Source of the DNA: Sulfurimonas sp. C5
Lineage (GTDB): Bacteria; Campylobacterota; Campylobacteria; Campylobacterales; Sulfurimonadaceae
Assembly: GCF_029872055.1 (NCBI RefSeq)
Contig: NZ_JARXNQ010000001.1
Span: 682,001 to 746,000, forward strand
DNA length: 64,000 bases
Reading direction: 5' to 3'
A program made the position numbers and the translations under genes. Numbering within the stretch: the first letter of the stretch is position 1; every line of letters begins with the position of its first letter. This document shows, in pieces, positions 1-64,000 of this stretch. The notes beneath the pieces were generated by a model. The model saw only the letters and a program-made list of their open reading frames with translations. It ran no database searches and was not told the origin of the DNA.

Positions 1-242
1 GTAATTGGTGCTTTAAAATGAGTGATCATTTTATCTACTTTTTTAGCCCAAAAATCTTTTGATTGCGGCCCTTGGTTAATAATATAACCGAATGAATGAC
101 ACATCAAACAATTTGCTTGAATAGCATCAAAACCTTCACCCATTTTGATTTCATATGCGATATATGGAACTTCTACATCACTTTTTACTTGTGCGAAAAG
201 TGAACTTACCGATAAAATTGCTAATAATAATATTTTTTTCAT
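1..242 (-). CDS. sorB: sulfite dehydrogenase cytochrome c subunit, partial (SorB-like)
   Basis: Partial gene, cut by the left edge of the window; the first 80 codons are present. The start ATG is at 242-240. The protein begins with a Sec-type signal peptide (MKK, a leucine-rich core, then SLFAQ around residue 18), so the product is periplasmic. A single haem-attachment motif CLMCH lies at residues 45-49, which shows a c-type cytochrome. It follows the molybdopterin subunit on the same strand after 12 bases, so the two are co-transcribed. In the SorAB family the small monohaem cytochrome takes electrons from the Mo subunit during sulfite oxidation to sulfate. The pairing is firm. The SorB name rests on context and size, which cannot be checked because the 3' part is missing. 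Confidence 0.8.
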   Translation of the reverse strand, partial: MKKILLLAILSVSSLFAQVKSDVEVPYIAYEIKMGEGFDAIQANCLMCHSFGYIINQGPQSKDFWAKKVDKMITHFKAPI

Positions 243-254
243 AATTGACCTTTA

Positions 255-1454
255 TTAAACTACTTCAACTGTTACAACGTCGATACCGTTATATTTGTAA
301 CCACCGTGGTTCCATAGAATATCTTTTGCAAGTGGTTGTTCTTTACCTAAACGGTTAATAGCTTTTGCCATAAATTTTAATTGACCATATTTTGTCGGTT
401 TAAATGAATATCTAAATTCCGTATATGAATAACGTCCGTTATCCTGTTTAAGTAGAGCTTTCTCCCAAGTTTTACCTTCATCTGTCGAGATCATTACGTC
501 TCTAATACCAGTACCATCATCAAAAGCAACACCACGAACTACTACGTGAGAGTTATGGTAAACCTTCATTCCGTTTTCAGGGTAACCAATAACAGATTTT
601 ACGTTCATATGTGTAATAGGTTTTGTTGGTTTAAAATGTTTATCCGGTGTTTCACTTTCAGTTGCATTGTCCGGTATACGGTAAGCAACATCCATAAAGA
701 ATAAATGCTTATATTTATCTGTTACAGTAATGTTACTTAACATTTTAACCCAGCTGTCTGAGTAGTAACCTGGCATTACTAAACGAATTGGATAACCGTT
801 TAAATATGGAAGGTCTTCACCATTCATCTCATAAGCAAGGATAACATGATCGTCAAGTTCATGTGTTTCAATCTCTCTAACAAAGTTTGGAGTCTCGTAG
901 TAAGCAGCGTTGTCTTTTCCGTTAAATCCAATCCAATGTGCTTCTTTTTTAAGACCTGCACGGTTAAGAACGTCACGAAGTCTTACACCCTTCCATTTAG
1001 CACATCCCATAGCACCGCTACCCCATTGGATACCACCTGCAATTGGATGGAATGCTGAACGAGAATTTCCCCCACATTGTAAAACAGCTGTTACTTCAAC
1101 TTGTTCAAATTCTGTTTTTAATTCTTTTAATGAAATTTCTAATTCTTTTTCAACTAAACCGTTAACTTTGATCGTATATTTATCAGGATCATTGTGTGTT
1201 GGAATTTCAGGTAAATGCCATCTTACGAAGAACTCATCATTCGGAGTGATTCCTTGCGTAAATACACTTCTAGGTGATTCTAAAAGTGGTGGTCTGTCTG
1301 AATATGTAATTAATGGTTTTTTTTCTGGAAAAGCCATATTTGAAACTTTTCTATTGTCTATCGGTTGTGTAGTTTCCCCCGCAGATAAAGCAGTACTGCC
1401 AAGAACAGCTGCTGAAGCTACAAGAGAACTCTTTAGGAACTCTCTTCTTTGCAT
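255..1454 (-). CDS. sorA: sulfite dehydrogenase molybdopterin subunit (SorA/SoxC family)
   Basis: 399 aa, sulfite oxidase family. The N-terminus carries a twin-arginine signal (RREFLK at residues 3-8, hydrophobic stretch, SALSAG), so the folded cofactor-loaded enzyme goes to the periplasm. The oxidoreductase molybdopterin domain follows, with the Mo-coordinating cysteine in VLQCGGNSR (Cys127). The C-terminal third matches the Mo-cofactor dimerisation domain (VVRGVAFDDGTGIRDV region). The expected reaction is sulfite to sulfate, with electrons passed to the cytochrome encoded 12 bases downstream. SoxC has the same fold and is the alternative, but SoxC is normally next to soxD and other sox genes, none of which are seen. 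The ribosome site AAGGA lies just upstream of the chosen ATG. The gene points to a sulfur-oxidising metabolism. Confidence 0.85.
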   Translation of the reverse strand: MQRREFLKSSLVASAAVLGSTALSAGETTQPIDNRKVSNMAFPEKKPLITYSDRPPLLESPRSVFTQGITPNDEFFVRWHLPEIPTHNDPDKYTIKVNGLVEKELEISLKELKTEFEQVEVTAVLQCGGNSRSAFHPIAGGIQWGSGAMGCAKWKGVRLRDVLNRAGLKKEAHWIGFNGKDNAAYYETPNFVREIETHELDDHVILAYEMNGEDLPYLNGYPIRLVMPGYYSDSWVKMLSNITVTDKYKHLFFMDVAYRIPDNATESETPDKHFKPTKPITHMNVKSVIGYPENGMKVYHNSHVVVRGVAFDDGTGIRDVMISTDEGKTWEKALLKQDNGRYSYTEFRYSFKPTKYGQLKFMAKAINRLGKEQPLAKDILWNHGGYKYNGIDVVTVEVV

Positions 1455-1493
1455 AAATTTTCCTTAATATAATAATAATAATTTGTCCGACTT

Positions 1494-1502
1494 ATTATAA
1501 CA
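1494..1502 (-). promoter_or_regulatory. extended -10 promoter element for sorAB
   Basis: On the minus strand the 72-base gap in front of sorA contains TGTTATAAT, an extended -10 (TG-n-TATAAT), about 40 bases before the start codon. No good -35 hexamer lies at 17 bases, which is usual for AT-rich Campylobacterota promoters. Inferred from sequence only. Confidence 0.5.
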
Positions 1503-1526
1503 CCTTTGTAGTAAACAAACTTAAAT

Positions 1527-2018
1527 TTAAATGTAATTTTGTGATAGTTTTTTGATCTTGTGGTAAATTTTTTCAAAATCTGTAGAATAAACTCGGTTGT
1601 TTCCTATAGCAGTAATAAAGTTTGTATCTCTTTCCCATCTAGGAACCAAATGTAAGTGAATGTGCTCAGCAATCCCTGCCCCACCAGCTTTTCCTAAGTT
1701 CATTCCAATGTTTACACCGTGTGCTCCAAGCCCTTCTTTTAAAAGACGAACCCCTTTTTGTGCCAAAGCAGAAATATGTAACCATACTTCACTTTCCAAA
1801 TCTTCTAATTTATCTGTATGTGTATGGGGAATAATCATAAAATGTCCAGGTGTGTATGGATATCTGTTCATTACCATAAAACAGTGCTCATCTCGGTAAA
1901 TCACATGAAGTTTTTCATCATCGCTTTTATGGGAACTGATATGACAAAAAACACAACCCTCTATTTTTTCATTCGTAATATATTCATCTCGCCAAGGTGC
2001 ATATAAAATATCTTTCAC
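1527..2018 (-). CDS. HIT family nucleotide hydrolase/phosphorylase
   Basis: 163 aa. The histidine triad EHIHLHLVP (His119, His121, His123) is complete and preceded by a glycine-rich turn (GKAGGAGIAEH). An N-terminal CxxC (CVFC, residues 22-25) suggests a bound zinc, as in the bacterial Ap4A phosphorylase-like HIT branch, which also shares the APWR start. Such enzymes hydrolyse or phosphorolyse dinucleoside polyphosphates or nucleotide phosphoramidates in the cytoplasm; the substrate cannot be read here. The start is GTG with AAGGTC upstream. The gene is divergent from the phosphate permease (61 bases between), and its 3' end faces away from it, toward the sorA promoter. Confidence 0.85.
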   Translation of the reverse strand: MKDILYAPWRDEYITNEKIEGCVFCHISSHKSDDEKLHVIYRDEHCFMVMNRYPYTPGHFMIIPHTHTDKLEDLESEVWLHISALAQKGVRLLKEGLGAHGVNIGMNLGKAGGAGIAEHIHLHLVPRWERDTNFITAIGNNRVYSTDFEKIYHKIKKLSQNYI

Positions 2019-2079
2019 AACTTTGACCTTTTTTTGAACTATTGTAACTTAATTCAATTTAAATAGTGTAAAATCCTTT

Positions 2080-3123
2080 ATGGATTTAACGACTTTCTTA
2101 ATAGTTTTAACGGTAATGAGTGTCTTTTTATACGACTTTACCAATGGTTTTCATGATTCTGCAGACATGGTTGCAACTGCTATTGCCTCTCGTGCAATGG
2201 CACCGCACACGGCAATTGCAATTGTGAGTATTTTTACTTTTTTAGGACCCCTTCTAGTAGGTTTGTATGTAGCAGATACTATCGGTACGTTTGTGGAGCT
2301 CTCAAGTGCTACTCTGCGTGATGCCCAAGCTTTGGTTATTGCATCGCTTTTGGCTGCAATTACGTACAACCTCATTACTTGGAAGTTCGGTTTGCCTTCA
2401 TCCTCTTCAAACTCTTTAGCAGGAGGGTTAGTCGGTGCAGGATTGTTTGTGGTAGGTGAAAGTGGAATAAACTGGGGATTGGAAGCACTTAGCAATGGTC
2501 AGCTTGAAGGTCTTATGAAAGTAGTTGCAGGACTTTTTATCTCTCCTTTTTTTGGGTTTATTATAGGGTTTATTATCATGAAACTTATCTTTTTTCTTTT
2601 TTCAAGATTAACGGTAAAAGCAAAACCTTTTTTCATCCTATCTCAATACTTCAGCGTAGCCTGGCTTGGTTTTTCTCACGGAGCCAACGATGCACAAAAA
2701 GGGATGGCAATTATAGGGATGATTTTGCTTGCTTCTCACCAAACAAGTGAATTTACAGTTCCACTTTGGGTTGTATTGATGTGTACAACTGCCATTACTC
2801 TTGGAACGATGTTTGGAGGATGGAGTATTATTAAAACTCTAGGATTTGAACTCTATCATCTAAAGCTTATCCATTCTGTTGCCAACCAATTGGGCTCGGC
2901 ACTGGTCAATACAATTGCAACCTCTATAGGAGCACCGACATCCACAACACAAGTAGTCGTTGCTACACTAGTCGGAAACGGAGTAGCAGAAAAACCTTCA
3001 CATGTAGGCTGGTCAAGAGTCTTCCATATTATCTTGGGATGGTTTGTAAACCTTCCTGTTTCTATGCTCTTTGGAGTCATTTATACCTATCTTATTATTA
3101 ATCTTTTAGGAGTATTCTCATGA
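2080..3123 (+). CDS. pit: inorganic phosphate permease, PiT family
   Basis: 347 aa, almost entirely hydrophobic with about ten membrane segments. The two family signatures are present in inverted-repeat order: FTNGFHDSADMVATAI near residue 22 and GFSHGANDAQKGMAII in the second half (the D-x-AN / GAND repeats of PF01384). The family moves phosphate, or metal phosphate, with H+ or Na+ across the inner membrane at low affinity. The stop overlaps the ATG of the next gene (ATGA), so it is translationally coupled to a PhoU-like protein, the usual Pit arrangement. The length is short compared with E. coli PitA (about 500 aa) but normal for the shorter bacterial PiT branch. Confidence 0.9.
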   Translation: MDLTTFLIVLTVMSVFLYDFTNGFHDSADMVATAIASRAMAPHTAIAIVSIFTFLGPLLVGLYVADTIGTFVELSSATLRDAQALVIASLLAAITYNLITWKFGLPSSSSNSLAGGLVGAGLFVVGESGINWGLEALSNGQLEGLMKVVAGLFISPFFGFIIGFIIMKLIFFLFSRLTVKAKPFFILSQYFSVAWLGFSHGANDAQKGMAIIGMILLASHQTSEFTVPLWVVLMCTTAITLGTMFGGWSIIKTLGFELYHLKLIHSVANQLGSALVNTIATSIGAPTSTTQVVVATLVGNGVAEKPSHVGWSRVFHIILGWFVNLPVSMLFGVIYTYLIINLLGVFS

Positions 3124-3746
3124 ATTTATCCATCATAAAAAAATATATCATGCCAAAAGAGGTAGACTTTCTCTCCGCTCTTAACCAACATGCAATGGTC
3201 ATAACAAAGATTACCGATGATCTTCACAAATGTTTTATAGAAGCTAGTCAGGAGAGTTGTGAAGCGATATTACAGGATATCCATAAATCGCAAGAGATGC
3301 GTGAAAAAAACATGAATGAACTTTTAAGCAGTTTTATTACCCCTTTAGACAGAGAATCAATCTATAGAGTCATTACCCAACTTGACTGGATTGCCGTTAG
3401 TATTACCCACTTTGTTGTTGAAGCAAAAGCATATGATATCCATCTGCTTGATGCAAACTATGCAGTCTTAATTGAAAAACTGCAACTCCAGTCAAAACTA
3501 CTTACAGCCGGATTTAAAACTGTAAAGGCAGATGCAGAAAAAACAGCTGAAAATGCACAGAGAGTTCGTGATACCTACAATGAACTAGTAGCTCTTTACG
3601 CTCAAACAATGGCACAACTTGTTAAAGAAAATAATCTTAAAGAAGTATTGATTCACAAAGAGCTGCTCTCCCAGCTCAAAGAGATAGGGAAGAGAATGCA
3701 GATGTGTGCAAACTCTTTGGAAGATATCATTATGAAAATGAATTAG
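3120..3746 (+). CDS. DUF47/PhoU-like accessory protein of the phosphate permease
   Basis: 208 aa, predicted all-alpha and charged, with no membrane segment or signal peptide. The pattern (N-terminal LNQHAMVITKITDDLHKCF, long amphipathic helices, C-terminal KEIGKRMQMCANSLEDIIMKMN) is typical of the DUF47 (PF01865) PhoU-like family, which is almost always encoded beside PiT permeases and is thought to modulate them. It overlaps the permease by four bases. Its 3' end overlaps the convergent dctM gene by four bases, so there is no room for a separate terminator. Confidence 0.8.
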   Translation: MNLSIIKKYIMPKEVDFLSALNQHAMVITKITDDLHKCFIEASQESCEAILQDIHKSQEMREKNMNELLSSFITPLDRESIYRVITQLDWIAVSITHFVVEAKAYDIHLLDANYAVLIEKLQLQSKLLTAGFKTVKADAEKTAENAQRVRDTYNELVALYAQTMAQLVKENNLKEVLIHKELLSQLKEIGKRMQMCANSLEDIIMKMN

Positions 3747-5026
3747 ATAAAGGCAAAAACCAGATCTGGGAACAGCATAACAAGTGCTAATGCAACTAAC
3801 TGAAGTAGGATAAACGGAATGACCCCTTTATAGATCTGCATTGTAGTAAGCGTATCTTTTGCCGCACCCTTTAAAAAGAAAAGACTCAGTCCAAACGGCG
3901 GTGTCAAGAAAGATGCTTGCAGATTGAGTGCTATCAGTATCGCAAACCAGATAGGATCGATTCCAAAAGCATTCATTACAGGTACCAAAATAGGTACGAT
4001 AATAAAACTGATCTCAATAAAATCTATAAAAAATCCAAGTATAAAAATACTCAGCATTGCCACGGTAATAAACACCCAAACATCGCCGATATCTTCAGAG
4101 AAAAACTCTAAAATCAGATCCGTTCCGCCCAGTTCGTTAAATACTAATGAAAAAGCTGTAGCACCGATAAGGATCATAAAGATCATACCACTTAATTTCA
4201 TTGTCTCAAAAAGCGCGTACTTAATCATCTTAAAACTAAGTGTTTTATTGAAAGTTGCTAAAATAAAGCCCCCAACTACACCAAATGCAGCAGATTCTGT
4301 AGGAGAAGCGATACCTGCAAAGATACTTCCAAGAACTGATACCATCAAAAGTAAGGGAGGGATGATCGCAAAAATCAACTCTTTGAAAGAACTTTTCTCA
4401 TTACTAACAAGAGCAGGAGCATCCTCTTTGTTTATAAATGCTCTAATTAAGATATATGCAATATAAAGTCCAACTAGTACAAGCCCTGGTAAAACAGCTC
4501 CCATGAAAAGCTCGCCTACACTTACACTCATAACATCACCAAGTACGATCAGAATGATCGATGGTGGTATAATTTGCCCAAGTGTCCCACTTGCAGCGAT
4601 AGTCCCGCTTGCAAGAGATTTATTGTAGCCCGCTTTCAACATCAACGGCAATGCGATAACACTCATCATTACAACACTTGCCGAAACTATCCCAGTAGAA
4701 GCTGCCAAAATAGCACCGACAAGAACTACGCTTATCCCAAGTCCGCCGCGTACGCTTTTAAAAAGTGAATCCATGGATATAAGTAACTTCTCCGCCATTC
4801 CGGACTTTTCTAAAATAAGACCCATCATAATAAAAAGCGGTACTGCCATTAACGTCGAATTGCTCATAATTCCGTAAATTCTAAACGGCATAATATTAAA
4901 CACTTCAAAGCCGATATCCGGAGTAAAAAATGCAAACATTATAGCAACGGCACCAAAAGCAAATGCTACAGGAATTCCAAAAAGTAAAAGAGCAAGAGCG
5001 ACTAAAAACATTATAAGTGCTATCAT
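3743..5026 (-). CDS. dctM: TRAP transporter large permease subunit DctM
   Basis: 427 aa from the chosen ATG; about 12 membrane segments with the TRAP-M motifs (VPLFIMMGLILEKSGMAEKL; SGTIAASGTLGQIIPPS). A GTG four codons upstream (5038) is possible, but the ATG at 5026-5024 has GGAG six bases in front of it and overlaps the dctQ stop as ATGA, so I prefer it. DctM is the Na+-driven transport channel of tripartite ATP-independent periplasmic transporters. No substrate-binding dctP is present anywhere in the window, so the substrate (a carboxylate or similar anion in known systems) cannot be inferred. It is the last gene of the fapA-ruvA-ddl-murF run. Confidence 0.9.
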   Translation of the reverse strand: MIALIMFLVALALLLFGIPVAFAFGAVAIMFAFFTPDIGFEVFNIMPFRIYGIMSNSTLMAVPLFIMMGLILEKSGMAEKLLISMDSLFKSVRGGLGISVVLVGAILAASTGIVSASVVMMSVIALPLMLKAGYNKSLASGTIAASGTLGQIIPPSIILIVLGDVMSVSVGELFMGAVLPGLVLVGLYIAYILIRAFINKEDAPALVSNEKSSFKELIFAIIPPLLLMVSVLGSIFAGIASPTESAAFGVVGGFILATFNKTLSFKMIKYALFETMKLSGMIFMILIGATAFSLVFNELGGTDLILEFFSEDIGDVWVFITVAMLSIFILGFFIDFIEISFIIVPILVPVMNAFGIDPIWFAILIALNLQASFLTPPFGLSLFFLKGAAKDTLTTMQIYKGVIPFILLQLVALALVMLFPDLVFAFI

Positions 5027-5508
5027 AAACTTCTCCACTCTCTAAAGTCAGTTACCAACTCTTTTAACGTTTGTAATACTACCAGTGTAAACGATAAAGG
5101 AATTAAAGATTTAATGATCCATCTATAAGGGAGTCCACCAGGATCACTAGAAGCCTCATTTTGCGCAAAACTCATCTCAACAAATCCTAAAGAGATATAG
5201 ATAATTAAAAAAGCAAAAGGAAGGATGAAAAATAGATATGCGAAAATATTTACAAATAGTTGCTTTTTTCTAGAGAACTTATCGTAAAAGATATCTACCC
5301 TTACATGAGCATTGTGTTTGAGGGTATAAGCGATACTCAATAAAATCACAACATCAAAAAAATGCCATTGCAGTTCTTGCAGTGCCGTTGAACCTTCTGA
5401 AAACAGGTATCTTAAGGTCGCATCATATACTACAAGTACTACAAGTGTAGCCATAATAAAAGCCGTCACATAAGAGAGGTATTTTGTTATAGCATCAATA
5501 AAATTCAT
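5023..5508 (-). CDS. dctQ: TRAP transporter small permease subunit DctQ
   Basis: 161 aa with four hydrophobic segments, as expected for TRAP-Q. The motif LQELQWHFFDVVILLSIAYTLKHNAHVRVDI is close to the family signature (W-x5-F/L-x-A-x3-H-VRVD). It works with DctM in the inner membrane. The ATG at 5508 overlaps the murF stop by one base, and its own stop overlaps dctM by four, so all three are translated from one message. Confidence 0.9.
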   Translation of the reverse strand: MNFIDAITKYLSYVTAFIMATLVVLVVYDATLRYLFSEGSTALQELQWHFFDVVILLSIAYTLKHNAHVRVDIFYDKFSRKKQLFVNIFAYLFFILPFAFLIIYISLGFVEMSFAQNEASSDPGGLPYRWIIKSLIPLSFTLVVLQTLKELVTDFREWRSL

Positions 5509-6953
5509 TATATAAAGTTTGGTGCATCATTCGCAAAAAGAATGATATCTCCCGCTTTTGTTTGTTTTGCCAGTAAATCAGTCAGCTTAGACTTATCCGC
5601 GAGTATAAACTTATGTTTTACATTGAGATTTTTATCAAAAAGATCGGCATTTAATGAGCCAGTAACAATGACCGTATCAAACACATCGTTAATAGCTTCA
5701 ATCAGTTTGAGATTTAATTCATTACTGCTTTCAACAAGTCCTGGTGTAACAATCACTTTCTCTCCAGAGTGTAAAGAACAGATGCGAACACCTTCAAGCA
5801 TACCGTCTATGTTACCGTTATAACCGTCATCGATAATAATTTTACCGCCTGCTTCTATCTTTTGCAATCTGTGTTCAACTGGCTGTAAGTTTGCAACGGC
5901 TTGTGTGATCTCTTCATTACTCATTCCAAACTGTTTTGCGATCTTAATAGCAACTGCAATATTCATAGTTTGGAATCCGCCTAAAATATCAGTATGGAGT
6001 TTTAAAATTTCACCTTCTAAGTCAATCTCAAAATCTATACCGTTAATATCTGCTAGAACGTTGCTAATTTCATTACCGAAAAACTTCACTTTTTCATGCG
6101 GTTCATCCGTTACTGAAGTATGAATATATGCAGTTTGTAAACGAGGTGAGTGCATAATCTCCAATTTTGTTGCAATAATATTCTGCAATGATTTAAAATA
6201 CTCAATATGTGCTTCACCTACACGTCCAACTACAACAGTTTGCGGTTCTAAAAATTTTGTAATTGTATAGATATCACCACTTTGGCGTGCACCTGCTTCA
6301 GTTACGTATACTTGTGTATCTTGCGGTAAACTATTGTTAACATCAGCAACAAGTCCACCGATAGTATTTACGCTTCTTGGCGTTGCATATACCTTATATT
6401 TTGTCGCCAAAATTTGTGCTACAAAGTTTTTAATACTTGTTTTTCCGTAACTTCCCGTAATACACACAATTTGAAGGTCTTTCATACTATGAAGTTTGTA
6501 TTTTGCGTTTCTTTTATACACTTCAAATAGATATTTTTCAATCAGTGTACTTCCTATATATGCAACTGCTAAAGGCATAAATACGCCGTAAGTTGCACAT
6601 GCTTCTTTGAGTGTACATAATATATCTTGAAACAGTACCAGAGCAATCAAAAGGATTAAAAATCTTTTTACCCTCCACGTTAAAACCAACTTCTTATCGA
6701 GCTTTCTATGCCATAAATATATAGCAGGCAATACGGCAAATATAAAAAAGATTGTAAAAAACTTATCTGTCGTATAATATGCAATAAACGGGATTATAAA
6801 ATAGATCAAATGCCAATGTGCTTTATGATGCTTCAGAACTACACGTGAAAGTTTATAGTCATACCATTGCAGGTTTGTTATCAAATACCATCCAAGCACC
6901 AAAACAAAAAGGACATTAACAACAAAATTGATTAGAGTTTCATAGTTTTCCAT
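5508..6953 (-). CDS. murF: UDP-N-acetylmuramoyl-tripeptide--D-Ala-D-Ala ligase, membrane-anchored MurF
   Basis: 481 aa. Residues 1-140 contain several hydrophobic segments (about 8-25, 48-62, 66-82, 98-115, 122-138), which ordinary MurF proteins lack; a Mur ligase follows. The ATP loop GSYGKTS is at 167-173, then the middle-domain NTIGG and VTEAGARQSGDI patterns and the C-terminal HRLQKIE...IIDDGYNGN motif. The enzyme adds D-Ala-D-Ala to the UDP-MurNAc-tripeptide and uses the product of ddl, encoded two genes upstream. The membrane-embedded N-terminus seems typical of Campylobacterota MurF and may place the reaction at the inner membrane. It abuts the hydrolase gene and overlaps dctQ by one base. 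Confidence 0.9.
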   Translation of the reverse strand: MENYETLINFVVNVLFVLVLGWYLITNLQWYDYKLSRVVLKHHKAHWHLIYFIIPFIAYYTTDKFFTIFFIFAVLPAIYLWHRKLDKKLVLTWRVKRFLILLIALVLFQDILCTLKEACATYGVFMPLAVAYIGSTLIEKYLFEVYKRNAKYKLHSMKDLQIVCITGSYGKTSIKNFVAQILATKYKVYATPRSVNTIGGLVADVNNSLPQDTQVYVTEAGARQSGDIYTITKFLEPQTVVVGRVGEAHIEYFKSLQNIIATKLEIMHSPRLQTAYIHTSVTDEPHEKVKFFGNEISNVLADINGIDFEIDLEGEILKLHTDILGGFQTMNIAVAIKIAKQFGMSNEEITQAVANLQPVEHRLQKIEAGGKIIIDDGYNGNIDGMLEGVRICSLHSGEKVIVTPGLVESSNELNLKLIEAINDVFDTVIVTGSLNADLFDKNLNVKHKFILADKSKLTDLLAKQTKAGDIILFANDAPNFI

Positions 6954-7688
6954 CTAATGCCCTAATGTTTCCAAAAACGTTTTTTCAATTTTTTGCCCAA
7001 TATCAGCACTGTTTTTCATAAAGAAATAATGATCACCCTCATAAACGTTAAGATCTGAGTTTTTAATCAGCGATGCTATCTTTTTCCCTGAGCTTAATGG
7101 TGTAGCAGTATCTTCTTTACCCCAGCATACAAGTGCTTTGCCTTCATATTTAGAAAACTCGTCAGAATAATCTTCATCAACTACATTTTTAAATGTTTGA
7201 TACATATGTTCACTCAGTTTCTTTGCATCATCGGCAACAAAAAATTCACGTAGTTTTGAAAAGCCTAAATGCTTGAGTGCTTTAAAAAGTAAAATTTTTG
7301 CTCTTACTTTAAGTGATTTTGATACATAAATACCAGCACTTGAAAGAAGTACCAAGACTTTCGGATCTAAAAGCAATGCAACTTTTCCACCGAAAGAGTG
7401 TCCTACAATAATATCTTTAGAGGCATTCATATGGATCATTAAAAGCTCAACTATACGTGCAACATCTGCAGTAGTAAGAGGCATAGAACAAGTAGACTTT
7501 CCAAAACCAGGAAGATCTATATAAATATGTCTAAAACCACTCATCTCTTTTGAAAAACTTTGTTTCATCAACTCTTTGTTACTACCCCAGCCGTGTAAAA
7601 CTATTAAGTCAACTTTCGCTTCCGGATTTACAATCTCGTAGCTAATATCAAATGTATGTTGATTATGCTGAATAGATTTTACAGCCAT
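6954..7688 (-). CDS. alpha/beta hydrolase
   Basis: 244 aa, alpha/beta-hydrolase fold. LIVLHGWGSN gives the oxyanion region, IDLPGFGKS the second turn, and GHSFGG (nucleophile Ser98) the nucleophile elbow. The likely acid is in VCWGKEDTATP and the likely His is in YEGDHYFFM. No signal peptide is seen, so it is cytoplasmic. It lies between ddl and murF with one-base contacts on both sides. The same gene sits next to murF in Campylobacter, as I recall, which suggests an envelope-related role, but the substrate is unknown. Confidence 0.85.
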   Translation of the reverse strand: MAVKSIQHNQHTFDISYEIVNPEAKVDLIVLHGWGSNKELMKQSFSKEMSGFRHIYIDLPGFGKSTCSMPLTTADVARIVELLMIHMNASKDIIVGHSFGGKVALLLDPKVLVLLSSAGIYVSKSLKVRAKILLFKALKHLGFSKLREFFVADDAKKLSEHMYQTFKNVVDEDYSDEFSKYEGKALVCWGKEDTATPLSSGKKIASLIKNSDLNVYEGDHYFFMKNSADIGQKIEKTFLETLGH

Positions 7689-8725
7689 TATTTCCCTTTT
7701 GCTTTTGAAATAGAATGAATATATTCATAACTTGCACCTATACGTTTTTTCTCGTTTAAAGATGCAGCCAACTCTTCAATAGCATTTGCGAAGTCGGCAA
7801 AAAGATAGTTAGCCATACTTCCAGGGATAGGATTTATCTCATTTAATAGCACCTCATCGTTGTGTACAAAAAAGTCACATCTGATAAGAGCACCCTCAAA
7901 CAATCCGTCATACACTTTTTCAAAATTCTTTTGCAGTTTTGCCACAAGTTCTTCAGAAATTTCAGCTTTTAAAACTTGCTCTGAGCGTGAGAAGTCCATA
8001 TATTTTTTTTCAAAATCTAAAAATTCCTCTTTATGAGGCTCTTCAACAATTGAAAATTTAATCTCGTTACCTGCTTTGTATCCAGCTAAATTGTACTCTT
8101 TTACACCCTCTAAAAACGGTTCTACCAATACAGTGTCATCAAATTCAAACGCAGTGTCCAGTGCATAATCCATTTGAGACTCTTCTTTAACGATACTTAC
8201 ACCTATTGAACTTCCCAAACGTGCAGGTTTTACAATCACAGGGTATTCAAATGAGATATCTTTATGTTCTGATTTTTTCAGTACTTCATACTCTACACTT
8301 TTGACTCCGATAGCATCACAAAGATATTTTGTATAAACTTTATCAAAAGAAAATACCGATGCATCAGTTCTAGGTCCTATGTACTTCATCCCGTAAAAAT
8401 CTAAAAGAGACGCAATTGTACCGTCTTCACCGTCTGCACCGTGAATAAGGTTCAATACAGTTGCACTATGTTCACGTGTTGAAAATAAAGATTTTTGTAC
8501 AAATGCACCCTGAGTTAAACTCAGTTGCGGCATCTTTTTATGCTCACCCTTAGAAAAAGTAACCGCTTTCATTTTTGACGGGTCTATTAAATAAAATGTG
8601 TGATCGCTGTCGCAAAAAATAAAAGTCAAATCAAAAGCTGCAAGTTTTTCTTTGAGTGTAATTGCACTCACTATACTGATTTCATGCTCGAAACTAGCAC
8701 CGCCAAATAAAATAGTTAATTTCAA
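7688..8725 (-). CDS. ddl: D-alanine--D-alanine ligase
   Basis: 345 aa, ATP-grasp ligase. The N-terminus LFGGASFEHEISIVSA is the Ddl signature (GG-x-S-x-EHEVS). LIHGADGEDGTIASLLDFYGMKYIG follows, and the C-terminal metal site reads LLNEINPIPGSM. It makes the D-Ala-D-Ala dipeptide used by MurF from the same operon. It lies 16 bases after ruvA and overlaps the hydrolase start by one base. Confidence 0.95.
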   Translation of the reverse strand: MKLTILFGGASFEHEISIVSAITLKEKLAAFDLTFIFCDSDHTFYLIDPSKMKAVTFSKGEHKKMPQLSLTQGAFVQKSLFSTREHSATVLNLIHGADGEDGTIASLLDFYGMKYIGPRTDASVFSFDKVYTKYLCDAIGVKSVEYEVLKKSEHKDISFEYPVIVKPARLGSSIGVSIVKEESQMDYALDTAFEFDDTVLVEPFLEGVKEYNLAGYKAGNEIKFSIVEEPHKEEFLDFEKKYMDFSRSEQVLKAEISEELVAKLQKNFEKVYDGLFEGALIRCDFFVHNDEVLLNEINPIPGSMANYLFADFANAIEELAASLNEKKRIGASYEYIHSISKAKGK

Positions 8726-8741
8726 TCTATATATCCTTTTT

Positions 8742-9320
8742 CTAAATTGTTTGAAGTAATTTTAAAGCACCTTTGACTAACGTCGCCGTATCGTCTGCTT
8801 CTAACGAAGAGAGTGCTTTTGAAATTTTGTCTTTTTTAAAGCCTAATGCTTCAAGTGCTTCCATTGCCTGTGCATATGCCTGTGTATTTGCAGCTGATGA
8901 ATCCACATCAGACGGCTGTAATAACTCTGTATCAAAGCCGTTTAATTCAACCAAGATACGCCCCGCACTCTTTGGTCCTATCCCTGGTACTTTTTTCACA
9001 CCGTTAATATCACTGTTGTTTATTACTACAGCAAATTGAGACGGTGTATATGTAGAACATATCGCCATTGCTACCTTAGGACCTACTCCATTGATTTTTA
9101 TAAGACGTTCAAACATCTTTTTCTCGGTTGTTTCTAAAAAGCCAAATAATAATTGTGCATCTTCACGAAAAATCTGTGTGGTAAAAAGTGAAACCTTCTC
9201 TTTCGGCAATGCCGAAAATGTTTGTAAGGAGATAAATACCTCATATACCACGCCGTTAACATCCAAATGTACAAAGTTTGGTTCTTTATAAACAACAATT
9301 CCGTTTAATCCAACTATCAT
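8742..9320 (-). CDS. ruvA: Holliday junction branch migration protein RuvA
   Basis: 192 aa, normal RuvA length. It has the N-terminal OB domain (MIVGLNGIVVYKEPNFVHLDVNGVVYEVFI) and two helix-hairpin-helix motifs (LIKINGVGPKVAMAI and VKKVPGIGPKSAGRILVEL) that grip the junction. The C-terminal helical domain that contacts RuvB (ALEALGFKKDKISKAL) is present. It targets the RuvB motor to four-way junctions in recombinational repair. It lies between fapA and ddl, 16 and 18 bases from its neighbours. Confidence 0.95.
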   Translation of the reverse strand: MIVGLNGIVVYKEPNFVHLDVNGVVYEVFISLQTFSALPKEKVSLFTTQIFREDAQLLFGFLETTEKKMFERLIKINGVGPKVAMAICSTYTPSQFAVVINNSDINGVKKVPGIGPKSAGRILVELNGFDTELLQPSDVDSSAANTQAYAQAMEALEALGFKKDKISKALSSLEADDTATLVKGALKLLQTI

Positions 9321-9338
9321 TAAATAATAACTTCCTTT

Positions 9339-11252
9339 TTATTCAAGTGCACGAATAACATATTCACCACTCTCTAATTCTTTCAGTCCAAAAACTTTTT
9401 CAGCAGAGCCTTCTATCGGCTTATAAACTATTTCTATCGGAGGATCGACCAATTTGAATTTGATCTCATTATATCCGATCCACTCTCCCCTGTTAATAAC
9501 TCGCGCTTCAAAAATATCATCTTGAAATGAGGACGGCTTTGCGTTTAAAAGGTTTAAATGGTCTTGCTGTTTTAAAAGCTGTTCTTCCAGCTCTTTTAAA
9601 TGTTGTTGTGTTGATTGAAACTGCTTATATTTTTTTATAAATGCTTCAGGCATTTTCACACCGTTCTTTTTATAGTGAACAAGTCTTTTTTTAATATCTA
9701 GGAAAGCAGGCATACCTTCTTTAACTAACTCTCTGTATTTTTCAATCTCTTTTGTCAGCTCACGAACTTCTACCTCTAAATCTTTAATAGTTTGTTCATT
9801 GTTTTTCATATCTTCTCGTGCACTGTCACTTAAAAGCGGGTCTATCGTAAAGATATTTTCACTCCCATGCAGTTTTTGAATCTCTATCAATTTAGTTGCT
9901 GTTGCTTTTACATGAGATGTACATACGTCAATATTAATTGTTTTTCCTGCTATATTACCACCTAAGGCCTGAGTAATATCTATCTCTTCACCTTTAACAT
10001 GTCCATGTTCCAGTCTGGTAATATGTATATTTTTTCCTTCAGCTGAACCTTTATGAACATTAATATCCAAATTGTCAGCTTTAACAAATGCAGATTGATG
10101 TGTCTGTCCACCTATGGTTGCACGCTTTGCAATAACCTTAGCATTTGATCCGACATTACCGTCTACATCAATTTCTGAAACTTCAACAGTCATTCCAGTA
10201 CCAATGGCATCTTTGATGGCATCCGTCTCTTTTACAGAGATATTAACATCGGAATCAACGCCACTGGAGATAGAACCCGTTGTTTTAAAACTAATCTCGG
10301 TAACATCGACATCTTGTTTGATAATATACTTTTTATCTTTCTCTTCAAAAGCGATATAACCATTCTGTTTTGCTATATATTGTATAGACTCAGGTGTTTC
10401 TACAACCTTGATTGTATCTTCTACCGTAAATTCAGGTTCATGAGAGATAACCGGTTCTGCCGGTTGCATAAATTCACCACGGCAGTTGCGTCCGTACTTT
10501 CCATTTTTAGGCTTTACATATTCTATAAGCAGCTCACCCTCTTTGACATTTTGTATAAAACCTCTTGAGGCATAATCAACCTTAGTATGTTCATCAAACT
10601 CCTGATTATTTTCATAATGTAAAATCAAAGCATCATTTATCGTCGCTGTCGGTTCAAATCCTTCTGCAATCAAATAAGTCTGTGATTGAGGAAATTCCAT
10701 TACACCATTAATACGTGCTGAAGCAGATAGTTTAGAGACAAGATCGTCAACCATTTCATCAAAAACACCTATTAAAATTCCTGCACGGATTTTCTTTTTA
10801 TTAATTAATACTTTAAGAGCATGTTCCAGTTTTTCTACATATGTTAGCTTAGAACCAGCAGCAACACTCAAATAAACTTTACATTTTGTAGCATTTGCAC
10901 CTACTGCACATTTAAACTCTTTACAGATTAGCTCTTCAGTATCTTTTGATTTAGAAAATATCTCAATCTCATAGGTTTGTTTTATTTGGAATTCAGGGTT
11001 AAGTAAAGTGGCATCATCATCTAGTTCATATAAGGTATCGGCAGAAATCTCTTCCCATTCCGTTTCTGCTCCACCTTTGGAGATTCTTGTGTACGTTTGT
11101 ACTCCAAGAAGATTGAAATCAAGTTGTTCAGGATTTGTATCATACGATTTCGCGATACTGAATATCTCCTTTGCAACATTTTGTGTCCTTACTACAGTAG
11201 GCCGTACTTTTTTCAGAGACTGTTCTTTACTTTTGGAACTAAAAAATGCCAT
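9339..11252 (-). CDS. fapA: FapA (DUF342) family protein
   Basis: 637 aa, larger than the usual 450-550 aa. The central part carries the DUF342/FapA beta-helix repeats (VDGNVGSNAKVIAKRATIGGQTHQ, HVKGEEIDITQALGGNIAGKTINIDVCTSHVKAT). Residues about 480-570 form a long charged coiled coil, and the C-terminus is a small beta domain. FapA-type proteins are tied to flagellar placement and cell-surface processes in several bacteria, but the biochemical role is unsettled. It is the first gene of the run that includes ruvA, ddl and murF. The divergent 91-base region up to murJ should hold both promoters. Confidence 0.75.
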   Translation of the reverse strand: MAFFSSKSKEQSLKKVRPTVVRTQNVAKEIFSIAKSYDTNPEQLDFNLLGVQTYTRISKGGAETEWEEISADTLYELDDDATLLNPEFQIKQTYEIEIFSKSKDTEELICKEFKCAVGANATKCKVYLSVAAGSKLTYVEKLEHALKVLINKKKIRAGILIGVFDEMVDDLVSKLSASARINGVMEFPQSQTYLIAEGFEPTATINDALILHYENNQEFDEHTKVDYASRGFIQNVKEGELLIEYVKPKNGKYGRNCRGEFMQPAEPVISHEPEFTVEDTIKVVETPESIQYIAKQNGYIAFEEKDKKYIIKQDVDVTEISFKTTGSISSGVDSDVNISVKETDAIKDAIGTGMTVEVSEIDVDGNVGSNAKVIAKRATIGGQTHQSAFVKADNLDINVHKGSAEGKNIHITRLEHGHVKGEEIDITQALGGNIAGKTINIDVCTSHVKATATKLIEIQKLHGSENIFTIDPLLSDSAREDMKNNEQTIKDLEVEVRELTKEIEKYRELVKEGMPAFLDIKKRLVHYKKNGVKMPEAFIKKYKQFQSTQQHLKELEEQLLKQQDHLNLLNAKPSSFQDDIFEARVINRGEWIGYNEIKFKLVDPPIEIVYKPIEGSAEKVFGLKELESGEYVIRALE

Positions 11253-11343
11253 TACACCAACCCATAAATTTAGATTTAGAATTTAAAGCAGTTCATTTTA
11301 ACCAAAGTTTTGTTAAAATTATGTAAAAACGTAAAGAAGTACC

Positions 11344-12750
11344 TTGTTTAAAGCGATTTTCACCAATAGTTTCGGTATATTATTTTCAAGAATTTTAGGC
11401 TTCATAAGAGATCTTTTAACTGCATCAACCTTAGGTGCAAGTATCTACTCCGACATCTTTTTTATAGCCTTTAAACTCCCTAATTTATTCCGTCGAATCT
11501 TTGCCGAAGGGGCATTTACACAAGTGTTTATTCCTGCATTTGCCAGAGCTTCAAAAAAAGCGGTATTTTCTGCAAATATTTTTCTAATCTTTTTATCAAT
11601 AATTCTAATAATTACACTTTTGGTAAACCTACTGCCTGGAATTTTTACAAAAGCAATAGCTGTCGGTTTTTCAGATGAAACAATAGAGATTGCTTCTCCA
11701 TATGTTGCGATCAACTTTTGGTACCTGCCGTTTATTTTTGCCATGACATTTTTAAGCGGAATGCTACAGTATAAAAACCATTTTGCTACAACAGCTTTTG
11801 CCACTGCACTTCTGAATATTTCATTAATTGTAGCTCTATTACTAGCCCAAGAGGAAAATGATGCCATTATAGTTTACTATATGAGTTTTGGTGTAGTCAT
11901 AGGCGGTCTTTTACAACTGCTAGTACATATATTGGCAATTCAAAAAATGGGACTAATGAAGATCGCTTTTGGAGGTTTTAAATATCTAAAAGTCAAAAGC
12001 AAACTTATCCAGAAAGAGACAAGTAAATTTAAAAAAGAGTTCTTTCCTGCGATGTGGGGAAATTCAACAGCACAGGTTTCTGCATTTTTAGATACATTTT
12101 TAGCTTCTTTTTTACTTACGGGAAGTATCTCTTACCTTTACTATGCAAACCGTATTTTTCAACTTCCACTTGCTCTTTTTGCCATAGCAACTTCAATAGC
12201 ACTCTTTCCAAAAGTTTCACGTTATTTGAAAAACAATGACGAAACACATGCACTGGCAAACCTCAAAAAAGCATTTTGGTTTTTAGCGTATCTCCTCACA
12301 TTCAGTACACTCGGCGGTATTATTCTTTCTCGTGAGATTACATGGCTTTTATTTGAGCATGGTGCTTTTGATGCCCATGATACACAAAACACTTCACAAG
12401 TTCTTATGATGTATTTGATAGGACTTATCCCTTTTGGTTTGCAAAAACTACTTGTGCTATGGCTGTATGCTAAACAGATGCAGTTAAGTGCTGCAAAAAT
12501 AGCAACGGCATCACTTATTACTTATACTGCTTTTGCTTTAGCTCTGATTAGTCCTATGGGTGTGAGTGGACTGGCTCTTGCATCTACAGTCGGAGGAGTT
12601 GTAAGTTTCATCCTTACAGTAAGAGTTTTTGGGCTCAAAAACTTTTTCGATATAATTCGATCTAAAAACCTTATATACCTGCTAATAAGCTCTACCGTAT
12701 TTATATTTTTATTATTAGTTTTTAAAAATTTTATCCAAGCTTATATCTAA
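11344..12750 (+). CDS. murJ: lipid II flippase MurJ (MviN family)
   Basis: 468 aa with about 13-14 membrane segments. The N-terminus (SFGILFSRILGFIRDLLTASTLGASIYSDIFFIAFKLPNLFRRIFAEGAFTQVFIPAF) is the MurJ signature with the conserved arginines of the central cavity. It flips undecaprenyl-linked lipid II across the inner membrane for peptidoglycan synthesis. The start is TTG with a weak AAAGAAG upstream; no better start fits the conserved N-terminus. The gene runs into cysS after nine bases. Confidence 0.93.
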   Translation: MFKAIFTNSFGILFSRILGFIRDLLTASTLGASIYSDIFFIAFKLPNLFRRIFAEGAFTQVFIPAFARASKKAVFSANIFLIFLSIILIITLLVNLLPGIFTKAIAVGFSDETIEIASPYVAINFWYLPFIFAMTFLSGMLQYKNHFATTAFATALLNISLIVALLLAQEENDAIIVYYMSFGVVIGGLLQLLVHILAIQKMGLMKIAFGGFKYLKVKSKLIQKETSKFKKEFFPAMWGNSTAQVSAFLDTFLASFLLTGSISYLYYANRIFQLPLALFAIATSIALFPKVSRYLKNNDETHALANLKKAFWFLAYLLTFSTLGGIILSREITWLLFEHGAFDAHDTQNTSQVLMMYLIGLIPFGLQKLLVLWLYAKQMQLSAAKIATASLITYTAFALALISPMGVSGLALASTVGGVVSFILTVRVFGLKNFFDIIRSKNLIYLLISSTVFIFLLLVFKNFIQAYI

Positions 12751-12759
12751 AGGAAGCAC

Positions 12760-14160
12760 TTGAATTTATTTGATTCTGTCAAAAAAGAAAAACTCAAATT
12801 TGAACCCATAGTTGCAGGCAAAGCAACACTTTACGTTTGTGGTCCGACAGTATATGACGATGCACATCTCGGACATGCAAAATCAGCACTTGTATTTGAT
12901 CTCTTAACAAGAGTGCTCAGAGCAAATGATCTTGATGTCACTTATGCAAGAAACATCACGGACATAGACGACAAGATCATCAAAAAAGCGATTGAGCAAC
13001 AAAAAGATATAAAAACAATTACAGACTTTTATACGGAAGCTTTTCATAAAGAGATGGATGAGCTTGGTGTAAAACGCCCCGACCTTGAACCAAAAGCAAC
13101 TGAGAATCTGGAAGCAATGTTTGCAATGATCCAAAAGCTGATCGATTCTGGTCATGCGTATAAGACTGAGGACGGTGATGTATATTTTGATACTTCAAGC
13201 GACAGTGAATATCTTACTTTAAGTAATCGTATTCAAGATGAAGAAGATAAGCAAAACCGTGTAGAATCATCAGGTTTAAAAAAGAACTCGGCTGACTTTG
13301 CCCTTTGGAAATCTGTTAAAGACGGCAGTGTAACATTTGAGAGTCCTTTCGGTGCCGGACGCCCGGGATGGCACTTAGAGTGTTCTGCAATGATAGAGGA
13401 GCATCTTGCTTATAAAGATCAGCCATATGCAATTGACATACACGGCGGTGGGGCTGATCTACTTTTTCCGCACCATGAAAACGAAGCGGCACAAACACGC
13501 TGTTCAAGTGATCACTCTCTAGCAAAATACTGGATTCACAACGGTTTTGTAAATATCGATGGTGAAAAGATGTCTAAATCTTTAGGCAACAGCTTTTTCC
13601 TAAAAGACGCACTCAAAGAGTATGACGGAGAGGTGCTTCGTTTTTATCTTTTAAGCACTCATTACCGCTCAAACTTTAACTTTAATACCGAAGATCTTGA
13701 AGCAAGTAAAAAAAGACTGGACAAACTTTATCGTCTTAAAAAACGTCTTTTCGGACTAGCTGAATCAGATGAACAAACACCATTTCAAAAAGATTTGCTT
13801 GAAGCACTCAGTGATGATCTTAATATCTCTAGGGCTCTTTCACTTATAGACGAGATGATCGCGACTGCAAACGAAACTCTCGATACTGCAGGAAAACACA
13901 AAGAGCTTAAACGTCAAACTATGGCAAACCTTGCATATATTGAGAAATTACTTGGTTTTGGTATAAAAAATCCATTTGAATATTTTCAATTTGGAATCGA
14001 TGCAGATACAAAAGCTAAAATTGATGCCTTGATACAAGAGAGAAATGAAGCAAAAAAAGAGAAAAACTTTGAACTTTCAGACAAACTACGCGATCAGATT
14101 TTAGCTTACGGTGTACAGCTTATGGATACACCTGCCGGAACATTTTGGGAAAAAGTATGA
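12760..14160 (+). CDS. cysS: cysteinyl-tRNA synthetase
   Basis: 466 aa, class I synthetase. The zinc ligand Cys27 is in YVCGPTVYD, HLGH at 36-39 is the HIGH motif, further zinc residues are Cys208 and the HHENE box at 238-242, and KMSKS is at 270-274. It charges tRNA-Cys. The start is TTG with AAAGGAAG placed seven bases before it. The stop overlaps the ATG of the next gene (ATGA). Confidence 0.97.
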   Translation: MNLFDSVKKEKLKFEPIVAGKATLYVCGPTVYDDAHLGHAKSALVFDLLTRVLRANDLDVTYARNITDIDDKIIKKAIEQQKDIKTITDFYTEAFHKEMDELGVKRPDLEPKATENLEAMFAMIQKLIDSGHAYKTEDGDVYFDTSSDSEYLTLSNRIQDEEDKQNRVESSGLKKNSADFALWKSVKDGSVTFESPFGAGRPGWHLECSAMIEEHLAYKDQPYAIDIHGGGADLLFPHHENEAAQTRCSSDHSLAKYWIHNGFVNIDGEKMSKSLGNSFFLKDALKEYDGEVLRFYLLSTHYRSNFNFNTEDLEASKKRLDKLYRLKKRLFGLAESDEQTPFQKDLLEALSDDLNISRALSLIDEMIATANETLDTAGKHKELKRQTMANLAYIEKLLGFGIKNPFEYFQFGIDADTKAKIDALIQERNEAKKEKNFELSDKLRDQILAYGVQLMDTPAGTFWEKV

Positions 14161-15068
14161 CGATCACAGAACTACAGCAACACTTAGAACAACAGCTTCT
14201 AAGTGTTACAGATGAATTTAAAAGAATATTTCATGGTCGTGGAGGTCTATACGAAGGGCTAAAACACCTTACAATTGACAGTGTCAACCAAGAGATACTC
14301 AGCGTTGCACTTTATTTTGAAGAGGCAAATGAAACAGAACTCATTGCAATGTTACAAAACTTTGTAAGCAACTCTCAGTATACAACTTTAGTGATTCAAA
14401 GACGCTATCTTCAAGGTTCTCCGAGTGAAGTTTTACTAGGTGAAGTTCCAGAGGATCTTATTATTTTAGAAAACGGTATGAAGCTCAAACTCAATCTGCT
14501 CTCTAATAAAAACACTTACTATTTTCCAGATATGAAAAACGGCCGTACGTTTGTACGTGAAAATGCAGAGGGAAAACACATTTTAAATCTTTTTTCATAC
14601 ACTTGTGCTTTTTCAGTTGCGGCAAAATTCGGCGGTGCAAAAAGTGTTGTCAACGTAGATATGAGTAAGGGTGCCTTAAAAGTGGGAATGGCTAACCATT
14701 CCATTAATAATCTGGAGCCTAAAGGGGTAAGTTTTCTTCCCTATAATATTTTAAAATCGTTCTCTTCTCTAAAAAGAAAAGGACCTTACGATCTCATTAT
14801 CATCGATCCGCCAAGTTTTCAACGCGGCAGTTTTGAAGCGACAAAAGATTACGAAAAACTGATCATAAAGTTACCACAACTTGCAGCGGAAAAATGTATA
14901 TTGCTTTCATGTTTGAATTCGCCGGATCTAGAGAGTAATTTTATAATAGAGATGATGGCAAGATATGCTCCGACATTCAAGTTTATCGAACGTTTGGATA
15001 ATTTAGAAGAGTTCAAAAGTGCAGATGAAACAAGAAGTTTAAAAAACCTTGTCTTTATCAGAGAATAA
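14157..15068 (+). CDS. class I SAM-dependent methyltransferase, RlmI/RlmK-like
   Basis: 303 aa from the ATG at 14157, which overlaps the cysS stop; a TTG 12 bases earlier also keeps the frame but lies inside cysS without a better ribosome site. The core follows the RlmI/RlmK pattern: a NTYYFPDMKNGRTFV strand, SAM-binding LNLFSYTCAFSVAAKFGGAK, the acidic loop NVDMSKGAL, and catalytic-type DPPSF near residue 220. This family (PF10672-like) methylates bases in 23S rRNA; which base is unknown here. It lacks the N-terminal PUA domain of RlmI. Confidence 0.8.
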   Translation: MTITELQQHLEQQLLSVTDEFKRIFHGRGGLYEGLKHLTIDSVNQEILSVALYFEEANETELIAMLQNFVSNSQYTTLVIQRRYLQGSPSEVLLGEVPEDLIILENGMKLKLNLLSNKNTYYFPDMKNGRTFVRENAEGKHILNLFSYTCAFSVAAKFGGAKSVVNVDMSKGALKVGMANHSINNLEPKGVSFLPYNILKSFSSLKRKGPYDLIIIDPPSFQRGSFEATKDYEKLIIKLPQLAAEKCILLSCLNSPDLESNFIIEMMARYAPTFKFIERLDNLEEFKSADETRSLKNLVFIRE

Positions 15069-15085
15069 AGGAATCTCCTTTATTC
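15063..15085. terminator. bidirectional terminator hairpin
   Basis: Perfect 10-bp inverted repeat GAATAAAGGA / TCCTTTATTC with a three-base loop. It sits between the convergent methyltransferase and DJ-1 genes and overlaps both stop codons. It is suited to end transcripts on both strands. Confidence 0.65.
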
Positions 15086-15640
15086 ACAATAGCTTGCTAA
15101 AAGCCCGTTTTTAAGCATTTTATATGTTTGCTCCCCTTTGAGCTTTTTTACAATTTCCAAAGCAAAGCAGATTGCAGTTGCCGGACCACGGGATGTAAGG
15201 ATATTTCCCTCTTCAACAATCATAGCTTTATCACCTTGATAACCATCAAGTTTAATATCATTTTCAACACCAGGATAACAGGTATAGTTCGGCTTTAAAA
15301 CACCTGCAGCTTTCAGAGCAAACGGAGCTGCACAAATTGCACCTATGTTTTTCCCTTTTGCATCCATATCTTTTAAAAGATTTTGTACATTCTCATCAGC
15401 AGCTAAAGCTTTTGTACCACCCCAACCTCCTGGAAGTACTATCATATCAATTACATCTGCATTTATATCTTTTACCTGCAAGTCTGTTTGAATCGTAATT
15501 CCGTTTGCACCTTTGACTAAAAGATTTTGATCCAAAGAAGCAACTAAAACATTTATCTCAGCTCTTCTTAAAACATCTATAATATTGACTGCTTCTATCT
15601 CTTCAAAACCATTTGCTAACGGGACAAGAACCTTACTCAT
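15080..15640 (-). CDS. DJ-1/PfpI family protein (YajL/ThiJ type)
   Basis: 186 aa. The fold signatures are clear: VLVPLANGFEEIEAVNIIDVLRRA, with the conserved Glu that contacts the nucleophile, then IVLPGGWGG and GAICAAPFALKAAGVL, where Cys103 is the reactive cysteine. YajL-like members act in protein quality control or as glyoxalase-type enzymes; the exact activity is disputed across the family. I start at ATG 15640-15638, which has AAGGAG five bases upstream, rather than the TTG three bases earlier. Confidence 0.85.
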   Translation of the reverse strand: MSKVLVPLANGFEEIEAVNIIDVLRRAEINVLVASLDQNLLVKGANGITIQTDLQVKDINADVIDMIVLPGGWGGTKALAADENVQNLLKDMDAKGKNIGAICAAPFALKAAGVLKPNYTCYPGVENDIKLDGYQGDKAMIVEEGNILTSRGPATAICFALEIVKKLKGEQTYKMLKNGLLASYCE

Positions 15641-15707
15641 CAAAACTCCTTTTTATTTAATGGTACAAAACTCTTTTTTAAAGCATTATTAAACTCTTTA
15701 TTGTTAA

Positions 15708-15713
15708 TATAAT
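15708..15713 (+). promoter_or_regulatory. -10 element before the SBP/GGDEF-EAL pair
   Basis: A perfect TATAAT lies 28 bases before the ATG of the solute-binding lipoprotein, in the gap between the divergent DJ-1 gene and this unit. No -35 is recognisable. Inferred. Confidence 0.45.
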
Positions 15714-15740
15714 CACATAAAATAATAAGGCATCATAATC

Positions 15741-16616
15741 ATGTTAAAACAGTTAATGCTCTTGTCAATGGTTGTATTTTTTTTCGGCTGCTCATCCGAT
15801 CAGCCAAAAGAGATCAGAATTGCAACAAATTCATGGATCGGTTATTCACCTCTTTTTTATGCCAATGAAACTGGAGAGTTAAAAAAACTCAACATGAAGC
15901 TTGTAACAAATGTTTCATTAGCAGAAGCTTCTGACATTTTTGAAGTTGCAAAAGCTGAGCTTGTAACTACGACACAACATGAATATTTCTCTTTAAAAGA
16001 ATCTGTCAAAAATGTTATTCCCATTATTCTAATTGATCGTTCTGATGGAGGTGATATGATACTCTCTAACAGAACGCAAGAGCAGCTTTATAAAGACGAA
16101 ACGATATATGCATATTTGGAAAGTGACTCTATTAACAATGAACTTTTGGCTGCTTTTTTAGAAAAAAAGAAACTGACACATAAAAATATAGTTTATATCA
16201 ATGAAGACCAGTTACAAATCTCTGACTTAGATAATAATACAGATAAGTCTATGTTGATTGTGACTTATAGTCCTTATAATCTTAAACTTGAAACAAAAGG
16301 TTTTAAAGAACTTGCTTCAACAAAAGATATCAACAGCCTTATCGTTATCGATGCATTATGTGCAAAAACTTCTATTTACAAAACAGAGAAAAAAAGGTTA
16401 CAAGAGTTAAAAATCATCATTGACAACGCTATTGAAGAGATCAATACAAATCCTCAAAAGGTTTATAAACTTGTAGCAAAATATCTTGACAATATGAGTT
16501 ATGAAGAGTTTTTAGATTCTTTAAACTCTATAAAATGGATCAATAAAAATCCGCCTCAAGAGCTTATGGAAAAGATTGAGCATTTAGGTTATAAGGAAGC
16601 TGTTTTAATCAAATGA
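15741..16616 (+). CDS. solute-binding lipoprotein, NMT1/THI5-like
   Basis: 291 aa. The N-terminus is a lipoprotein signal (MLKQLMLLSMVVFFFGCSS; lipidated Cys at residue 17). The mature part begins IRIATNSWIGYSPLFYANETGEL, the typical opening of NMT1/THI5-like and aliphatic-sulfonate-type periplasmic binding proteins. No ABC permease or ATPase is nearby. Instead the stop overlaps by four bases the start of a membrane GGDEF/EAL protein, so the two are made together. The simplest inference is that this protein is a ligand sensor that controls c-di-GMP turnover by its partner rather than a transport component. The ligand is unknown. Confidence 0.75.
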   Translation: MLKQLMLLSMVVFFFGCSSDQPKEIRIATNSWIGYSPLFYANETGELKKLNMKLVTNVSLAEASDIFEVAKAELVTTTQHEYFSLKESVKNVIPIILIDRSDGGDMILSNRTQEQLYKDETIYAYLESDSINNELLAAFLEKKKLTHKNIVYINEDQLQISDLDNNTDKSMLIVTYSPYNLKLETKGFKELASTKDINSLIVIDALCAKTSIYKTEKKRLQELKIIIDNAIEEINTNPQKVYKLVAKYLDNMSYEEFLDSLNSIKWINKNPPQELMEKIEHLGYKEAVLIK

Positions 16617-18610
16617 AATCATTATCAATAAAACTCTTTGTCACTATAGTTATAGCAGCTGCTATCCTTTATCAAACAGTTGCATTTTATTCTTTTTATC
16701 ATAAATCTAAAGATGGAATAGCAACATTATTACAAGAGAATCTTCAATCTCAGATCATAAATTTAAAACATCTTTTGGAAAATGATGTAAGACTGAATAA
16801 TATTAACTATATTGTTTCTAATTTAGACAACTTTATAGCATCTAACGATATGCTTTCTGATCTGCATGTTCTAAACGGAAGAAAACAATTACTATATTCT
16901 ACAGATAGAGATACTTTAGCATTACATGAGAATGTAAGATGTATAAAAACTTCTGAATTATTAGAACACAATGTTTTTCAAGAAGAGTGCTACTACTTTT
17001 TAATTAAATTTTATGACAATCTGACTCCTCATTATTATTACGCATATATATACACAAATTCAAAATATGTAAACTCTCTTTTAAAAGAACAAGTGATGAC
17101 ATATGCTATTTTATTCGGCTTTTTTACAATCATTTTCTTAGCTCTGTTATGGTTTAATCTCAAAAAATTCATTACAATCCCATTAAAAGAACTTAAATAT
17201 TACGCTTACTATAGTGAAAATTCACCTGCACAATTTTTTATTCAAGAACTTGAAAGTATCCGTTATTCATTAAAAATGACGTTTCACAGAATGAAGCAGG
17301 AACAGGAAAAACTTTATAACCTTTCTACAAAAGATCCTCTCAGCGGACTATACAATCGTTTGAGTCTTATTGAAAAAATCAACTGGCTAATATCACAAGA
17401 AAAAAGAAGCAAGCAAGGCTTTACACTTATTTTTCTTGACCTAGATGACTTTAAAAACATCAATGATAGTTACGGGCATGAATTTGGAGACATGGTTTTA
17501 AAAGAGATTGCAGCAGTGATCAAAAATTCTCTACGCACTAATGATATTATTTCACGTTTTGGAGGGGATGAATTTGTTATTATTTTACCTAGTATAACAG
17601 ATATTACTCAAATAGTTGAAGTATTAACAAAACTACAAAAAAATCTTTTTAAGCCTATTACACATGAAGAATTTACGTATAAAACTACATCAAGTATGGG
17701 AATTGTTATTTATCCAAAAGATGGAGAAAATGCCAATACACTCTTAAAAAATGCAGATATAGCAATGTACAAGTCTAAAGAGTTAGGAAAAAATAACTTT
17801 CACTTTTTTACAAATGAACTCAACGAAGAGTTAAAAGAAAAGCTTCATATAAAAGCTATGATAGAGTCTGCACTGAAAAATGATCATTTTAAACTTTTCT
17901 ACCAACCTCAAATCGATATAAAATCAGGGAAAATAATTGGTTGTGAAGCTTTAATCAGAATCATAGACCCTGTTGAGGGGATTATATCTCCATATAAATT
18001 TATTCCTATTGCAGAACAAAACAATTTAATAGTGCCTATGGGACGATGGATCTTACAAGAGGCAGTATCTCAACTTAAAAAATGGGAAAATACACCATTG
18101 TCTGATCTGAAAATTTCTATTAATGTGTCTGCTTTAGAATTAAACAATAAAGATTTTATTAAATTTTTTGAAAAACAGCTTCTTAATATAGATAGAAAAA
18201 AACTTTGTGTTGAACTGACTGAATCTGTTTTAATGAATAATTTTGAAGACAACCTTATAAAAATTCATAAGTTAAAATCTCTAGGTATTTCACTTGCTCT
18301 TGATGATTTTGGTACAGGATATTCGTCTCTTTCATATCTAAAAAACATCCCTTTTGATTTTCTGAAAATCGATAAAAGTTTTATCGATGATATTTTAGAA
18401 GATCCAAAAGACCAGCTATTTATTCAGGTCATTATAGATATTGCCCAAACTATGCATTTAACTGTAGTAGCAGAAGGTGTTGAACATAAAGGTCAGCTAT
18501 CTATGTTAGCAGACTTAAATTGTAATATTTATCAAGGCTACTTCTGTTCTAAGCCTGTAAAAGCTGAAGATTTTGAACAACTTTTCAACTCAAACGGCTG
18601 CTATAATTAA
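16613..18610 (+). CDS. membrane-bound GGDEF-EAL protein (c-di-GMP cyclase/phosphodiesterase)
   Basis: 665 aa. An N-terminal membrane helix (about 5-25), a periplasmic domain of about 135 aa with no signature I know, a second helix (about 162-184) and a HAMP-like linker precede the catalytic domains. GGDEF is intact at 317-321 with the product-inhibition site RTND at 308-311. The EAL domain keeps EAL at 445-447, the NVS, VELTE and DDFGTGYSS motifs, the FLKIDKSF lysine and the AEGVE glutamate, so both synthesis and hydrolysis look possible. It is co-translated with the upstream solute-binding lipoprotein, which probably supplies the signal to the periplasmic domain. Confidence 0.88.
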   Translation: MKSLSIKLFVTIVIAAAILYQTVAFYSFYHKSKDGIATLLQENLQSQIINLKHLLENDVRLNNINYIVSNLDNFIASNDMLSDLHVLNGRKQLLYSTDRDTLALHENVRCIKTSELLEHNVFQEECYYFLIKFYDNLTPHYYYAYIYTNSKYVNSLLKEQVMTYAILFGFFTIIFLALLWFNLKKFITIPLKELKYYAYYSENSPAQFFIQELESIRYSLKMTFHRMKQEQEKLYNLSTKDPLSGLYNRLSLIEKINWLISQEKRSKQGFTLIFLDLDDFKNINDSYGHEFGDMVLKEIAAVIKNSLRTNDIISRFGGDEFVIILPSITDITQIVEVLTKLQKNLFKPITHEEFTYKTTSSMGIVIYPKDGENANTLLKNADIAMYKSKELGKNNFHFFTNELNEELKEKLHIKAMIESALKNDHFKLFYQPQIDIKSGKIIGCEALIRIIDPVEGIISPYKFIPIAEQNNLIVPMGRWILQEAVSQLKKWENTPLSDLKISINVSALELNNKDFIKFFEKQLLNIDRKKLCVELTESVLMNNFEDNLIKIHKLKSLGISLALDDFGTGYSSLSYLKNIPFDFLKIDKSFIDDILEDPKDQLFIQVIIDIAQTMHLTVVAEGVEHKGQLSMLADLNCNIYQGYFCSKPVKAEDFEQLFNSNGCYN

Positions 18611-18629
18611 ACTATTACCTTTAATTTAG

Positions 18630-18635
18630 TATAAT
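18630..18635 (+). promoter_or_regulatory. -10 element before pyrD
   Basis: A TATAAT preceded by TTTAG lies 28 bases before the pyrD ATG, in the 53-base gap after the GGDEF/EAL gene. It probably starts the pyrD-M16 transcript. Inferred from sequence. Confidence 0.45.
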
Positions 18636-18663
18636 CTCTCTTATTTTCAATAAGTGGATCGTT

Positions 18664-19722
18664 ATGCTAAATTATGACTCAATTAAACCGTATCTTTTTA
18701 AATTTGAACCTGAGACTGCACACCATATTGCCTCATTTGTGCTAAGACTTCCAAATATCTCTCAACTTCCGTTTAACTCGTTTTTAGAATCTCATTTTAT
18801 CAATGACGAAAGTTTGCACCAAGAACTTTTTGGAAGAACTTTCCTAAACCCTGTAGGACTAGGTGCAGGTTTTGATAAAAATGCAACGATGATCAGAGGT
18901 ATCCAAACACTTGGATTTGGTTTTACGGAAATTGGAACGGTAACTCCAAAACCACAACCGGGAAATCCTAAACCGAGAATGTTCCGTCACATTGAAGAGC
19001 AAACTATTCAAAATGCGATGGGCTTTAATAATGACGGTGCGTATAAAGTTGTGCAAAGATTAAAAGAGCGTTATCCGTTTTCAACTCCTATAGGTATTAA
19101 TATAGGTAAAAATAAAGTAACACCTGAGAATGAAGCAATTAACGACTACACACACCTTATCAAAGCATTTAACGGCTTAGGAGATTATTTTGTAATTAAT
19201 ATATCTTCACCAAATACTCCAGGGCTTCGTGATCTGCAAAACGAAGAGTTTATTACAGAACTTTTCAAAGAAGCCAAAGCTTTAACAGATATGCCGATTT
19301 TATTAAAAATTGCACCTGATATGACACCTGAAGATGCTGTAGCACTTACGACTCTTGCAGTTGAAAAAGGAGCTGACGGGATTATTGCGACAAATACGAC
19401 AATTGATTATTCGCTAGTCAATGATCCTAAAGACATTGGCGGTTTAAGCGGTGCTGTTCTTAAAGAAAAAAGTTTTAAAATTTTTGAAGCTATTGCAAAA
19501 GAACTATACGGTAAAACTACACTGATTTCTGTCGGGGGTATTGACTCCGCAGAAGAAGCGTATAGAAGAATTAAAGCAGGTGCCAGCTTGGTACAAGTAT
19601 ATAGTGCAATGATTTTCCACGGTCCGGATCTGATTATGAATATCAATAAAGGACTTGTAGAACTTTTAAAAGCCGATGGTTATACAAACATTACTGAAGC
19701 TATCGGAGCAGATCGCAAATGA
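18664..19722 (+). CDS. pyrD: dihydroorotate dehydrogenase (quinone), class 2
   Basis: 352 aa. The class 2 N-terminal helix region (FEPETAHHIASFVLRL) that contacts quinone is present, followed by the FMN barrel (NPVGLGAGFDKNA, GTVTPKPQPGNPKPR). The catalytic-serine segment INISSPNTPGLRDLQ is typical of class 2. It oxidises dihydroorotate to orotate in pyrimidine synthesis and passes electrons to the quinone pool at the inner membrane. The stop overlaps the ATG of the M16 protease. Confidence 0.95.
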   Translation: MLNYDSIKPYLFKFEPETAHHIASFVLRLPNISQLPFNSFLESHFINDESLHQELFGRTFLNPVGLGAGFDKNATMIRGIQTLGFGFTEIGTVTPKPQPGNPKPRMFRHIEEQTIQNAMGFNNDGAYKVVQRLKERYPFSTPIGINIGKNKVTPENEAINDYTHLIKAFNGLGDYFVINISSPNTPGLRDLQNEEFITELFKEAKALTDMPILLKIAPDMTPEDAVALTTLAVEKGADGIIATNTTIDYSLVNDPKDIGGLSGAVLKEKSFKIFEAIAKELYGKTTLISVGGIDSAEEAYRRIKAGASLVQVYSAMIFHGPDLIMNINKGLVELLKADGYTNITEAIGADRK

Positions 19723-21077
19723 TTAAAAGTTTAATGGTTTTAGCGCTAGGAGCAACCATGATTTTTTCTTCAGAAACAGTAGCAAACAATAAAGAGAGCA
19801 ATATGACTAGAATGAAAACAGTAAATATGGGAACTACGCTCCCTGCATATAAAACAAAAACATTAGACAATGGTCTTCAAATTGTTGTCGTACCTATGCA
19901 AAACGATACAAATGTAGTAAGTACAGACATCTTTTATAAAGTGGGCAGCCGTAACGAAATTATGGGAAAAACAGGAATTGCCCATATGCTTGAGCATATG
20001 AACTTCAAATCATCTAAAAACCTTCAAGCCGGAGAGTTTGATAAAGAAGTTAAAAGTATCGGCGGCGTGAATAACGCTTCAACTAGTTTTGACTATACCC
20101 ATTACTTCATCAAATCAAGCTCAGACAATATGAAAAAATCTATTGAGCTATATGCAGAATTAATGCAAAATCTGACATTAAAAGATGAAGAGTTCCAACC
20201 CGAACGTGACGTTGTAACAGAAGAACGCCGTTGGAGAACAGATAATAATCCGCTTGGATACCTTTATTTTAAACTTTTTAACAATGCCTATGTGTACCAT
20301 CCGTACCATTGGACACCGATCGGGTTTATGAATGACATCCGTACATGGACGATCGAAGATATCAAAAGTTTTCATAAAACATACTACCAACCGCAAAATG
20401 CAATCTTGGTAGTTACCGGCGATATTGAACCAAAAGTTGTATTTGATGAAGCTCAAAAAGCTTTCGGCAGCATTGAAAACACGGCTGATATCCCTGAGGT
20501 AAAATTTGTAGAGCCTGAACAAGACGGTGCTAAACGTGTACTTATTCATAAAGAGAGCGAAGTGGAAATGATTGCTATTACTTTCCATATCCCTGACTTT
20601 AAGAATGAAGATCAAACAACGCTAAGTGTAATTTCAGAGATTCTTTACTCAGGAAAAAGTTCTCGTCTTTATAAAGAGTTAGTAGATAAAAAACGTCTTG
20701 TAAACTCTGTTTATGCGTACAACATGGAAAATACAGATCCGGGACTTTTCATCTTTATGGCTACATGTAATCCGGGTATAAAAGCAAAAGATGTAGAAAA
20801 AGAGCTTATTAAGCAAATCAAGCTATTAAAAGAGAAAAAAGTATCGAAAAAAGAGCTTGAAAAAGTAAAAATCAATACAAAATCAGACTTCATCTATTCA
20901 TTAGAAAGCTCAACAAGCGTAGCAAACCTTTACGGAAGCTATCTTGTTCGCGGTGATATTACACCGCTTATGCATTATGAAGAGAATGTTAGCAACATTA
21001 CACCTAAGGTGCTTCAAGAAGTTGCAAACAAGTACTTTGACTTCAACAAGTCGACTACAGTCATTTTAAAAAAATAA
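19719..21077 (+). CDS. M16 family zinc metallopeptidase
   Basis: 452 aa with an N-terminal signal peptide (MIKSLMVLALGATMIFSSET), so it is exported. The inverted zinc motif HMLEH is at 89-93, with the distal Glu in VVTEERRW. Both halves of the M16 fold are in one chain, the second starting near IHKESEVEMIAITFHIPD. These enzymes degrade peptides in the periplasm. It overlaps pyrD by four bases and is followed by dapA, the same order that I recall in Campylobacter jejuni. Confidence 0.9.
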   Translation: MIKSLMVLALGATMIFSSETVANNKESNMTRMKTVNMGTTLPAYKTKTLDNGLQIVVVPMQNDTNVVSTDIFYKVGSRNEIMGKTGIAHMLEHMNFKSSKNLQAGEFDKEVKSIGGVNNASTSFDYTHYFIKSSSDNMKKSIELYAELMQNLTLKDEEFQPERDVVTEERRWRTDNNPLGYLYFKLFNNAYVYHPYHWTPIGFMNDIRTWTIEDIKSFHKTYYQPQNAILVVTGDIEPKVVFDEAQKAFGSIENTADIPEVKFVEPEQDGAKRVLIHKESEVEMIAITFHIPDFKNEDQTTLSVISEILYSGKSSRLYKELVDKKRLVNSVYAYNMENTDPGLFIFMATCNPGIKAKDVEKELIKQIKLLKEKKVSKKELEKVKINTKSDFIYSLESSTSVANLYGSYLVRGDITPLMHYEENVSNITPKVLQEVANKYFDFNKSTTVILKK

Positions 21078-21088
21078 AAGTTTTTCGC

Positions 21089-21094
21089 TATAAT
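21089..21094 (+). promoter_or_regulatory. -10 element before dapA
   Basis: TATAAT in the 46-base gap between the protease and dapA, 29 bases before the dapA ATG and followed by GAGGG as ribosome site. This suggests that dapA-fabL can also be transcribed from its own start. Confidence 0.5.
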
Positions 21095-21123
21095 TGCGCA
21101 CAACTTTAAAGAGGGTAAATTAT

Positions 21124-22017
21124 ATGGATATTGTTACAGGTTCTTCGACCGCGCTTATCACGCCGTTTAAAAACGGAAAACTTGATGAGCAAAAATATGC
21201 TGATCTTATTAAAAGACAGATCAAATACGGTATGGATGCAGTTTGTCCGGTAGGTACTACCGGTGAGAGTGCAACACTTACACACGATGAAGATATACGT
21301 TGTATAGAGATAGCTGTAGAGGTTTGTAAAGGTACTGGGACTAAAGTTCTTGCAGGTGCCGGTAGCAATGCTACACACGAAGCTATCGAGATTGCAAAAT
21401 ATGCACAAAAATGTGGTGTTGATGCTATCTTTTCAGTAAGCCCATACTATAACAAACCTTCTCAAGAAGGTCTTTACCAACACTACAAAGCAATCGCAGA
21501 AGCCGTACCGGAACTTCCGTTTATGCTTTATAACGTACCGGGACGTACAGGTGTAGATATTTCAGCAGAAACTGCGATCAGACTTTTTGATGATGTAAAC
21601 AACATCTATGGGATTAAAGAAGCGACAGGAAGCTTAGAGCGTACAACTGCTCTGCTCTCTCAAAGACCTGACTTTAAAGTTTTCTCAGGTGACGATGCAA
21701 TTGATTATCCAATTTTAGCAAATGGCGGAGCAGGAATTACATCTGTAACTTCAAACCTTATGCCTGACCTCAAATCTGAACTTGTAAAAAAAGCACTTAG
21801 CGGTGATTTTGCTGGAGCTAAGGCAATCAATGATAAACTATATCCTCTAAATAGTGTTATGTTTTGTGAATCTAACCCTATTCCAATCAAAGCAGCTATG
21901 TATATTGCAGGACTTTTAGATACTTTAGAGTATCGCCTTCCATTGGTAGCTCCAAGTGCTGCGAATATGAAAAAAATTGAAGAAGTAATGAAAAATTACG
22001 ACATTAAAGGACTCTAA
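21124..22017 (+). CDS. dapA: 4-hydroxy-tetrahydrodipicolinate synthase
   Basis: 297 aa from the ATG at 21124, with GAGGG upstream; an in-frame TTG at 21094 overlaps the -10 box and is not used. GTTGE (45-49) binds pyruvate, Tyr136 is in LYNVPGRTG, and the Schiff-base lysine Lys165 is in GIKEATGS. It condenses pyruvate and aspartate semialdehyde in the lysine/meso-diaminopimelate pathway and so feeds the peptidoglycan genes in this window. The next gene starts two bases after the stop. Confidence 0.96.
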   Translation: MDIVTGSSTALITPFKNGKLDEQKYADLIKRQIKYGMDAVCPVGTTGESATLTHDEDIRCIEIAVEVCKGTGTKVLAGAGSNATHEAIEIAKYAQKCGVDAIFSVSPYYNKPSQEGLYQHYKAIAEAVPELPFMLYNVPGRTGVDISAETAIRLFDDVNNIYGIKEATGSLERTTALLSQRPDFKVFSGDDAIDYPILANGGAGITSVTSNLMPDLKSELVKKALSGDFAGAKAINDKLYPLNSVMFCESNPIPIKAAMYIAGLLDTLEYRLPLVAPSAANMKKIEEVMKNYDIKGL

Positions 22018-22019
22018 GA

Positions 22020-22796
22020 ATGACAAACTTCAAAGGAAAAACTCTTTTTATCAGTGGTGGTACTCGCGGTATCGGTAAAGCAATTGTATACGCTTTTGCA
22101 GAAGCCGGTGCTAACGTTGCATTTACATATGCTTCAAGTGCAGATACTGCTAACGAGATGATAGCCGATATCGAATCAAAATACGGTGTAAAATCTCGTG
22201 CATACAAGCTCAATATTTTAGAGCCTGAAACGTATAAAGAGGTTTTTGCTGCGTTTGACGAAGATTTTGATTCTTTAAACTATTTTATCTCAAATGCAAT
22301 TATTTCTGGTCGTGCCGTTGTTGGCGGTTTTGGTCCATTTATGAGACTTAAACCAAAAGGTCTTAACAATATCTGGACAGCAACTGTTGATGCATTCGTT
22401 GTTGGAACTCAAGAAGCTGCGAAAAGAATTGAGCAAGCTGGTGGTGGTAGCATCATCTCTATGAGTTCTACTGGTAACTTAATCTACACTCCAAACTATG
22501 CAGGTCACGGTGCTAACAAAGCTGCTGTTGAAGCAATGGTAAGATACGCTGCTGCTGAGCTTGGTGAAAAAAATATCCGTGTTAATGCAGTAAGCGGTGG
22601 ACCAATCGATACTGATGCACTAAGAGCATTCCCGAACTACGATGAAGTTCGTGCTGAAACAGAAAGAAGAAGTCCATTAAACAGAATGGGATTCCCAAAA
22701 GATTTAAGCGGTGCTTGTAAATTCTTATGTAGTGATGAAGCTGGCTGGATTACTGGTCACACACTTATCATAGACGGTGGAACAACTTTCCAATAA
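22020..22796 (+). CDS. fabL: enoyl-ACP reductase, FabL type (SDR family)
   Basis: 258 aa. The NADPH loop is SGGTRGIGKA. The active site has Tyr160 and Lys167 in Y-x6-K spacing (YAGHGANK), which is the FabI/FabL arrangement rather than the Y-x3-K of ordinary ketoreductases. The C-terminal VNAVSGGPIDTDALRAFPN closely resembles Bacillus subtilis FabL as I remember it. The enzyme would perform the last reduction of fatty acid elongation. It follows dapA by two bases and is closed by a strong hairpin. Confidence 0.85.
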   Translation: MTNFKGKTLFISGGTRGIGKAIVYAFAEAGANVAFTYASSADTANEMIADIESKYGVKSRAYKLNILEPETYKEVFAAFDEDFDSLNYFISNAIISGRAVVGGFGPFMRLKPKGLNNIWTATVDAFVVGTQEAAKRIEQAGGGSIISMSSTGNLIYTPNYAGHGANKAAVEAMVRYAAAELGEKNIRVNAVSGGPIDTDALRAFPNYDEVRAETERRSPLNRMGFPKDLSGACKFLCSDEAGWITGHTLIIDGGTTFQ

Positions 22797-22805
22797 AAAG
22801 TTTTC

Positions 22806-22826
22806 AAGTAGGTTTTTAACCTACTT
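22806..22826. terminator. bidirectional terminator hairpin
   Basis: Perfect 9-bp stem AAGTAGGTT / AACCTACTT with a TTT loop, between the convergent fabL and metal-permease genes. On the minus strand it is followed by GAAAACTTTTT, giving a U-rich tail, so it fits best as terminator of the metal operon but can serve both. Confidence 0.7.
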
Positions 22827-22827
22827 C

Positions 22828-23586
22828 TCACTTCTCTTCTAAACTCTTTTTCTCATTAAAAACTACAAATACTAATGATACAACTACCATAACAAAAATA
22901 ATACTGTAGCCTGTTGGAAGATCATAGCTGTATGAACCAATAATAGCAGTAATTATGGCAAAAATTCCACTAACCCACGCTACAACCATAGGATTAAATC
23001 TTTTTTGCACAACTCCAATATAAGCAGGAGCTATTAAGAGTGCAAAAACAACGAGAACACCTGCTAGCTGTACAGATGATGTTACAGTAATAGCCAACAT
23101 TACAAAGAAAAGTATCTCTTTAAAAAAGCCCTTTGTTCTTGGATAAATCAAAAACATCACCAACGAGATAGGAATATATACAGCTATGCTTGTATAAAGT
23201 TCATCTTTTGAAGTAAATAAAATATCTGCAGCACTCAGCTTAGAAAATATCTCCAGCCCCTCAGCAGAATTTGCAAGTATGAGCATAATAGAAGAGATCC
23301 CAAGCGCATATAGCAGCCCTATAAATGCTTCTACATTTTTTAGATTTTTACTTGCCCATGCAATCACTAAAGCGGCAAAAACTGCAAACGATAAAACAAG
23401 GAGAGTTCTATAGCTTCCATCTAAAAATGCGATGCTTAAAGCCATACCAACAGCTGCAATCTGCCCAATGGCAAGATCGGTAAAGATCACACCCCTACGG
23501 ATGATCTCTATACCGAAAATCGAATGAATATATACAAGTAAAACAGCCAGCGTAAACGCCGGCCAGAAGATATCTACTATCTGCAT
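22828..23586 (-). CDS. metal ABC transporter permease, ZnuB-like
   Basis: 252 aa, about seven membrane segments, ABC-3 (PF00950) family: GIEIIRRGVIFTDLAIGQIAAVGMALS carries the conserved permease start, and AGVLVVFALLIAPAYIG the late signature. It would form the inner-membrane channel for zinc or manganese delivered by the upstream binding protein, whose gene overlaps it by ten bases. No ATP-binding subunit is encoded next to it or elsewhere in the window. Confidence 0.88.
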   Translation of the reverse strand: MQIVDIFWPAFTLAVLLVYIHSIFGIEIIRRGVIFTDLAIGQIAAVGMALSIAFLDGSYRTLLVLSFAVFAALVIAWASKNLKNVEAFIGLLYALGISSIMLILANSAEGLEIFSKLSAADILFTSKDELYTSIAVYIPISLVMFLIYPRTKGFFKEILFFVMLAITVTSSVQLAGVLVVFALLIAPAYIGVVQKRFNPMVVAWVSGIFAIITAIIGSYSYDLPTGYSIIFVMVVVSLVFVVFNEKKSLEEK

Positions 23587-24458
23587 AGTCTTTCTTCTAT
23601 GGTGTTATAAAAACTCTTTAGTGTGTCTGTACCCTCAACACTACCGACATCGTGAGGTAAAACTATAACTTTTGCACCGGTTTTTTCCGCTATAAATGCA
23701 GCAGTTTTTTTCTCATGATATACATCTTGTAAAATGGTATTTACACCCTTCTCTTGCATAAGATTAATAGTTTTGAGTGCATCTTTAGAACTCGGTGAAA
23801 TACCCGGTAATGGTTCAATATTTCCAACTAAAGCATAATCATATCTTTGTAGAAAATAGTTAAATAGTTGATGATACTGTACAACTTTTTTATCTTTACA
23901 CACCGCCATTTTTGCATCATACTCTTTTAAATAGCTTTCCCAATCTTGTAAAAAGCTTTGCAAGTTGTTTTCATATGCAGTTTTGTTTGCATAATCAAGC
24001 AATACTAGCTTCTTAGCAATCAGTTTTGCAATTACTGAAATATTATGTGGATCAAGTACAAAGTGTGGGTTTCCATCGGGATGGACATCACCTTGAGCAC
24101 GTGACACTACTGCAGGTTTATTGATCATATTAATGACACCGCTAACATCTAAAAAACCTTTTGAACCAATGTTTATATTTCTGTTTTGTGCACCGCGAAG
24201 TAATGGCGGTAACCATCCGATCTCTAGTTGTCCACCATTGATCACTAAGAGATCAGCTCTTCTTAGCTTTGTTATTAGCGAAGGTTTTGGTACTATAAAA
24301 TGTGGATCAAATGTAGGGTTTGCCAGTACATCCACTTTTACATTATCTTTTCCTATCTCTTTTACAACCTCACCTAAATATGCATACGTCGTTACAACAT
24401 TTATTTTTGCAACAAGAGAAACTGTTGCGAATAATGCTAAAAATATTATTTTTTTCAT
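23577..24458 (-). CDS. periplasmic metal-binding protein, ZnuA-like
   Basis: 293 aa, cluster A-I solute-binding protein (PF01297). The signal peptide is MKKIIFLALFATVSLVAK. Candidate metal ligands are the histidines in DPHFIVPKPS, NPHFVLDPHN and VQYHQLFNYF and the late LPHDVGSVEGTD. It lacks the long His/Asp-rich loop of many ZnuA proteins. It captures Zn2+ or Mn2+ in the periplasm for the permease encoded downstream. The start has a GGAGG ribosome site. Confidence 0.85.
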   Translation of the reverse strand: MKKIIFLALFATVSLVAKINVVTTYAYLGEVVKEIGKDNVKVDVLANPTFDPHFIVPKPSLITKLRRADLLVINGGQLEIGWLPPLLRGAQNRNINIGSKGFLDVSGVINMINKPAVVSRAQGDVHPDGNPHFVLDPHNISVIAKLIAKKLVLLDYANKTAYENNLQSFLQDWESYLKEYDAKMAVCKDKKVVQYHQLFNYFLQRYDYALVGNIEPLPGISPSSKDALKTINLMQEKGVNTILQDVYHEKKTAAFIAEKTGAKVIVLPHDVGSVEGTDTLKSFYNTIEERLCR

Positions 24459-24467
24459 ATATCCCTC

Positions 24468-25871
24468 CTAGAAGTTATGTGCGCCGTGTGCACCGATTGC
24501 CAAGTTCATTTCAACAATATAAGTATCTATATGTTGTCTTTCCCCTGCTTCATTAAACATTGCATTGTTACGATTATACTGTAGTCTGAATCTTGCAAAT
24601 TCACTTGTCGTATAGTCGATCATTGCCGAGTATCTGTCAAAATTATTTTGCGTAGTTTGAGCAACCCCGTTTGAAGTAATATCGTTTTTATCGATGTTGT
24701 CATACCTCATACCCATACGCCAGTTTTGATTGTACGCATATACTAGTTGTACATAATATCCACCTTGTTTTTTAGTAGTTGGTGTCACGTTAAATGCAGT
24801 TTGTGTTGCATCAGTGTATGTATATACTTTTCCATCCATATCGCGGTAAAGATACTCCCCTTGAAATGTCAGGTAAGAGTATGAATCAAAATAGTGTTTA
24901 ATAGTCAGATCAGCACCATACAAATAACTTCCACCTACAAAAGCATGTGGAGCTTCATCTGTTAAATGGTTAATTCTACTGTCACCGTAAGCGATCGAAC
25001 CTCCATAAAGAAAAGTTGTGTTATCTAGATCAAATGAACTTTTAATATACCCTACCAATAAGTTTGGTTGATCAGGTGAACTCACAGCAATAGTTTCCGG
25101 ATCTCCTGCAGGGGCGATAGAGCCGTTTCCATACATAGATGGATTTTTCCCTTGGAGTGCTTCAAAACCGATCATAGTATATGTATCTGTCGGAAGTGTC
25201 CACTGTAGTTGTGCGCCAATATCATTGATCCCGTGCTCACCTAAAAATGACACATATACAAGCGGCATATCCGAAAAATCTTGAACATGTTGATGTTGTG
25301 CATTAATACGCCCAAAATCAGATCGAAACTTTCCGAGTTTTGCTTTTAATCCATACCCAAGTGACGTCGTTTCACCAAATGCCTCTTCAACCTCAAAAGC
25401 ATCTTCACTTAAATGAAAAATTCCCGTGAGTGAAAAATATGGGTCAACAATACTTTGGAGTGCTAATTCTGCATAGTTAAAGTTAAACCCGTCTTGTGCA
25501 TTAAGAGGTGCATGTGATGTTCCGTCACCATGAGAGTGCTGCCCCATAATTCCGTGAGCGATACCCGGTATCTCTAAGTGAGTTAACTCTTCATCTTTTT
25601 TCGATCTGCTCACATAACTTGTATCTACTATTAGTGAGATATCGGGCATATAACTGTTTTGCGAAAAACTGTTGACACTTCCGGCTAGACTTTGTTGTAT
25701 AGAAGAATCCTCTTTTTGTATCTGCTGACTTTCTAGTTTTTCAACTTTTTCAAGTAACTTTTGCGTAACTTCCTGTTGTTGTTTTAACTGTGCTTTTAAA
25801 GCTTCCAGTTCACTATCTGCAAACGATGATACTGCTGCAAATAGAGATAAATAGACAAATTTTTTGTACAT
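24468..25871 (-). CDS. putative outer-membrane porin of the metal operon
   Basis: 467 aa. After a signal peptide (MYKKFVYLSLFAAVSSFAD) comes a short coiled coil (about 20-60, LKAQLKQQQEVTQKLLEKVEKLE), as in trimeric porins. A long beta-rich body follows with alternating aromatic strands, and no plug domain. Residues near 100-120 form a His-rich stretch (GIAHGIMGQHSHGDGTSHA), fitting a metal-related role. It resembles zinc-regulated or phosphate-type porins of this phylum, but I do not recognise a named family. It lies between the His-rich peptide and the ZnuA-like gene on the same strand, nine bases before the latter. Confidence 0.7.
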   Translation of the reverse strand: MYKKFVYLSLFAAVSSFADSELEALKAQLKQQQEVTQKLLEKVEKLESQQIQKEDSSIQQSLAGSVNSFSQNSYMPDISLIVDTSYVSRSKKDEELTHLEIPGIAHGIMGQHSHGDGTSHAPLNAQDGFNFNYAELALQSIVDPYFSLTGIFHLSEDAFEVEEAFGETTSLGYGLKAKLGKFRSDFGRINAQHQHVQDFSDMPLVYVSFLGEHGINDIGAQLQWTLPTDTYTMIGFEALQGKNPSMYGNGSIAPAGDPETIAVSSPDQPNLLVGYIKSSFDLDNTTFLYGGSIAYGDSRINHLTDEAPHAFVGGSYLYGADLTIKHYFDSYSYLTFQGEYLYRDMDGKVYTYTDATQTAFNVTPTTKKQGGYYVQLVYAYNQNWRMGMRYDNIDKNDITSNGVAQTTQNNFDRYSAMIDYTTSEFARFRLQYNRNNAMFNEAGERQHIDTYIVEMNLAIGAHGAHNF

Positions 25872-25931
25872 AAATATCCTCTTGATCTATAAAATGTATT
25901 GATAATGTTTTTTTCTTGTTATTTTGTAAGA

Positions 25932-26204
25932 TTAAGAGAATATAGGGGGTGCACGTGGGTTTACATTTGAGATTAATGCATTTGTATCTAAAGAAAATAA
26001 AGAAGTTACAATACTTTCACTGATATTGTCAAGCTGTGAAAGGTATGCACTTTCTTGAGGAATGTCTGTATCAAAAATAGTAGACTGAATAGTACATATT
26101 TGACAGTCATTATGCTGTTTTAGATCGTTATGATGGTGAAATGCACCCATCATCGTCGCTAACAGTAGTACGATTCCTACATATTTTGAAACAAATTTTT
26201 TCAT
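25932..26204 (-). CDS. small His/Cys-rich exported protein
   Basis: 90 aa, no known function. One N-terminal hydrophobic segment (MKKFVSKYVGIVLLLATMMGA) is followed by HHHNDLKQHNDCQICTIQS, a His/Cys cluster likely to bind metal, and the chain ends NPRAPPIFS. Small proteins of this shape (DUF2946-like) often sit beside metal transport genes. It is the first gene of the set porin-ZnuA-ZnuB, 60 bases before the porin. No clear ribosome site precedes the ATG, so the exact start is uncertain. Confidence 0.6.
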   Translation of the reverse strand: MKKFVSKYVGIVLLLATMMGAFHHHNDLKQHNDCQICTIQSTIFDTDIPQESAYLSQLDNISESIVTSLFSLDTNALISNVNPRAPPIFS

Positions 26205-26234
26205 GATGGAACTATAACAAATTAAATTTAAATT

Positions 26235-26861
26235 TTACAGAGTAAAAACAATTAGCCTTTTTTCTATTTTCAAGTCTTTAAAACCATATGCTTTTTGTAT
26301 CCATTCTAAACTTTCTCTTGTATAAAGAAAGACATGAGTCGGATCATTTTTATAATACCATGAAGCGAAATCGATAGACTCATCATAAAGCTCTGTCATC
26401 AGATAAAGTTTACCACCATCCTGTAACATCGATTTAAGCAATAAAAACTCTTTTCTCGGCTCGTAAAAATGCTCAACCACTTCACAGGATGTAATATAAT
26501 CGTATTTCTCTTTCAAGAGTTCAATTTTATTTTCAAAGAAAGGATCAAAGCTTCTTATATTGTAATTGTGTTCTTGCAACAGTTTTGTAACTATTTTTGA
26601 ACGACCTGCACCAAAATCAAGTCCTTTATTTTCTTCTTTGAAATCCTGAAGCACATGTGTAACTATAGGAGATACAAACTTTTTATATCCTTCATCTATC
26701 TCTGTAGTGTGCATCTCATAACGCTCTTTTTCATTTGTACTACTTGGTAAATCTTCAAAAGCGGTAAAAATTGCTTTACATTTTGGACATTGAAAATAGT
26801 TTTGTTTTTCTTTGTAAAAAGGCTCTGCCGAAGTGCTACATAGTCTGCAAGTTTGATTCAT
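26235..26861 (-). CDS. zinc-ribbon class I SAM methyltransferase
   Basis: 208 aa. Residues 1-35 hold two Cys pairs (CRLCSTSAEPF...CPKCKAIF), forming a zinc ribbon. A methyltransferase core follows, with GLDFGAGRSKIV as the SAM loop and DYITSCEVVEHF as the motif II region. This resembles methyltransferase type 11/12 proteins that act on small molecules, sugars or quinone precursors; no substrate can be named. It ends 30 bases before the His-rich small protein on the same strand and is divergent from pgsA. Confidence 0.75.
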   Translation of the reverse strand: MNQTCRLCSTSAEPFYKEKQNYFQCPKCKAIFTAFEDLPSSTNEKERYEMHTTEIDEGYKKFVSPIVTHVLQDFKEENKGLDFGAGRSKIVTKLLQEHNYNIRSFDPFFENKIELLKEKYDYITSCEVVEHFYEPRKEFLLLKSMLQDGGKLYLMTELYDESIDFASWYYKNDPTHVFLYTRESLEWIQKAYGFKDLKIEKRLIVFTL

Positions 26862-26941
26862 AAGGCTAATTGTATCATATCAACCGTTGATAAGTATTTA
26901 TAAGATAAAATCGCAATAACTTTTAGAAATGAAGGAATTTT

Positions 26942-27493
26942 TTGCTCAATCTACCAAACTTTTTAGCCTCAATCAGAATAATTTTGGCACCGCTCATGTT
27001 TTGGGTTATTTTAAACCCGCAAATTTTTACAGATAACGGTTACGACATAACTTGGAACTATTATTTTGCTTCACTGTTGTTTGTTTTGGCGAGTGCTACC
27101 GACTTTTTTGACGGTTACATTGCAAGAGAATGGAATCAAATGACTATGCTTGGAGCCATCCTTGATCCTTTGGCAGACAAGATGCTTACTCTTGCGGCAT
27201 TTTTGGGACTGATGATGATCGGAGAAGCTTCAGCATGGGCAATTTACATTATCATTATTCGTGAACTCTTTATCACCGGTATCAGAACTATAGCAGTAAG
27301 TGAAGGTTTAAGCGTCAAAGCAAGCTGGTCGGGGAAAATTAAAACTGTAGTACAAATGATTGCTATCGGCTTTTTACTTATGCATTGGCCTTACGGTGAT
27401 GCTCTTTTATGGTTCGCGGTATTTTTAACTGTATATTCAGGGCTTGAATATGTTTGGGGATTTAGAAAAGCACTTTTAAAGGATGAAATTTAA
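26942..27493 (+). CDS. pgsA: CDP-diacylglycerol--glycerol-3-phosphate phosphatidyltransferase
   Basis: 183 aa, several membrane segments. The CDP-alcohol phosphotransferase motif D-x2-DG-x2-AR-x8-G-x3-D-x3-D is complete in ATDFFDGYIAREWNQM...GAILDPLADK. It makes phosphatidylglycerol phosphate. The start is TTG with GAAGGA upstream. The stop (TAATG) touches the start of rseP, a pairing that I recall from Campylobacter. Confidence 0.93.
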   Translation: MLNLPNFLASIRIILAPLMFWVILNPQIFTDNGYDITWNYYFASLLFVLASATDFFDGYIAREWNQMTMLGAILDPLADKMLTLAAFLGLMMIGEASAWAIYIIIIRELFITGIRTIAVSEGLSVKASWSGKIKTVVQMIAIGFLLMHWPYGDALLWFAVFLTVYSGLEYVWGFRKALLKDEI

Positions 27494-28545
27494 TGGGTAT
27501 TTTTACAGCCTTACTTGTTTTATCGGCACTTATATTCTTTCATGAACTAGGTCACTACACTGCAGCACGTCTTATGGGTGTCTATGTAGAGGTGTTTAGC
27601 ATCGGTTTTGGAAAACGTGTTGCTACAATCAAAAAATGGGGAACTGAATGGAGTATTGCACTCATTCCGCTAGGCGGCTATGTACGTATGAAAGGTCAAG
27701 ACGACCTTGATCCTGCAAAAAAATCATATGATTCGGACAGCTATAACTCAAAAACTCCATTACAAAAGATATTTATCCTTTTTGCAGGACCTCTTGCAAA
27801 CTTTTTACTTGCTTTTGTACTTTATTTTACAATTGGTCTTAGCGGTCCACAAGAGCTCTCTCCAGTGATTGGAAAGGTAGTTCAAGACTCTCCAGCAATG
27901 AAAGCCGGACTTGAAGCGAATGATGAAATCGTTACAATTAACGGAGTAAAAATAAAAAGCTGGAATGAGATGGCAGAACTCATTGCGGGTTCAGATTCAG
28001 CATTGAGTCTTGAAGTAAAACGCGGACAATATCTTCACCAAATTCTTTTAACACCTGAAATGAATGAAACACAAAATATGTACGGTGAAACAGTACAAAG
28101 AAAAATGATTGGAATATCTGCTGCAGGTGTTACTCATCCAAAAGAGTTAAGTTTCTTCGGGACATTCGAATATGCTTATGATCAAACAGTTTTTGCTAGT
28201 ACTATGATCTTTACAGGTGTTAAAAAACTTATTTTAGGCGAAGTACCTGCAGATCAACTTGGCGGTGTTATCAGTATTGTAAAACTCACATCCGATGCGA
28301 GTGAGATTGGATGGATTAGCCTATTTTTCTTTACGGCACTTATCTCTGTAAACCTGGGAGTACTCAACCTGCTTCCAATTCCGGCACTTGACGGCGGTCA
28401 TATTATGTTTAATCTCTACGAGATGATTTTCCATAAAGAAGTAAGTGAAAAAGTGATGGTCAACCTTACAATTGCAGGATGGGTGATCCTTTTTGGACTT
28501 ATGGGTCTTGGTCTGTTTAATGATATTAACAGATTAGCCGGCTAA
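27493..28545 (+). CDS. rseP: RIP site-2 metalloprotease RseP
   Basis: 350 aa. The zinc motif HELGH is at 17-21 in the first membrane helix. One PDZ domain spans about 115-185 (VVQDSPAMKAGLEANDEIVTINGV), and the second active-site motif PALDGGH is near residue 298. E. coli RseP has two PDZ domains and is longer. The enzyme cuts membrane-embedded substrates such as anti-sigma factors; its substrate here is unknown. The 3' end overlaps the convergent permease gene by 12 bases. Confidence 0.92.
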   Translation: MGIFTALLVLSALIFFHELGHYTAARLMGVYVEVFSIGFGKRVATIKKWGTEWSIALIPLGGYVRMKGQDDLDPAKKSYDSDSYNSKTPLQKIFILFAGPLANFLLAFVLYFTIGLSGPQELSPVIGKVVQDSPAMKAGLEANDEIVTINGVKIKSWNEMAELIAGSDSALSLEVKRGQYLHQILLTPEMNETQNMYGETVQRKMIGISAAGVTHPKELSFFGTFEYAYDQTVFASTMIFTGVKKLILGEVPADQLGGVISIVKLTSDASEIGWISLFFFTALISVNLGVLNLLPIPALDGGHIMFNLYEMIFHKEVSEKVMVNLTIAGWVILFGLMGLGLFNDINRLAG

Positions 28546-29742
28546 GACAGAGCTTATCTCTATAACCAATAAGATAATATTTACAACTGTACCAATGATA
28601 GGTATGATAATCGGATAGTTTACACTACTCTCTTTTTTTTGAGTGAGTTTTATTTTTATTAACGAGAGATTCATCAGTGTAAATATGATGAATATAAAAA
28701 AACTAGTTAAACTGGCAAGAGTAATAATAGGCAACCATAAAGCGAATATAAATACTAATAAAGAAGCAATAACTGTTGCAAAAACAGGTGTTGAAGTTTT
28801 ATAGTAAATAGTTGCAAATATGCTTGGCAGTAAATTATTGTTTGCCATTCCGTAAAAAAGTCTCGAAACCATAATAATTTGTATGAGAGCACCGTTAATC
28901 ACTGCAAATGAACTTATTAAAGTCAACACATATGCTTCATTACCTGTCAATGCTGTATACACATCCGATAAAGGAGCTTTAGAACTTGAAAGTATTTTCG
29001 GTTCAATTGCCAAAATAGATATCAATGCCACTAAAAAATAAAGTGTCGTTGAGATGATTAAAGAGAGTAGAATAGCTTTTGGCAATGTATATGTCGGGTC
29101 TTTTACCTCTTCTGCAATGTTTACCATATCTTCAAATCCGATAAAAGCATAAAAAGCCAGAAAAGCACCAAGTGCTATGATATAAAAACTGGATATTTCA
29201 AAGTCAGGAATCAGTTTATCATATTGAACAGCTTTAAATTCAATATTTGAAAATCCGTAATAAATAATAATAAAGAGACCGATAATTTCAACTATTGTAA
29301 AAAGACTTGCAATTTTTACAGACTTTGAAATGCCGACTATGGCCGTAAAACACAAAACACTAATCAAGAGAATAGATAACAACCACGACGGAATCTCTAT
29401 TAAGGTAGAGATATACCCATTAAAACCGTTGACAATGGTTGCACTTGACAGTATACCTCCCAGTGCAATCATTACTCCGATACTGATAGATAAAAAGTTG
29501 GAATTAAAAGCTTCTTTGGCATATAAAGCTTCTCCTGCACTGTATGGAAACCTTGCGGAGAGTTCACTGTAAGTTAATGCAGTGAAAAAAACTACAACAC
29601 ATGCGACTACAAAAGATATAGGAGCATAATAGCCTGCTATTGAAGCAACTTTACCGACCAAGACATAAATACCAGCACCTAAGATATTTCCCAGTCCATA
29701 AAATACAAGCAAAGGTAAAGTGATGTCTCTTTTTAATGGCAT
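28534..29742 (-). CDS. APC family amino acid permease
   Basis: 402 aa, 12 predicted membrane segments. It opens with the APC signature (LPLLVFYGLGNILGAGIYVLVGKVA), and ALGAFLAFYAFIGFEDMVNIAEEVKDP is the conserved helix 6 to loop region. It is a cytoplasmic-membrane amino acid or amine transporter of unknown specificity. It is monocistronic, convergent with rseP and divergent from yggS. Confidence 0.85.
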   Translation of the reverse strand: MPLKRDITLPLLVFYGLGNILGAGIYVLVGKVASIAGYYAPISFVVACVVVFFTALTYSELSARFPYSAGEALYAKEAFNSNFLSISIGVMIALGGILSSATIVNGFNGYISTLIEIPSWLLSILLISVLCFTAIVGISKSVKIASLFTIVEIIGLFIIIYYGFSNIEFKAVQYDKLIPDFEISSFYIIALGAFLAFYAFIGFEDMVNIAEEVKDPTYTLPKAILLSLIISTTLYFLVALISILAIEPKILSSSKAPLSDVYTALTGNEAYVLTLISSFAVINGALIQIIMVSRLFYGMANNNLLPSIFATIYYKTSTPVFATVIASLLVFIFALWLPIITLASLTSFFIFIIFTLMNLSLIKIKLTQKKESSVNYPIIIPIIGTVVNIILLVIEISSVLAG

Positions 29743-29811
29743 TTTTCTACTTTAATCGAGGTTATCTGTATTGTATTACATTATTTAAACATCAATTCTT
29801 AAAAATGACTA

Positions 29812-29865
29812 TTTGCATTTATAGTTTAAATATTATTCTGATAAAATTATCATTATAAATGCAAA
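29812..29865. promoter_or_regulatory. 12-bp inverted repeat enclosing a Fur-box-like stretch
   Basis: TTTGCATTTATA (29812-29823) and TATAAATGCAAA (29854-29865) are perfect inverted copies 30 bases apart. Between them lies GATAAAATTATC, running on as ATTATCATTAT, which resembles part of a Fur box. It sits in the 175-base divergent gap between the permease and yggS. The function is inferred only. Confidence 0.4.
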
Positions 29866-29917
29866 AAGTAGAGATTAAAAACTTTTAATATGAATAGATA
29901 GTTGTAAAAGGAAAAAA

Positions 29918-30592
29918 ATGGACCAAACAGAATATAAAATATATATAGATGATGTAATCAGACGTGTAGAAACAGCTCGTTTAAAAGTGGACGATCACCA
30001 TATTGTAAAAATAGTAGCTGTAAGTAAATACTCGACAAGTGAAGAGATCGAAAAACTTTATGCAATTGGTCAGCGTGCATTTGGGGAAAATAAAGTACAA
30101 GACTTAAAAACAAAATCAGCAGAACTTGACGAGCTCCCTTTAGAGTGGCACTTTATCGGTAATCTTCAAAAAAATAAAATCAATAACTTAATCGACCTTG
30201 CACCTAGTCTGTTTCAAGGGCTTGATTCACTAGAATTGGCAGAAGAGTTACAAAAGAAACTCGTTGCAAAAGAAACTACAATGGATTGTTTGTTACAAAT
30301 CAACTCTGCAAAAGAGGAATCAAAACACGGTGTAATGCCTGAAGATGCACTTGCTATATATAAAAAGATTCAAGAAGAGTGTCCAAATATTCACCTTAAA
30401 GGTGTTATGAGTATCGGTGCTCATACTGATGAGCAGGCTGTGATTAAAAAAAGTTTTGAGACTACACACGAAATTTTCAAACAAATCCCTGATGCAAAAT
30501 ACTGTTCAATGGGAATGAGCGGAGACTTTGAACTCGCAATTGAATGCGGCTCAAATATGGTACGCCTCGGCTCTATCATGTTTGATAAGTAA
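29918..30592 (+). CDS. yggS: pyridoxal-phosphate homeostasis protein (YggS/PLPBP)
   Basis: 224 aa, fold type III PLP protein. The PLP lysine is Lys37 in IVAVSKYST, with AFGENKVQDL and EWHFIGNLQKNKIN as family signatures and a C-terminal CSMGMSGDFELAIECGSNMVRLGS phosphate-binding stretch. It buffers PLP in the cytoplasm and has no known catalytic activity. The start has AAAAGGAAAAA upstream. It is alone in its transcript and convergent with the TonB operon. Confidence 0.93.
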   Translation: MDQTEYKIYIDDVIRRVETARLKVDDHHIVKIVAVSKYSTSEEIEKLYAIGQRAFGENKVQDLKTKSAELDELPLEWHFIGNLQKNKINNLIDLAPSLFQGLDSLELAEELQKKLVAKETTMDCLLQINSAKEESKHGVMPEDALAIYKKIQEECPNIHLKGVMSIGAHTDEQAVIKKSFETTHEIFKQIPDAKYCSMGMSGDFELAIECGSNMVRLGSIMFDK

Positions 30593-30646
30593 AACTTCTT
30601 AGTACTTATTGAACTTCTTCATAAGCATCTGTTCGATAAATAGTCT

Positions 30647-31378
30647 CTATTTTAGAACATATGCGAGTTTTATTTTAAACTCTTGAGGAAATTCTAATAA
30701 AGAGTTGGTAACACTCACGGGAAAGCTGTCTTCAATCGCTGAAATTGTTGATTTCTCAAAAATGCTTTTCCCCTCTAATATCTCTATACCATCTACACCG
30801 CCGTTTGCCAATACAATGAACTTCACTGCTACATCACCTTCAATCCCACGTCTTCTTGCAGACAGAGGGTAATGTTTATTTTCATTAATTCTTTTAATAA
30901 GGTCTTGTGTAAATAGATCTAATTCTTTCTTTTTTACAGCCATCATCTGCTGAATCTCTTCTTGCAGTCTTTGCTCATCTATAGATTCTTCTTGTACTGT
31001 TTTTTCCTGTACATCTTCTTGCTCTTCGACAAATTCTTCTAGTAGTTCAGTCTCTTTCTCTTGAACTGCAACCTCGTTTATCTCAGGTTCTATCTCTTTT
31101 TTTACGATCTCTTCTTCAACTACTTTTGGCTGCGGCTTTGGTTTGTGCAGTACTTTTTTTTCTTTTTTAACTAGCTTTTTTTCTTCTACTTTTTTTTCAA
31201 TCTTCTCTTTTTTTGTATGACACTGTTGCTGGATAATAGAGAAAGCGACTGTTTTACTCTCTTGTATCTCATTAACTTCAGTACTTTCATCCTCAAGGTT
31301 CACAAAATAGATCCCCGATGCAATAAGTGAAGCATAAACAATGAATGAAATTACAAAAGAAGAAAAATATCTACGCAT
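30647..31378 (-). CDS. TonB-like energy transducer
   Basis: 243 aa. One N-terminal membrane helix (about 5-25) is followed by a long Glu/Lys/Pro spacer (about 55-150) that spans the periplasm. The C-terminal TonB domain reads YPLSARRRGIEGDVAVKFIVLANGGVDGIEI and ends ...EFKIKLAYVLK. TonB couples the ExbBD proton motor to outer-membrane receptors. It is the last gene of the receptor-exbB-exbD-polyferredoxin-RND operon and overlaps the RND gene by eight bases. Confidence 0.88.
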   Translation of the reverse strand: MRRYFSSFVISFIVYASLIASGIYFVNLEDESTEVNEIQESKTVAFSIIQQQCHTKKEKIEKKVEEKKLVKKEKKVLHKPKPQPKVVEEEIVKKEIEPEINEVAVQEKETELLEEFVEEQEDVQEKTVQEESIDEQRLQEEIQQMMAVKKKELDLFTQDLIKRINENKHYPLSARRRGIEGDVAVKFIVLANGGVDGIEILEGKSIFEKSTISAIEDSFPVSVTNSLLEFPQEFKIKLAYVLK

Positions 31379-34300
31379 CTTTTACTCCGCTAATATAGTT
31401 ATATAAAACAGGTACATAAAACAAATTAAGTATAGTGCCCCATAAAAGTCCAAATCCAAGACTGATTGCTAAAGGTTGAAATGCCACTGCTTGAGCCGTT
31501 GCAAAGAACATTAATGATGATAGCCCCACAATAGTTGTAACAGAAGTTAAAACAATAGGTCTCAATCTTCTTGAAGCCAGTTTGAAAATATCACTTTTCG
31601 TTTGTGCATTACGCAATGTTGCCATCATAATAATCCCATCATTGACAATAACTCCCGAGAGCCCTAGTGCACCAATGAGTGACGGTAAAGAAAGATTGAG
31701 TCCCATAATAAAATGTCCAGCGTATACACCTAGTACTGAAAATGGAATTACAGAAAGAACTATTAATGTTTCTCTGAATGAGTTAAACAGGTATAAAATA
31801 GAAATAAAGATCAAAACAATTGCTACTATAGATGCAAAAAACATCTCTATTTGCATAGTACGTTGTTGTTCCTGTTCACCTTTAAATCTCAGTGATACTC
31901 CTGGAGTATTTTTGATTTTTTCTAAAGCTGGTTTAATTTTTTCAAGTGCTTCAGATGATGTAACAATAGAAGGATCCACATTAGCAAAGACATAAAAGTT
32001 TGTTTCTCCATCTTCTTTAACTAGTGTTTCTAACGATTCTACTTTCTCAAAAGTACAGAGGTCACTCAGCTTGACATACTGATTTTTTATAAATACTTCT
32101 ATATTTTTAAACTTTTCCAAATCATCTTTGAAATTGATAGATTTAATCTTTACGTCTAAAAGCTCTTTACCGTCAAAAACAGTGGCAATTTTTTTTGAAA
32201 GATAAAGATTTGCAATGTAATTTCCAATATATTTTTTTGTAACTCCAAGCTCTTGTGCATAACTATTTAGACTTATTTTGATCTCATCTATACCTACTTT
32301 AACATTATCTCCGTAATATTTAATTCCTTCAACGTTAGCAAGTGCGCTTTCAAGATCTCTTACTGCCTGTAATGCTTTCTTGTGATCATCACTCACAACG
32401 CCTATACGGATATCTGCTTTTGCATGCCCCATCTTCTTTTCAACAACCATAAGATTTGAAAGATTATATTTCTTTTTCAACTCCTCTTTTTGAAGCCATT
32501 TACGTAAATCTTTAGAGATCTCCTGTGAAGATTTATCCCTGATGCGATCAGTGTCATCATAATAAAAACTAAGATATGGAGTGATAAACTTATCCATAAA
32601 ATTCATAGGTTTGAGTTTATACAATTCCAAATTTATATACCCTACATAAGGATACATCTCTGCCGTTCCTGTTGCCGTTCGTCTATATCCTGCCGTAGAA
32701 CTTACATGTTTAACATAAAATCTTTCTTTTTGAGAAAGTATCTTTTTTTCCAACTCTTGGATAATTGCCAAAGATTCTTCCAATGTCATTGTCGGTTGTG
32801 CTTTAAAAGTAATAGTGATTGAAGAAGTGTCAAAAGGTTGAAACATCTGAAACTTTGAATTTTTAGCACTAAAAAAAATCAATACAGGCACAACTATTAA
32901 AAAGACAGTGATAAAGCTTTTTTGATATTTTAATAGAAAATCTAAACTATTTGCATAAAGAGTATTGATTCTCTCCCATGAAAGTGTTTTTGAATTCTTT
33001 GACAAAGTATGTGATGCGTGGATTGGTAAAAATACAAAAGACTCTATCAAAGAAGCAATTACAAGTGCCGAAAAAGCGATAGGTATCAGCTGAATAATTT
33101 CCCCTAGCCTGCCACTGATCATAAGTAATGGAATAAAGGAAAACAATGTTGTTATTGAAGCAATGGTTACAGGTTTTGCCATCTCTTTTGTTCCAAGTAA
33201 CGCTGCTTCTTTTGGAGAATATCCTTTTTCAATATACTGCTGAATATTCTCACTTACAACGATAGCGTCATCAACAATTATACCGATAGCAATAAGTACA
33301 CCTATTAGGGAGTTTACGTTGATGCTATAAGGGGTAAAATAAAAATATATCGCTCCGATAACAAATGATGTAGGAATTCCCAAAGCAATAATAAATGCCA
33401 TACGAGCATTGATGAGAATTGAAATTAAAAACATGATTAATAAAATCCCAAACATAATGTTCGAAATAACAATATTTAATCTGTCTTTGATCACAGTAGA
33501 GTTATCCATTCGGATATCTAAAACTGCTCCTTTAATATTCAAAGTATTAACAAGTTTTTTAACTTGTTCGGAAATTGTTATTGCATTTCCAATCGGGTTT
33601 TGAGATACTGCCAAAGAGATAGAGTTTTTTCCATCCATACTTGCCAATGTAGAAGCATCTTCATATCTCTTTGTGATCGTAGCGATATCTTTAATAGTTA
33701 ATTGTTTATCCCCTATGTTAATTGTAGTATTTTCCAGTTTTTTTGAAAGTTGTTCTTCATTTTTTATAGAGAGAAAAAATTGCTCTTTTGCATTGTCAAT
33801 TTTTCCAAGTGGAAAGATATAAGAAAGTTCCGAGAAAACTTTAACTACATCATCTAAAGAAAGATCATAAGCACTTAATCTATCTTCATCAATAAGTACC
33901 TCATAATACAGATCTGAATCTCCAAAAATAGTTACATCAGAGATATTTTCGATAGTTAGTATTTTCGTTTTTAATTTTTTTGCCAAAGCTTGTAGTTCAT
34001 CGCGTGAAAGTTCCGATGAGCGTATAGAAACCTGCATAAGGCTTTTTGAATGTGCCACATTTCTCACAGTAGGCACTTCCATATCACTTGGCAACGTATC
34101 TTGAACCAGTGTAAGTGTATCTTCTACATCACGCAGTATAGTTTGTTTATCGATCCCTTTTTCAAGTTCTAAAGTAATCGCAAATTTACCCGGAGAGATG
34201 ATAGAACTTACATTTTGCACCCCTACAATATTTTGTACTTCCGATTCAATCTCTGCAACAGCCATTGTATTTAAACTATCTACAGATGCACCAGAATAGG

Positions 34301-34454
34301 CACCCCTGATCGTAATAGTTTCAGGTTCTATTGTTGGAGAGATCTCTTTTGGAATCTTCGTATAAGAATAAATTCCTATTGCAAAGATCAAAAAGAACAA
34401 TGTGTAATTCATTTTATAGTTCTCTAAAAAGAACTTTAAAAACCTTTCAAACAT
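31371..34454 (-). CDS. RND superfamily transporter (AcrB/HAE1-like) in a TonB operon
   Basis: 1027 aa, with the usual two halves of six membrane segments and two large periplasmic loops. The N-terminus (FFLENYKMNYTLFFLIFAIGIYSYTKIPKEISPTIEPETITIRGAYSGAS) and the helix 4 proton-relay motif IIVDDAIVVSENI are typical of the HAE1/AcrB branch. Such pumps normally work with a membrane-fusion protein and an outer-membrane channel, but neither is encoded nearby. It lies between a membrane iron-sulfur protein (13 bases) and tonB (overlap). The cargo is unknown; export of a siderophore, metal or toxic by-product linked to the receptor is an inference. Confidence 0.85.
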   Translation of the reverse strand: MFERFLKFFLENYKMNYTLFFLIFAIGIYSYTKIPKEISPTIEPETITIRGAYSGASVDSLNTMAVAEIESEVQNIVGVQNVSSIISPGKFAITLELEKGIDKQTILRDVEDTLTLVQDTLPSDMEVPTVRNVAHSKSLMQVSIRSSELSRDELQALAKKLKTKILTIENISDVTIFGDSDLYYEVLIDEDRLSAYDLSLDDVVKVFSELSYIFPLGKIDNAKEQFFLSIKNEEQLSKKLENTTINIGDKQLTIKDIATITKRYEDASTLASMDGKNSISLAVSQNPIGNAITISEQVKKLVNTLNIKGAVLDIRMDNSTVIKDRLNIVISNIMFGILLIMFLISILINARMAFIIALGIPTSFVIGAIYFYFTPYSINVNSLIGVLIAIGIIVDDAIVVSENIQQYIEKGYSPKEAALLGTKEMAKPVTIASITTLFSFIPLLMISGRLGEIIQLIPIAFSALVIASLIESFVFLPIHASHTLSKNSKTLSWERINTLYANSLDFLLKYQKSFITVFLIVVPVLIFFSAKNSKFQMFQPFDTSSITITFKAQPTMTLEESLAIIQELEKKILSQKERFYVKHVSSTAGYRRTATGTAEMYPYVGYINLELYKLKPMNFMDKFITPYLSFYYDDTDRIRDKSSQEISKDLRKWLQKEELKKKYNLSNLMVVEKKMGHAKADIRIGVVSDDHKKALQAVRDLESALANVEGIKYYGDNVKVGIDEIKISLNSYAQELGVTKKYIGNYIANLYLSKKIATVFDGKELLDVKIKSINFKDDLEKFKNIEVFIKNQYVKLSDLCTFEKVESLETLVKEDGETNFYVFANVDPSIVTSSEALEKIKPALEKIKNTPGVSLRFKGEQEQQRTMQIEMFFASIVAIVLIFISILYLFNSFRETLIVLSVIPFSVLGVYAGHFIMGLNLSLPSLIGALGLSGVIVNDGIIMMATLRNAQTKSDIFKLASRRLRPIVLTSVTTIVGLSSLMFFATAQAVAFQPLAISLGFGLLWGTILNLFYVPVLYNYISGVKDA

Positions 34455-34467
34455 ATATGTTGAAATC

Positions 34468-35904
34468 CTACCCTTTTACTTGAGGTTTCTTTGCAGTTTT
34501 ATGCTGCATTGAATGGTGTGAGTGTTTTGCCATACCGTAAGTTTTAAATACGTATACACGATATAAATTTACCGACAGAAAAAATATAATTAGCGATGCT
34601 GCGAAAGGGAATGCTACCATCTTTTTCATTTTAGTTGCATCAATTTTCGCTAAACGTTTATATAAAATCACAAGTGCCCAAATAATTGCTATCCATTTTA
34701 AAGCTCCAAAGATATGCAACCAGCTGTCACCTCTGCTTGCAAGCGGTGCCACATGAAGCGTCATACCTACAGCTTGTCCAAACCCTTCGGCAATTTTATT
34801 TGCCTCATGCGTAAAAAAACTCTCCAGAGTATGAGCGATGGAACCGATGATAAATAGCGGTGCATATGCATATCCAAGATCATAAAATACAGATTTAAAA
34901 TCTTTTTGCAGAATTTTTGAAGCCACATACATTCCTGCTACTGCTGCAACTACAGAAAAAATAACAGCATATAAAAAGGCAAAAAGTCCCACTGCATCCA
35001 ATGTTCCAAAGTTAATGTACTGTTCAACCCAGTGAGCCGTTTTTGTCCAGATCATATCTCCTGCAGCATTACTTCTGTTAATTCCGTGATGAAATGACAT
35101 AGTGACTGGAATTGCCGCTAATATTAGAATGTACGCCCATATCTCTGCCGGCATTGTTTGAAACTTTTTAAAGAGTGAAAAAGATGGCTTTGTAATTCTA
35201 AAAGCAACAGCCTCACATCCTTTTGTACAATCCATACATAAAGTACAGTCCGTTATTGAATCTCTTTTATCAAACGTAAACGGTTTCAAATTTTGCGGAC
35301 AAGCACTTGCACATTCAAAAGTTTTACAAGAACTACATTCCTCTTTATATGTACCAAGCCATGTAAAAGACATTTTTCCATACGCTCTCGTTAATACGCC
35401 GATAGGACACACAGATTTACAATAACTCATATCTTTATAAAGAAAATAGAGTACAAATGCAAGCACTGTCATCACACTAAACATAACAGCCGTACCTAAT
35501 GGACTTCTAAAAAGACCCGGATTAAGATAATATACACCCCACCAGCCGATCATCAAAATTCCAAGACCGATATATCTGTTTTGCAGCCATTTAGGCATCT
35601 TTTTTTGTAAACCGAATTTTGTAATGTATTTACCTAAAAAACCGTGTGGACAAATACCGCAAAATACGCGTCCAAGTGTCGGCAAAGTAATTACCATAAA
35701 CAGTGCCCAGAAGATTCCCCAAAATACTGCCCATGTGAAAAGATTCTCTTTTGTCTGATGCGTAAAGCCGTAATAAATTGCATAAAAAAACACTAATGAA
35801 ACTACGATGCGTAGTAGCATTAAAAAACTTTGATTTTTAAATAAAAATTTCGTGATAGCATACTTGAACAGATCGTTATTATCCCTTTTAATTTGATCAA
35901 CCAT
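34468..35904 (-). CDS. membrane polyferredoxin, NapH/CcoG-like 4Fe-4S protein
   Basis: 478 aa. N-terminal membrane helices carry the NapH-type motif VFCGICPHG and a later CKSVCPIGV. A cytoplasmic-type double cluster region follows: CSSCKTFECASACP and CTLCMDCTKGCEA, enough cysteines for two 4Fe-4S clusters. Three or more further helices lead to a His-rich tail (HSHHSMQHK). NapH, NosR and CcoG relatives move electrons across or into the membrane, CcoG for copper reduction. It overlaps exbD by eight bases, so it belongs to the TonB operon. A role in reducing an imported metal or chelate is a plausible inference, not seen directly. Confidence 0.8.
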   Translation of the reverse strand: MVDQIKRDNNDLFKYAITKFLFKNQSFLMLLRIVVSLVFFYAIYYGFTHQTKENLFTWAVFWGIFWALFMVITLPTLGRVFCGICPHGFLGKYITKFGLQKKMPKWLQNRYIGLGILMIGWWGVYYLNPGLFRSPLGTAVMFSVMTVLAFVLYFLYKDMSYCKSVCPIGVLTRAYGKMSFTWLGTYKEECSSCKTFECASACPQNLKPFTFDKRDSITDCTLCMDCTKGCEAVAFRITKPSFSLFKKFQTMPAEIWAYILILAAIPVTMSFHHGINRSNAAGDMIWTKTAHWVEQYINFGTLDAVGLFAFLYAVIFSVVAAVAGMYVASKILQKDFKSVFYDLGYAYAPLFIIGSIAHTLESFFTHEANKIAEGFGQAVGMTLHVAPLASRGDSWLHIFGALKWIAIIWALVILYKRLAKIDATKMKKMVAFPFAASLIIFFLSVNLYRVYVFKTYGMAKHSHHSMQHKTAKKPQVKG

Positions 35905-36298
35905 TTACTTCCCCTTTATGAGCTTTTTTTGTGACAATGCCTAAGTTTTTAAACTGATTGCTCTCTAAAATATCCAGAAGATATACAAAGATTTCAAACT
36001 CAGCTTTTTTATCACAGTTGATAGCTATTGCCGTATCTTTTTTATACGTCAGTAACATTTTTTCAAGATCTTCTTTGAGTACTTGTTGCTTATCAAAAAG
36101 AATCTCTCCACTTTTTTTAATAGTAATCGTAAGATTTTTCTGCTCTTTTTGCTTTTGAGCGGCAGAAGCATCAGGTAAATCAACAGGAATAATCCCTTTT
36201 GCTACAAAAGATGCCGTAGTAAGTACGATCACTAACAGTACAAGCATAATGTCTATAAACGGAACTACGTTTATAGAATCAAATTTTTTAATTTGCAT
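35897..36298 (-). CDS. exbD: biopolymer transport protein ExbD
   Basis: 133 aa. One membrane helix carries the essential aspartate (INVVPFIDIMLVLLVIVLTTASF), then a periplasmic domain with the ITIKKSGEILFDKQ pattern. It is part of the ExbB-ExbD-TonB motor. It overlaps exbB by 11 bases and the polyferredoxin gene by eight. Confidence 0.93.
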   Translation of the reverse strand: MQIKKFDSINVVPFIDIMLVLLVIVLTTASFVAKGIIPVDLPDASAAQKQKEQKNLTITIKKSGEILFDKQQVLKEDLEKMLLTYKKDTAIAINCDKKAEFEIFVYLLDILESNQFKNLGIVTKKAHKGEVNG

Positions 36299-36731
36299 GC
36301 TTTCTCTTTTGTTCTATATCCCACTTTGCAAGAATAACTTCTATTCTTCTTGTTAAATGGTTATAGAATACAATTGCAGGAATTGCTACTAAAAGCCCCA
36401 TAGCTGTAGCTTTAAGTGCAAGAGCTAATGATGTCATGATCATTTTTGCATCCAAATCACCGCTTTGCCCCATCGTATAAAACGTTACAATGATTCCAAA
36501 TACGGTACCGAGCAGTCCAATATAAGGAGCATTAGAACCGAATGTAGAAATAATGTTAATGTTATTCGTTACGGCAATTTCAAGTTCTTCTTTTGTTTCA
36601 TACAGCTCTACCTCAACCTGTTTATAAAATAACAGCCTTTCAATCCAAAACAAAAGTGCCAAAAAGCTCATAAAGCCTAAAACGCCGATTATTCCATAAT
36701 CAACAATATTTTTTATCAGTTCTATATTCAT
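36288..36731 (-). CDS. exbB: biopolymer transport protein ExbB
   Basis: 147 aa, on the short side for ExbB. Three membrane segments are present: near residues 15-30, in SNAPYIGLLGTVFGIIVTFY, and in LALALKATAMGLLVAIPAIVFYNHL. The last two include the family's conserved G-LGTV-GI and A-AT--GL-VAIPA-- motifs. It forms the proton channel with ExbD. It lies 12 bases after the receptor gene. Confidence 0.92.
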   Translation of the reverse strand: MNIELIKNIVDYGIIGVLGFMSFLALLFWIERLLFYKQVEVELYETKEELEIAVTNNINIISTFGSNAPYIGLLGTVFGIIVTFYTMGQSGDLDAKMIMTSLALALKATAMGLLVAIPAIVFYNHLTRRIEVILAKWDIEQKRKHAN

Positions 36732-36742
36732 CTCTAACTCTC

Positions 36743-38923
36743 TTAGAATTTAGCAGATAATCCCGCTAAGTATGTACGACCAGGATTTACAGTAAGTCCC
36801 ATATCTCTGTAGTCGTAAAGACCGTCATCGTTTCTATCTCCAGTTGCACGAGGCATCATATAATACTGCTTATCAAAAAGGTTCTCGATTTTTCCGAAAA
36901 CTTCAAGTTCTAAACCTGCTAATTTTGTATTATATTTTGCTCTTAAATTCATTAATCCATATCCAGCAACTTTAATTTGATTAATCTCATCTGCATATTG
37001 TGATGATCTATATGTTCCATCAACAGTAACTAAAACATTTGGTGTCACTTTATAATCTAATTCTGCATATAAAGTATGTTTAGAATTTCTCGGTACATAA
37101 TTACCTGATAAATTATATGTTCCTGCTACAAAAGGTCCAGTTACCGGGTCAGTAAGAACTAATTTATAACTGTCAAATCTTGTATATTTAGCATCTAGGT
37201 ATGTATAGTTAAATACAAAATAAAGCTCTTTTTTCTTGTCACTGTTTACAGCAAGTTCTAAACCTCTGCTTCTCATATCTGCATAGTTTCCATATGAAAT
37301 ATCTATACCAGGTGTCGGATCACTAACATAGTTACCACCGTTTTTCGTAATTGCATCTTTTCTAGTTAACTGAAATACTGATGCCTCATAAGAAAGTCCG
37401 CCAACTTGTTGTCTCAATCCAATCTCATAGTTATATGTTTTTTCAGAATCAATATTTAAATTATTTACATAACTTCCGTATGATGCAAGATCACCCGCAT
37501 AAATCTGTGATAAAGTTGGTACGCGGAAACCTGTTGAGAAGCTTGCGAAAAGTGTCGACTTTGGTGTCAAGGCATAAGTAGTTCCAGCTCTGTAAGAAGC
37601 TTCATTAAAAGTTTTATTCCAATTTTCCATAGTCTTATTATTTGAATAATCGTATTTAATATTGTCATATCTACCATTAAGAGTAAATGTCAGTTCCTTT
37701 GTTAGACCATATTTAAACTCACCGTAAACTGCATTGATATCTTCATCTGAAGTTGTATCACTTCTCAATGTTCCTACTGTATACGTCTTACTGCTCCATC
37801 CAGAACTGATAGTTGTATTAACACGGTCTTTACTTGTTTGGTCTGTACTATTTCTTGCTATATCAATCCCTAACATTCCAGCTGCAGAATTTCCATCCAT
37901 TCTATATTCAGATTTGAAGCCTCTTTGTTTCGTTTTTGCATAAGATTCATATAAATGGTCATCTCTAATTCCATCACCGTTAGAGTCAAATGTTCCACTT
38001 TGATTTTTTGTCTCATCAGTGTATTGATAAATTTGTGCCATAAGATTTGAGTTATTTCCGAAATCTTTTGAGTATGTTAAAAAGAGTTTCGTCAAATCAA
38101 TATCGTAATCCGTTGCATATCCAGTCTCACCAACACTAATAGGATTAGCTTCAACATGATTCAGGTATTCGCCAGTGCCAGAGTTATACGTCATGTAAGT
38201 AATAGAACCTGTATCATTTTCAAAACGTTTTGTTTTATCTGCACCGAATGTAATATCACTCGTATCATCTATATAGTATTGAAACTTTCCATTGATAGAC
38301 TTCGTCCAATAATCGGCATCTTCCCAATAACCGTCACTCTTCTTATAGCTTGCCTGTACATATGCGGCAAAATTATCCGTTCCTAGGTTATATGAAGCTA
38401 GATACTTTCTATATCCATAACTTCCTACTTCTGCCGTTGCAAAACCTTCATTTTTACTTTTTGGTCTTTTTGTAGTAATGATTACGGCACCTGCTAAAGC
38501 ATCGTTTCCATAAAGATAAGAAGCTCCACCTTTAATTACTTTGATAGATTCAATATTATTGATATCAATATTTACACTTCCTGCTCTTTCTTGTACAGGA
38601 ACACCGTCAATTACAATTGCAACACCAGGTTTTTCTCCCATATAAACTTCAGTAGCTACCCCACGGATATGGATCTTGTTTGAATCCCCCTCGTTTTTTC
38701 TAACAGTAACACCAGGTATAGTGTTCAGTACATCAGCGATATTTTCAGCATGAAATTCTTCCACACTTTCACCGCTAAGTGTCGCAGTAGAAGATACTTC
38801 CGTTTTTTTAGTTGCAAATTTATCATCAATTGTTGAAGATTCAACTTGGATTGTTCCCAAATCATTTGCTGATAAATTAAGTGCAATCGCACAAATAGCA
38901 GATAAATGTATATATTTTCTCAT
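36743..38923 (-). CDS. TonB-dependent outer-membrane receptor
   Basis: 726 aa. Signal peptide MRKYIHLSAICAIALNLSA, then a probable TonB box (LGTIQVESS, about 22-30). The plug domain (IADVLNTIPGVTVRKNEGDSNKIHIRGV; IDGVPVQERAG; ESIKVIKGGASYLYGNDALAGAVIITTKRP) is followed by a 22-strand-type barrel ending in NPGRTYLAGLSAKF with a terminal Phe. Such receptors import siderophores, cobalamin, haem or metal chelates. The substrate is not evident. It is the first gene of the six-gene operon that also supplies its own ExbB, ExbD and TonB. Confidence 0.9.
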   Translation of the reverse strand: MRKYIHLSAICAIALNLSANDLGTIQVESSTIDDKFATKKTEVSSTATLSGESVEEFHAENIADVLNTIPGVTVRKNEGDSNKIHIRGVATEVYMGEKPGVAIVIDGVPVQERAGSVNIDINNIESIKVIKGGASYLYGNDALAGAVIITTKRPKSKNEGFATAEVGSYGYRKYLASYNLGTDNFAAYVQASYKKSDGYWEDADYWTKSINGKFQYYIDDTSDITFGADKTKRFENDTGSITYMTYNSGTGEYLNHVEANPISVGETGYATDYDIDLTKLFLTYSKDFGNNSNLMAQIYQYTDETKNQSGTFDSNGDGIRDDHLYESYAKTKQRGFKSEYRMDGNSAAGMLGIDIARNSTDQTSKDRVNTTISSGWSSKTYTVGTLRSDTTSDEDINAVYGEFKYGLTKELTFTLNGRYDNIKYDYSNNKTMENWNKTFNEASYRAGTTYALTPKSTLFASFSTGFRVPTLSQIYAGDLASYGSYVNNLNIDSEKTYNYEIGLRQQVGGLSYEASVFQLTRKDAITKNGGNYVSDPTPGIDISYGNYADMRSRGLELAVNSDKKKELYFVFNYTYLDAKYTRFDSYKLVLTDPVTGPFVAGTYNLSGNYVPRNSKHTLYAELDYKVTPNVLVTVDGTYRSSQYADEINQIKVAGYGLMNLRAKYNTKLAGLELEVFGKIENLFDKQYYMMPRATGDRNDDGLYDYRDMGLTVNPGRTYLAGLSAKF

Positions 38924-38970
38924 TTAACGTTTCCCTCAAATTTCAAATTTGACGAAAATTTAACAAAAAA

Positions 38971-38987
38971 GTGTTACATTAGTGTTA
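38971..38987. repeat. direct repeat GTGTTA x2 upstream of the receptor gene
   Basis: GTGTTA occurs at 38971-38976 and 38982-38987, 11 bases apart, in the 149-base gap before the TonB-receptor operon and about 50-65 bases from its start. The one-helical-turn spacing fits a response-regulator or dimer site. No Fur box is obvious in this gap. Confidence 0.3.
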
Positions 38988-39038
38988 ATTTTATTTTTTA
39001 AGAATGATTTAAAATAATTGTTTTTAACATATAAGAAC

Positions 39039-39064
39039 AATAAGAGAAATTAAATTCTCTTATT
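39039..39064 (-). terminator. terminator hairpin after carbonic anhydrase
   Basis: Perfect 10-bp inverted repeat AATAAGAGAA / TTCTCTTATT with a six-base loop, nine bases past the carbonic anhydrase stop on the minus strand and followed by GTTCTTAT. The stem is AT-rich, so its strength is uncertain. Confidence 0.5.
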
Positions 39065-39072
39065 ATTGTAGT

Positions 39073-39819
39073 TTATTGAAGGACTTTTCTTGCGTTTGTA
39101 GGTTGAATAGGTCTATTATTTGGATGATGCATTGTATGAGAAAATTCTTCAACTTCTTCTGCAGAAACTTCAGAATAATGTTTCATTACAAACCATCTTA
39201 CACCTTCACTACATGGAGGAGTTGTTAATGAACCATCAAATCTATAATATGTTTTGTCTGATGGAAGCATCTCATTAATCATGTTTGCCGGAAGTTTACA
39301 AGTAGCTTGCTCACCTGCTTTGTGTGGCATTTTTTTCCAAACTCTATTGATAATTGGATTATCCGTACCGTCTTTAAACATAACAGCCACAACAGCTAAT
39401 GAACCGTCTTGTGCAGAGTGAACAAAGTGTGCCTCTAAAGGAAAAGCCTTTCCGTCAATGTGGTTTTCACTCGGTGCATGAAAGTGAAATTGTTTTAATT
39501 CAAAAGTTTTTTCATCAATAGTAATTGTACTACCAGGTGCAATATTAACCTGTACCGTATGCCCGTTATTAATAACTGATACAGCAGAAGTTTTATAATC
39601 GAATTTAATTGGCTCTAAACCTACTGTTTTGATTGTATTTTTTGCAGTAATATCAATTGGAGATTGTGAACCGCCAAGTTTACATTCTGCATATTTTGGA
39701 TCAAGATCACCCCAGTGAGCAGGATCTTCTTCCCCCATATATCCCCAGTGAGCTGAATGAACTCCTGCCAATAATGATGAACTTAATAGTACTCCACTAA
39801 ATAGTGCAACAAATTTCAT
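39073..39819 (-). CDS. periplasmic alpha-type carbonic anhydrase
   Basis: 248 aa. Signal peptide MKFVALFSGVLLSSSLLAG; the mature enzyme has the alpha-class signatures HWGDLDPKYAECKLGGSQSPIDI, zinc ligands His112 and His114 in QFHFHAPSENH and His131 in LEAHFVH, and SLTTPPCSEGVRWFV. It interconverts CO2 and bicarbonate in the periplasm, useful for an autotroph and for pH control. Cys46 and the Cys in TPPCSEG could form the disulfide known in bacterial members. It is monocistronic, with a TATAAT-like -10 at 39855-39860 on its strand. Confidence 0.95.
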   Translation of the reverse strand: MKFVALFSGVLLSSSLLAGVHSAHWGYMGEEDPAHWGDLDPKYAECKLGGSQSPIDITAKNTIKTVGLEPIKFDYKTSAVSVINNGHTVQVNIAPGSTITIDEKTFELKQFHFHAPSENHIDGKAFPLEAHFVHSAQDGSLAVVAVMFKDGTDNPIINRVWKKMPHKAGEQATCKLPANMINEMLPSDKTYYRFDGSLTTPPCSEGVRWFVMKHYSEVSAEEVEEFSHTMHHPNNRPIQPTNARKVLQ

Positions 39820-39883
39820 TTATATCCTTTTTTTGAATCTATATTAAAAGTGGAATTATATTGTGATGTTGATGTGATAAGGA

Positions 39884-40546
39884 TTAAATTTTTTGCGTAT
39901 ATCTTTTAAATCTTACTGCGTGACTTTTTGGGTTTGCTATCAACTCTTTTTGATACTCTATCATTTGTAAAAAAGGTTTTGTAAAACTTTGAAGCTGTTC
40001 TTGTGCAATGGTTTCTATATTCCATTGATTGAGGCATTCTAATACTACTTGTGTCGATTCTATTGTTGATAGATAGGCATCATCGGGTTGTACTTTAATC
40101 TCATACTGAGATGTTTTTTCCGTAGTAAAACTCATATGCCGCAAGGTATTTAAATTTTTACTCAATGTAAACATTTTTTTCGTACATGCCCATGTAGAAT
40201 CTATAATAAAAATTGCCAAAGGTTTTTCAGAGCTTTTTGGATTTTCATTGCTTATGTTTACAGCATCTTGTGAAGGGAAAAGTATATAACTCTCATGTGT
40301 GGCAATAATTTCATTTATACGACTATTGTCTGAAAAGTCAATTCCTACAAAAAGTTCTGAATTCGGCAAACTCTGATGTGTAAAGTGCCCCGTATTGTTT
40401 TTTACTTTTTTAAACTCTTTAGGATGCATTAAAACAACAAACTTCGTCTGCGTATTGATGCTTTCACAGTACTCACACATACAAGAGCTTTTAGGTCTGT
40501 AACACTTGTAACACTTTTCCCGATCGCCGTAATATGTACATTTCAT
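39884..40546 (-). CDS. DTW domain protein (tRNA-uridine aminocarboxypropyltransferase family)
   Basis: 220 aa. The N-terminal Cys set (CYKCYRPKSSCMCEYC) is the zinc site of the DTW family, and IFIIDSTWACTKKMF carries the D-x-TW motif that names it. TapT/TuaA-type members put the acp group on tRNA uridine using SAM. Which tRNA position is modified here is unknown. It stands alone, divergent from the flavoprotein gene by 26 bases. Confidence 0.8.
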   Translation of the reverse strand: MKCTYYGDREKCYKCYRPKSSCMCEYCESINTQTKFVVLMHPKEFKKVKNNTGHFTHQSLPNSELFVGIDFSDNSRINEIIATHESYILFPSQDAVNISNENPKSSEKPLAIFIIDSTWACTKKMFTLSKNLNTLRHMSFTTEKTSQYEIKVQPDDAYLSTIESTQVVLECLNQWNIETIAQEQLQSFTKPFLQMIEYQKELIANPKSHAVRFKRYTQKI

Positions 40547-40572
40547 AAGCGCAATTATAGTAAAATAAGCTT

Positions 40573-41814
40573 ATGAATAATGATGTGTATGATCTCATAG
40601 TAGTCGGCAGCGGTGCAGCAGGACTCATCGGTGCCGTTGTAGCAGCCAGAGAAGGAAAAAAAGTCCTAATACTTGAAAAACTTTCAAAAATTGCTTCAAA
40701 ACTAAAAGCTACCGGCGGTGGACGCTGTAACTTAACTAATACTCTCTCAAACGAAGAGTTTATGTCCCGTTTCGGACGTGACGGACGTTTTATGCAAGAT
40801 GCCCTGAACGCTTTTGATCATAAAAAGTTAACTGAATTTTTAAGTGGAATCGGTATTGAAACACATGCACCCGATGGTTTTCGCATCTTTCCTACATCAC
40901 ATTCTTCACAAACAATTATAGACGGTTTTGCCAATGAGCTCGAGCGTTTAGGAGTAGACCTGAAATGTGAGCAAAAAGTTGAGCATCTGCTAACTGACAA
41001 TGGATACATCACAGGTGTACAAACAGAAAATGCAAGCTATAAAACCCATAATGTGATCTTGGCAACTGGAGGATTAGGCTACCCTACTCTAGGTGCAGAA
41101 GGTGATGGCTACAACATGGTAAATACTCTAGGACATACAGTTACTGATCTTTCCCCTGCCATGATGCCTTTAAAAACAAAAGAGAGATGGCAGGAAAACT
41201 GTCGTGCAGATACGATCGCAAAAGTAGAACTTCGTGTTGACCTTAAAAAACATAAAAAACTACATGCTCAGGGTGATCTTATATTTACAAAAGAAGGTAT
41301 TCGCGGTCCTGTAGTACTTGACTTTGCAAGAGAAGTGACACCGCTTCTGAAAAAATATAATGAAGTACCCATTTTACTCAACCTTACAAAAGGGAAAAAT
41401 GAGGAGCAAATCAGAGAACATCTCAAAAAAGTTTCTCTGGATACACCCGATAAAACAATTGTCGATATTGTACACACCCTACTTCCACTCCCATTATCCC
41501 AAGAACTTTGTAAACTTGCAGAGATTGACGGAACTTTGAAATACAATAAGATCGAGGGACAAAAACGTGATCACCTTATTAAGCTGTTAGCATGGACACC
41601 TATGACGGTAACGGGACATGACGGCTTTAAAATGGCTATGATCACAAGAGGCGGTATAAGCCTTAAAGAGATTGATCCAAAAACTATGCAGAGTAAGCTT
41701 ATCAAAGGGCTCTATTTTTGTGGAGAGATTATGAATCTTGACGGTCCTTGCGGCGGCTATAACCTTCAATGGAGTTTTGCAAGCGGATATCTTGCAGGAC
41801 AACTCAAAAACTGA
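40573..41814 (+). CDS. NAD(P)/FAD-dependent oxidoreductase, HI0933/YhiN family
   Basis: 413 aa. FAD loop VVGSGAAGLIGAVVAAREGKKVLILEK at the N-terminus, the family motif KLKATGGGRCNLTN, a second nucleotide-type motif LATGGLGYPTLGAEG, and the C-terminal FAD site LYFCGEIMNLDGPCGGYNLQWSFASG, all diagnostic for the HI0933-like (PF03486) family. The physiological reaction is not established. It is a soluble flavoprotein and ends two bases before the convergent antiporter gene. Confidence 0.88.
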   Translation: MNNDVYDLIVVGSGAAGLIGAVVAAREGKKVLILEKLSKIASKLKATGGGRCNLTNTLSNEEFMSRFGRDGRFMQDALNAFDHKKLTEFLSGIGIETHAPDGFRIFPTSHSSQTIIDGFANELERLGVDLKCEQKVEHLLTDNGYITGVQTENASYKTHNVILATGGLGYPTLGAEGDGYNMVNTLGHTVTDLSPAMMPLKTKERWQENCRADTIAKVELRVDLKKHKKLHAQGDLIFTKEGIRGPVVLDFAREVTPLLKKYNEVPILLNLTKGKNEEQIREHLKKVSLDTPDKTIVDIVHTLLPLPLSQELCKLAEIDGTLKYNKIEGQKRDHLIKLLAWTPMTVTGHDGFKMAMITRGGISLKEIDPKTMQSKLIKGLYFCGEIMNLDGPCGGYNLQWSFASGYLAGQLKN

Positions 41815-41816
41815 AC

Positions 41817-43139
41817 CTACTTAGAGAACTTAACTCCAAAAAACTCCAGTTCTTTTCTACCCATATAATAGGGTTCCCACCATTTTATAACCATTGGTGC
41901 CGTAATATTTAGTAAAAAGATTGTTAGAATCAAAATATCGAACTGTTTGAGATCTATTAAATGCTCATTGACAAATGCGATATCAATCACAATAAAAGCA
42001 AGTTCTGCACGTCCTAACATACCGAGCCCTATCATAATGCTTTGATACCATGCATACCTGCCCGTATATTTAGCAGCTAATGCAGCTGAAAGAACTTGTA
42101 AGATAAACACGGCTGCAAACAATGTCAATACAACAGGTACTATTTCTATGAGCAATTCAAGTTCTATAATCAGTTTTGAACCGAGTTCAACAAAAAAGAT
42201 AGGACCGAAGATAGTGTAAGCCAGATGATTTATAACAAATTCACTATCCTTTCTATGTGAACGCATCTCATTGTCAACTTCCATCATAAAATATTCTTCA
42301 CGCAAAAACAAACCTGCAAAATAAGCACCTATTGCAGGATGAAATCCAAACTGATCTGCCAAAGCTCCAAAAACAAAAGCGGTAAAGAGCATAACCAAAG
42401 GGGTGAATTTTCCGCTATAAGCCATCAGCAGTTGTCTGATTCCCAAATAGCTTCTAATTTTAATAACTATCTGAAGAAGCAGAGTATATTTTTTATCTTT
42501 TTCTTTTGGCAGAGAATCGGGGAAAAGTACTAAACCTATAAAACTGATAATTGCAAAGAAAGTAAGTACTTTAAAAACAATTACGGAGAGTTGAGAGAAC
42601 TCTATCATGGAACCCGTAGTTGAACTTTTTACGGCAATAGGAATCATTATGGAAAGACCGATAAGTGATAAAATATCATCAATTACAGCAGCACTCATAA
42701 TTGCCGTAGAAGCAGTTGTCCTATGAAGTCCTTGTTCATGCAGAGACACCATAGTCAAACTAACTGCTGTTGCCGTCATAGTAAGTCCCCAAATCATTTG
42801 CATATTAAACCCGTATCCAAACAATCCAGCAGTATAAAATCCTGCTAAAAATGGAAATACTGCACCTATTACTGCTATCCCGAAACTACGTTTTAAACTT
42901 TGCATAAAATGGTTAAGATCTTCATCAAAACCAAGTGCAAACATAATAAATACTATCCCCCAATCCCCGATTGCTTCAAGTATTTCATTATGTTCAGGCA
43001 ATATCCCTAAGTTCACTCCTATAGAGCCAAAAACAATTAACCATATTACATCGATCGTGGATGTTTTTTGAGAAATTATTTTTGCAATAACAACGAAAAA
43101 CAGTATTATTGCAGAGTAGCTCCACATTTCGTGTCCCAT
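41817..43139 (-). CDS. cation:proton antiporter, CPA2 family
   Basis: 440 aa with about 12 membrane segments. GFDEDLNHFMQSLKRSFG and LHRTTASTAIMSAAVIDDILSLIGLSIM match the Na+/H+ exchanger domain (PF00999), with the paired acidic residues of CPA2 in AAVIDD. There is no C-terminal RCK/TrkA nucleotide domain, so it is not a full Kef system. It probably exchanges Na+ or K+ for protons in the inner membrane. Confidence 0.82.
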   Translation of the reverse strand: MGHEMWSYSAIILFFVVIAKIISQKTSTIDVIWLIVFGSIGVNLGILPEHNEILEAIGDWGIVFIMFALGFDEDLNHFMQSLKRSFGIAVIGAVFPFLAGFYTAGLFGYGFNMQMIWGLTMTATAVSLTMVSLHEQGLHRTTASTAIMSAAVIDDILSLIGLSIMIPIAVKSSTTGSMIEFSQLSVIVFKVLTFFAIISFIGLVLFPDSLPKEKDKKYTLLLQIVIKIRSYLGIRQLLMAYSGKFTPLVMLFTAFVFGALADQFGFHPAIGAYFAGLFLREEYFMMEVDNEMRSHRKDSEFVINHLAYTIFGPIFFVELGSKLIIELELLIEIVPVVLTLFAAVFILQVLSAALAAKYTGRYAWYQSIMIGLGMLGRAELAFIVIDIAFVNEHLIDLKQFDILILTIFLLNITAPMVIKWWEPYYMGRKELEFFGVKFSK

Positions 43140-43233
43140 TTTGACACTCCAGTTTTTATAATCTATATGAATATTATATCTGAGGAAGATTTTGAAGTCA
43201 AAAAGCAGTTAATGACTAGCTGTAAGATTTGCT

Positions 43234-43785
43234 TTAATAAAAATAACGTATAGATGCAAAACCGTATGCTTTAGCATCCTTGACCTGTTGGATCTGTTTT
43301 TCTTCTATGATTCCGCCGAGTGCAAAAACTTTAATATCTACTTGTTCTATAAGATCTTTTAGAGCTTCAATTCCTTTGGGCTCTCCTTTGTTTGGTGAAG
43401 GAAATATCGGACTGTATGTTACATAATCTGCACCGAGTTGTTGTGCTTTTTTAACTTCATCATAAGTATGTGTGGAAATAATTACTTCTAGTCCAAACTC
43501 TTTTGCCTTGGCAATACTTTCAAACTGAGTAGAGTTTAAATGTACACCTGTAGCTCCCAATTCTTTAGCTAAAAAGGGATCCTGATGTAGAAAACATTTT
43601 ACAGATGTGTGTTTGTTACATACTTGTATAAAAGTTTTTGCAAGCTTAGGATAATTTTGATTTTCTTTATCTCTGTATAGAAGAAAATCGGGTTGATGTT
43701 TTTTAATCTGTGCTTCCAGTGTCTCCTGAAAGATAGTATCTTCTTGTGTGTAAAAATCATCAGAAGTGATCAAGTATTTTTTCAT
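43234..43785 (-). CDS. thiamine phosphate synthase/TenI family protein
   Basis: 183 aa TIM-barrel protein. It is short for ThiE (about 210 aa) but has the family patterns FLLYRDK, GATGVHLNS, GLEVIISTHTYDEVKKAQQLGADYVTYSPIFPSPNKGEPKGIEAL and VFALGGI. ThiE normally shows a fuller pyrophosphate site, so a TenI-like role in thiazole aromatisation or a degenerate ThiE is also possible. No other thiamine gene is nearby. Its start overlaps the stop of the unknown 142-aa gene by one base. Confidence 0.75.
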   Translation of the reverse strand: MKKYLITSDDFYTQEDTIFQETLEAQIKKHQPDFLLYRDKENQNYPKLAKTFIQVCNKHTSVKCFLHQDPFLAKELGATGVHLNSTQFESIAKAKEFGLEVIISTHTYDEVKKAQQLGADYVTYSPIFPSPNKGEPKGIEALKDLIEQVDIKVFALGGIIEEKQIQQVKDAKAYGFASIRYFY

Positions 43786-44213
43786 TAATGAAATCTCAAC
43801 CTTTGAAAATCTACACTTTGGGCTTCAACATCATTCATATAACGCTCTTTTAAAAGTGTTACATGTTTTAGTAATCTGTCCAAAAGATACAATTCTACAG
43901 GTGTGTACAATCGACGTGCTTCTTCAATATACTCTAACAAAAAGTCAACCGCTTCAAGTTCAGTTTCAAACTTGATCTCTTCAACAACTGATTTTACTTC
44001 TTCGTATTCCACATCACCGCAAGTTGAGAGAAAATCATAGCTCAAATCAATTGTTTTCATAGTTGGGACAGCTTTTGAAAAAGCAAAATGGTTATAGAGT
44101 AGACATCCCACAAAATATTCTATATCTGAAGGCTCAAACTCACTGTATTGATTTTCTTCATTTGCATAATGTTTATGCCATATTTTTAAAATTTTTTCAA
44201 TTTTTTCGCGCAT
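43785..44213 (-). CDS. conserved hypothetical protein, helical
   Basis: 142 aa that I do not recognise. It is acidic and predicted nearly all helical (IEKILKIWHKHYANEENQ; FLLEYIEEARRLYTPVELYLLDRLLKHVTLLKERYM), with no signal, membrane segment or metal motif. It is co-translated with the ThiE/TenI-like gene (one-base overlap) and lies 21 bases after a DUF2237 gene, so it is a real gene in a three-gene unit. Confidence 0.65.
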   Translation of the reverse strand: MREKIEKILKIWHKHYANEENQYSEFEPSDIEYFVGCLLYNHFAFSKAVPTMKTIDLSYDFLSTCGDVEYEEVKSVVEEIKFETELEAVDFLLEYIEEARRLYTPVELYLLDRLLKHVTLLKERYMNDVEAQSVDFQRLRFH

Positions 44214-44234
44214 AATACCTCTTTATTCTGATTA

Positions 44235-44609
44235 CTATAAATCAATAGCACATTTTTTTAATGTTTCTAAATCTACTAGTTTTAAAATATTGATATGAGT
44301 AGAGTGTATAAATATTTTCACATCAATACCGTCTTTCAAAGCACGGGCAAAACTAGGCCCGTTTAAACACCAGCTATCACCAGGTTTCAATCCTGGAAAA
44401 TTATACTGCGGCATTGGAGTCGAAAGGTCATTACCCGCTTTTTTTGAATATTCTAAAAACTCTTCTGTTGCATAGATACAAACCATATGTATAGATTCAT
44501 TGTTTTTTCCACATTCACAATAACCACTACGGAAAAAACCTGTTAAAGGATCTAAACTACATGGTTCTAAAATACCGCCAAGAGCGTTAAGTTCTTTCAT
44601 CTCTCTCAT
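44235..44609 (-). CDS. DUF2237 family protein
   Basis: 124 aa. The DUF2237 (PF09996) pattern is clear: LGGILEPCSLDPLTGFFRSGYCECG, HMVCIYATEEFLEYSKKAGNDLSTP, YNFPGLKPGDSWCLNGPSFARALKDG. Conserved cysteines are Cys17, Cys30, Cys32, Cys44 and the WCL cysteine. The function is unknown across the family. A Met four codons in (after MREM) is an alternative start; neither has a strong ribosome site. Confidence 0.8.
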   Translation of the reverse strand: MREMKELNALGGILEPCSLDPLTGFFRSGYCECGKNNESIHMVCIYATEEFLEYSKKAGNDLSTPMPQYNFPGLKPGDSWCLNGPSFARALKDGIDVKIFIHSTHINILKLVDLETLKKCAIDL

Positions 44610-44723
44610 AATTATATACCTAATTTTTTCGTGATTTTAACTCATATATTTTAAAGACAAATAAATAAATCCAATTATAAAAATATAAGGAGTTTTTTTG
44701 TTAACTTAGAATAAACTCTAGGA

Positions 44724-45656
44724 ATGATACAATTAAATACAGGTAAATTGCAAACTATTGTCCTGCCTTCAACAAATAAGGCACTTGCTCGTGTGTTGCA
44801 AGAGCTCTCACCTGAGAAGTTTGCCCAACTATCACAAGCGAAGGATCTCAGTTCTATATTAAACTCTATTTTCAAAGAATCTGCTACAAGTGAACTGCAA
44901 AATCAAACTCTCTTGGAACTGCTTAAGAATAACCCTACTATGAAAGAGCTTGGAAGTATTAAAAGCACTATGAAAGAACTTCTGTTTTTTTTGCAAAATG
45001 ACAAACAAAATCTCCCTATTGAAAAACATCTGCAAAGCATGCTTAGCGATATAAAAAATATAGACGATAAAACACTCAAAACCAAACTCGAAAACTCCGG
45101 TTTATTTTTAGAATCAAAGCTCAAAAATCTTAACGCTCAAGATGCAAAAATCCAAGAGCTTCTTTCCAATGATTTTAAAGCAGCACTGTTAAAAACCAAA
45201 CAAGAACTTGAGAGTTCATTGTTGCCAAATAAAACACAACTACTCAATATCGTCGACAAACTTTCTCTGCAAATTGATTACTATCAACTTCTTTCGCATC
45301 TATCAAATGCTTCGGCAATGTATATACCATATGATTTTGATGCACTTGAAGATGGAAGCTTTAGTGTTAAAAAAGATAAAAACGGGGCTTATTTTTGTGA
45401 TATAGAACTTAATCTCAAAGAGTATGGAGAGTTACGTATACGCCTTGGTCTGTTTGAAAAGAAGTTCCTCAATATTAATGTAACAACACAAAATCAAGAA
45501 CTTAAAAACCTTTTATTACCAGATATCAAAGAGCTGAAAGAACAATTGACTTCTACTGGACTACTTGTTCAAGATATCCGTTTTATAGATCCAAACGAGA
45601 CCAAATACACTCAAGAGACAAAAGATATCGATCTCGGTTTTGAGGTAAAAATATGA
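44724..45656 (+). CDS. FliK-like flagellar hook-length control domain protein
   Basis: 310 aa. The first half is helical and polar (LQELSPEKFAQLSQAKDLSSILNSIFKE...). The second half (about 195-300) has the beta-rich shape of the Flg_hook/FliK C-terminal domain (CDIELNLKEYGELRIRLGLFEKKFLNINVTTQNQELKNLLLPDIKELKEQLTSTGLLVQDI). FliK measures hook length and acts with FlhB to switch export. The next gene, overlapping by four bases, encodes an FlhB C-terminal homologue, which supports this reading. Short for a main FliK (usually over 400 aa), so it may be a paralogue. The ribosome site is poor. Confidence 0.65.
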   Translation: MIQLNTGKLQTIVLPSTNKALARVLQELSPEKFAQLSQAKDLSSILNSIFKESATSELQNQTLLELLKNNPTMKELGSIKSTMKELLFFLQNDKQNLPIEKHLQSMLSDIKNIDDKTLKTKLENSGLFLESKLKNLNAQDAKIQELLSNDFKAALLKTKQELESSLLPNKTQLLNIVDKLSLQIDYYQLLSHLSNASAMYIPYDFDALEDGSFSVKKDKNGAYFCDIELNLKEYGELRIRLGLFEKKFLNINVTTQNQELKNLLLPDIKELKEQLTSTGLLVQDIRFIDPNETKYTQETKDIDLGFEVKI

Positions 45657-45901
45657 AACCAAAAGCAGCAGCGCTGAAATATGATGCAACTAAAGACTCT
45701 GCACCAAAGGTAAAAGCGAAAGGTGAAGGTAAAACTGCTCAAAAAATTATAGAGATTGCGAAAGAGAATGATATTCCGATCAAGCAAGATGAAGATCTAA
45801 TAGAACTCCTCTCAAAAGTAGAACTTGATCATGAAGTTCCACCTGAGATGTACAAGGCAATAGCGGAAGTTTTCAGCTTTATATATAAAAAAATCAAATA
45901 A
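45653..45901 (+). CDS. stand-alone FlhB C-terminal homologue (FlhX-like)
   Basis: 82 aa. AALKYDATKDSAPKVKAKGEGKTAQKIIEIAKENDIPIKQDEDLIELLSKVELDHEVPPEMYKAIAEVFSFIYK matches the cytoplasmic C-terminal part of the FlhB/YscU export-switch family, starting just after where the NPTH self-cleavage site would be. No membrane part and no NPTH are present. Similar free-standing copies are known in Helicobacter and Campylobacter (FlhX), where they can replace the cleaved FlhB fragment. Its start overlaps the FliK-like gene (ATGA). Confidence 0.85.
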   Translation: MKPKAAALKYDATKDSAPKVKAKGEGKTAQKIIEIAKENDIPIKQDEDLIELLSKVELDHEVPPEMYKAIAEVFSFIYKKIK

Positions 45902-45962
45902 TTGTACGAATATTACAAATGTGTGATACAATAAACAATAACAATGAAAATGGATTATTTTA

Positions 45963-48125
45963 ATGTCTTTTAACGATACTAGCTGTAATTTAGAACTTCA
46001 AGATCTTGAAGAGGTGCAAATTACGCCAGAGGAATATAATAATATTATTACGATACAAAATGATATTTTAAGTATGATAGCAGCAGGAACAGAAGCCAGA
46101 TCAGTACTTGACACTTTGTGTCTTTTTGCTGAAAAACTTCTACCCAACTCTGTTGCGTCTGTTATGCTGGTAGATTCTTCAAACGGTTTAATGAGTGTAT
46201 TATCTGCACCTTCCGTCCCTGATGTTGGACATCAAGCTTTAGCCAATTTAAAACCGGGTGCAGGCGGTGGTTCTTGTGGAAATGCCGTTTTTAGAAATGA
46301 AGCCCAATATGTCACGAATACTTTTGAAGATGACAGATGGCGCGATCTGCGTAAAATAGCTTATGACTTTAATCTATGTGCTTGCTGGTCAATGCCAATA
46401 AGGGATCAATACGGTATACCTGTAGGAAGTTTTGCCCTTTCATCTTTCGAACACCGTTCACCTTCTAATTTTCATAAAAAACTTTTAGAAACAGGTTCTA
46501 AAATTATTAGTATTGTTCTTAAAAACATTCAAAAAGATCAAAAAATCAAACTTTTTTCTGTTGCCCTGCAAAATGCTTCAGAGGGTATTATTATTACCGA
46601 CCAACACAATAAAATCATTGAATGCAACCAAGCATTTAAAGATATCTATAAATTTACGGATGAAGAGATTTTTGGGAAAAATCCAAGGATATTATCGTCT
46701 AGATTACAATCTCCGTCATTTTATAGAGAGATGTGGGAAACTTTAGAGAAAACATCAAAGTGGGCAGGTGAAATTACAAATATTGACGCTCACGGCAATG
46801 AAGTCATTCAATGGTTAAGTATCAGTATTTTAGAATTTCAAGGTAAAAAGAATTATGTCGGTATTTTCACTAATTTGACAGAATTAAAAGCTGCACAAAT
46901 GAAAATAGAAGCACTGGCATATACAGACACTCTTACATCTTTAAACAATAAAGCTAAACTAGCTCGAACACTTGAAACATATCATGGCGACATTACATTA
47001 ATTTTACTCAATGTAAATAACTTCTCCTATATTAACAGTGCATACGGATTTGAAATAGGTGATGAAATTCTCGTAGATATTGCCGAGGTATTAAAAAATA
47101 ATTTTGGTACACATGAAACATTTAGAATTAATGCCGATGAATTTGCCCTACTTTATACAAAAGAAGTTGATATCAAAGAGCTTGTTGCAGAAATACAGGA
47201 ATATTTTTACAGTTCAACATTGCTTGCCTCTGATTTGACGTTTAATATTTCATTTACTTACGGCGCCGTTTTTACCGATGCAAATCATCTTAGAGATGCT
47301 GCTTTTGCATTGAAAAAGGCAAAAGAAAACGGGAAAAACAACTTATATATTTACGAACCTTCAACTAGTCGAGAATATAGTGAGGAAAATAAAAAAGCTT
47401 TCATAGAATCAAGCCGTCATCTTTATTCAGCTTTACTTGAACACAGAGTAATCCCTTATTTTCAAGGTATTAGAGACAATAAAACAGGAAAAATTCTGAA
47501 GTTTGAAGTATTAGCAAGAATTCAAGAATTTGACAAAGTCTTATCACCTATTGCCTTTTTAGAAGCTGCCAGACTTTCAGGATTATTAACAGAAATAACA
47601 AAAAGAATTATAGACACAAGTTTTAAAGAGATGTCCAAAAATGACTACTCTTTTTCTATTAATATTACAGAAGATGATCTAAACCAACACTTCTTAAAAG
47701 ACTACCTCTTACAAAAGACTAAAGAATATAACATCTCTCCAAATAGAGTCATTTTAGAAGTTTTAGAAGGTGTCAGTGCAACAGGTAAAACAAACCATGT
47801 ACAACAATTAAAAAGCTTAAAAGCAAGCGGCTTTAGAATAGCTATTGATGATTTTGGATCTGAGTACTCTAACTTTGAAAGAATCTTAGATATGGAGATT
47901 GACTTCTTAAAAATCGATGCAAGATATATTAAAAATATCGACACCGATAAAAAAAGCTATGAGATCACAAAAGCTATCAGCTTTTTTGCAAAAAATGCCA
48001 AAATCCCTACTATTGCAGAATTTGTTCATTCTCAAGCAGTTCAGAATAAACTTGATGAACTGGGTATTGAATATTCTCAAGGGTTCCTTTTTAGTGAACC
48101 TACTCCAAAGCCTATCGAGAGATAA
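45963..48125 (+). CDS. GAF-PAS-GGDEF(degenerate)-EAL protein
   Basis: 720 aa, cytoplasmic. A GAF domain spans about 30-190 (GAGGGSCGNAVFRNEAQYVTNTFEDDRW, CACWSMPIRDQYGIPVGSFAL) and a PAS domain about 196-310. The GGDEF domain has NADEF at 390-394 and VNNF in place of the metal-binding DxDDF, so it is probably not a cyclase. The EAL domain reads EVLAR at 515-519 but keeps NIT, LEVLE, DDFG, FLKID and AEFVH residues, so hydrolysis of c-di-GMP remains possible. It follows the flagellar pair by 61 bases and may connect a small-molecule or redox signal to motility; that is inference. Confidence 0.88.
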   Translation: MSFNDTSCNLELQDLEEVQITPEEYNNIITIQNDILSMIAAGTEARSVLDTLCLFAEKLLPNSVASVMLVDSSNGLMSVLSAPSVPDVGHQALANLKPGAGGGSCGNAVFRNEAQYVTNTFEDDRWRDLRKIAYDFNLCACWSMPIRDQYGIPVGSFALSSFEHRSPSNFHKKLLETGSKIISIVLKNIQKDQKIKLFSVALQNASEGIIITDQHNKIIECNQAFKDIYKFTDEEIFGKNPRILSSRLQSPSFYREMWETLEKTSKWAGEITNIDAHGNEVIQWLSISILEFQGKKNYVGIFTNLTELKAAQMKIEALAYTDTLTSLNNKAKLARTLETYHGDITLILLNVNNFSYINSAYGFEIGDEILVDIAEVLKNNFGTHETFRINADEFALLYTKEVDIKELVAEIQEYFYSSTLLASDLTFNISFTYGAVFTDANHLRDAAFALKKAKENGKNNLYIYEPSTSREYSEENKKAFIESSRHLYSALLEHRVIPYFQGIRDNKTGKILKFEVLARIQEFDKVLSPIAFLEAARLSGLLTEITKRIIDTSFKEMSKNDYSFSINITEDDLNQHFLKDYLLQKTKEYNISPNRVILEVLEGVSATGKTNHVQQLKSLKASGFRIAIDDFGSEYSNFERILDMEIDFLKIDARYIKNIDTDKKSYEITKAISFFAKNAKIPTIAEFVHSQAVQNKLDELGIEYSQGFLFSEPTPKPIER

Positions 48126-48148
48126 TTATTTCTCAAGGCTTGAATTCT

Positions 48149-50866
48149 TTATTTTAACTCACTCCAATTATCACCTATATTAAGTGATGCTTTAAGTGGA
48201 ATATGAAGCTCATAAATCTCTTCCATAATTGATTGAAACTTTTTACCAAGCTCATCAGCAACATCTTCATCAACTTCAAAAATCAATTCATCGTGAATCT
48301 GCAATAAAAGTTTTGCGCGTAAATTCTCTTTTTTTATTGTTTTTGCAATTTTATTCATTGCAAGTTTAATAAGATCGCTTGCACTTCCTTGAAAAACACT
48401 ATTGACACTCTCACGTTCGTAAGCAGCTTTAAACATAGGCGTCGCATTCTCATAGTCAAAATATCTTCTTCTATGTAATAATGTTTCAATATAACCGTTA
48501 TGTTTAGAACCGTCCACTATAGACCTGAAATAAGTTTTTACTGTTGTAAATGATTCAAAATACTTTTCAATAATCTCTTTTGCTTCTTTTGTTGTAATTC
48601 CTAAAGTATCAGAAAGTTTTTTCTGTCCCATACCATAAAGAAGTCCAAAGTTTACCGTCTTTGCTATATTTCTTTTCTTGGCAGCCTCTTCCTCTCCAAA
48701 GAGAACGATTGCAGTTTGAAGGTGAATATCTTTATCGTGATTAAACGCATCTACTAAAACAGGATCCTGTGTGAAATGAGCCAAAAGTCTAAGTTCAATT
48801 TGTGAATAGTCGATCCCTATAAGCTTTTTCCCTTTTGGTGCAACAAATGCTTGACGAATTTTTGCACCAAGCGGTGTACGAGTAGGAATATTTTGTAAAT
48901 TAGGATTTTTAGAACTTAAACGTCCCGTTGCCGTTCCAGTCTGTACAAATGACGTATATATACGAGAACTTTCACTCTCTTTTGCCAGTTTTAAAAGAGG
49001 TTCAATATATGTAGAGTAAAGTTTATAAACCTCACGATACTCCAAGAGTTTTGGGATAATAGGATGTGCTTCTATAAGAGAGTTTAAAACTTTCTCATCA
49101 GTAGAATAACCTGTTTTTGTCTTTTTACCGACAGGAAGTCCAAGAGTTTCAAATAAGATTACACCAAGCTGTTTGGTAGAGTTAATATTAAACTCTGAAC
49201 CTGCAAGCTCATAAATCTCTTTTGTCAAATTAGCAAGACTATCTTTTACCTCATCTAAGAACTTCTCTAAAAATACAGTATCTAGTGCTATACCGTTTTC
49301 TTCCATCTCTAAAAGAGTCTGCATAAAAGGTATCTCTATCTCATCTGCTTCATCGATCAGGTGTGCCGCATTTTGCAGTTCTAGTTTTTGTAAAAACAAG
49401 TTGTAGAGTTTAAGTGTTATATATGCATCTTCTGCTGCATATTTACACGCTTCTTCAAGTTCAACCGATGAAAAATCATCTCCTTTTTTTACTGTATCTT
49501 TAAACGATATCATCTTATGGTTCAGTAGTTTTTCTGAAAGTTTATCAAGTGCAAGAGCTGCTTCTGAATTGATAAGCCATGCAAGGATCATACTGTCTGC
49601 ATAAGGTTTTAAGGTTTCGCCTACAAATTTATTGACAAAGTGTAGATCAAACTTGATATTGTGCCCTACTACAAGTGATTTGAAGATCTTCTTGATAGCC
49701 TCTTTTGCATCCTCTTGGGAGATCTGTTCACCGACACCTAAATAGAAGTGTCCAAAAGGAACATAATACGCTTCATCTTCATTAAAACAGAATGAAAAGC
49801 CGACTAACTTATCGGTTTTATAATCAAGTCCAGTTGTTTCCGTATCAAAGGCTACAACACTCAACTCTTCAAGTTGTGAAAGTACTTCGTTGAGAGTTTT
49901 TGTATTCGTGATCAGAGTTGTTTTAAACTCTTCTGCACTTTTATCCTCTTCAATCTCTTCTTGAGCTTTTTTCACAGCCTGCTCTTTTCGCTCTTCACTT
50001 ACCATATTCTTTGCATGAAGAGTTCTAAGGACTGCATTTTGCTCATACTGTACAAGTTCATCGTAAATATTTAAAAATGGATTTTCAACATCCATTTTAT
50101 ACTCTTCAAAATCTAAGTTTTCAAATGCATCATCACGAAGAGACACAAGCTGCTTAGACATATATGCCTGCTCTTTAGACTCGATCAGTTTCTTTTGATT
50201 TGCCCCTTTGATCGCATCTATATTTGCATAAATATTATCGAGTGTTCCGAACTCTTTTAAAAGTTTTTCCGCACCAACTTTTCCGATCCCTTTTACACCT
50301 GGAACGTTATCGGCACTATCTCCAAGAATTGATTGGTAGTCAATGAACTGTTTTGGAGTTACTCCGTACTTTTCATAACACGCTGCTTCATTGATGCTTT
50401 TTCGCTTGATTGCATCTACCAACACTACTTTATCGTCATCTATAAGCTGATAAAGGTCTTTATCGTGTGAGACTACACGTACGATATAACCCTTCTCTTT
50501 TGCAAATTTTACAACCGTCGCGATCATATCATCTGCTTCAAAACCAGTAAGTCCAAGTGTTTTATAACCCATTTTATTGATCCACTCAATAGCTACTGGA
50601 AGCTGCATTGTAAGTTCCGGCGGAGGTGCTTGACGGTTTGCCTTATAGTTTTCATCTATCTCATTTCTAAAAGTAGGACCTTTAGAATCAACGGCAAAGA
50701 TAAGATAATCGCTGTCATGCTCTTTTTGCAATGTTGAGATAAAGTTTGTAAAACCTGTTAAAAGCCCTGTCGGGAAACCGTCTTTAGTTTTAAGATGTTG
50801 TGGAAGTGCATAAAAGCTTCTGAAAAAGAAGCCGAAAGTATCAATAACTGTAACTACTTTTGACAT
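48149..50866 (-). CDS. polA: DNA polymerase I
   Basis: 905 aa, full length. The N-terminal 5'-3' exonuclease domain (FRNEIDENYKANRQAPP, TGFEADDMIATV, GDSADNVPGVKGIGKVGAEKLL) is followed by a 3'-5' proofreading domain with all three motifs (FDTETTGLD; GHNIKFDLHF; YAAEDAYITLKLY), which some family members have lost. The polymerase domain shows DYSQIELRLLAHF, RNIAKTVNFGLLYGM and QIHDELIFEV. It acts in repair and Okazaki fragment processing. It is translated from the same message as an HDOD protein (one-base overlap). Confidence 0.97.
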   Translation of the reverse strand: MSKVVTVIDTFGFFFRSFYALPQHLKTKDGFPTGLLTGFTNFISTLQKEHDSDYLIFAVDSKGPTFRNEIDENYKANRQAPPPELTMQLPVAIEWINKMGYKTLGLTGFEADDMIATVVKFAKEKGYIVRVVSHDKDLYQLIDDDKVVLVDAIKRKSINEAACYEKYGVTPKQFIDYQSILGDSADNVPGVKGIGKVGAEKLLKEFGTLDNIYANIDAIKGANQKKLIESKEQAYMSKQLVSLRDDAFENLDFEEYKMDVENPFLNIYDELVQYEQNAVLRTLHAKNMVSEERKEQAVKKAQEEIEEDKSAEEFKTTLITNTKTLNEVLSQLEELSVVAFDTETTGLDYKTDKLVGFSFCFNEDEAYYVPFGHFYLGVGEQISQEDAKEAIKKIFKSLVVGHNIKFDLHFVNKFVGETLKPYADSMILAWLINSEAALALDKLSEKLLNHKMISFKDTVKKGDDFSSVELEEACKYAAEDAYITLKLYNLFLQKLELQNAAHLIDEADEIEIPFMQTLLEMEENGIALDTVFLEKFLDEVKDSLANLTKEIYELAGSEFNINSTKQLGVILFETLGLPVGKKTKTGYSTDEKVLNSLIEAHPIIPKLLEYREVYKLYSTYIEPLLKLAKESESSRIYTSFVQTGTATGRLSSKNPNLQNIPTRTPLGAKIRQAFVAPKGKKLIGIDYSQIELRLLAHFTQDPVLVDAFNHDKDIHLQTAIVLFGEEEAAKKRNIAKTVNFGLLYGMGQKKLSDTLGITTKEAKEIIEKYFESFTTVKTYFRSIVDGSKHNGYIETLLHRRRYFDYENATPMFKAAYERESVNSVFQGSASDLIKLAMNKIAKTIKKENLRAKLLLQIHDELIFEVDEDVADELGKKFQSIMEEIYELHIPLKASLNIGDNWSELK

Positions 50867-51693
50867 TATACTTCTGCTTCTTCTTCGATAATATCTAACA
50901 TATCATCAATTGCATCTTCTAGAATTTCATACTTATAACCGCCATCTCTTGCTTTGCGAAGTGCAAAGTTAATCGCTTGCTCGGAAAAAGGCTTATTAAT
51001 AGGTAACGCTGTCTTTACTATATGTAAAGCCGTTGCAAACTCTTTTATTTCAGCAGGAGCTTCTTCCGGCGTATCTGCGAAACGGATCATTTCAACAAAC
51101 TCTTTAGGAAATCCCCAGTGTTCAAAAACCTTAGACGTCACTTCAGAACTTGTAACCCCTACATAAGATTTTTCAACTTGAGCGAGATTGTTCGACATCT
51201 CCACTTCAGATTTAAAACTAACATCTTCATCTTCTTTAATTACGTCACTAGCAATTAAAATTTTTCCTGTTTCTTGCAAAAAAGCTGCCAAATAAAGTTT
51301 TTCTGCTTTTGCTTTATCTATTTTTGAATACCATTTAGTCATTAAGGTTGCTTGCATAGAAGAGATTTCCGCAAAATCATCACTTGTAATTCCATACGGC
51401 TGCATATCAACGTTTAAAAGTTTTCTTACCGCATTTCCAACAGCAATGCTTCTCGTCATACTCATACCGAAAAGCGATACCGCTTGAGCGACATTTTTGA
51501 TCTCATTTCCAAAGCCGTATAAAGGAGAATTGGCAGTTTTTAAAAGGTTAGCTACGATCATAGGATCATGTTCAATTACTTTAGCAAGATCAGCTACACC
51601 AGATTCAGAGTCTGCGAAAACCCTATCGATTTCAGCAATCGTTTTTGAAAGAGGAGGAAGTGACTTAATACTCTCTATAATTGAACTTTTCAT
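50866..51693 (-). CDS. HDOD domain protein
   Basis: 275 aa. The HDOD (PF08668) pattern fills most of the chain: IKSLPPLSKTIAEIDRVFADSESGVADLAKVIEHDPMIVANLLKTANSPLYG, then IKNVAQAVSLFGMSMTRSIAVG. HDOD domains resemble HD phosphohydrolases but lack the full metal site, and act in signalling, often with c-di-GMP or motility proteins. The target here is unknown. It lies directly upstream of polA and may be in its operon only by position. Confidence 0.85.
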   Translation of the reverse strand: MKSSIIESIKSLPPLSKTIAEIDRVFADSESGVADLAKVIEHDPMIVANLLKTANSPLYGFGNEIKNVAQAVSLFGMSMTRSIAVGNAVRKLLNVDMQPYGITSDDFAEISSMQATLMTKWYSKIDKAKAEKLYLAAFLQETGKILIASDVIKEDEDVSFKSEVEMSNNLAQVEKSYVGVTSSEVTSKVFEHWGFPKEFVEMIRFADTPEEAPAEIKEFATALHIVKTALPINKPFSEQAINFALRKARDGGYKYEILEDAIDDMLDIIEEEAEV

Positions 51694-51749
51694 AGTCTCA
51701 AAACCTTTTTATTTTTATTATATCTAATTCTAAATTTAATCTACTTCAA

Positions 51750-52457
51750 TTAATGACACTGTTGTACGGTTCTTAAAGGGTTTGTAAGATAATCGTAACC
51801 GTTGTATATAGTAAAACCGCCATACAAAATAACTGCTACACTTGAAAGACTCATCATCATGTTTCTAAAACTTGTAGCACTTGCCATTGAAGATAAAAAC
51901 CCAAGCCCAAACATTGCAGGAATCGTACTGATACCGAAAATAAACATTACCAAAGCACCATACAATGGACTTGCCGTTGCAGCTGCTGTGATTGCGAAGA
52001 AATACACAAAACCGCAAGGCAGTAGTCCGTTAAGCATTCCAAGAACGAAAAAACTAAAATTTGATTTCGAATTAAGTATGCTTCTAAAAGCATTTTTATA
52101 CATTTGCGAAGATGAAAATGTATGCTCAATCACTGTTAAAAATTTAATTTTTCCCATTAATGACAAACCGGCTAATACCATCACAATACCTGCAAATACC
52201 AACAATGCACCGTTTGCAGTATTTGAAAACGTAACTACACCACCGAGCGAACCAAAAATTGCACCTAAGATCGTATATGTAAATACTCTTCCCAAACTAT
52301 ACAGAAGGTGTGCCACACTTTTTGAAACTTTGGAACTCTGCGGCTCTATTTTGATACTAGAGTATGCTAAAACGATACCCCCACACATACCTATACAATG
52401 TCCAAAAGAGCCTAAAAATGCGATGCTAACTATTGCTATTATATTTACTGTATCCAC
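51750..52457 (-). CDS. sulfite exporter TauE/SafE-like or UreH-like (DsbD_2 family) membrane protein
   Basis: 235 aa, six to seven membrane segments. FGHCIGMCGGIVLAYSS and GLLPCGFVYFFA carry the conserved cysteines of the DsbD_2/UreH-like family (PF13386), which occurs beside copper and cytochrome oxidase maturation genes and is thought to move copper or reducing equivalents. The start is GTG directly after the stop of the NosL-like gene. A copper role is inferred from this pairing. Confidence 0.78.
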   Translation of the reverse strand: MDTVNIIAIVSIAFLGSFGHCIGMCGGIVLAYSSIKIEPQSSKVSKSVAHLLYSLGRVFTYTILGAIFGSLGGVVTFSNTANGALLVFAGIVMVLAGLSLMGKIKFLTVIEHTFSSSQMYKNAFRSILNSKSNFSFFVLGMLNGLLPCGFVYFFAITAAATASPLYGALVMFIFGISTIPAMFGLGFLSSMASATSFRNMMMSLSSVAVILYGGFTIYNGYDYLTNPLRTVQQCH

Positions 52458-52961
52458 TTATTTATCCGTTAAAATTTTTCTTATTTTCGGATCTTGCATA
52501 GTTTCACCACGCAGTGTAAAAAGTTTCATCTGCTCAAAGTTTACAAGTCCCTCTTGTTGTTTTTCATACGCTCCAAATCCAAAGCCCATAGGTGTTATTT
52601 CATCTCTTGAATAATAAGCTTCTCTTGCATCTATCCATTTATGAGTATCTCTACTCATTACCCAGATCTTTGCACTCTCTTTAAATGGTTTGTTTTCAAG
52701 CCATAAAACAAAATCTCCATGATCATGAAAAAACCAAGTTTTTCCGTCTTTTGCAACAATCTGAGATGCATATTTCAGATCATCGATAATCATCCCGCAA
52801 TAGCTGTCCTGATATTTGTGAAGCTCAATTTGAAGTGGAATTTGCTTGAGGTTTCCCTCCTTGATCACAACCATATGCTGCGTCTTTCCTAGAGAAAGAA
52901 AGATAAAAACTATAACTACTACAAAAAGTAAAACTATTAATATTGGTGCTATTTTTTTCAT
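52458..52961 (-). CDS. NosL-like membrane-anchored protein
   Basis: 167 aa. One N-terminal membrane helix (about 5-25) without a lipobox anchors a periplasmic domain. DSYCGMIIDDLKYASQIVAKDGKTWFFHDHGDFVLWL follows the NosL pattern (CGM-x(n)-QI-x(n)-FD-G), where Cys and Met bind Cu(I). NosL delivers copper for nitrous oxide reductase; relatives without nos genes exist and could serve cbb3 oxidase. No nos gene is in the window. Co-transcribed with the UreH-like gene. Confidence 0.7.
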   Translation of the reverse strand: MKKIAPILIVLLFVVVIVFIFLSLGKTQHMVVIKEGNLKQIPLQIELHKYQDSYCGMIIDDLKYASQIVAKDGKTWFFHDHGDFVLWLENKPFKESAKIWVMSRDTHKWIDAREAYYSRDEITPMGFGFGAYEKQQEGLVNFEQMKLFTLRGETMQDPKIRKILTDK

Positions 52962-53089
52962 AGTATGTATTATACTTTTATAATCTTAATAAGCTTTTTA
53001 GTCACTAAACCATATTAGTTTAAATTTCTGGCCTTACTCGCAGTTTATTATGCTATTATGAATTATATTAACAACTAGGATAAAATAAG

Positions 53090-54349
53090 TTGACATTTAA
53101 AGAACTGGGTCTATCAGCACCTCTATTAAAAGCGATACAAGAACAAGGCTATACAAAGGCCACACCGATACAGGAAAAAGCTATACCTGTAGTATTAGAA
53201 AAAAAAGACATATTAGCAGGTGCGCAAACAGGTACGGGAAAAACAGCAGGTTTTACATTACCTTTACTGGAACTGCTTGCACGCGATAAAGCAACAAAAG
53301 ATAAACGTCATGTTCGTGCACTCATATTAACGCCGACACGTGAGTTGGCAGCACAAGTTGGTGAGAGTGTATCTCTTTACGGGAAGTATCTTCCTTTTAA
53401 ATCTACCGTGATTTTTGGAGGTGTCAAGATAAACCCTCAAATCACTCAACTAAGAAAAGGTGTAGATATCGTGGTAGCTACTCCCGGAAGACTCCTTGAC
53501 CATATATCGCAAGGAACGATCAAACTCTCAAAAGTTGACTTCTTCATACTTGATGAAGCGGATAGGATGTTAGATATGGGGTTTATCAATGATATTAAAA
53601 AAATTATGAAACTCCTTCCTAAAGAGAGACAAAACCTTCTCTTCTCAGCAACTTATTCAGATGCGATCAAAAAACTCTCAGAGAGTTTACTGAAATCTCC
53701 GACGCTTATAGAAGTAGCGCGAAGAAACACTTCAAGTGAGATCGTAAAACAAGCAGTTTACCACGTTGATAAAGCACGTAAACGTGAGCTTTTAACACAT
53801 CTTATACGTGATGGAGATTGGAAGCAGGTACTCGTCTTCACAAGAACTAAACATGGGGCGAATAAACTATGTGGACAGTTGGAAAAAGACGGTATTACAG
53901 CAGTAGCTATTCACGGTAATAAAAGTCAAAATGCAAGAACTAAGGCATTGGCTGATTTTAAAAAAGGTGAAGTACGAGTCTTAGTCGCCACAGATATAGC
54001 AGCACGCGGCATCGACATAGACCAGCTGCCTCATGTGGTAAACTTTGAACTGCCTAATGTAAGTGAAGATTATGTACACCGTATTGGACGTACGGGACGT
54101 GCCGGTAATGAAGGTGAAGCAATCTCACTGGTATGTGTAGATGAGGATGAATTTTTAAGAAATATTGAAAAGCTTATTAAAAAAGATATTCCAAAAGTAT
54201 GGTTAAAAGGTTTTAAACCCGATCCTTCTATAAAAGCTGAACCTATAAATATGGGTGGAGGTCGCGGTTCACGAGGTGGTTCTAAAAACAATTCAAAACC
54301 TAGACAAAATAAGCCTAGGTCTAACTCTAGAAATCGTTCAAAATCCTAA
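53090..54349 (+). CDS. rhlE: DEAD-box RNA helicase, RhlE type
   Basis: 419 aa. The Q motif [31 protein letters not shown], Walker [33 protein letters not shown] and the C-terminal [18 protein letters not shown] and [10 protein letters not shown] motifs are all intact. A basic Gly/Ser/Asn/Arg tail from about residue 385 binds RNA. It remodels RNA in ribosome assembly or decay. The start is TTG with AGGA ten bases upstream. Confidence 0.93.
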
Positions 54350-54358
54350 ACACTAAAA

Positions 54359-55492
54359 CTATTTATAACCCTTTACAAACAGGAAAACCGCTACACAAAG
54401 AGCGACAAGTGAGACTATAAAAAAGAGTCCTTGAATTCCGTAAGCCAAAACAATAGGCTCAAACAGTAAAGGGGAAGAAAACTGTCCCAAGAAAAAACTA
54501 GAGGTTAACATCCCTGAAGCTTTTCCTCTTTTATGCGGCGGTACTTGTGAAAGAAACCAAGCGTTGGTATTTACAAGTAAAAGCCCAAAAGCCATTCCAA
54601 GAGGAGCGGTAGCAAAAAAGAGATCTGCAATGCTATTGGCTTGAGAGACGATAAATACCCCTAAACTAAACAAGACAAATGTTGCCATATAGATCTGAAT
54701 ATAAGAAAATTTTGCTTTTATCTTTGCATACTGCATAGAGGTAAGAGCATTAAAAGTCATCGCTGTCGCGATTACAAAACCTACTGTTTGCGGTTTTCCA
54801 CCTAAGATATTGACTATTAAATACGGCAATTGCGTTGGAAGCATGTAAAACAGTACCATGACAAAAAATGCAGTCAAGTAGACAGGAAACAGTTTTGTTT
54901 CTACATCCAAATCTTCATTGATTTGCGTATATTTTTTAGGTTCATAAAGAGATGTAAGAAGTAAGGGAAAAAAGAGTAGAGGAATTAAATAGATAGCGAA
55001 AGGATACGACCAATGTAGCTGAGCGAGCAATCCACCTAAAGAGATAAAAAATATACCTCCAAGAGCTACAGCCATCCCCTGTTTTGACATAAATCTATGT
55101 CGTGCCTCTTCACTAAAGTAATCTCCAATAAGTGCCGTTGAACTAGTCATAATAAGTGCAACTGCAAGTCCAAGAAGAGCACGACCGATTAGGATCACGT
55201 AAAAATCGTGCAGATAAAAGCCGGAACTCCCACCGATTATAAAAAGAATAATACCGCCATACAAAGGCTTTAAGCGTCCAAACTTATCGACAATATGTCC
55301 GGCAAACGGTGCAAATAAAGCTATGATCATTGAAGGAATTGTAAGCATCAGTTTTGATAAAAATTCAATATGTTCTATATCTGAAAAAGTATGTGCTATC
55401 AGCGGTAAGGAAGAAACTACGGTAATACCGGACATAACACCAAGTGTGGCAATCAACAGTAAGGATATTTGTATTTTTTTTGTATCTCTCAT
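54359..55492 (-). CDS. MFS transporter
   Basis: 377 aa, about 12 membrane segments. Motif A appears as FAGHIVDKFGRLKPLYGG between helices 2 and 3, and VILIGRALLGLAVALIMTSSTALIGDYFSEEARHRFMSKQG covers helices 4-5, typical of drug/H+ antiporter-type MFS proteins. The substrate is unknown. It is followed on the same strand's upstream side by the HD protein gene with seven bases between, so they share a transcript. Confidence 0.85.
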   Translation of the reverse strand: MRDTKKIQISLLLIATLGVMSGITVVSSLPLIAHTFSDIEHIEFLSKLMLTIPSMIIALFAPFAGHIVDKFGRLKPLYGGIILFIIGGSSGFYLHDFYVILIGRALLGLAVALIMTSSTALIGDYFSEEARHRFMSKQGMAVALGGIFFISLGGLLAQLHWSYPFAIYLIPLLFFPLLLTSLYEPKKYTQINEDLDVETKLFPVYLTAFFVMVLFYMLPTQLPYLIVNILGGKPQTVGFVIATAMTFNALTSMQYAKIKAKFSYIQIYMATFVLFSLGVFIVSQANSIADLFFATAPLGMAFGLLLVNTNAWFLSQVPPHKRGKASGMLTSSFFLGQFSSPLLFEPIVLAYGIQGLFFIVSLVALCVAVFLFVKGYK

Positions 55493-55499
55493 ATATCTA

Positions 55500-55976
55500 T
55501 TACTCTCTTCGTTTTTTTCCCTTGCCTAGATCATCATATATTAAAAATTTCTCTAAATCTCTTTGAAGCTCTTCATCCAGACTGTCCCAAATAGGTTGCT
55601 TTAAAGCATATCTAGCCAAGTCTTCTTTTTTTGCTTTTTTGATATCTCGAATGAGATAATGGTAACGAACCAAGTTTTTCGTATACTCACTTACAAAAGT
55701 CCAGTTTTTTATGATCTGATAACTTCTCTCCTCATGATCGGTAAAACTCCATTCTTTAAATTCCCAGTCTTCAGCATCCTTTTTAAAAGCAACAAAAGGT
55801 TTTCCGACATCGTGCAAAAAAGCAGCGCCAAGCATCTTAAATTCACCATGTTTAAGTACCTGATACACTACTCTCAAAGTATGAACAAGAACTCCATGCT
55901 GGTGCCATTTATTTTGAGTAAAAAAGAGTGAGTCTAAAAATGGTTTTGAAAATATTTTATTTTTTACTTCATTCAT
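55500..55976 (-). CDS. HD domain phosphohydrolase-like protein
   Basis: 158 aa. The metal motif is VLVHTLRVVYQVLKHGEFKMLGAAFLHDVGKP (H...HD) with later Asp/His in SFTDHEERSYQIIKNWTF. This resembles small HD proteins related to tRNA nucleotidyltransferase or YedJ-type hydrolases acting on nucleotides. The substrate is not evident. It is translated seven bases before the MFS transporter. Confidence 0.75.
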   Translation of the reverse strand: MNEVKNKIFSKPFLDSLFFTQNKWHQHGVLVHTLRVVYQVLKHGEFKMLGAAFLHDVGKPFVAFKKDAEDWEFKEWSFTDHEERSYQIIKNWTFVSEYTKNLVRYHYLIRDIKKAKKEDLARYALKQPIWDSLDEELQRDLEKFLIYDDLGKGKKRRE

Positions 55977-56096
55977 GATTTATGCCGTTTTAATACTCAA
56001 AACTACACGAGTATGTTTTCATTTCAATTTTTTCTTAAAAATACTAAATAATAATATGTATTCTATCAAAATTATCAAATTCTTTCATATACCACT

Positions 56097-56999
56097 TTAA
56101 GATATCTTTTGATTTTTAACTGCATAAGTTTTAGGAGCCAAGCCAAACATACGTGAAAATTCTCTACTAAATTGTGATGGACTTTCATATCCTACCTCAA
56201 ATGCTACTTGTGCCGCTTCAATATTTTGTGTCAATAACATCTGTCTAGCTTCTTGAAGACGTAATTTTTTTTGAAATTGCAACGGGCTCATAGCAGTCAT
56301 TTTTTTGAAACTGTGATATAAAGACGACTCACTCATACTTAGTGTTCGTGCCAACTCTTTAACGTTAAGCGGCTGGTTATACTTATCTTTTATCCTTGTA
56401 ATAGCCTGTACAATCCGCTGTTCTGAACTTCCGTCTTGAACATATTGACGGATCACATCTCCTCCTTCATCACGCATAACCGTATACAAAATCTCTTTGA
56501 TTATTAAAGGGGATAGTACAGAAATATCTTCCGGTGAATCAAGCAGACGAACCAAACGGGTAACAGACTCAAGAAGTTGCAGTTTCATATCTCCAAAGTA
56601 AAGACCGCGCTGTGATCTAGCCGATTGTTTTGCTACAGGAGGCATCTCTTTTAGCACTTCAAATATTTGCTCCATAGTAAATGTAATGGTAAGTCCGATA
56701 TAAGGCTGTTGTAATGATGCCTTAACTACCCGTACTTGAGCGGGCATATGTATTGATGCCAATAGGTACATATCTTCATCATATGGAATCAACTCATCGC
56801 CAAGACCAACCTCTTTACTGCCTTGTAAAATTATACAAACAGAAGGCTCGTAAAGTGTTTCAAGCATGTCTGTCGGATCAGATCTATAATAAAAAGTAAG
56901 CTGATCTATTTGAGTAGTTATGAGGTTATCATCAGTGTATCTTAATTTGATGATATCTTTAAGTTCTTCACGATAGTTTTGTATTGACATATTATTCAT
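56097..56999 (-). CDS. AraC family transcriptional regulator (AraC_N type)
   Basis: 300 aa. An N-terminal AraC_N cupin-like sensing domain (about 15-165; YEPSVCIILQGSKEVGLGDELIPYDEDMYLLASIHMPAQ) is followed by two helix-turn-helix motifs (NVKELARTLSMSESSLYHSFKKMTAMSPLQFQKKLRLQEA and EAAQVAFEVGYESPSQFSREFSRMFG). It belongs to the group with E. coli YqhC, which activates aldehyde reductase genes. It is divergent from the alcohol dehydrogenase operon, its most likely target; the 152-base gap carries direct and inverted repeats. Confidence 0.88.
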   Translation of the reverse strand: MNNMSIQNYREELKDIIKLRYTDDNLITTQIDQLTFYYRSDPTDMLETLYEPSVCIILQGSKEVGLGDELIPYDEDMYLLASIHMPAQVRVVKASLQQPYIGLTITFTMEQIFEVLKEMPPVAKQSARSQRGLYFGDMKLQLLESVTRLVRLLDSPEDISVLSPLIIKEILYTVMRDEGGDVIRQYVQDGSSEQRIVQAITRIKDKYNQPLNVKELARTLSMSESSLYHSFKKMTAMSPLQFQKKLRLQEARQMLLTQNIEAAQVAFEVGYESPSQFSREFSRMFGLAPKTYAVKNQKIS

Positions 57000-57041
57000 A
57001 ACATATCCATTTTTTTATTATTATACATCTCTTTGCAGAAT

Positions 57042-57077
57042 TAGGCAATCATAATATAGAAATGTTCTATAGGCAAT
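57042..57077. promoter_or_regulatory. nested repeats in the AraC/ADH divergent region
   Basis: TAGGCAAT is repeated directly at 57042-57049 and 57070-57077. Between them TATAGAA-ATG-TTCTATA (57055-57071) is a perfect 7-bp palindrome. A TACAAT -10 at 57091-57096 serves the dehydrogenase operon, so the second repeat overlaps its -35 position, the usual place for an AraC-type activator. Confidence 0.5.
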
Positions 57078-57151
57078 ACCAATATTGTAGTACAATTTAA
57101 TCATGCCATTACACAAAAGTTGTAATACAAAAACACTTTTAGGAGTTCAAG

Positions 57152-58321
57152 ATGGATACTAAAGCAAATGAGAAGTCCAGAAGAGACTTTATAAAACAAA
57201 CAGCACTAGCAGGTGCAGGTTTAGTATTTTCAACATCTACAAATACATTCGCTAAGGAGCAAAGGATGAACAATAATATACAATCAAAAGGTTATGCAGC
57301 AGTAGATACCTCAGGGAAGTTAAAACCTTGGAAATTTGAACGTCGTCCAGTGGGAGATGATGATGTATTAATCAACATCAAATATGCAAGTATTTGCCAC
57401 TCTGATATCCATCAAATGAAAGGGCATTGGGGAGCACAACAGTACCCTCAAGTACCGGGTCATGAAATTGTCGGTGTCGTTGCTGCAGTCGGAAAAAATG
57501 TAACAAAATTTAAAGTTGGTGACAGAGCCGGTGTAGGATGTATGGTAGACAGTAACCCCGAATGTGAAAGTTTTAAACAGGGTGAAGAACAGTACTGTCC
57601 TGAGACCGTCTTTACTTATGGTTATCCTGAAAAAAGTTCACCTACTGGAATCTCTCAGGGCGGTTATTCAAATAATATTGTTGTAAAAGAACATTTTGTC
57701 GTGCATATTCCGGAAAATATAAGTTTTCAAGAAGCTGCTCCGCTACTCTGTGCTGGAATCACTACATACTCTCCTATTATGAAATTTGACATTAAAAAAG
57801 GAGATAAGGTCGGAGTGGCTGGAATCGGCGGTCTTGGACATATGGCTATAAAACTTGCCGTGTCAAAAGGAGCGGAAGTTTATGCTTTTACAACATCTGC
57901 AAGCAAGGTAGACGATATATTAAAATTTGGTGCTAAAGAGGCAATCGTTGTAGATGATTTGTCAAAACTACAACCTTATGCAGGCAAGTTAGATTATATG
58001 CTTTGTACGATTCCATATCAGTATGATGTTGCTGCTTACGCTTCTGTAGTTAAGCCTTACGGAACTTACACGCAAGTTGGTATGCCTGAAGGTTTCTCTC
58101 TTAATTTAAATGCTCTTGGGCTCTCATTTAGCCGCGTTAATTTTAATGCTTCACTTATCGGTGGTATGCCGGAGACTCAAGAGGTAGTAAATTATTGTTC
58201 AGACAATAAAGTGTATCCTCAAATTCAGATCATCTCTGCAGAACAGATTAATGAAGCTTGGGACAATGTAGTAAATAAAAAAGCACGTTACCGTTACGTT
58301 ATAGATGCCGCAACATTCTAA
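57152..58321 (+). CDS. Tat-signal zinc-dependent alcohol dehydrogenase (YahK/cinnamyl-ADH type)
   Basis: 389 aa. Residues 1-38 are a full twin-arginine signal (SRRDFIKQTALAGAGLVF...). The body is a medium-chain dehydrogenase with catalytic zinc ligands Cys82 (ICHSD), His104-Glu105 (PGHEIVG) and the Cys in PLLCAGITTY, and the nucleotide loop GVAGIGGLGHMAIKL. The structural zinc site is broken: where relatives have four Cys spaced C-x2-C-x2-C-x7-C, here residues 135, 138, 141, 149 are Asn, Cys, Phe, Cys. An in-frame ATG at 57266 (Met39) has AAGGAG six bases upstream and would yield a cytoplasmic form without the signal. First gene of the AraC-linked operon. It probably reduces aldehydes with NADPH. 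Confidence 0.85.
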   Translation: MDTKANEKSRRDFIKQTALAGAGLVFSTSTNTFAKEQRMNNNIQSKGYAAVDTSGKLKPWKFERRPVGDDDVLINIKYASICHSDIHQMKGHWGAQQYPQVPGHEIVGVVAAVGKNVTKFKVGDRAGVGCMVDSNPECESFKQGEEQYCPETVFTYGYPEKSSPTGISQGGYSNNIVVKEHFVVHIPENISFQEAAPLLCAGITTYSPIMKFDIKKGDKVGVAGIGGLGHMAIKLAVSKGAEVYAFTTSASKVDDILKFGAKEAIVVDDLSKLQPYAGKLDYMLCTIPYQYDVAAYASVVKPYGTYTQVGMPEGFSLNLNALGLSFSRVNFNASLIGGMPETQEVVNYCSDNKVYPQIQIISAEQINEAWDNVVNKKARYRYVIDAATF

Positions 58322-58330
58322 GCAATTATA

Positions 58331-59056
58331 ATGGCTAAAATATTTATAACCGGTTCGACTGACGGTTTGGGTTTCTTGGCAGCTCAAATGCTGATAAACG
58401 AAGGGCATAATGTTGTTCTGCATGCCCGTAATGAAGAACGTTCAAAAGAGCTACAGGAGAAGTTAACTTCATCCCAGACAATTTTGACAGCAAACCTGTC
58501 TGATATAAAAGCGACCAAAGAGTTGGCAAAAGAGCTAAACAGATTGGGAGCATTTGATGCAATTATTCATAATGCAGGTGTATATGAAAGTTCAAATGAG
58601 GAGATTTTCAAAGTTAATGTACTTGCTCCATATATTTTAAGTGCTCTTGTACATAAACCAAAGCGGCTTATCTATATAGGTTCAAATATGCACCAGCAAG
58701 GAGTTTTAGATATTGAAAACATTTCTTTAGAACAAGGTGTCAACTATGCAACTTCAAAACTACTTGTACTGATGCTCTCTTTTACATTAGCGCGTAAATG
58801 GCCCGATGTTTATGTCAATACTGTTGATCCTGGTTGGGTCCCGACAAAGATGGGTGGTTCAAGTGCGCCTGATGATTTAGATGAGGGGGCAAAAACACAA
58901 GTATGGTTGGCCTCAAGTGAAGCTGCTACGTTTAGTGGTCTTTACCTTTTTCATATGCAAGAGGCAAGTCATTCTTTAAAAGCAGACAATATCAGTGCAC
59001 AGGAACAATTGCTTCAACACTATAAAATGATTAGCGGTGTTGAATTACAAGATTAA
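58331..59056 (+). CDS. short-chain dehydrogenase/reductase
   Basis: 241 aa. The cofactor loop ITGSTDGLGFLAA, IIHNAGVYE (NAG motif), a Ser in IYIGSNMH and the catalytic pair YATSK (Y-x3-K) are all present, followed by VNTVDPGWVPTKMGG. It is a cytoplasmic NADP(H) oxidoreductase of unknown substrate. Nine bases after the alcohol dehydrogenase, so it shares the AraC-controlled message and probably the same carbonyl-detoxification task. Confidence 0.85.
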   Translation: MAKIFITGSTDGLGFLAAQMLINEGHNVVLHARNEERSKELQEKLTSSQTILTANLSDIKATKELAKELNRLGAFDAIIHNAGVYESSNEEIFKVNVLAPYILSALVHKPKRLIYIGSNMHQQGVLDIENISLEQGVNYATSKLLVLMLSFTLARKWPDVYVNTVDPGWVPTKMGGSSAPDDLDEGAKTQVWLASSEAATFSGLYLFHMQEASHSLKADNISAQEQLLQHYKMISGVELQD

Positions 59057-59082
59057 AGAAAACTATTCAAAAGGACTAAGAG

Positions 59083-59523
59083 ATGAAGTATACAGATAAA
59101 GCAGAATTTGAAAAAGCAAATATGTTTGGTACAGGTGCATACAATGAAGATTATGCACAATACTTTACGGGAGATTCTTTTTTAAACTTATTACTCAATC
59201 CGGAAGATGCACATCTTCTTATGTTCAATGTCACTTTTGAGCCTGGTTGTCGCAATGACTGGCATATTCATCATGCTCAAAGTGGCGGTGGGCAGATACT
59301 GATCTGTACTGCCGGAGAAGGTTGGTACCAAAAGGATGGTGAAGAACCCATAAGCCTTCAAGAGGGATCAGTTGCATATATTCCAACAGGTGTAAAACAT
59401 TGGCACGGTGCAAAAGCCGACAGCTGGTTTAGTCATATAGCTATAGAGATACCGGGAACTCAAACAAGTAACGAATGGCTTGAACGTGTAGATGATAAGT
59501 ACTATGAAAGTCTCAAAGGGTAA
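59083..59523 (+). CDS. cupin domain protein
   Basis: 146 aa single-domain cupin. Metal-type histidines lie in NDWHIHHAQSGGGQILICTAGEGWYQKDGE (motif 1) and IPTGVKHWHGA (motif 2). Small cupins of this kind, often annotated with carboxymuconolactone decarboxylase-like genes, accompany AraC-linked reductase operons. The activity is unknown. Third gene of the operon, 26 bases after the SDR. Confidence 0.85.
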   Translation: MKYTDKAEFEKANMFGTGAYNEDYAQYFTGDSFLNLLLNPEDAHLLMFNVTFEPGCRNDWHIHHAQSGGGQILICTAGEGWYQKDGEEPISLQEGSVAYIPTGVKHWHGAKADSWFSHIAIEIPGTQTSNEWLERVDDKYYESLKG

Positions 59524-59533
59524 GGAATATATT

Positions 59534-59872
59534 ATGGAGATCACAATACTCTCTAACGATATTAAAATTGTTTTTCAGCTCAACAACTCTAAAGCTGCAA
59601 AAGAGCTGTACGGGCAGTTACCTTTAGAAATTAAAGTTGAAAACTTTAGTGACAACGAAAAGATCTTTTACCCTCCGACAAAACTCTCTATAGTTGATTC
59701 ACCAATGGCAAATGCTAAAAATGGGACGCTTGCTTATTATGCACCTTGGGGAGATGTAGTAATGTTCTATAAAGATTTTGGAAATGCCTCTGGACTTTAT
59801 GAATTAGGCAGATGTATCAAAGGTTGTGAAGACATTAAAAATATATCTGGAACAATTAAAATAAATAAGTAA
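59534..59872 (+). CDS. cyclophilin-like fold protein
   Basis: 112 aa from the ATG at 59534, which has AAGGA seven bases upstream; an in-frame earlier start inside the cupin gene is unlikely. LNNSKAAKELYGQLPLEIKVENFSDNEKIFYPPTKLSIVDSP and GTLAYYAPWGDVVMFYKDFG follow the pattern of the bacterial cyclophilin-like family (PF18050). No peptidyl-prolyl isomerase activity is proven for this group. Last gene of the operon. Confidence 0.8.
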   Translation: MEITILSNDIKIVFQLNNSKAAKELYGQLPLEIKVENFSDNEKIFYPPTKLSIVDSPMANAKNGTLAYYAPWGDVVMFYKDFGNASGLYELGRCIKGCEDIKNISGTIKINK

Positions 59873-59886
59873 AGGTATTTCTTTAC
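59869..59886. terminator. possible weak bidirectional terminator
   Basis: GTAAAG / CTTTAC, a 6-bp stem with a six-base loop, covers the ends of the convergent cyclophilin-like and MarR genes. It is too short to be sure. Confidence 0.35.
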
Positions 59887-60323
59887 ACTTTATCTAAAGA
59901 AGAACTGACTTTTTGTAATAAACGTAAGAACTCTTCAGCTTCATCTTGATCTAAATCTTTAATAAGTTCCTGGTTAACCTCTTTTGCAAAATGGACAAGT
60001 TTTTGTACTAAAAATCGTCCCTCCTCTGTAAGAGAGATATTTTTCTTTCTTTTATCGTCTTGAGATTGTACTCTTTTGAGATAACCTTTTGACTCAAGCC
60101 TATCAATAAGTCTTGTTACACTTGCTTCATCCCCGTAAACATATTTCAGCAATTCTTTTTGTGTTGTTGTATTGTTTCTATAAAGATTCATCAAGATACT
60201 AAATTGTAAATGTGTAAGATCGTATTCTTGAATCCTTGACTCTATAAGTCTTTTAATAACAACAGATGTACTAATAAAGTGATAGCCATAAGACTCTTGA
60301 AAGTTAAATTCTTCTTTTTCCAT
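59883..60323 (-). CDS. MarR family transcriptional regulator
   Basis: 146 aa, winged helix. LTHLQFSILMNLYRNNTTTQKELLKYVYGDEASVTRLIDRLESKGYLKRVQSQDDKRKKNISLTEEG contains the recognition helix and the D-x-R-x2-wing typical of MarR. It is divergent from the SDR gene; the 107-base gap holds two near-identical 19-bp palindromes, so it very likely represses itself and the SDR gene and is released by a small molecule. Confidence 0.88.
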   Translation of the reverse strand: MEKEEFNFQESYGYHFISTSVVIKRLIESRIQEYDLTHLQFSILMNLYRNNTTTQKELLKYVYGDEASVTRLIDRLESKGYLKRVQSQDDKRKKNISLTEEGRFLVQKLVHFAKEVNQELIKDLDQDEAEEFLRLLQKVSSSLDKV

Positions 60324-60350
60324 AATCTTATTGTATCAAAAAATAACTAA

Positions 60351-60369
60351 TACTTGTTATTAACAAGTA
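60351..60369. promoter_or_regulatory. MarR operator site 1
   Basis: TACTTGTTATTAACAAGTA, a perfect palindrome with 9-bp arms around one base, 28 bases from the MarR start codon. Shares sequence and length with site 2. Confidence 0.7.
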
Positions 60370-60388
60370 ATTAAGTTTAAAGAAAATA

Positions 60389-60407
60389 TACTTGCATATA
60401 ACAAGTA
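60389..60407. promoter_or_regulatory. MarR operator site 2
   Basis: TACTTGCATATAACAAGTA, the same 19-bp element with a changed centre. It overlaps a TATACT -10 box (60387-60392) for the SDR gene, so binding here should block that promoter. The centres of the two sites are 38 bp apart. Confidence 0.65.
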
Positions 60408-60430
60408 ATTTAAATAAACAGGAGTTCAAA

Positions 60431-61174
60431 ATGTCAAAAAAAAATGTTCTTATAACTGGTGGAGCAAGAGGGATTGGTGCAGCAACTGCGAAAGATTTAG
60501 GTAAAAACGGTTATAGAGTATTTATCAATTATGTAAATAGTATTCAAGTTGCTAAAGAGCTAGCCACTGAAATTAACTCTAATGGTGGAGAGGCTTATAC
60601 TGTGCAAGCTGATGTAAGAGACGATGTTCAAGTTGCATCTATGTTTGAACACATAACAAGTAACTATGGTGGCGTAGATATTTTAGTATCAAATGCTAAT
60701 ATGAATTTTACTCAAAAACCTTTTGTTGAACAAACTTGGGATGAGTTCTCTCAAAAATTAAATGATGAGATGCATGCATCGTATGTGTGTGCAAAACATG
60801 CAGTAGAGTCGATGATTGAAAAGAGATTTGGCCGTCTAGTGTTTATCTCAAGTACTTTATCGGAGAGTCCTGCACCAAGCTTTATTGCACATGGTTCTGC
60901 CAAAGGAGCATTAGATACTTTTAGTAAATATCTTGCTCAAGAGTTGGGAGCTTACGGTATTACATCTAATATAGTTGCACCTGGATTAGTATTAACTGAT
61001 GCGACAGAAGGTGCACCGGAAGAGTTTAAAGAGTTTATCCGTTCAATCACACCAACGCAAACTATATCAAAACCAGAAGATGTAGCCAATGCGATTAGTT
61101 TTTTAGTTAAAGATGAAAGTGCTCAGGTAACAGGTGCTTACCTATCAGTTTCTGGAGGAGCTTATTTATCTTAA
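60431..61174 (+). CDS. SDR family protein with altered catalytic site
   Basis: 247 aa from the ATG at 60431 with GGAG six bases upstream; the longer frame from a TTG at 60392 would begin within an operator. The cofactor loop TGGARGIGAATA and the C-terminal dehydrogenase features are normal for FabG-like proteins. However, the catalytic Tyr of Y-x3-K is His154 (HGSAK, Lys158) and the NNAG motif is SNAN. The Y-x6-K position used by enoyl reductases holds Phe151. It is therefore either an atypical enzyme or a binding protein. Single gene under the divergent MarR protein. Confidence 0.82.
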   Translation: MSKKNVLITGGARGIGAATAKDLGKNGYRVFINYVNSIQVAKELATEINSNGGEAYTVQADVRDDVQVASMFEHITSNYGGVDILVSNANMNFTQKPFVEQTWDEFSQKLNDEMHASYVCAKHAVESMIEKRFGRLVFISSTLSESPAPSFIAHGSAKGALDTFSKYLAQELGAYGITSNIVAPGLVLTDATEGAPEEFKEFIRSITPTQTISKPEDVANAISFLVKDESAQVTGAYLSVSGGAYLS

Positions 61175-61180
61175 TCAAAT

Positions 61181-61204
61181 CATTCGGTAGTTAGCTGCCG
61201 AATG
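61181..61204. terminator. bidirectional terminator hairpin
   Basis: CATTCGGTAG / CTGCCGAATG, a 10-bp stem with one G-T pair and a four-base loop, in the 35-base gap between the convergent SDR and recombinase genes. Confidence 0.65.
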
Positions 61205-61209
61205 CAATG

Positions 61210-62037
61210 TTATAATCTCTCTTTTGCCATTGGGTGACATACATCCACCGTATCTTTGAGATCTTGCTTTTGTATGTGCGTATAGATCTGAGTTGTGAGT
61301 AGTGAAGAGTGCCCTAATAACTCCTGCACTACCCTTATGTCTGCCCCACCCCGAATTAAAGATGTAGCATACGAGTGTCTCAGTACATGGGGTGAAACTC
61401 CCAAATACTTTTGTGTTATTTTAAAAGCGGAAATACGGCTAAGCTTTCCCCCTTTGTAATTACACCACACAAACTCTTTATCAAAAGTTAGAGATTCCAA
61501 GTACTCTTGTATAGCATCACGTGCTACTTTAGCCAGGGGTACTATTCTTTCCTTTTGTCCTTTAGCATGGCGAATATGAAGCCACTCCCCTTCTATATCT
61601 CCCATAGAAAGTTCCAAACATTCAGAGATCCTTGCCCCGCTTGCATACAAAAACAAAATAAGCGCATAATCCCTTTTTCCGATCCACGTAGAACGATCGA
61701 TTAGAGCCAGAGCACTTTGAATCTCTTCATAAGATAAAAACTTCGGCAACAGTTTTGGAATTTTTGCAGATTTTATTTTAGTTCTTTCATCGACAAAGTC
61801 CTCTTTGTAACAAAAGTCAAAAAAAGCATTAATTGAAGAAAGTTTACGGTTTAAAGTACGTTTGTTTTTATACTCTGAAAGAAGAGAAAGAATTGTTGGT
61901 GTGTCTAAAGAGATAAGAGGTTTTTGAAGCTTCTCTTCGACATATAACAAATCACCTTTATACGCTTCCACACTCTTTTTACTGAGAGTCTTGGTGACTA
62001 TTATATATTCTAAAAAAGCTTCTAATTCCCTAGACAT
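61210..62037 (-). CDS. tyrosine recombinase, XerC/XerD/XerH-like
   Basis: 275 aa. An N-terminal SAM-like DNA-binding domain (about 1-85) is followed by the catalytic domain with every active-site residue: Arg136 (GARISE), Lys159, His217 and Arg220 (HVLRHSYAT), His243 (LLGHSS) and Tyr252 (TQIYTH). No phage or integron features are around it. Campylobacterota usually have a single chromosome-dimer recombinase (XerH); this one is shorter than Helicobacter XerH, and resembles XerC/D in length. It overlaps the lipoprotein gene by one base. Confidence 0.85.
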   Translation of the reverse strand: MSRELEAFLEYIIVTKTLSKKSVEAYKGDLLYVEEKLQKPLISLDTPTILSLLSEYKNKRTLNRKLSSINAFFDFCYKEDFVDERTKIKSAKIPKLLPKFLSYEEIQSALALIDRSTWIGKRDYALILFLYASGARISECLELSMGDIEGEWLHIRHAKGQKERIVPLAKVARDAIQEYLESLTFDKEFVWCNYKGGKLSRISAFKITQKYLGVSPHVLRHSYATSLIRGGADIRVVQELLGHSSLLTTQIYTHIQKQDLKDTVDVCHPMAKERL

Positions 62038-63032
62038 TACTCTATTGATATTTTAGTGTCATCCACATAAAAAACTTTGTCACCTACAAATACGAAACCG
62101 TCATCAAAACTTGTTTCATACACTTTGTAAGCAAAAGTTTTTTTATCTAATTCTATAAGGTATTCCTCTTTTTCAAGTAAATAGACTTTATCATCGACAC
62201 TAATCATCCCTAATATGTGTGCAAACGGCAGTTTGATTTTATTAACTTCCTGTAAGTCAGGTGTCAATGAGATAATATTTCCTTCTTTCGTAGCAATATA
62301 AATCATTTTTCCATCATCCACAACACTTCTGATCTCATATTTTTGACGGATCTCTTTTTGTGCAAGAGAGAGGATTTTTGTACTTGTTGCAGCTATGATT
62401 TTATTGTCTACCATATTGAAATAGACAACATTATTGAACTGTTCTTGAGATGAAACAATTACAGTTCTCAGACGCTTTTTAAGTGTTGCATTAACAATCA
62501 CTATCTTACCATCTAAGGTTGAGAAGATCACAAGATCTTTAAGGAAATAAGGATTAACAATTTTCATATCGACAGCTATAGATTTATTCCCCTGCTCTTT
62601 TAACAATAACTCTTTTGTATTTAAATCATATAAAGCCATATCGTTGTTTGCAAATAAAACGGCTAAGGTATTATCCTGTACACTTGCAGCAGCGATAGTA
62701 TTTTTCAGATCGATATATTTCGTATTGTTTACATCCTCTTTCGACGTTACACTTACATTTCCGTCAATTGATGCTGAAACGATCCAACCGTTACTCTCAG
62801 AGATAACTCTTTTGTCTTCATCAATAGTAACATCAGTGATACCGTCTTTATCTAAAACTTTACGATTATCTAAAAGTGCTACATTGTAAGCTCTGTCAAT
62901 CAGATCATCTTCAATGCCGCTTTCTTTATCCCAGTCATCCACTACTACCTGTGGTTTATAAACTTCTTTTGAACTACATCCGCTGAGTAATAATGTTGCA
63001 ACAGCAATTGCTAATAATAGATAGTTTTTCAA
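62037..63032 (-). CDS. lipoprotein with beta-propeller-like repeats (BamB-like)
   Basis: 331 aa. Lipoprotein signal MKNYLLLAIAVATLLLSGCSS. The mature part is a series of short beta repeats (NGWIVSASIDGNVSVTSK; NDMALYDLNTKEL; DLVIFSTLDGKIVIVNATLKK; KMIYIATKEGNIISLTPDLQEV), as in PQQ-like propellers such as BamB of the outer-membrane assembly machine. It is shorter than E. coli BamB (about 390 aa). The neighbour upstream is YfgM-like, the same order as in E. coli (yfgM-bamB). The start is TTG. Confidence 0.65.
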   Translation of the reverse strand: MKNYLLLAIAVATLLLSGCSSKEVYKPQVVVDDWDKESGIEDDLIDRAYNVALLDNRKVLDKDGITDVTIDEDKRVISESNGWIVSASIDGNVSVTSKEDVNNTKYIDLKNTIAAASVQDNTLAVLFANNDMALYDLNTKELLLKEQGNKSIAVDMKIVNPYFLKDLVIFSTLDGKIVIVNATLKKRLRTVIVSSQEQFNNVVYFNMVDNKIIAATSTKILSLAQKEIRQKYEIRSVVDDGKMIYIATKEGNIISLTPDLQEVNKIKLPFAHILGMISVDDKVYLLEKEEYLIELDKKTFAYKVYETSFDDGFVFVGDKVFYVDDTKISIE

Positions 63033-63033
63033 A

Positions 63034-63630
63034 CTACTTAACCCCGTAATGCATTAATGACTGAGCAACAACAGCTAAAGGAGATTGTGAAGAGATCATA
63101 CTCAAATTCCCGTGAGCCTCATCTATTTTACCATCATTCATTGCGATAATAGCCAGTTCTACCAATGCTAAGTCTTTATAAATTGCATCTTGTTGTTTTG
63201 CATATTTTTCTAAAAGTTTTGGATCGTTTTTTAACTCTGCAGCTTCATATTTTGCCATGTCACCAATCAATAACGCTTTAGAACCTTTTAACGTTTCAAG
63301 GTCTTGAACATTTTGAGTTGTAATAGCTTGAGAATACAACCACACATCATGTAATTCTGGGCTTAATGACTTTAATCTTGCAAGTGTTGCAGGGTTTGAA
63401 GCATTCTTTTGTAACTCTTGTAACGTAGCATTTGCAGCATCAATAGTATTTTGTTTGTTTATACTGTAAGTAATATCAGCAGCTACAAGCAGTACAACAG
63501 CAATTACTGAACCTATTAACGGCTTTTTATATTTTTTAATAAATTTTTCCGTCACTACCGCTTTTTCGAAGAACTTCTCTTCAGAATTCAGCTCTTCTTT
63601 TACCATATCTATATTGTTTTTTAAGCTCAA
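63034..63630 (-). CDS. YfgM-like membrane-anchored helical-repeat protein
   Basis: 198 aa. A short cytoplasmic head, one membrane helix (about 36-54, KPLIGSVIAVVLLVAADITYS) and a helical-repeat domain resembling TPR (LKSLSPELHDVWLYSQ; AKYEAAELKNDPKLLEKYAKQQDAIYKDLALVELAIIAMNDGKIDEAHGNLSMI). YfgM links the Sec translocon to periplasmic chaperones in E. coli. The start is TTG with AAAGGG upstream; an inner ATG at residue 9 lacks a ribosome site. One base separates it from the lipoprotein gene. Confidence 0.7.
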   Translation of the reverse strand: MSLKNNIDMVKEELNSEEKFFEKAVVTEKFIKKYKKPLIGSVIAVVLLVAADITYSINKQNTIDAANATLQELQKNASNPATLARLKSLSPELHDVWLYSQAITTQNVQDLETLKGSKALLIGDMAKYEAAELKNDPKLLEKYAKQQDAIYKDLALVELAIIAMNDGKIDEAHGNLSMISSQSPLAVVAQSLMHYGVK

Positions 63631-63710
63631 GGAACATCCCTTTATTTCGAAAGTTTAAAATATTATCGCATAGTTTGTTAAATGTTTATTATATGGTAAA
63701 TGATTTTTTT

Positions 63711-63739
63711 AATTCGAAAGCGTCATCTTCGCTAGAATT
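63711..63739. repeat. imperfect inverted repeat in the divergent YfgM/ald gap
   Basis: AATTC...AGCG and CGCT...GAATT form a 29-base imperfect palindrome with small internal loops. TTCGAAAG also occurs twice in this 211-base gap (63646, 63713), and GTAACTAAGTTAC (63796-63808) is a separate short palindrome. No gene is seen in the gap; regulatory use is possible but unproven. Confidence 0.3.
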
Positions 63740-63841
63740 CTTAATACTGGCATAAATAATGTATCGTAAATTTCTAGAGAAGAAAAACTATAGTAGTAAC
63801 TAAGTTACAATACTTAAGATCTAAATACTAAGGAGATACAG

Positions 63842-64000
63842 ATGAATATCGGTATACCAAAAGAGATTAAAAAAGATGAATATAGAGTTAGTATTACACC
63901 AAATGGAGCTGCTGAACTTATAGCTCAAGGGCATAACGTATATGTACAGTCAACAGCAGGAGAAGGAAGCGGTTTTAGTGATAAAGAGTATATAGATGTT
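63842..64000 (+). CDS. ald: alanine dehydrogenase, partial
   Basis: Only the first 53 codons are in the window. MNIGIPKEIKKDEYRVSITP followed by NGAAELIAQGHNVYVQSTAGEGSGF and then SDKEYIDV is the classic N-terminus of alanine dehydrogenase/PNT proteins, with the substrate-binding Arg15. The enzyme interconverts alanine and pyruvate with NAD. AAGGAG lies six bases before the ATG. The transhydrogenase alpha subunit shares the motif and is the less likely alternative. Confidence 0.85.
   Translation, partial: MNIGIPKEIKKDEYRVSITPNGAAELIAQGHNVYVQSTAGEGSGFSDKEYIDV

Follow-up and report, generated by a model that had tools for sequence, protein, structure and literature searches.

A likely copper-acquisition operon in Sulfurimonas that joins a TonB-dependent receptor and its motor to a membrane polyferredoxin

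We consider it likely that six adjoining genes in the window (the whole 64,000-nucleotide stretch of Sulfurimonas sp. C5 DNA that was analysed) form a copper-acquisition operon, which is probably induced at copper scarcity through an OmpR/PhoB-type two-component regulator and which combines import, reduction by a membrane polyferredoxin and an auxiliary RND protein. The gene order, its conservation in other genomes and a regulator box in common with copper genes are direct observations, and copper is, as judged from sequence comparison, the most likely metal.

The six-gene unit and its proteins

Open reading frames and matches to Pfam and NCBIfam profiles give the order receptor-exbB-exbD-polyferredoxin-RND-tonB, read 5' to 3' on the minus strand (Table 1). 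The successive junctions are +11, -11, -8, +13 and -8 bases, which agrees with the sequence-only reading of six genes that overlap or are separated by at most 13 bases. The gene downstream of tonB is convergent, and upstream of the operon a carbonic anhydrase gene lies at a distance of 149 bases with an AT-rich hairpin in between; the unit therefore consists of these six genes. The hairpin may terminate transcription of carbonic anhydrase and is missing from our terminator scan because the scan requires three G-C pairs. We note that this neighbour is of the eukaryotic type (PF00194; 39073-39819, minus strand) and that it adjoins the operon otherwise only in two sister genomes (L039 and L040). 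As had also been claimed, the open reading frames and Pfam matches of the six-gene unit include no membrane-fusion or outer-membrane partner for the RND protein.

Table 1. Features of the operon and of the region upstream of it, in coordinates of the window
Feature	Position	Strand	Remarks
AT-rich hairpin AATAAGAGAA-ATTTAAT-TTCTCTTATT	39039..39066, ends approximate	-	Read off the sequence
Regulator box TTAACACTAATGTAACA, direct repeat, 11-base period	38972..38988	-	48 bases 5' of the receptor start codon
TonB-dependent outer-membrane receptor, 726 aa	36743..38923	-	Plug and barrel
ExbB, 147 aa	36288..36731	-	TIGR02805 above cut-off
ExbD, 133 aa	35897..36298	-	Pfam above cut-off
Membrane polyferredoxin (4Fe-4S), 478 aa	34468..35904	-	Fer4_5
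RND (AcrB-type) permease, 1027 aa	31371..34454	-	ACR_tran 454 bits
TonB, 243 aa	30647..31378	-	TonB_C above cut-off (Pfam)

The Plug, barrel, ExbB, ExbD and TonB_C matches all exceed their Pfam cut-offs, which places the unit among TonB-dependent uptake systems, and the operon ExbB also matches the NCBIfam ExbB2 equivalog model above its cut-off. In these families the receptor imports a ligand and the TonB-ExbB-ExbD motor energises it. Three receptor residues, His85 and Met95 in the plug and His616, which was assigned to the barrel, are invariant in 29 close homologues, among which there is no conserved cysteine. The best solved relatives found in the PDB search are PqqU/YncD, and in NCBIfam the receptor lies nearest to siderophore and haem receptor subfamilies, below their cut-offs. 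It does not belong with OprC/NosA, the known TonB-dependent copper receptor (PMC8610252): the CxxxM copper motif is missing, OprC is not among its PDB matches and it represents another family of receptors. For this reason we infer the copper substrate from the company and the regulation of the genes. The polyferredoxin is partnered by receptors from two or more families that share only about 20% identity and whose ligands may differ.

The polyferredoxin has 12 cysteines that are invariant in 37 homologues (Cys82, Cys85, Cys162 and Cys166; Cys190, Cys193, Cys198 and Cys202; Cys220, Cys223, Cys226 and Cys230), which we read as the ligands of three putative [4Fe-4S] clusters. The basic residues around them suggest that the clusters face the cytoplasm. 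The C-terminal half is confidently predicted to be a helical membrane domain (pLDDT 91.7), within which Met269, His273 and His358 are conserved. Structure searches with the entire protein and with its C-terminal half returned no significant solved match, and we make no claim of a new fold.

The sequence-only reading had called this protein NapH/CcoG-like, a label that suits the iron-sulfur half but does not extend to the whole protein. The CcoG model (TIGR02745, cut-off 316.7 bits) gave no match at an E value of 0.001, which led us to reject identity with CcoG, and the NapH/MauN model (TIGR02163) gave 30 bits against a cut-off of 213. The CcoG of this genome is encoded by a separate gene (C9:10494-11867, 465 bits). 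CcoG/RdxA/FixG is a cupric reductase in cbb3 oxidase assembly, as cited in PMC8267372. So far as that citation describes it, CcoG resembles the polyferredoxin in being a membrane protein with ferredoxin-type [4Fe-4S] motifs and a link to copper; the polyferredoxin differs in the conserved Met and His residues of its C-terminal membrane half.

The combination of [4Fe-4S] motifs in a membrane protein with a box common to copper genes is what would be expected of a Cu(II)-reductase-like protein. In one genome (G287) the box stands directly upstream of the polyferredoxin gene itself, and the longest homologues carry a Pfam NosL domain (55 bits, cut-off 24) together with a DUF4198-like stretch. From its linkage, its shared regulation and this NosL domain, we place the polyferredoxin as a putative copper-handling electron carrier. 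Outside the Campylobacterota, where the search covered plasmids, near-full-length homologues of 23-24% identity were noted on two haloarchaeal plasmids (L216 and L218), with neighbours that are either nickel-type ABC genes or a metal regulator and cation ATPases.

Conservation of the gene neighbourhood

The polyferredoxin is present in 62 of the 397 Campylobacterota genomes searched. Approximately 20 kb was read around nearly all of these genes, giving 60 loci for analysis, the window included. The gene run of the polyferredoxin includes a TonB-dependent receptor in 53 of the 60, TonB in 33 and ExbB in 31, and most of the loci with no linked receptor involve a distant paralogue, a broken receptor or the end of a contig. 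The linkage of the polyferredoxin to a TonB receptor, on which the sequence-only reading had staked its proposal, is far beyond chance. One locus (L070) has the exact gene order of the window with a polyferredoxin from another clade, which suggests cassette exchange.

The corresponding expectation for the RND protein holds for a close subgroup (56-79% identity), which occurs in 12 genomes including that of the window and lies within the polyferredoxin operon or beside it in all 12, but it fails for relatives at about 44-54% identity, which stood apart from the polyferredoxin in the loci examined. The RND gene of the close subgroup stays linked despite a rearrangement to polyferredoxin-RND-receptor in L051 and L052. 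It is nevertheless an optional part, as most polyferredoxin loci are without it. With no fusion or outer-membrane genes in the unit, the protein does not qualify as a member of a tripartite pump; a membrane-fusion protein query, run against the linked loci, found no relative there, although partners may be encoded elsewhere in the genome. Nor does it qualify as a CusA/CzcA metal RND, scoring 236 bits against a cut-off of 701 (TIGR00914). The close subgroup has conserved residues of its own (His135, Met140, Met273, Met675 and Cys800), which would suit the binding of a metal or ligand but do not prove it.

The RND protein could instead be a passenger, that is, an unrelated efflux permease which was inserted between the polyferredoxin and tonB genes in some lineages and is merely co-transcribed. 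The many polyferredoxin loci with no RND gene, and the location of its 44-54% relatives elsewhere, would agree with this. We regard it as rather doubtful, given that the close subgroup is retained at the operon in every genome that has it, even when the gene order has changed, and maintains its own His, Met and Cys residues.

A regulator box in common with copper genes

The box was found de novo by comparing the 60 operon upstream regions with 483 control upstreams. It is a direct repeat, TTAACA-N5-KTAACA, with an 11-base period, and precedes 39 of the 60 operons in exact form compared with 3 of the 483 controls (p ~1e-40). In the 54 core loci it is exact in 37 and found in 48 when one mismatch is allowed, the counts for the controls being 3/483 and 9/483, respectively. 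As the box was defined on these same loci, the independent test is the company that it keeps genome-wide. In position and form the box found here resembles those of OmpR/PhoB-type response regulators, which sit immediately 5' of the -10 element.

A search of 16 genomes, in two sets of eight, gave 86 sites, and the backward control pattern gave 33. The box is short and, judged by this comparison, chance may account for about 40% of the total. The second eight genomes were chosen after the box had been defined and showed the same classes of target gene as the first eight, the classes being assigned by sequence motifs and BLAST in the second set and by Pfam on part of the first. Among the 70 intergenic sites to which a gene could be assigned there were 11 OprC/NosA-type receptors (CxNRMDP motif), nine NosL-type genes and 11 other TonB-dependent receptors, seven of which are at least 35% identical to the operon receptor. 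The remaining classes were CcoN (three sites), NosZ (two), ExbB (two) and polyferredoxin, DsbD_2 and TonB (one each). PCuAC genes and response regulators are further targets, which the keyword filter had left as 'other', and the box also marks cytochrome-type genes. The OprC/NosA orthologues of these genomes carry the operon's own box. Low copper is the putative inducing signal.

Several sites deserve separate mention. On contig C3 of the window's own genome, an orphan OprC-type copper receptor lies behind a box (L113:8705-10729). Its six best PDB matches are all OprC and it keeps the copper-binding CxxxM residues (GACPNRMD) described for that protein (PMC8610252). On contig C1 a box leads an operon of NosL, an FtsX-type permease and an ABC ATPase (L213:4045-7478), although the genome has no NosZ. 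On contig C4 a response regulator and a histidine kinase precede a second ExbB-ExbD pair (L212:9048-11413), and this response regulator (L212:10724-11413) is tentatively the likely regulator of the copper box. In two loci (L155 and L132) a conserved box is flanked by a chorismate-mutase-like gene and a convergent one and lacks an obvious target in the correct orientation, possibly reflecting a small RNA or chance. Two further loci (L060 and L061) share a motif, TTGGCGACT...GGCAAGGAATGGCGACTAGCACC, upstream of the receptor, which is perhaps a repeat element.

It could be argued that the box marks a wider two-component regulon for respiration or redox control, comprising cbb3 oxidase and N2O reductase, and that the operon imports a corrinoid, a quinone-like compound or another metal. 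The sites before CcoN, NosZ and cytochrome-type genes are consistent with such a regulon, and the PqqU/YncD relatives of the receptor with another cofactor. However, OprC-type receptors, NosL and PCuAC dominate the targets and their common denominator is copper, so that we find this explanation quite unlikely. Supply of N2O reductase as the sole purpose was rejected, as no NosZ is encoded in the window's genome; long-form operons (described below) showed no significant association with NosZ (14/20 versus 16/34, Fisher p 0.16). The genome does encode a cbb3 oxidase and CcoG and, with NosZ missing, the oxidase is therefore the likely copper consumer.

Iron uptake is served by FtrD-type polyferredoxins (FtrABCD) and by PepSY reductases, and the receptor is nearest to siderophore and haem subfamilies, although below their cut-offs; yet acquisition of a ferric siderophore or haem, with the ligand reduced by the polyferredoxin, is very unlikely in view of the box common to copper genes, the NosL domain of the longest polyferredoxins and the lack of enrichment of the Fur consensus in the 60 operon upstream regions, which also led us to reject regulation by Fur. 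The box has a PhoB/PhoP-like form and some loci have Na/Pi cotransporter genes nearby, which suggested phosphate regulation; this was set aside because the genome-wide targets of the box are copper genes.

Larger sister operons and the proposed copper route

A longer polyferredoxin (750-919 residues) is encoded in 21 loci. In 20 of these it is accompanied by a double-cubane-cluster protein, a BadF-type activase and a second polyferredoxin, which is NapH-like, usually with a DsbD_2 membrane protein as well. In the remaining locus (L047) an antisense open reading frame breaks the gene run in simple gene calling, and proteins of the right length follow. The double-cubane-cluster protein scores 348 bits against a cut-off of 350 (NF040772), and its best PDB matches are 6eno and 7yyl. 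An annotated example is found on the 395-kb plasmid NZ_CP087125.1 of Sulfurovum mangrovi (L215), and one from a metagenome-assembled genome in Sulfurimonas sp. AUK128 (L004). In the plasmid operon the receptor gene is annotated as two pieces and another receptor lies at the end.

The double-cubane module is found in no short-form locus, and the window's genome has no match to the HGD-D protein, so that the double-cubane-cluster system is absent there. In the tree, the window and two sister genomes lie inside the long-form clade, with support values of 95/94 (12-row group) and 100/100 (27-row group). Loss of the module best explains the form seen in the window, and its lineage appears to have lost it. 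In the papers searched, we found no double-cubane reductase with activase in a TonB or copper context.

In the mechanism that we favour, the receptor, powered by its own TonB-ExbB-ExbD, would bring chelated copper into the periplasm. The polyferredoxin would then take electrons from its [4Fe-4S] clusters on the cytoplasmic side and deliver them through the inner membrane to a His/Met site, where Cu(II) would be reduced to Cu(I) and copper freed for periplasmic chaperones and cuproenzymes. By analogy with CrtA-CrpH, and with CcoG as cited, this would be the simplest reaction, with electrons presumably flowing in this direction. Finally, the RND protein, working without fusion or outer-membrane partners, might move the freed ligand or copper; this is the weakest step and is largely a guess. 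The import-plus-reduction model of the sequence-only reading, which had not settled on a metal, finds support for the most part, with copper as the probable metal. It is in keeping with the polyferredoxin-TonB linkage and with the constant linkage of the close RND subgroup, but less so with an RND gene that most loci do not have. More tentatively, the operons may represent a TonB copper route that relies on iron-sulfur electron transfer at the inner membrane to process the copper or its chelator, the full form being powered by ATP through the double-cubane reductase and its activase and the stand-alone RND protein disposing of the ligand, with the window secondarily reduced.

The closest known system is the copper import operon of Bordetella pertussis, which consists of the receptor CrtA and the membrane protein CrpH (PMC12914433, PMC13038864). 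CrtA is a TonB receptor for chelated copper that is induced by copper starvation, its inner-membrane partner is a proposed reductase and some crtA operons include ExbBD/TonB and PCuAC (PMC12914433, PMC13038864). Its conserved binding-site residues are Tyr130, Trp265, Glu337, Gln356, His358 and Arg395 (PMC12914433). Both systems follow a TonB receptor with an inner-membrane putative reductase. They differ in that the partner of CrtA is a haem protein of the PepSY_TM type, where the Sulfurimonas operon has a polyferredoxin, and in that CrtA-CrpH is regulated by CruR, with no RND protein or double-cubane module reported.

Copper uptake by bacteria is poorly known and few TonB-dependent routes for it have been described. 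The operon probably adds a further variant to these routes, in which the Campylobacterota use iron-sulfur carriers in place of haem PepSY proteins and supply their own motor. The full form adds an ATP-driven low-potential double-cubane reductase, a combination that is not described in the papers searched. The regulator box makes the copper regulon of these bacteria predictable. To our knowledge, no physiological role has been established for the double-cubane reductase class; if copper uptake in the full form is indeed powered by ATP, this would give the class a physiological setting and would define a new type of metal uptake.
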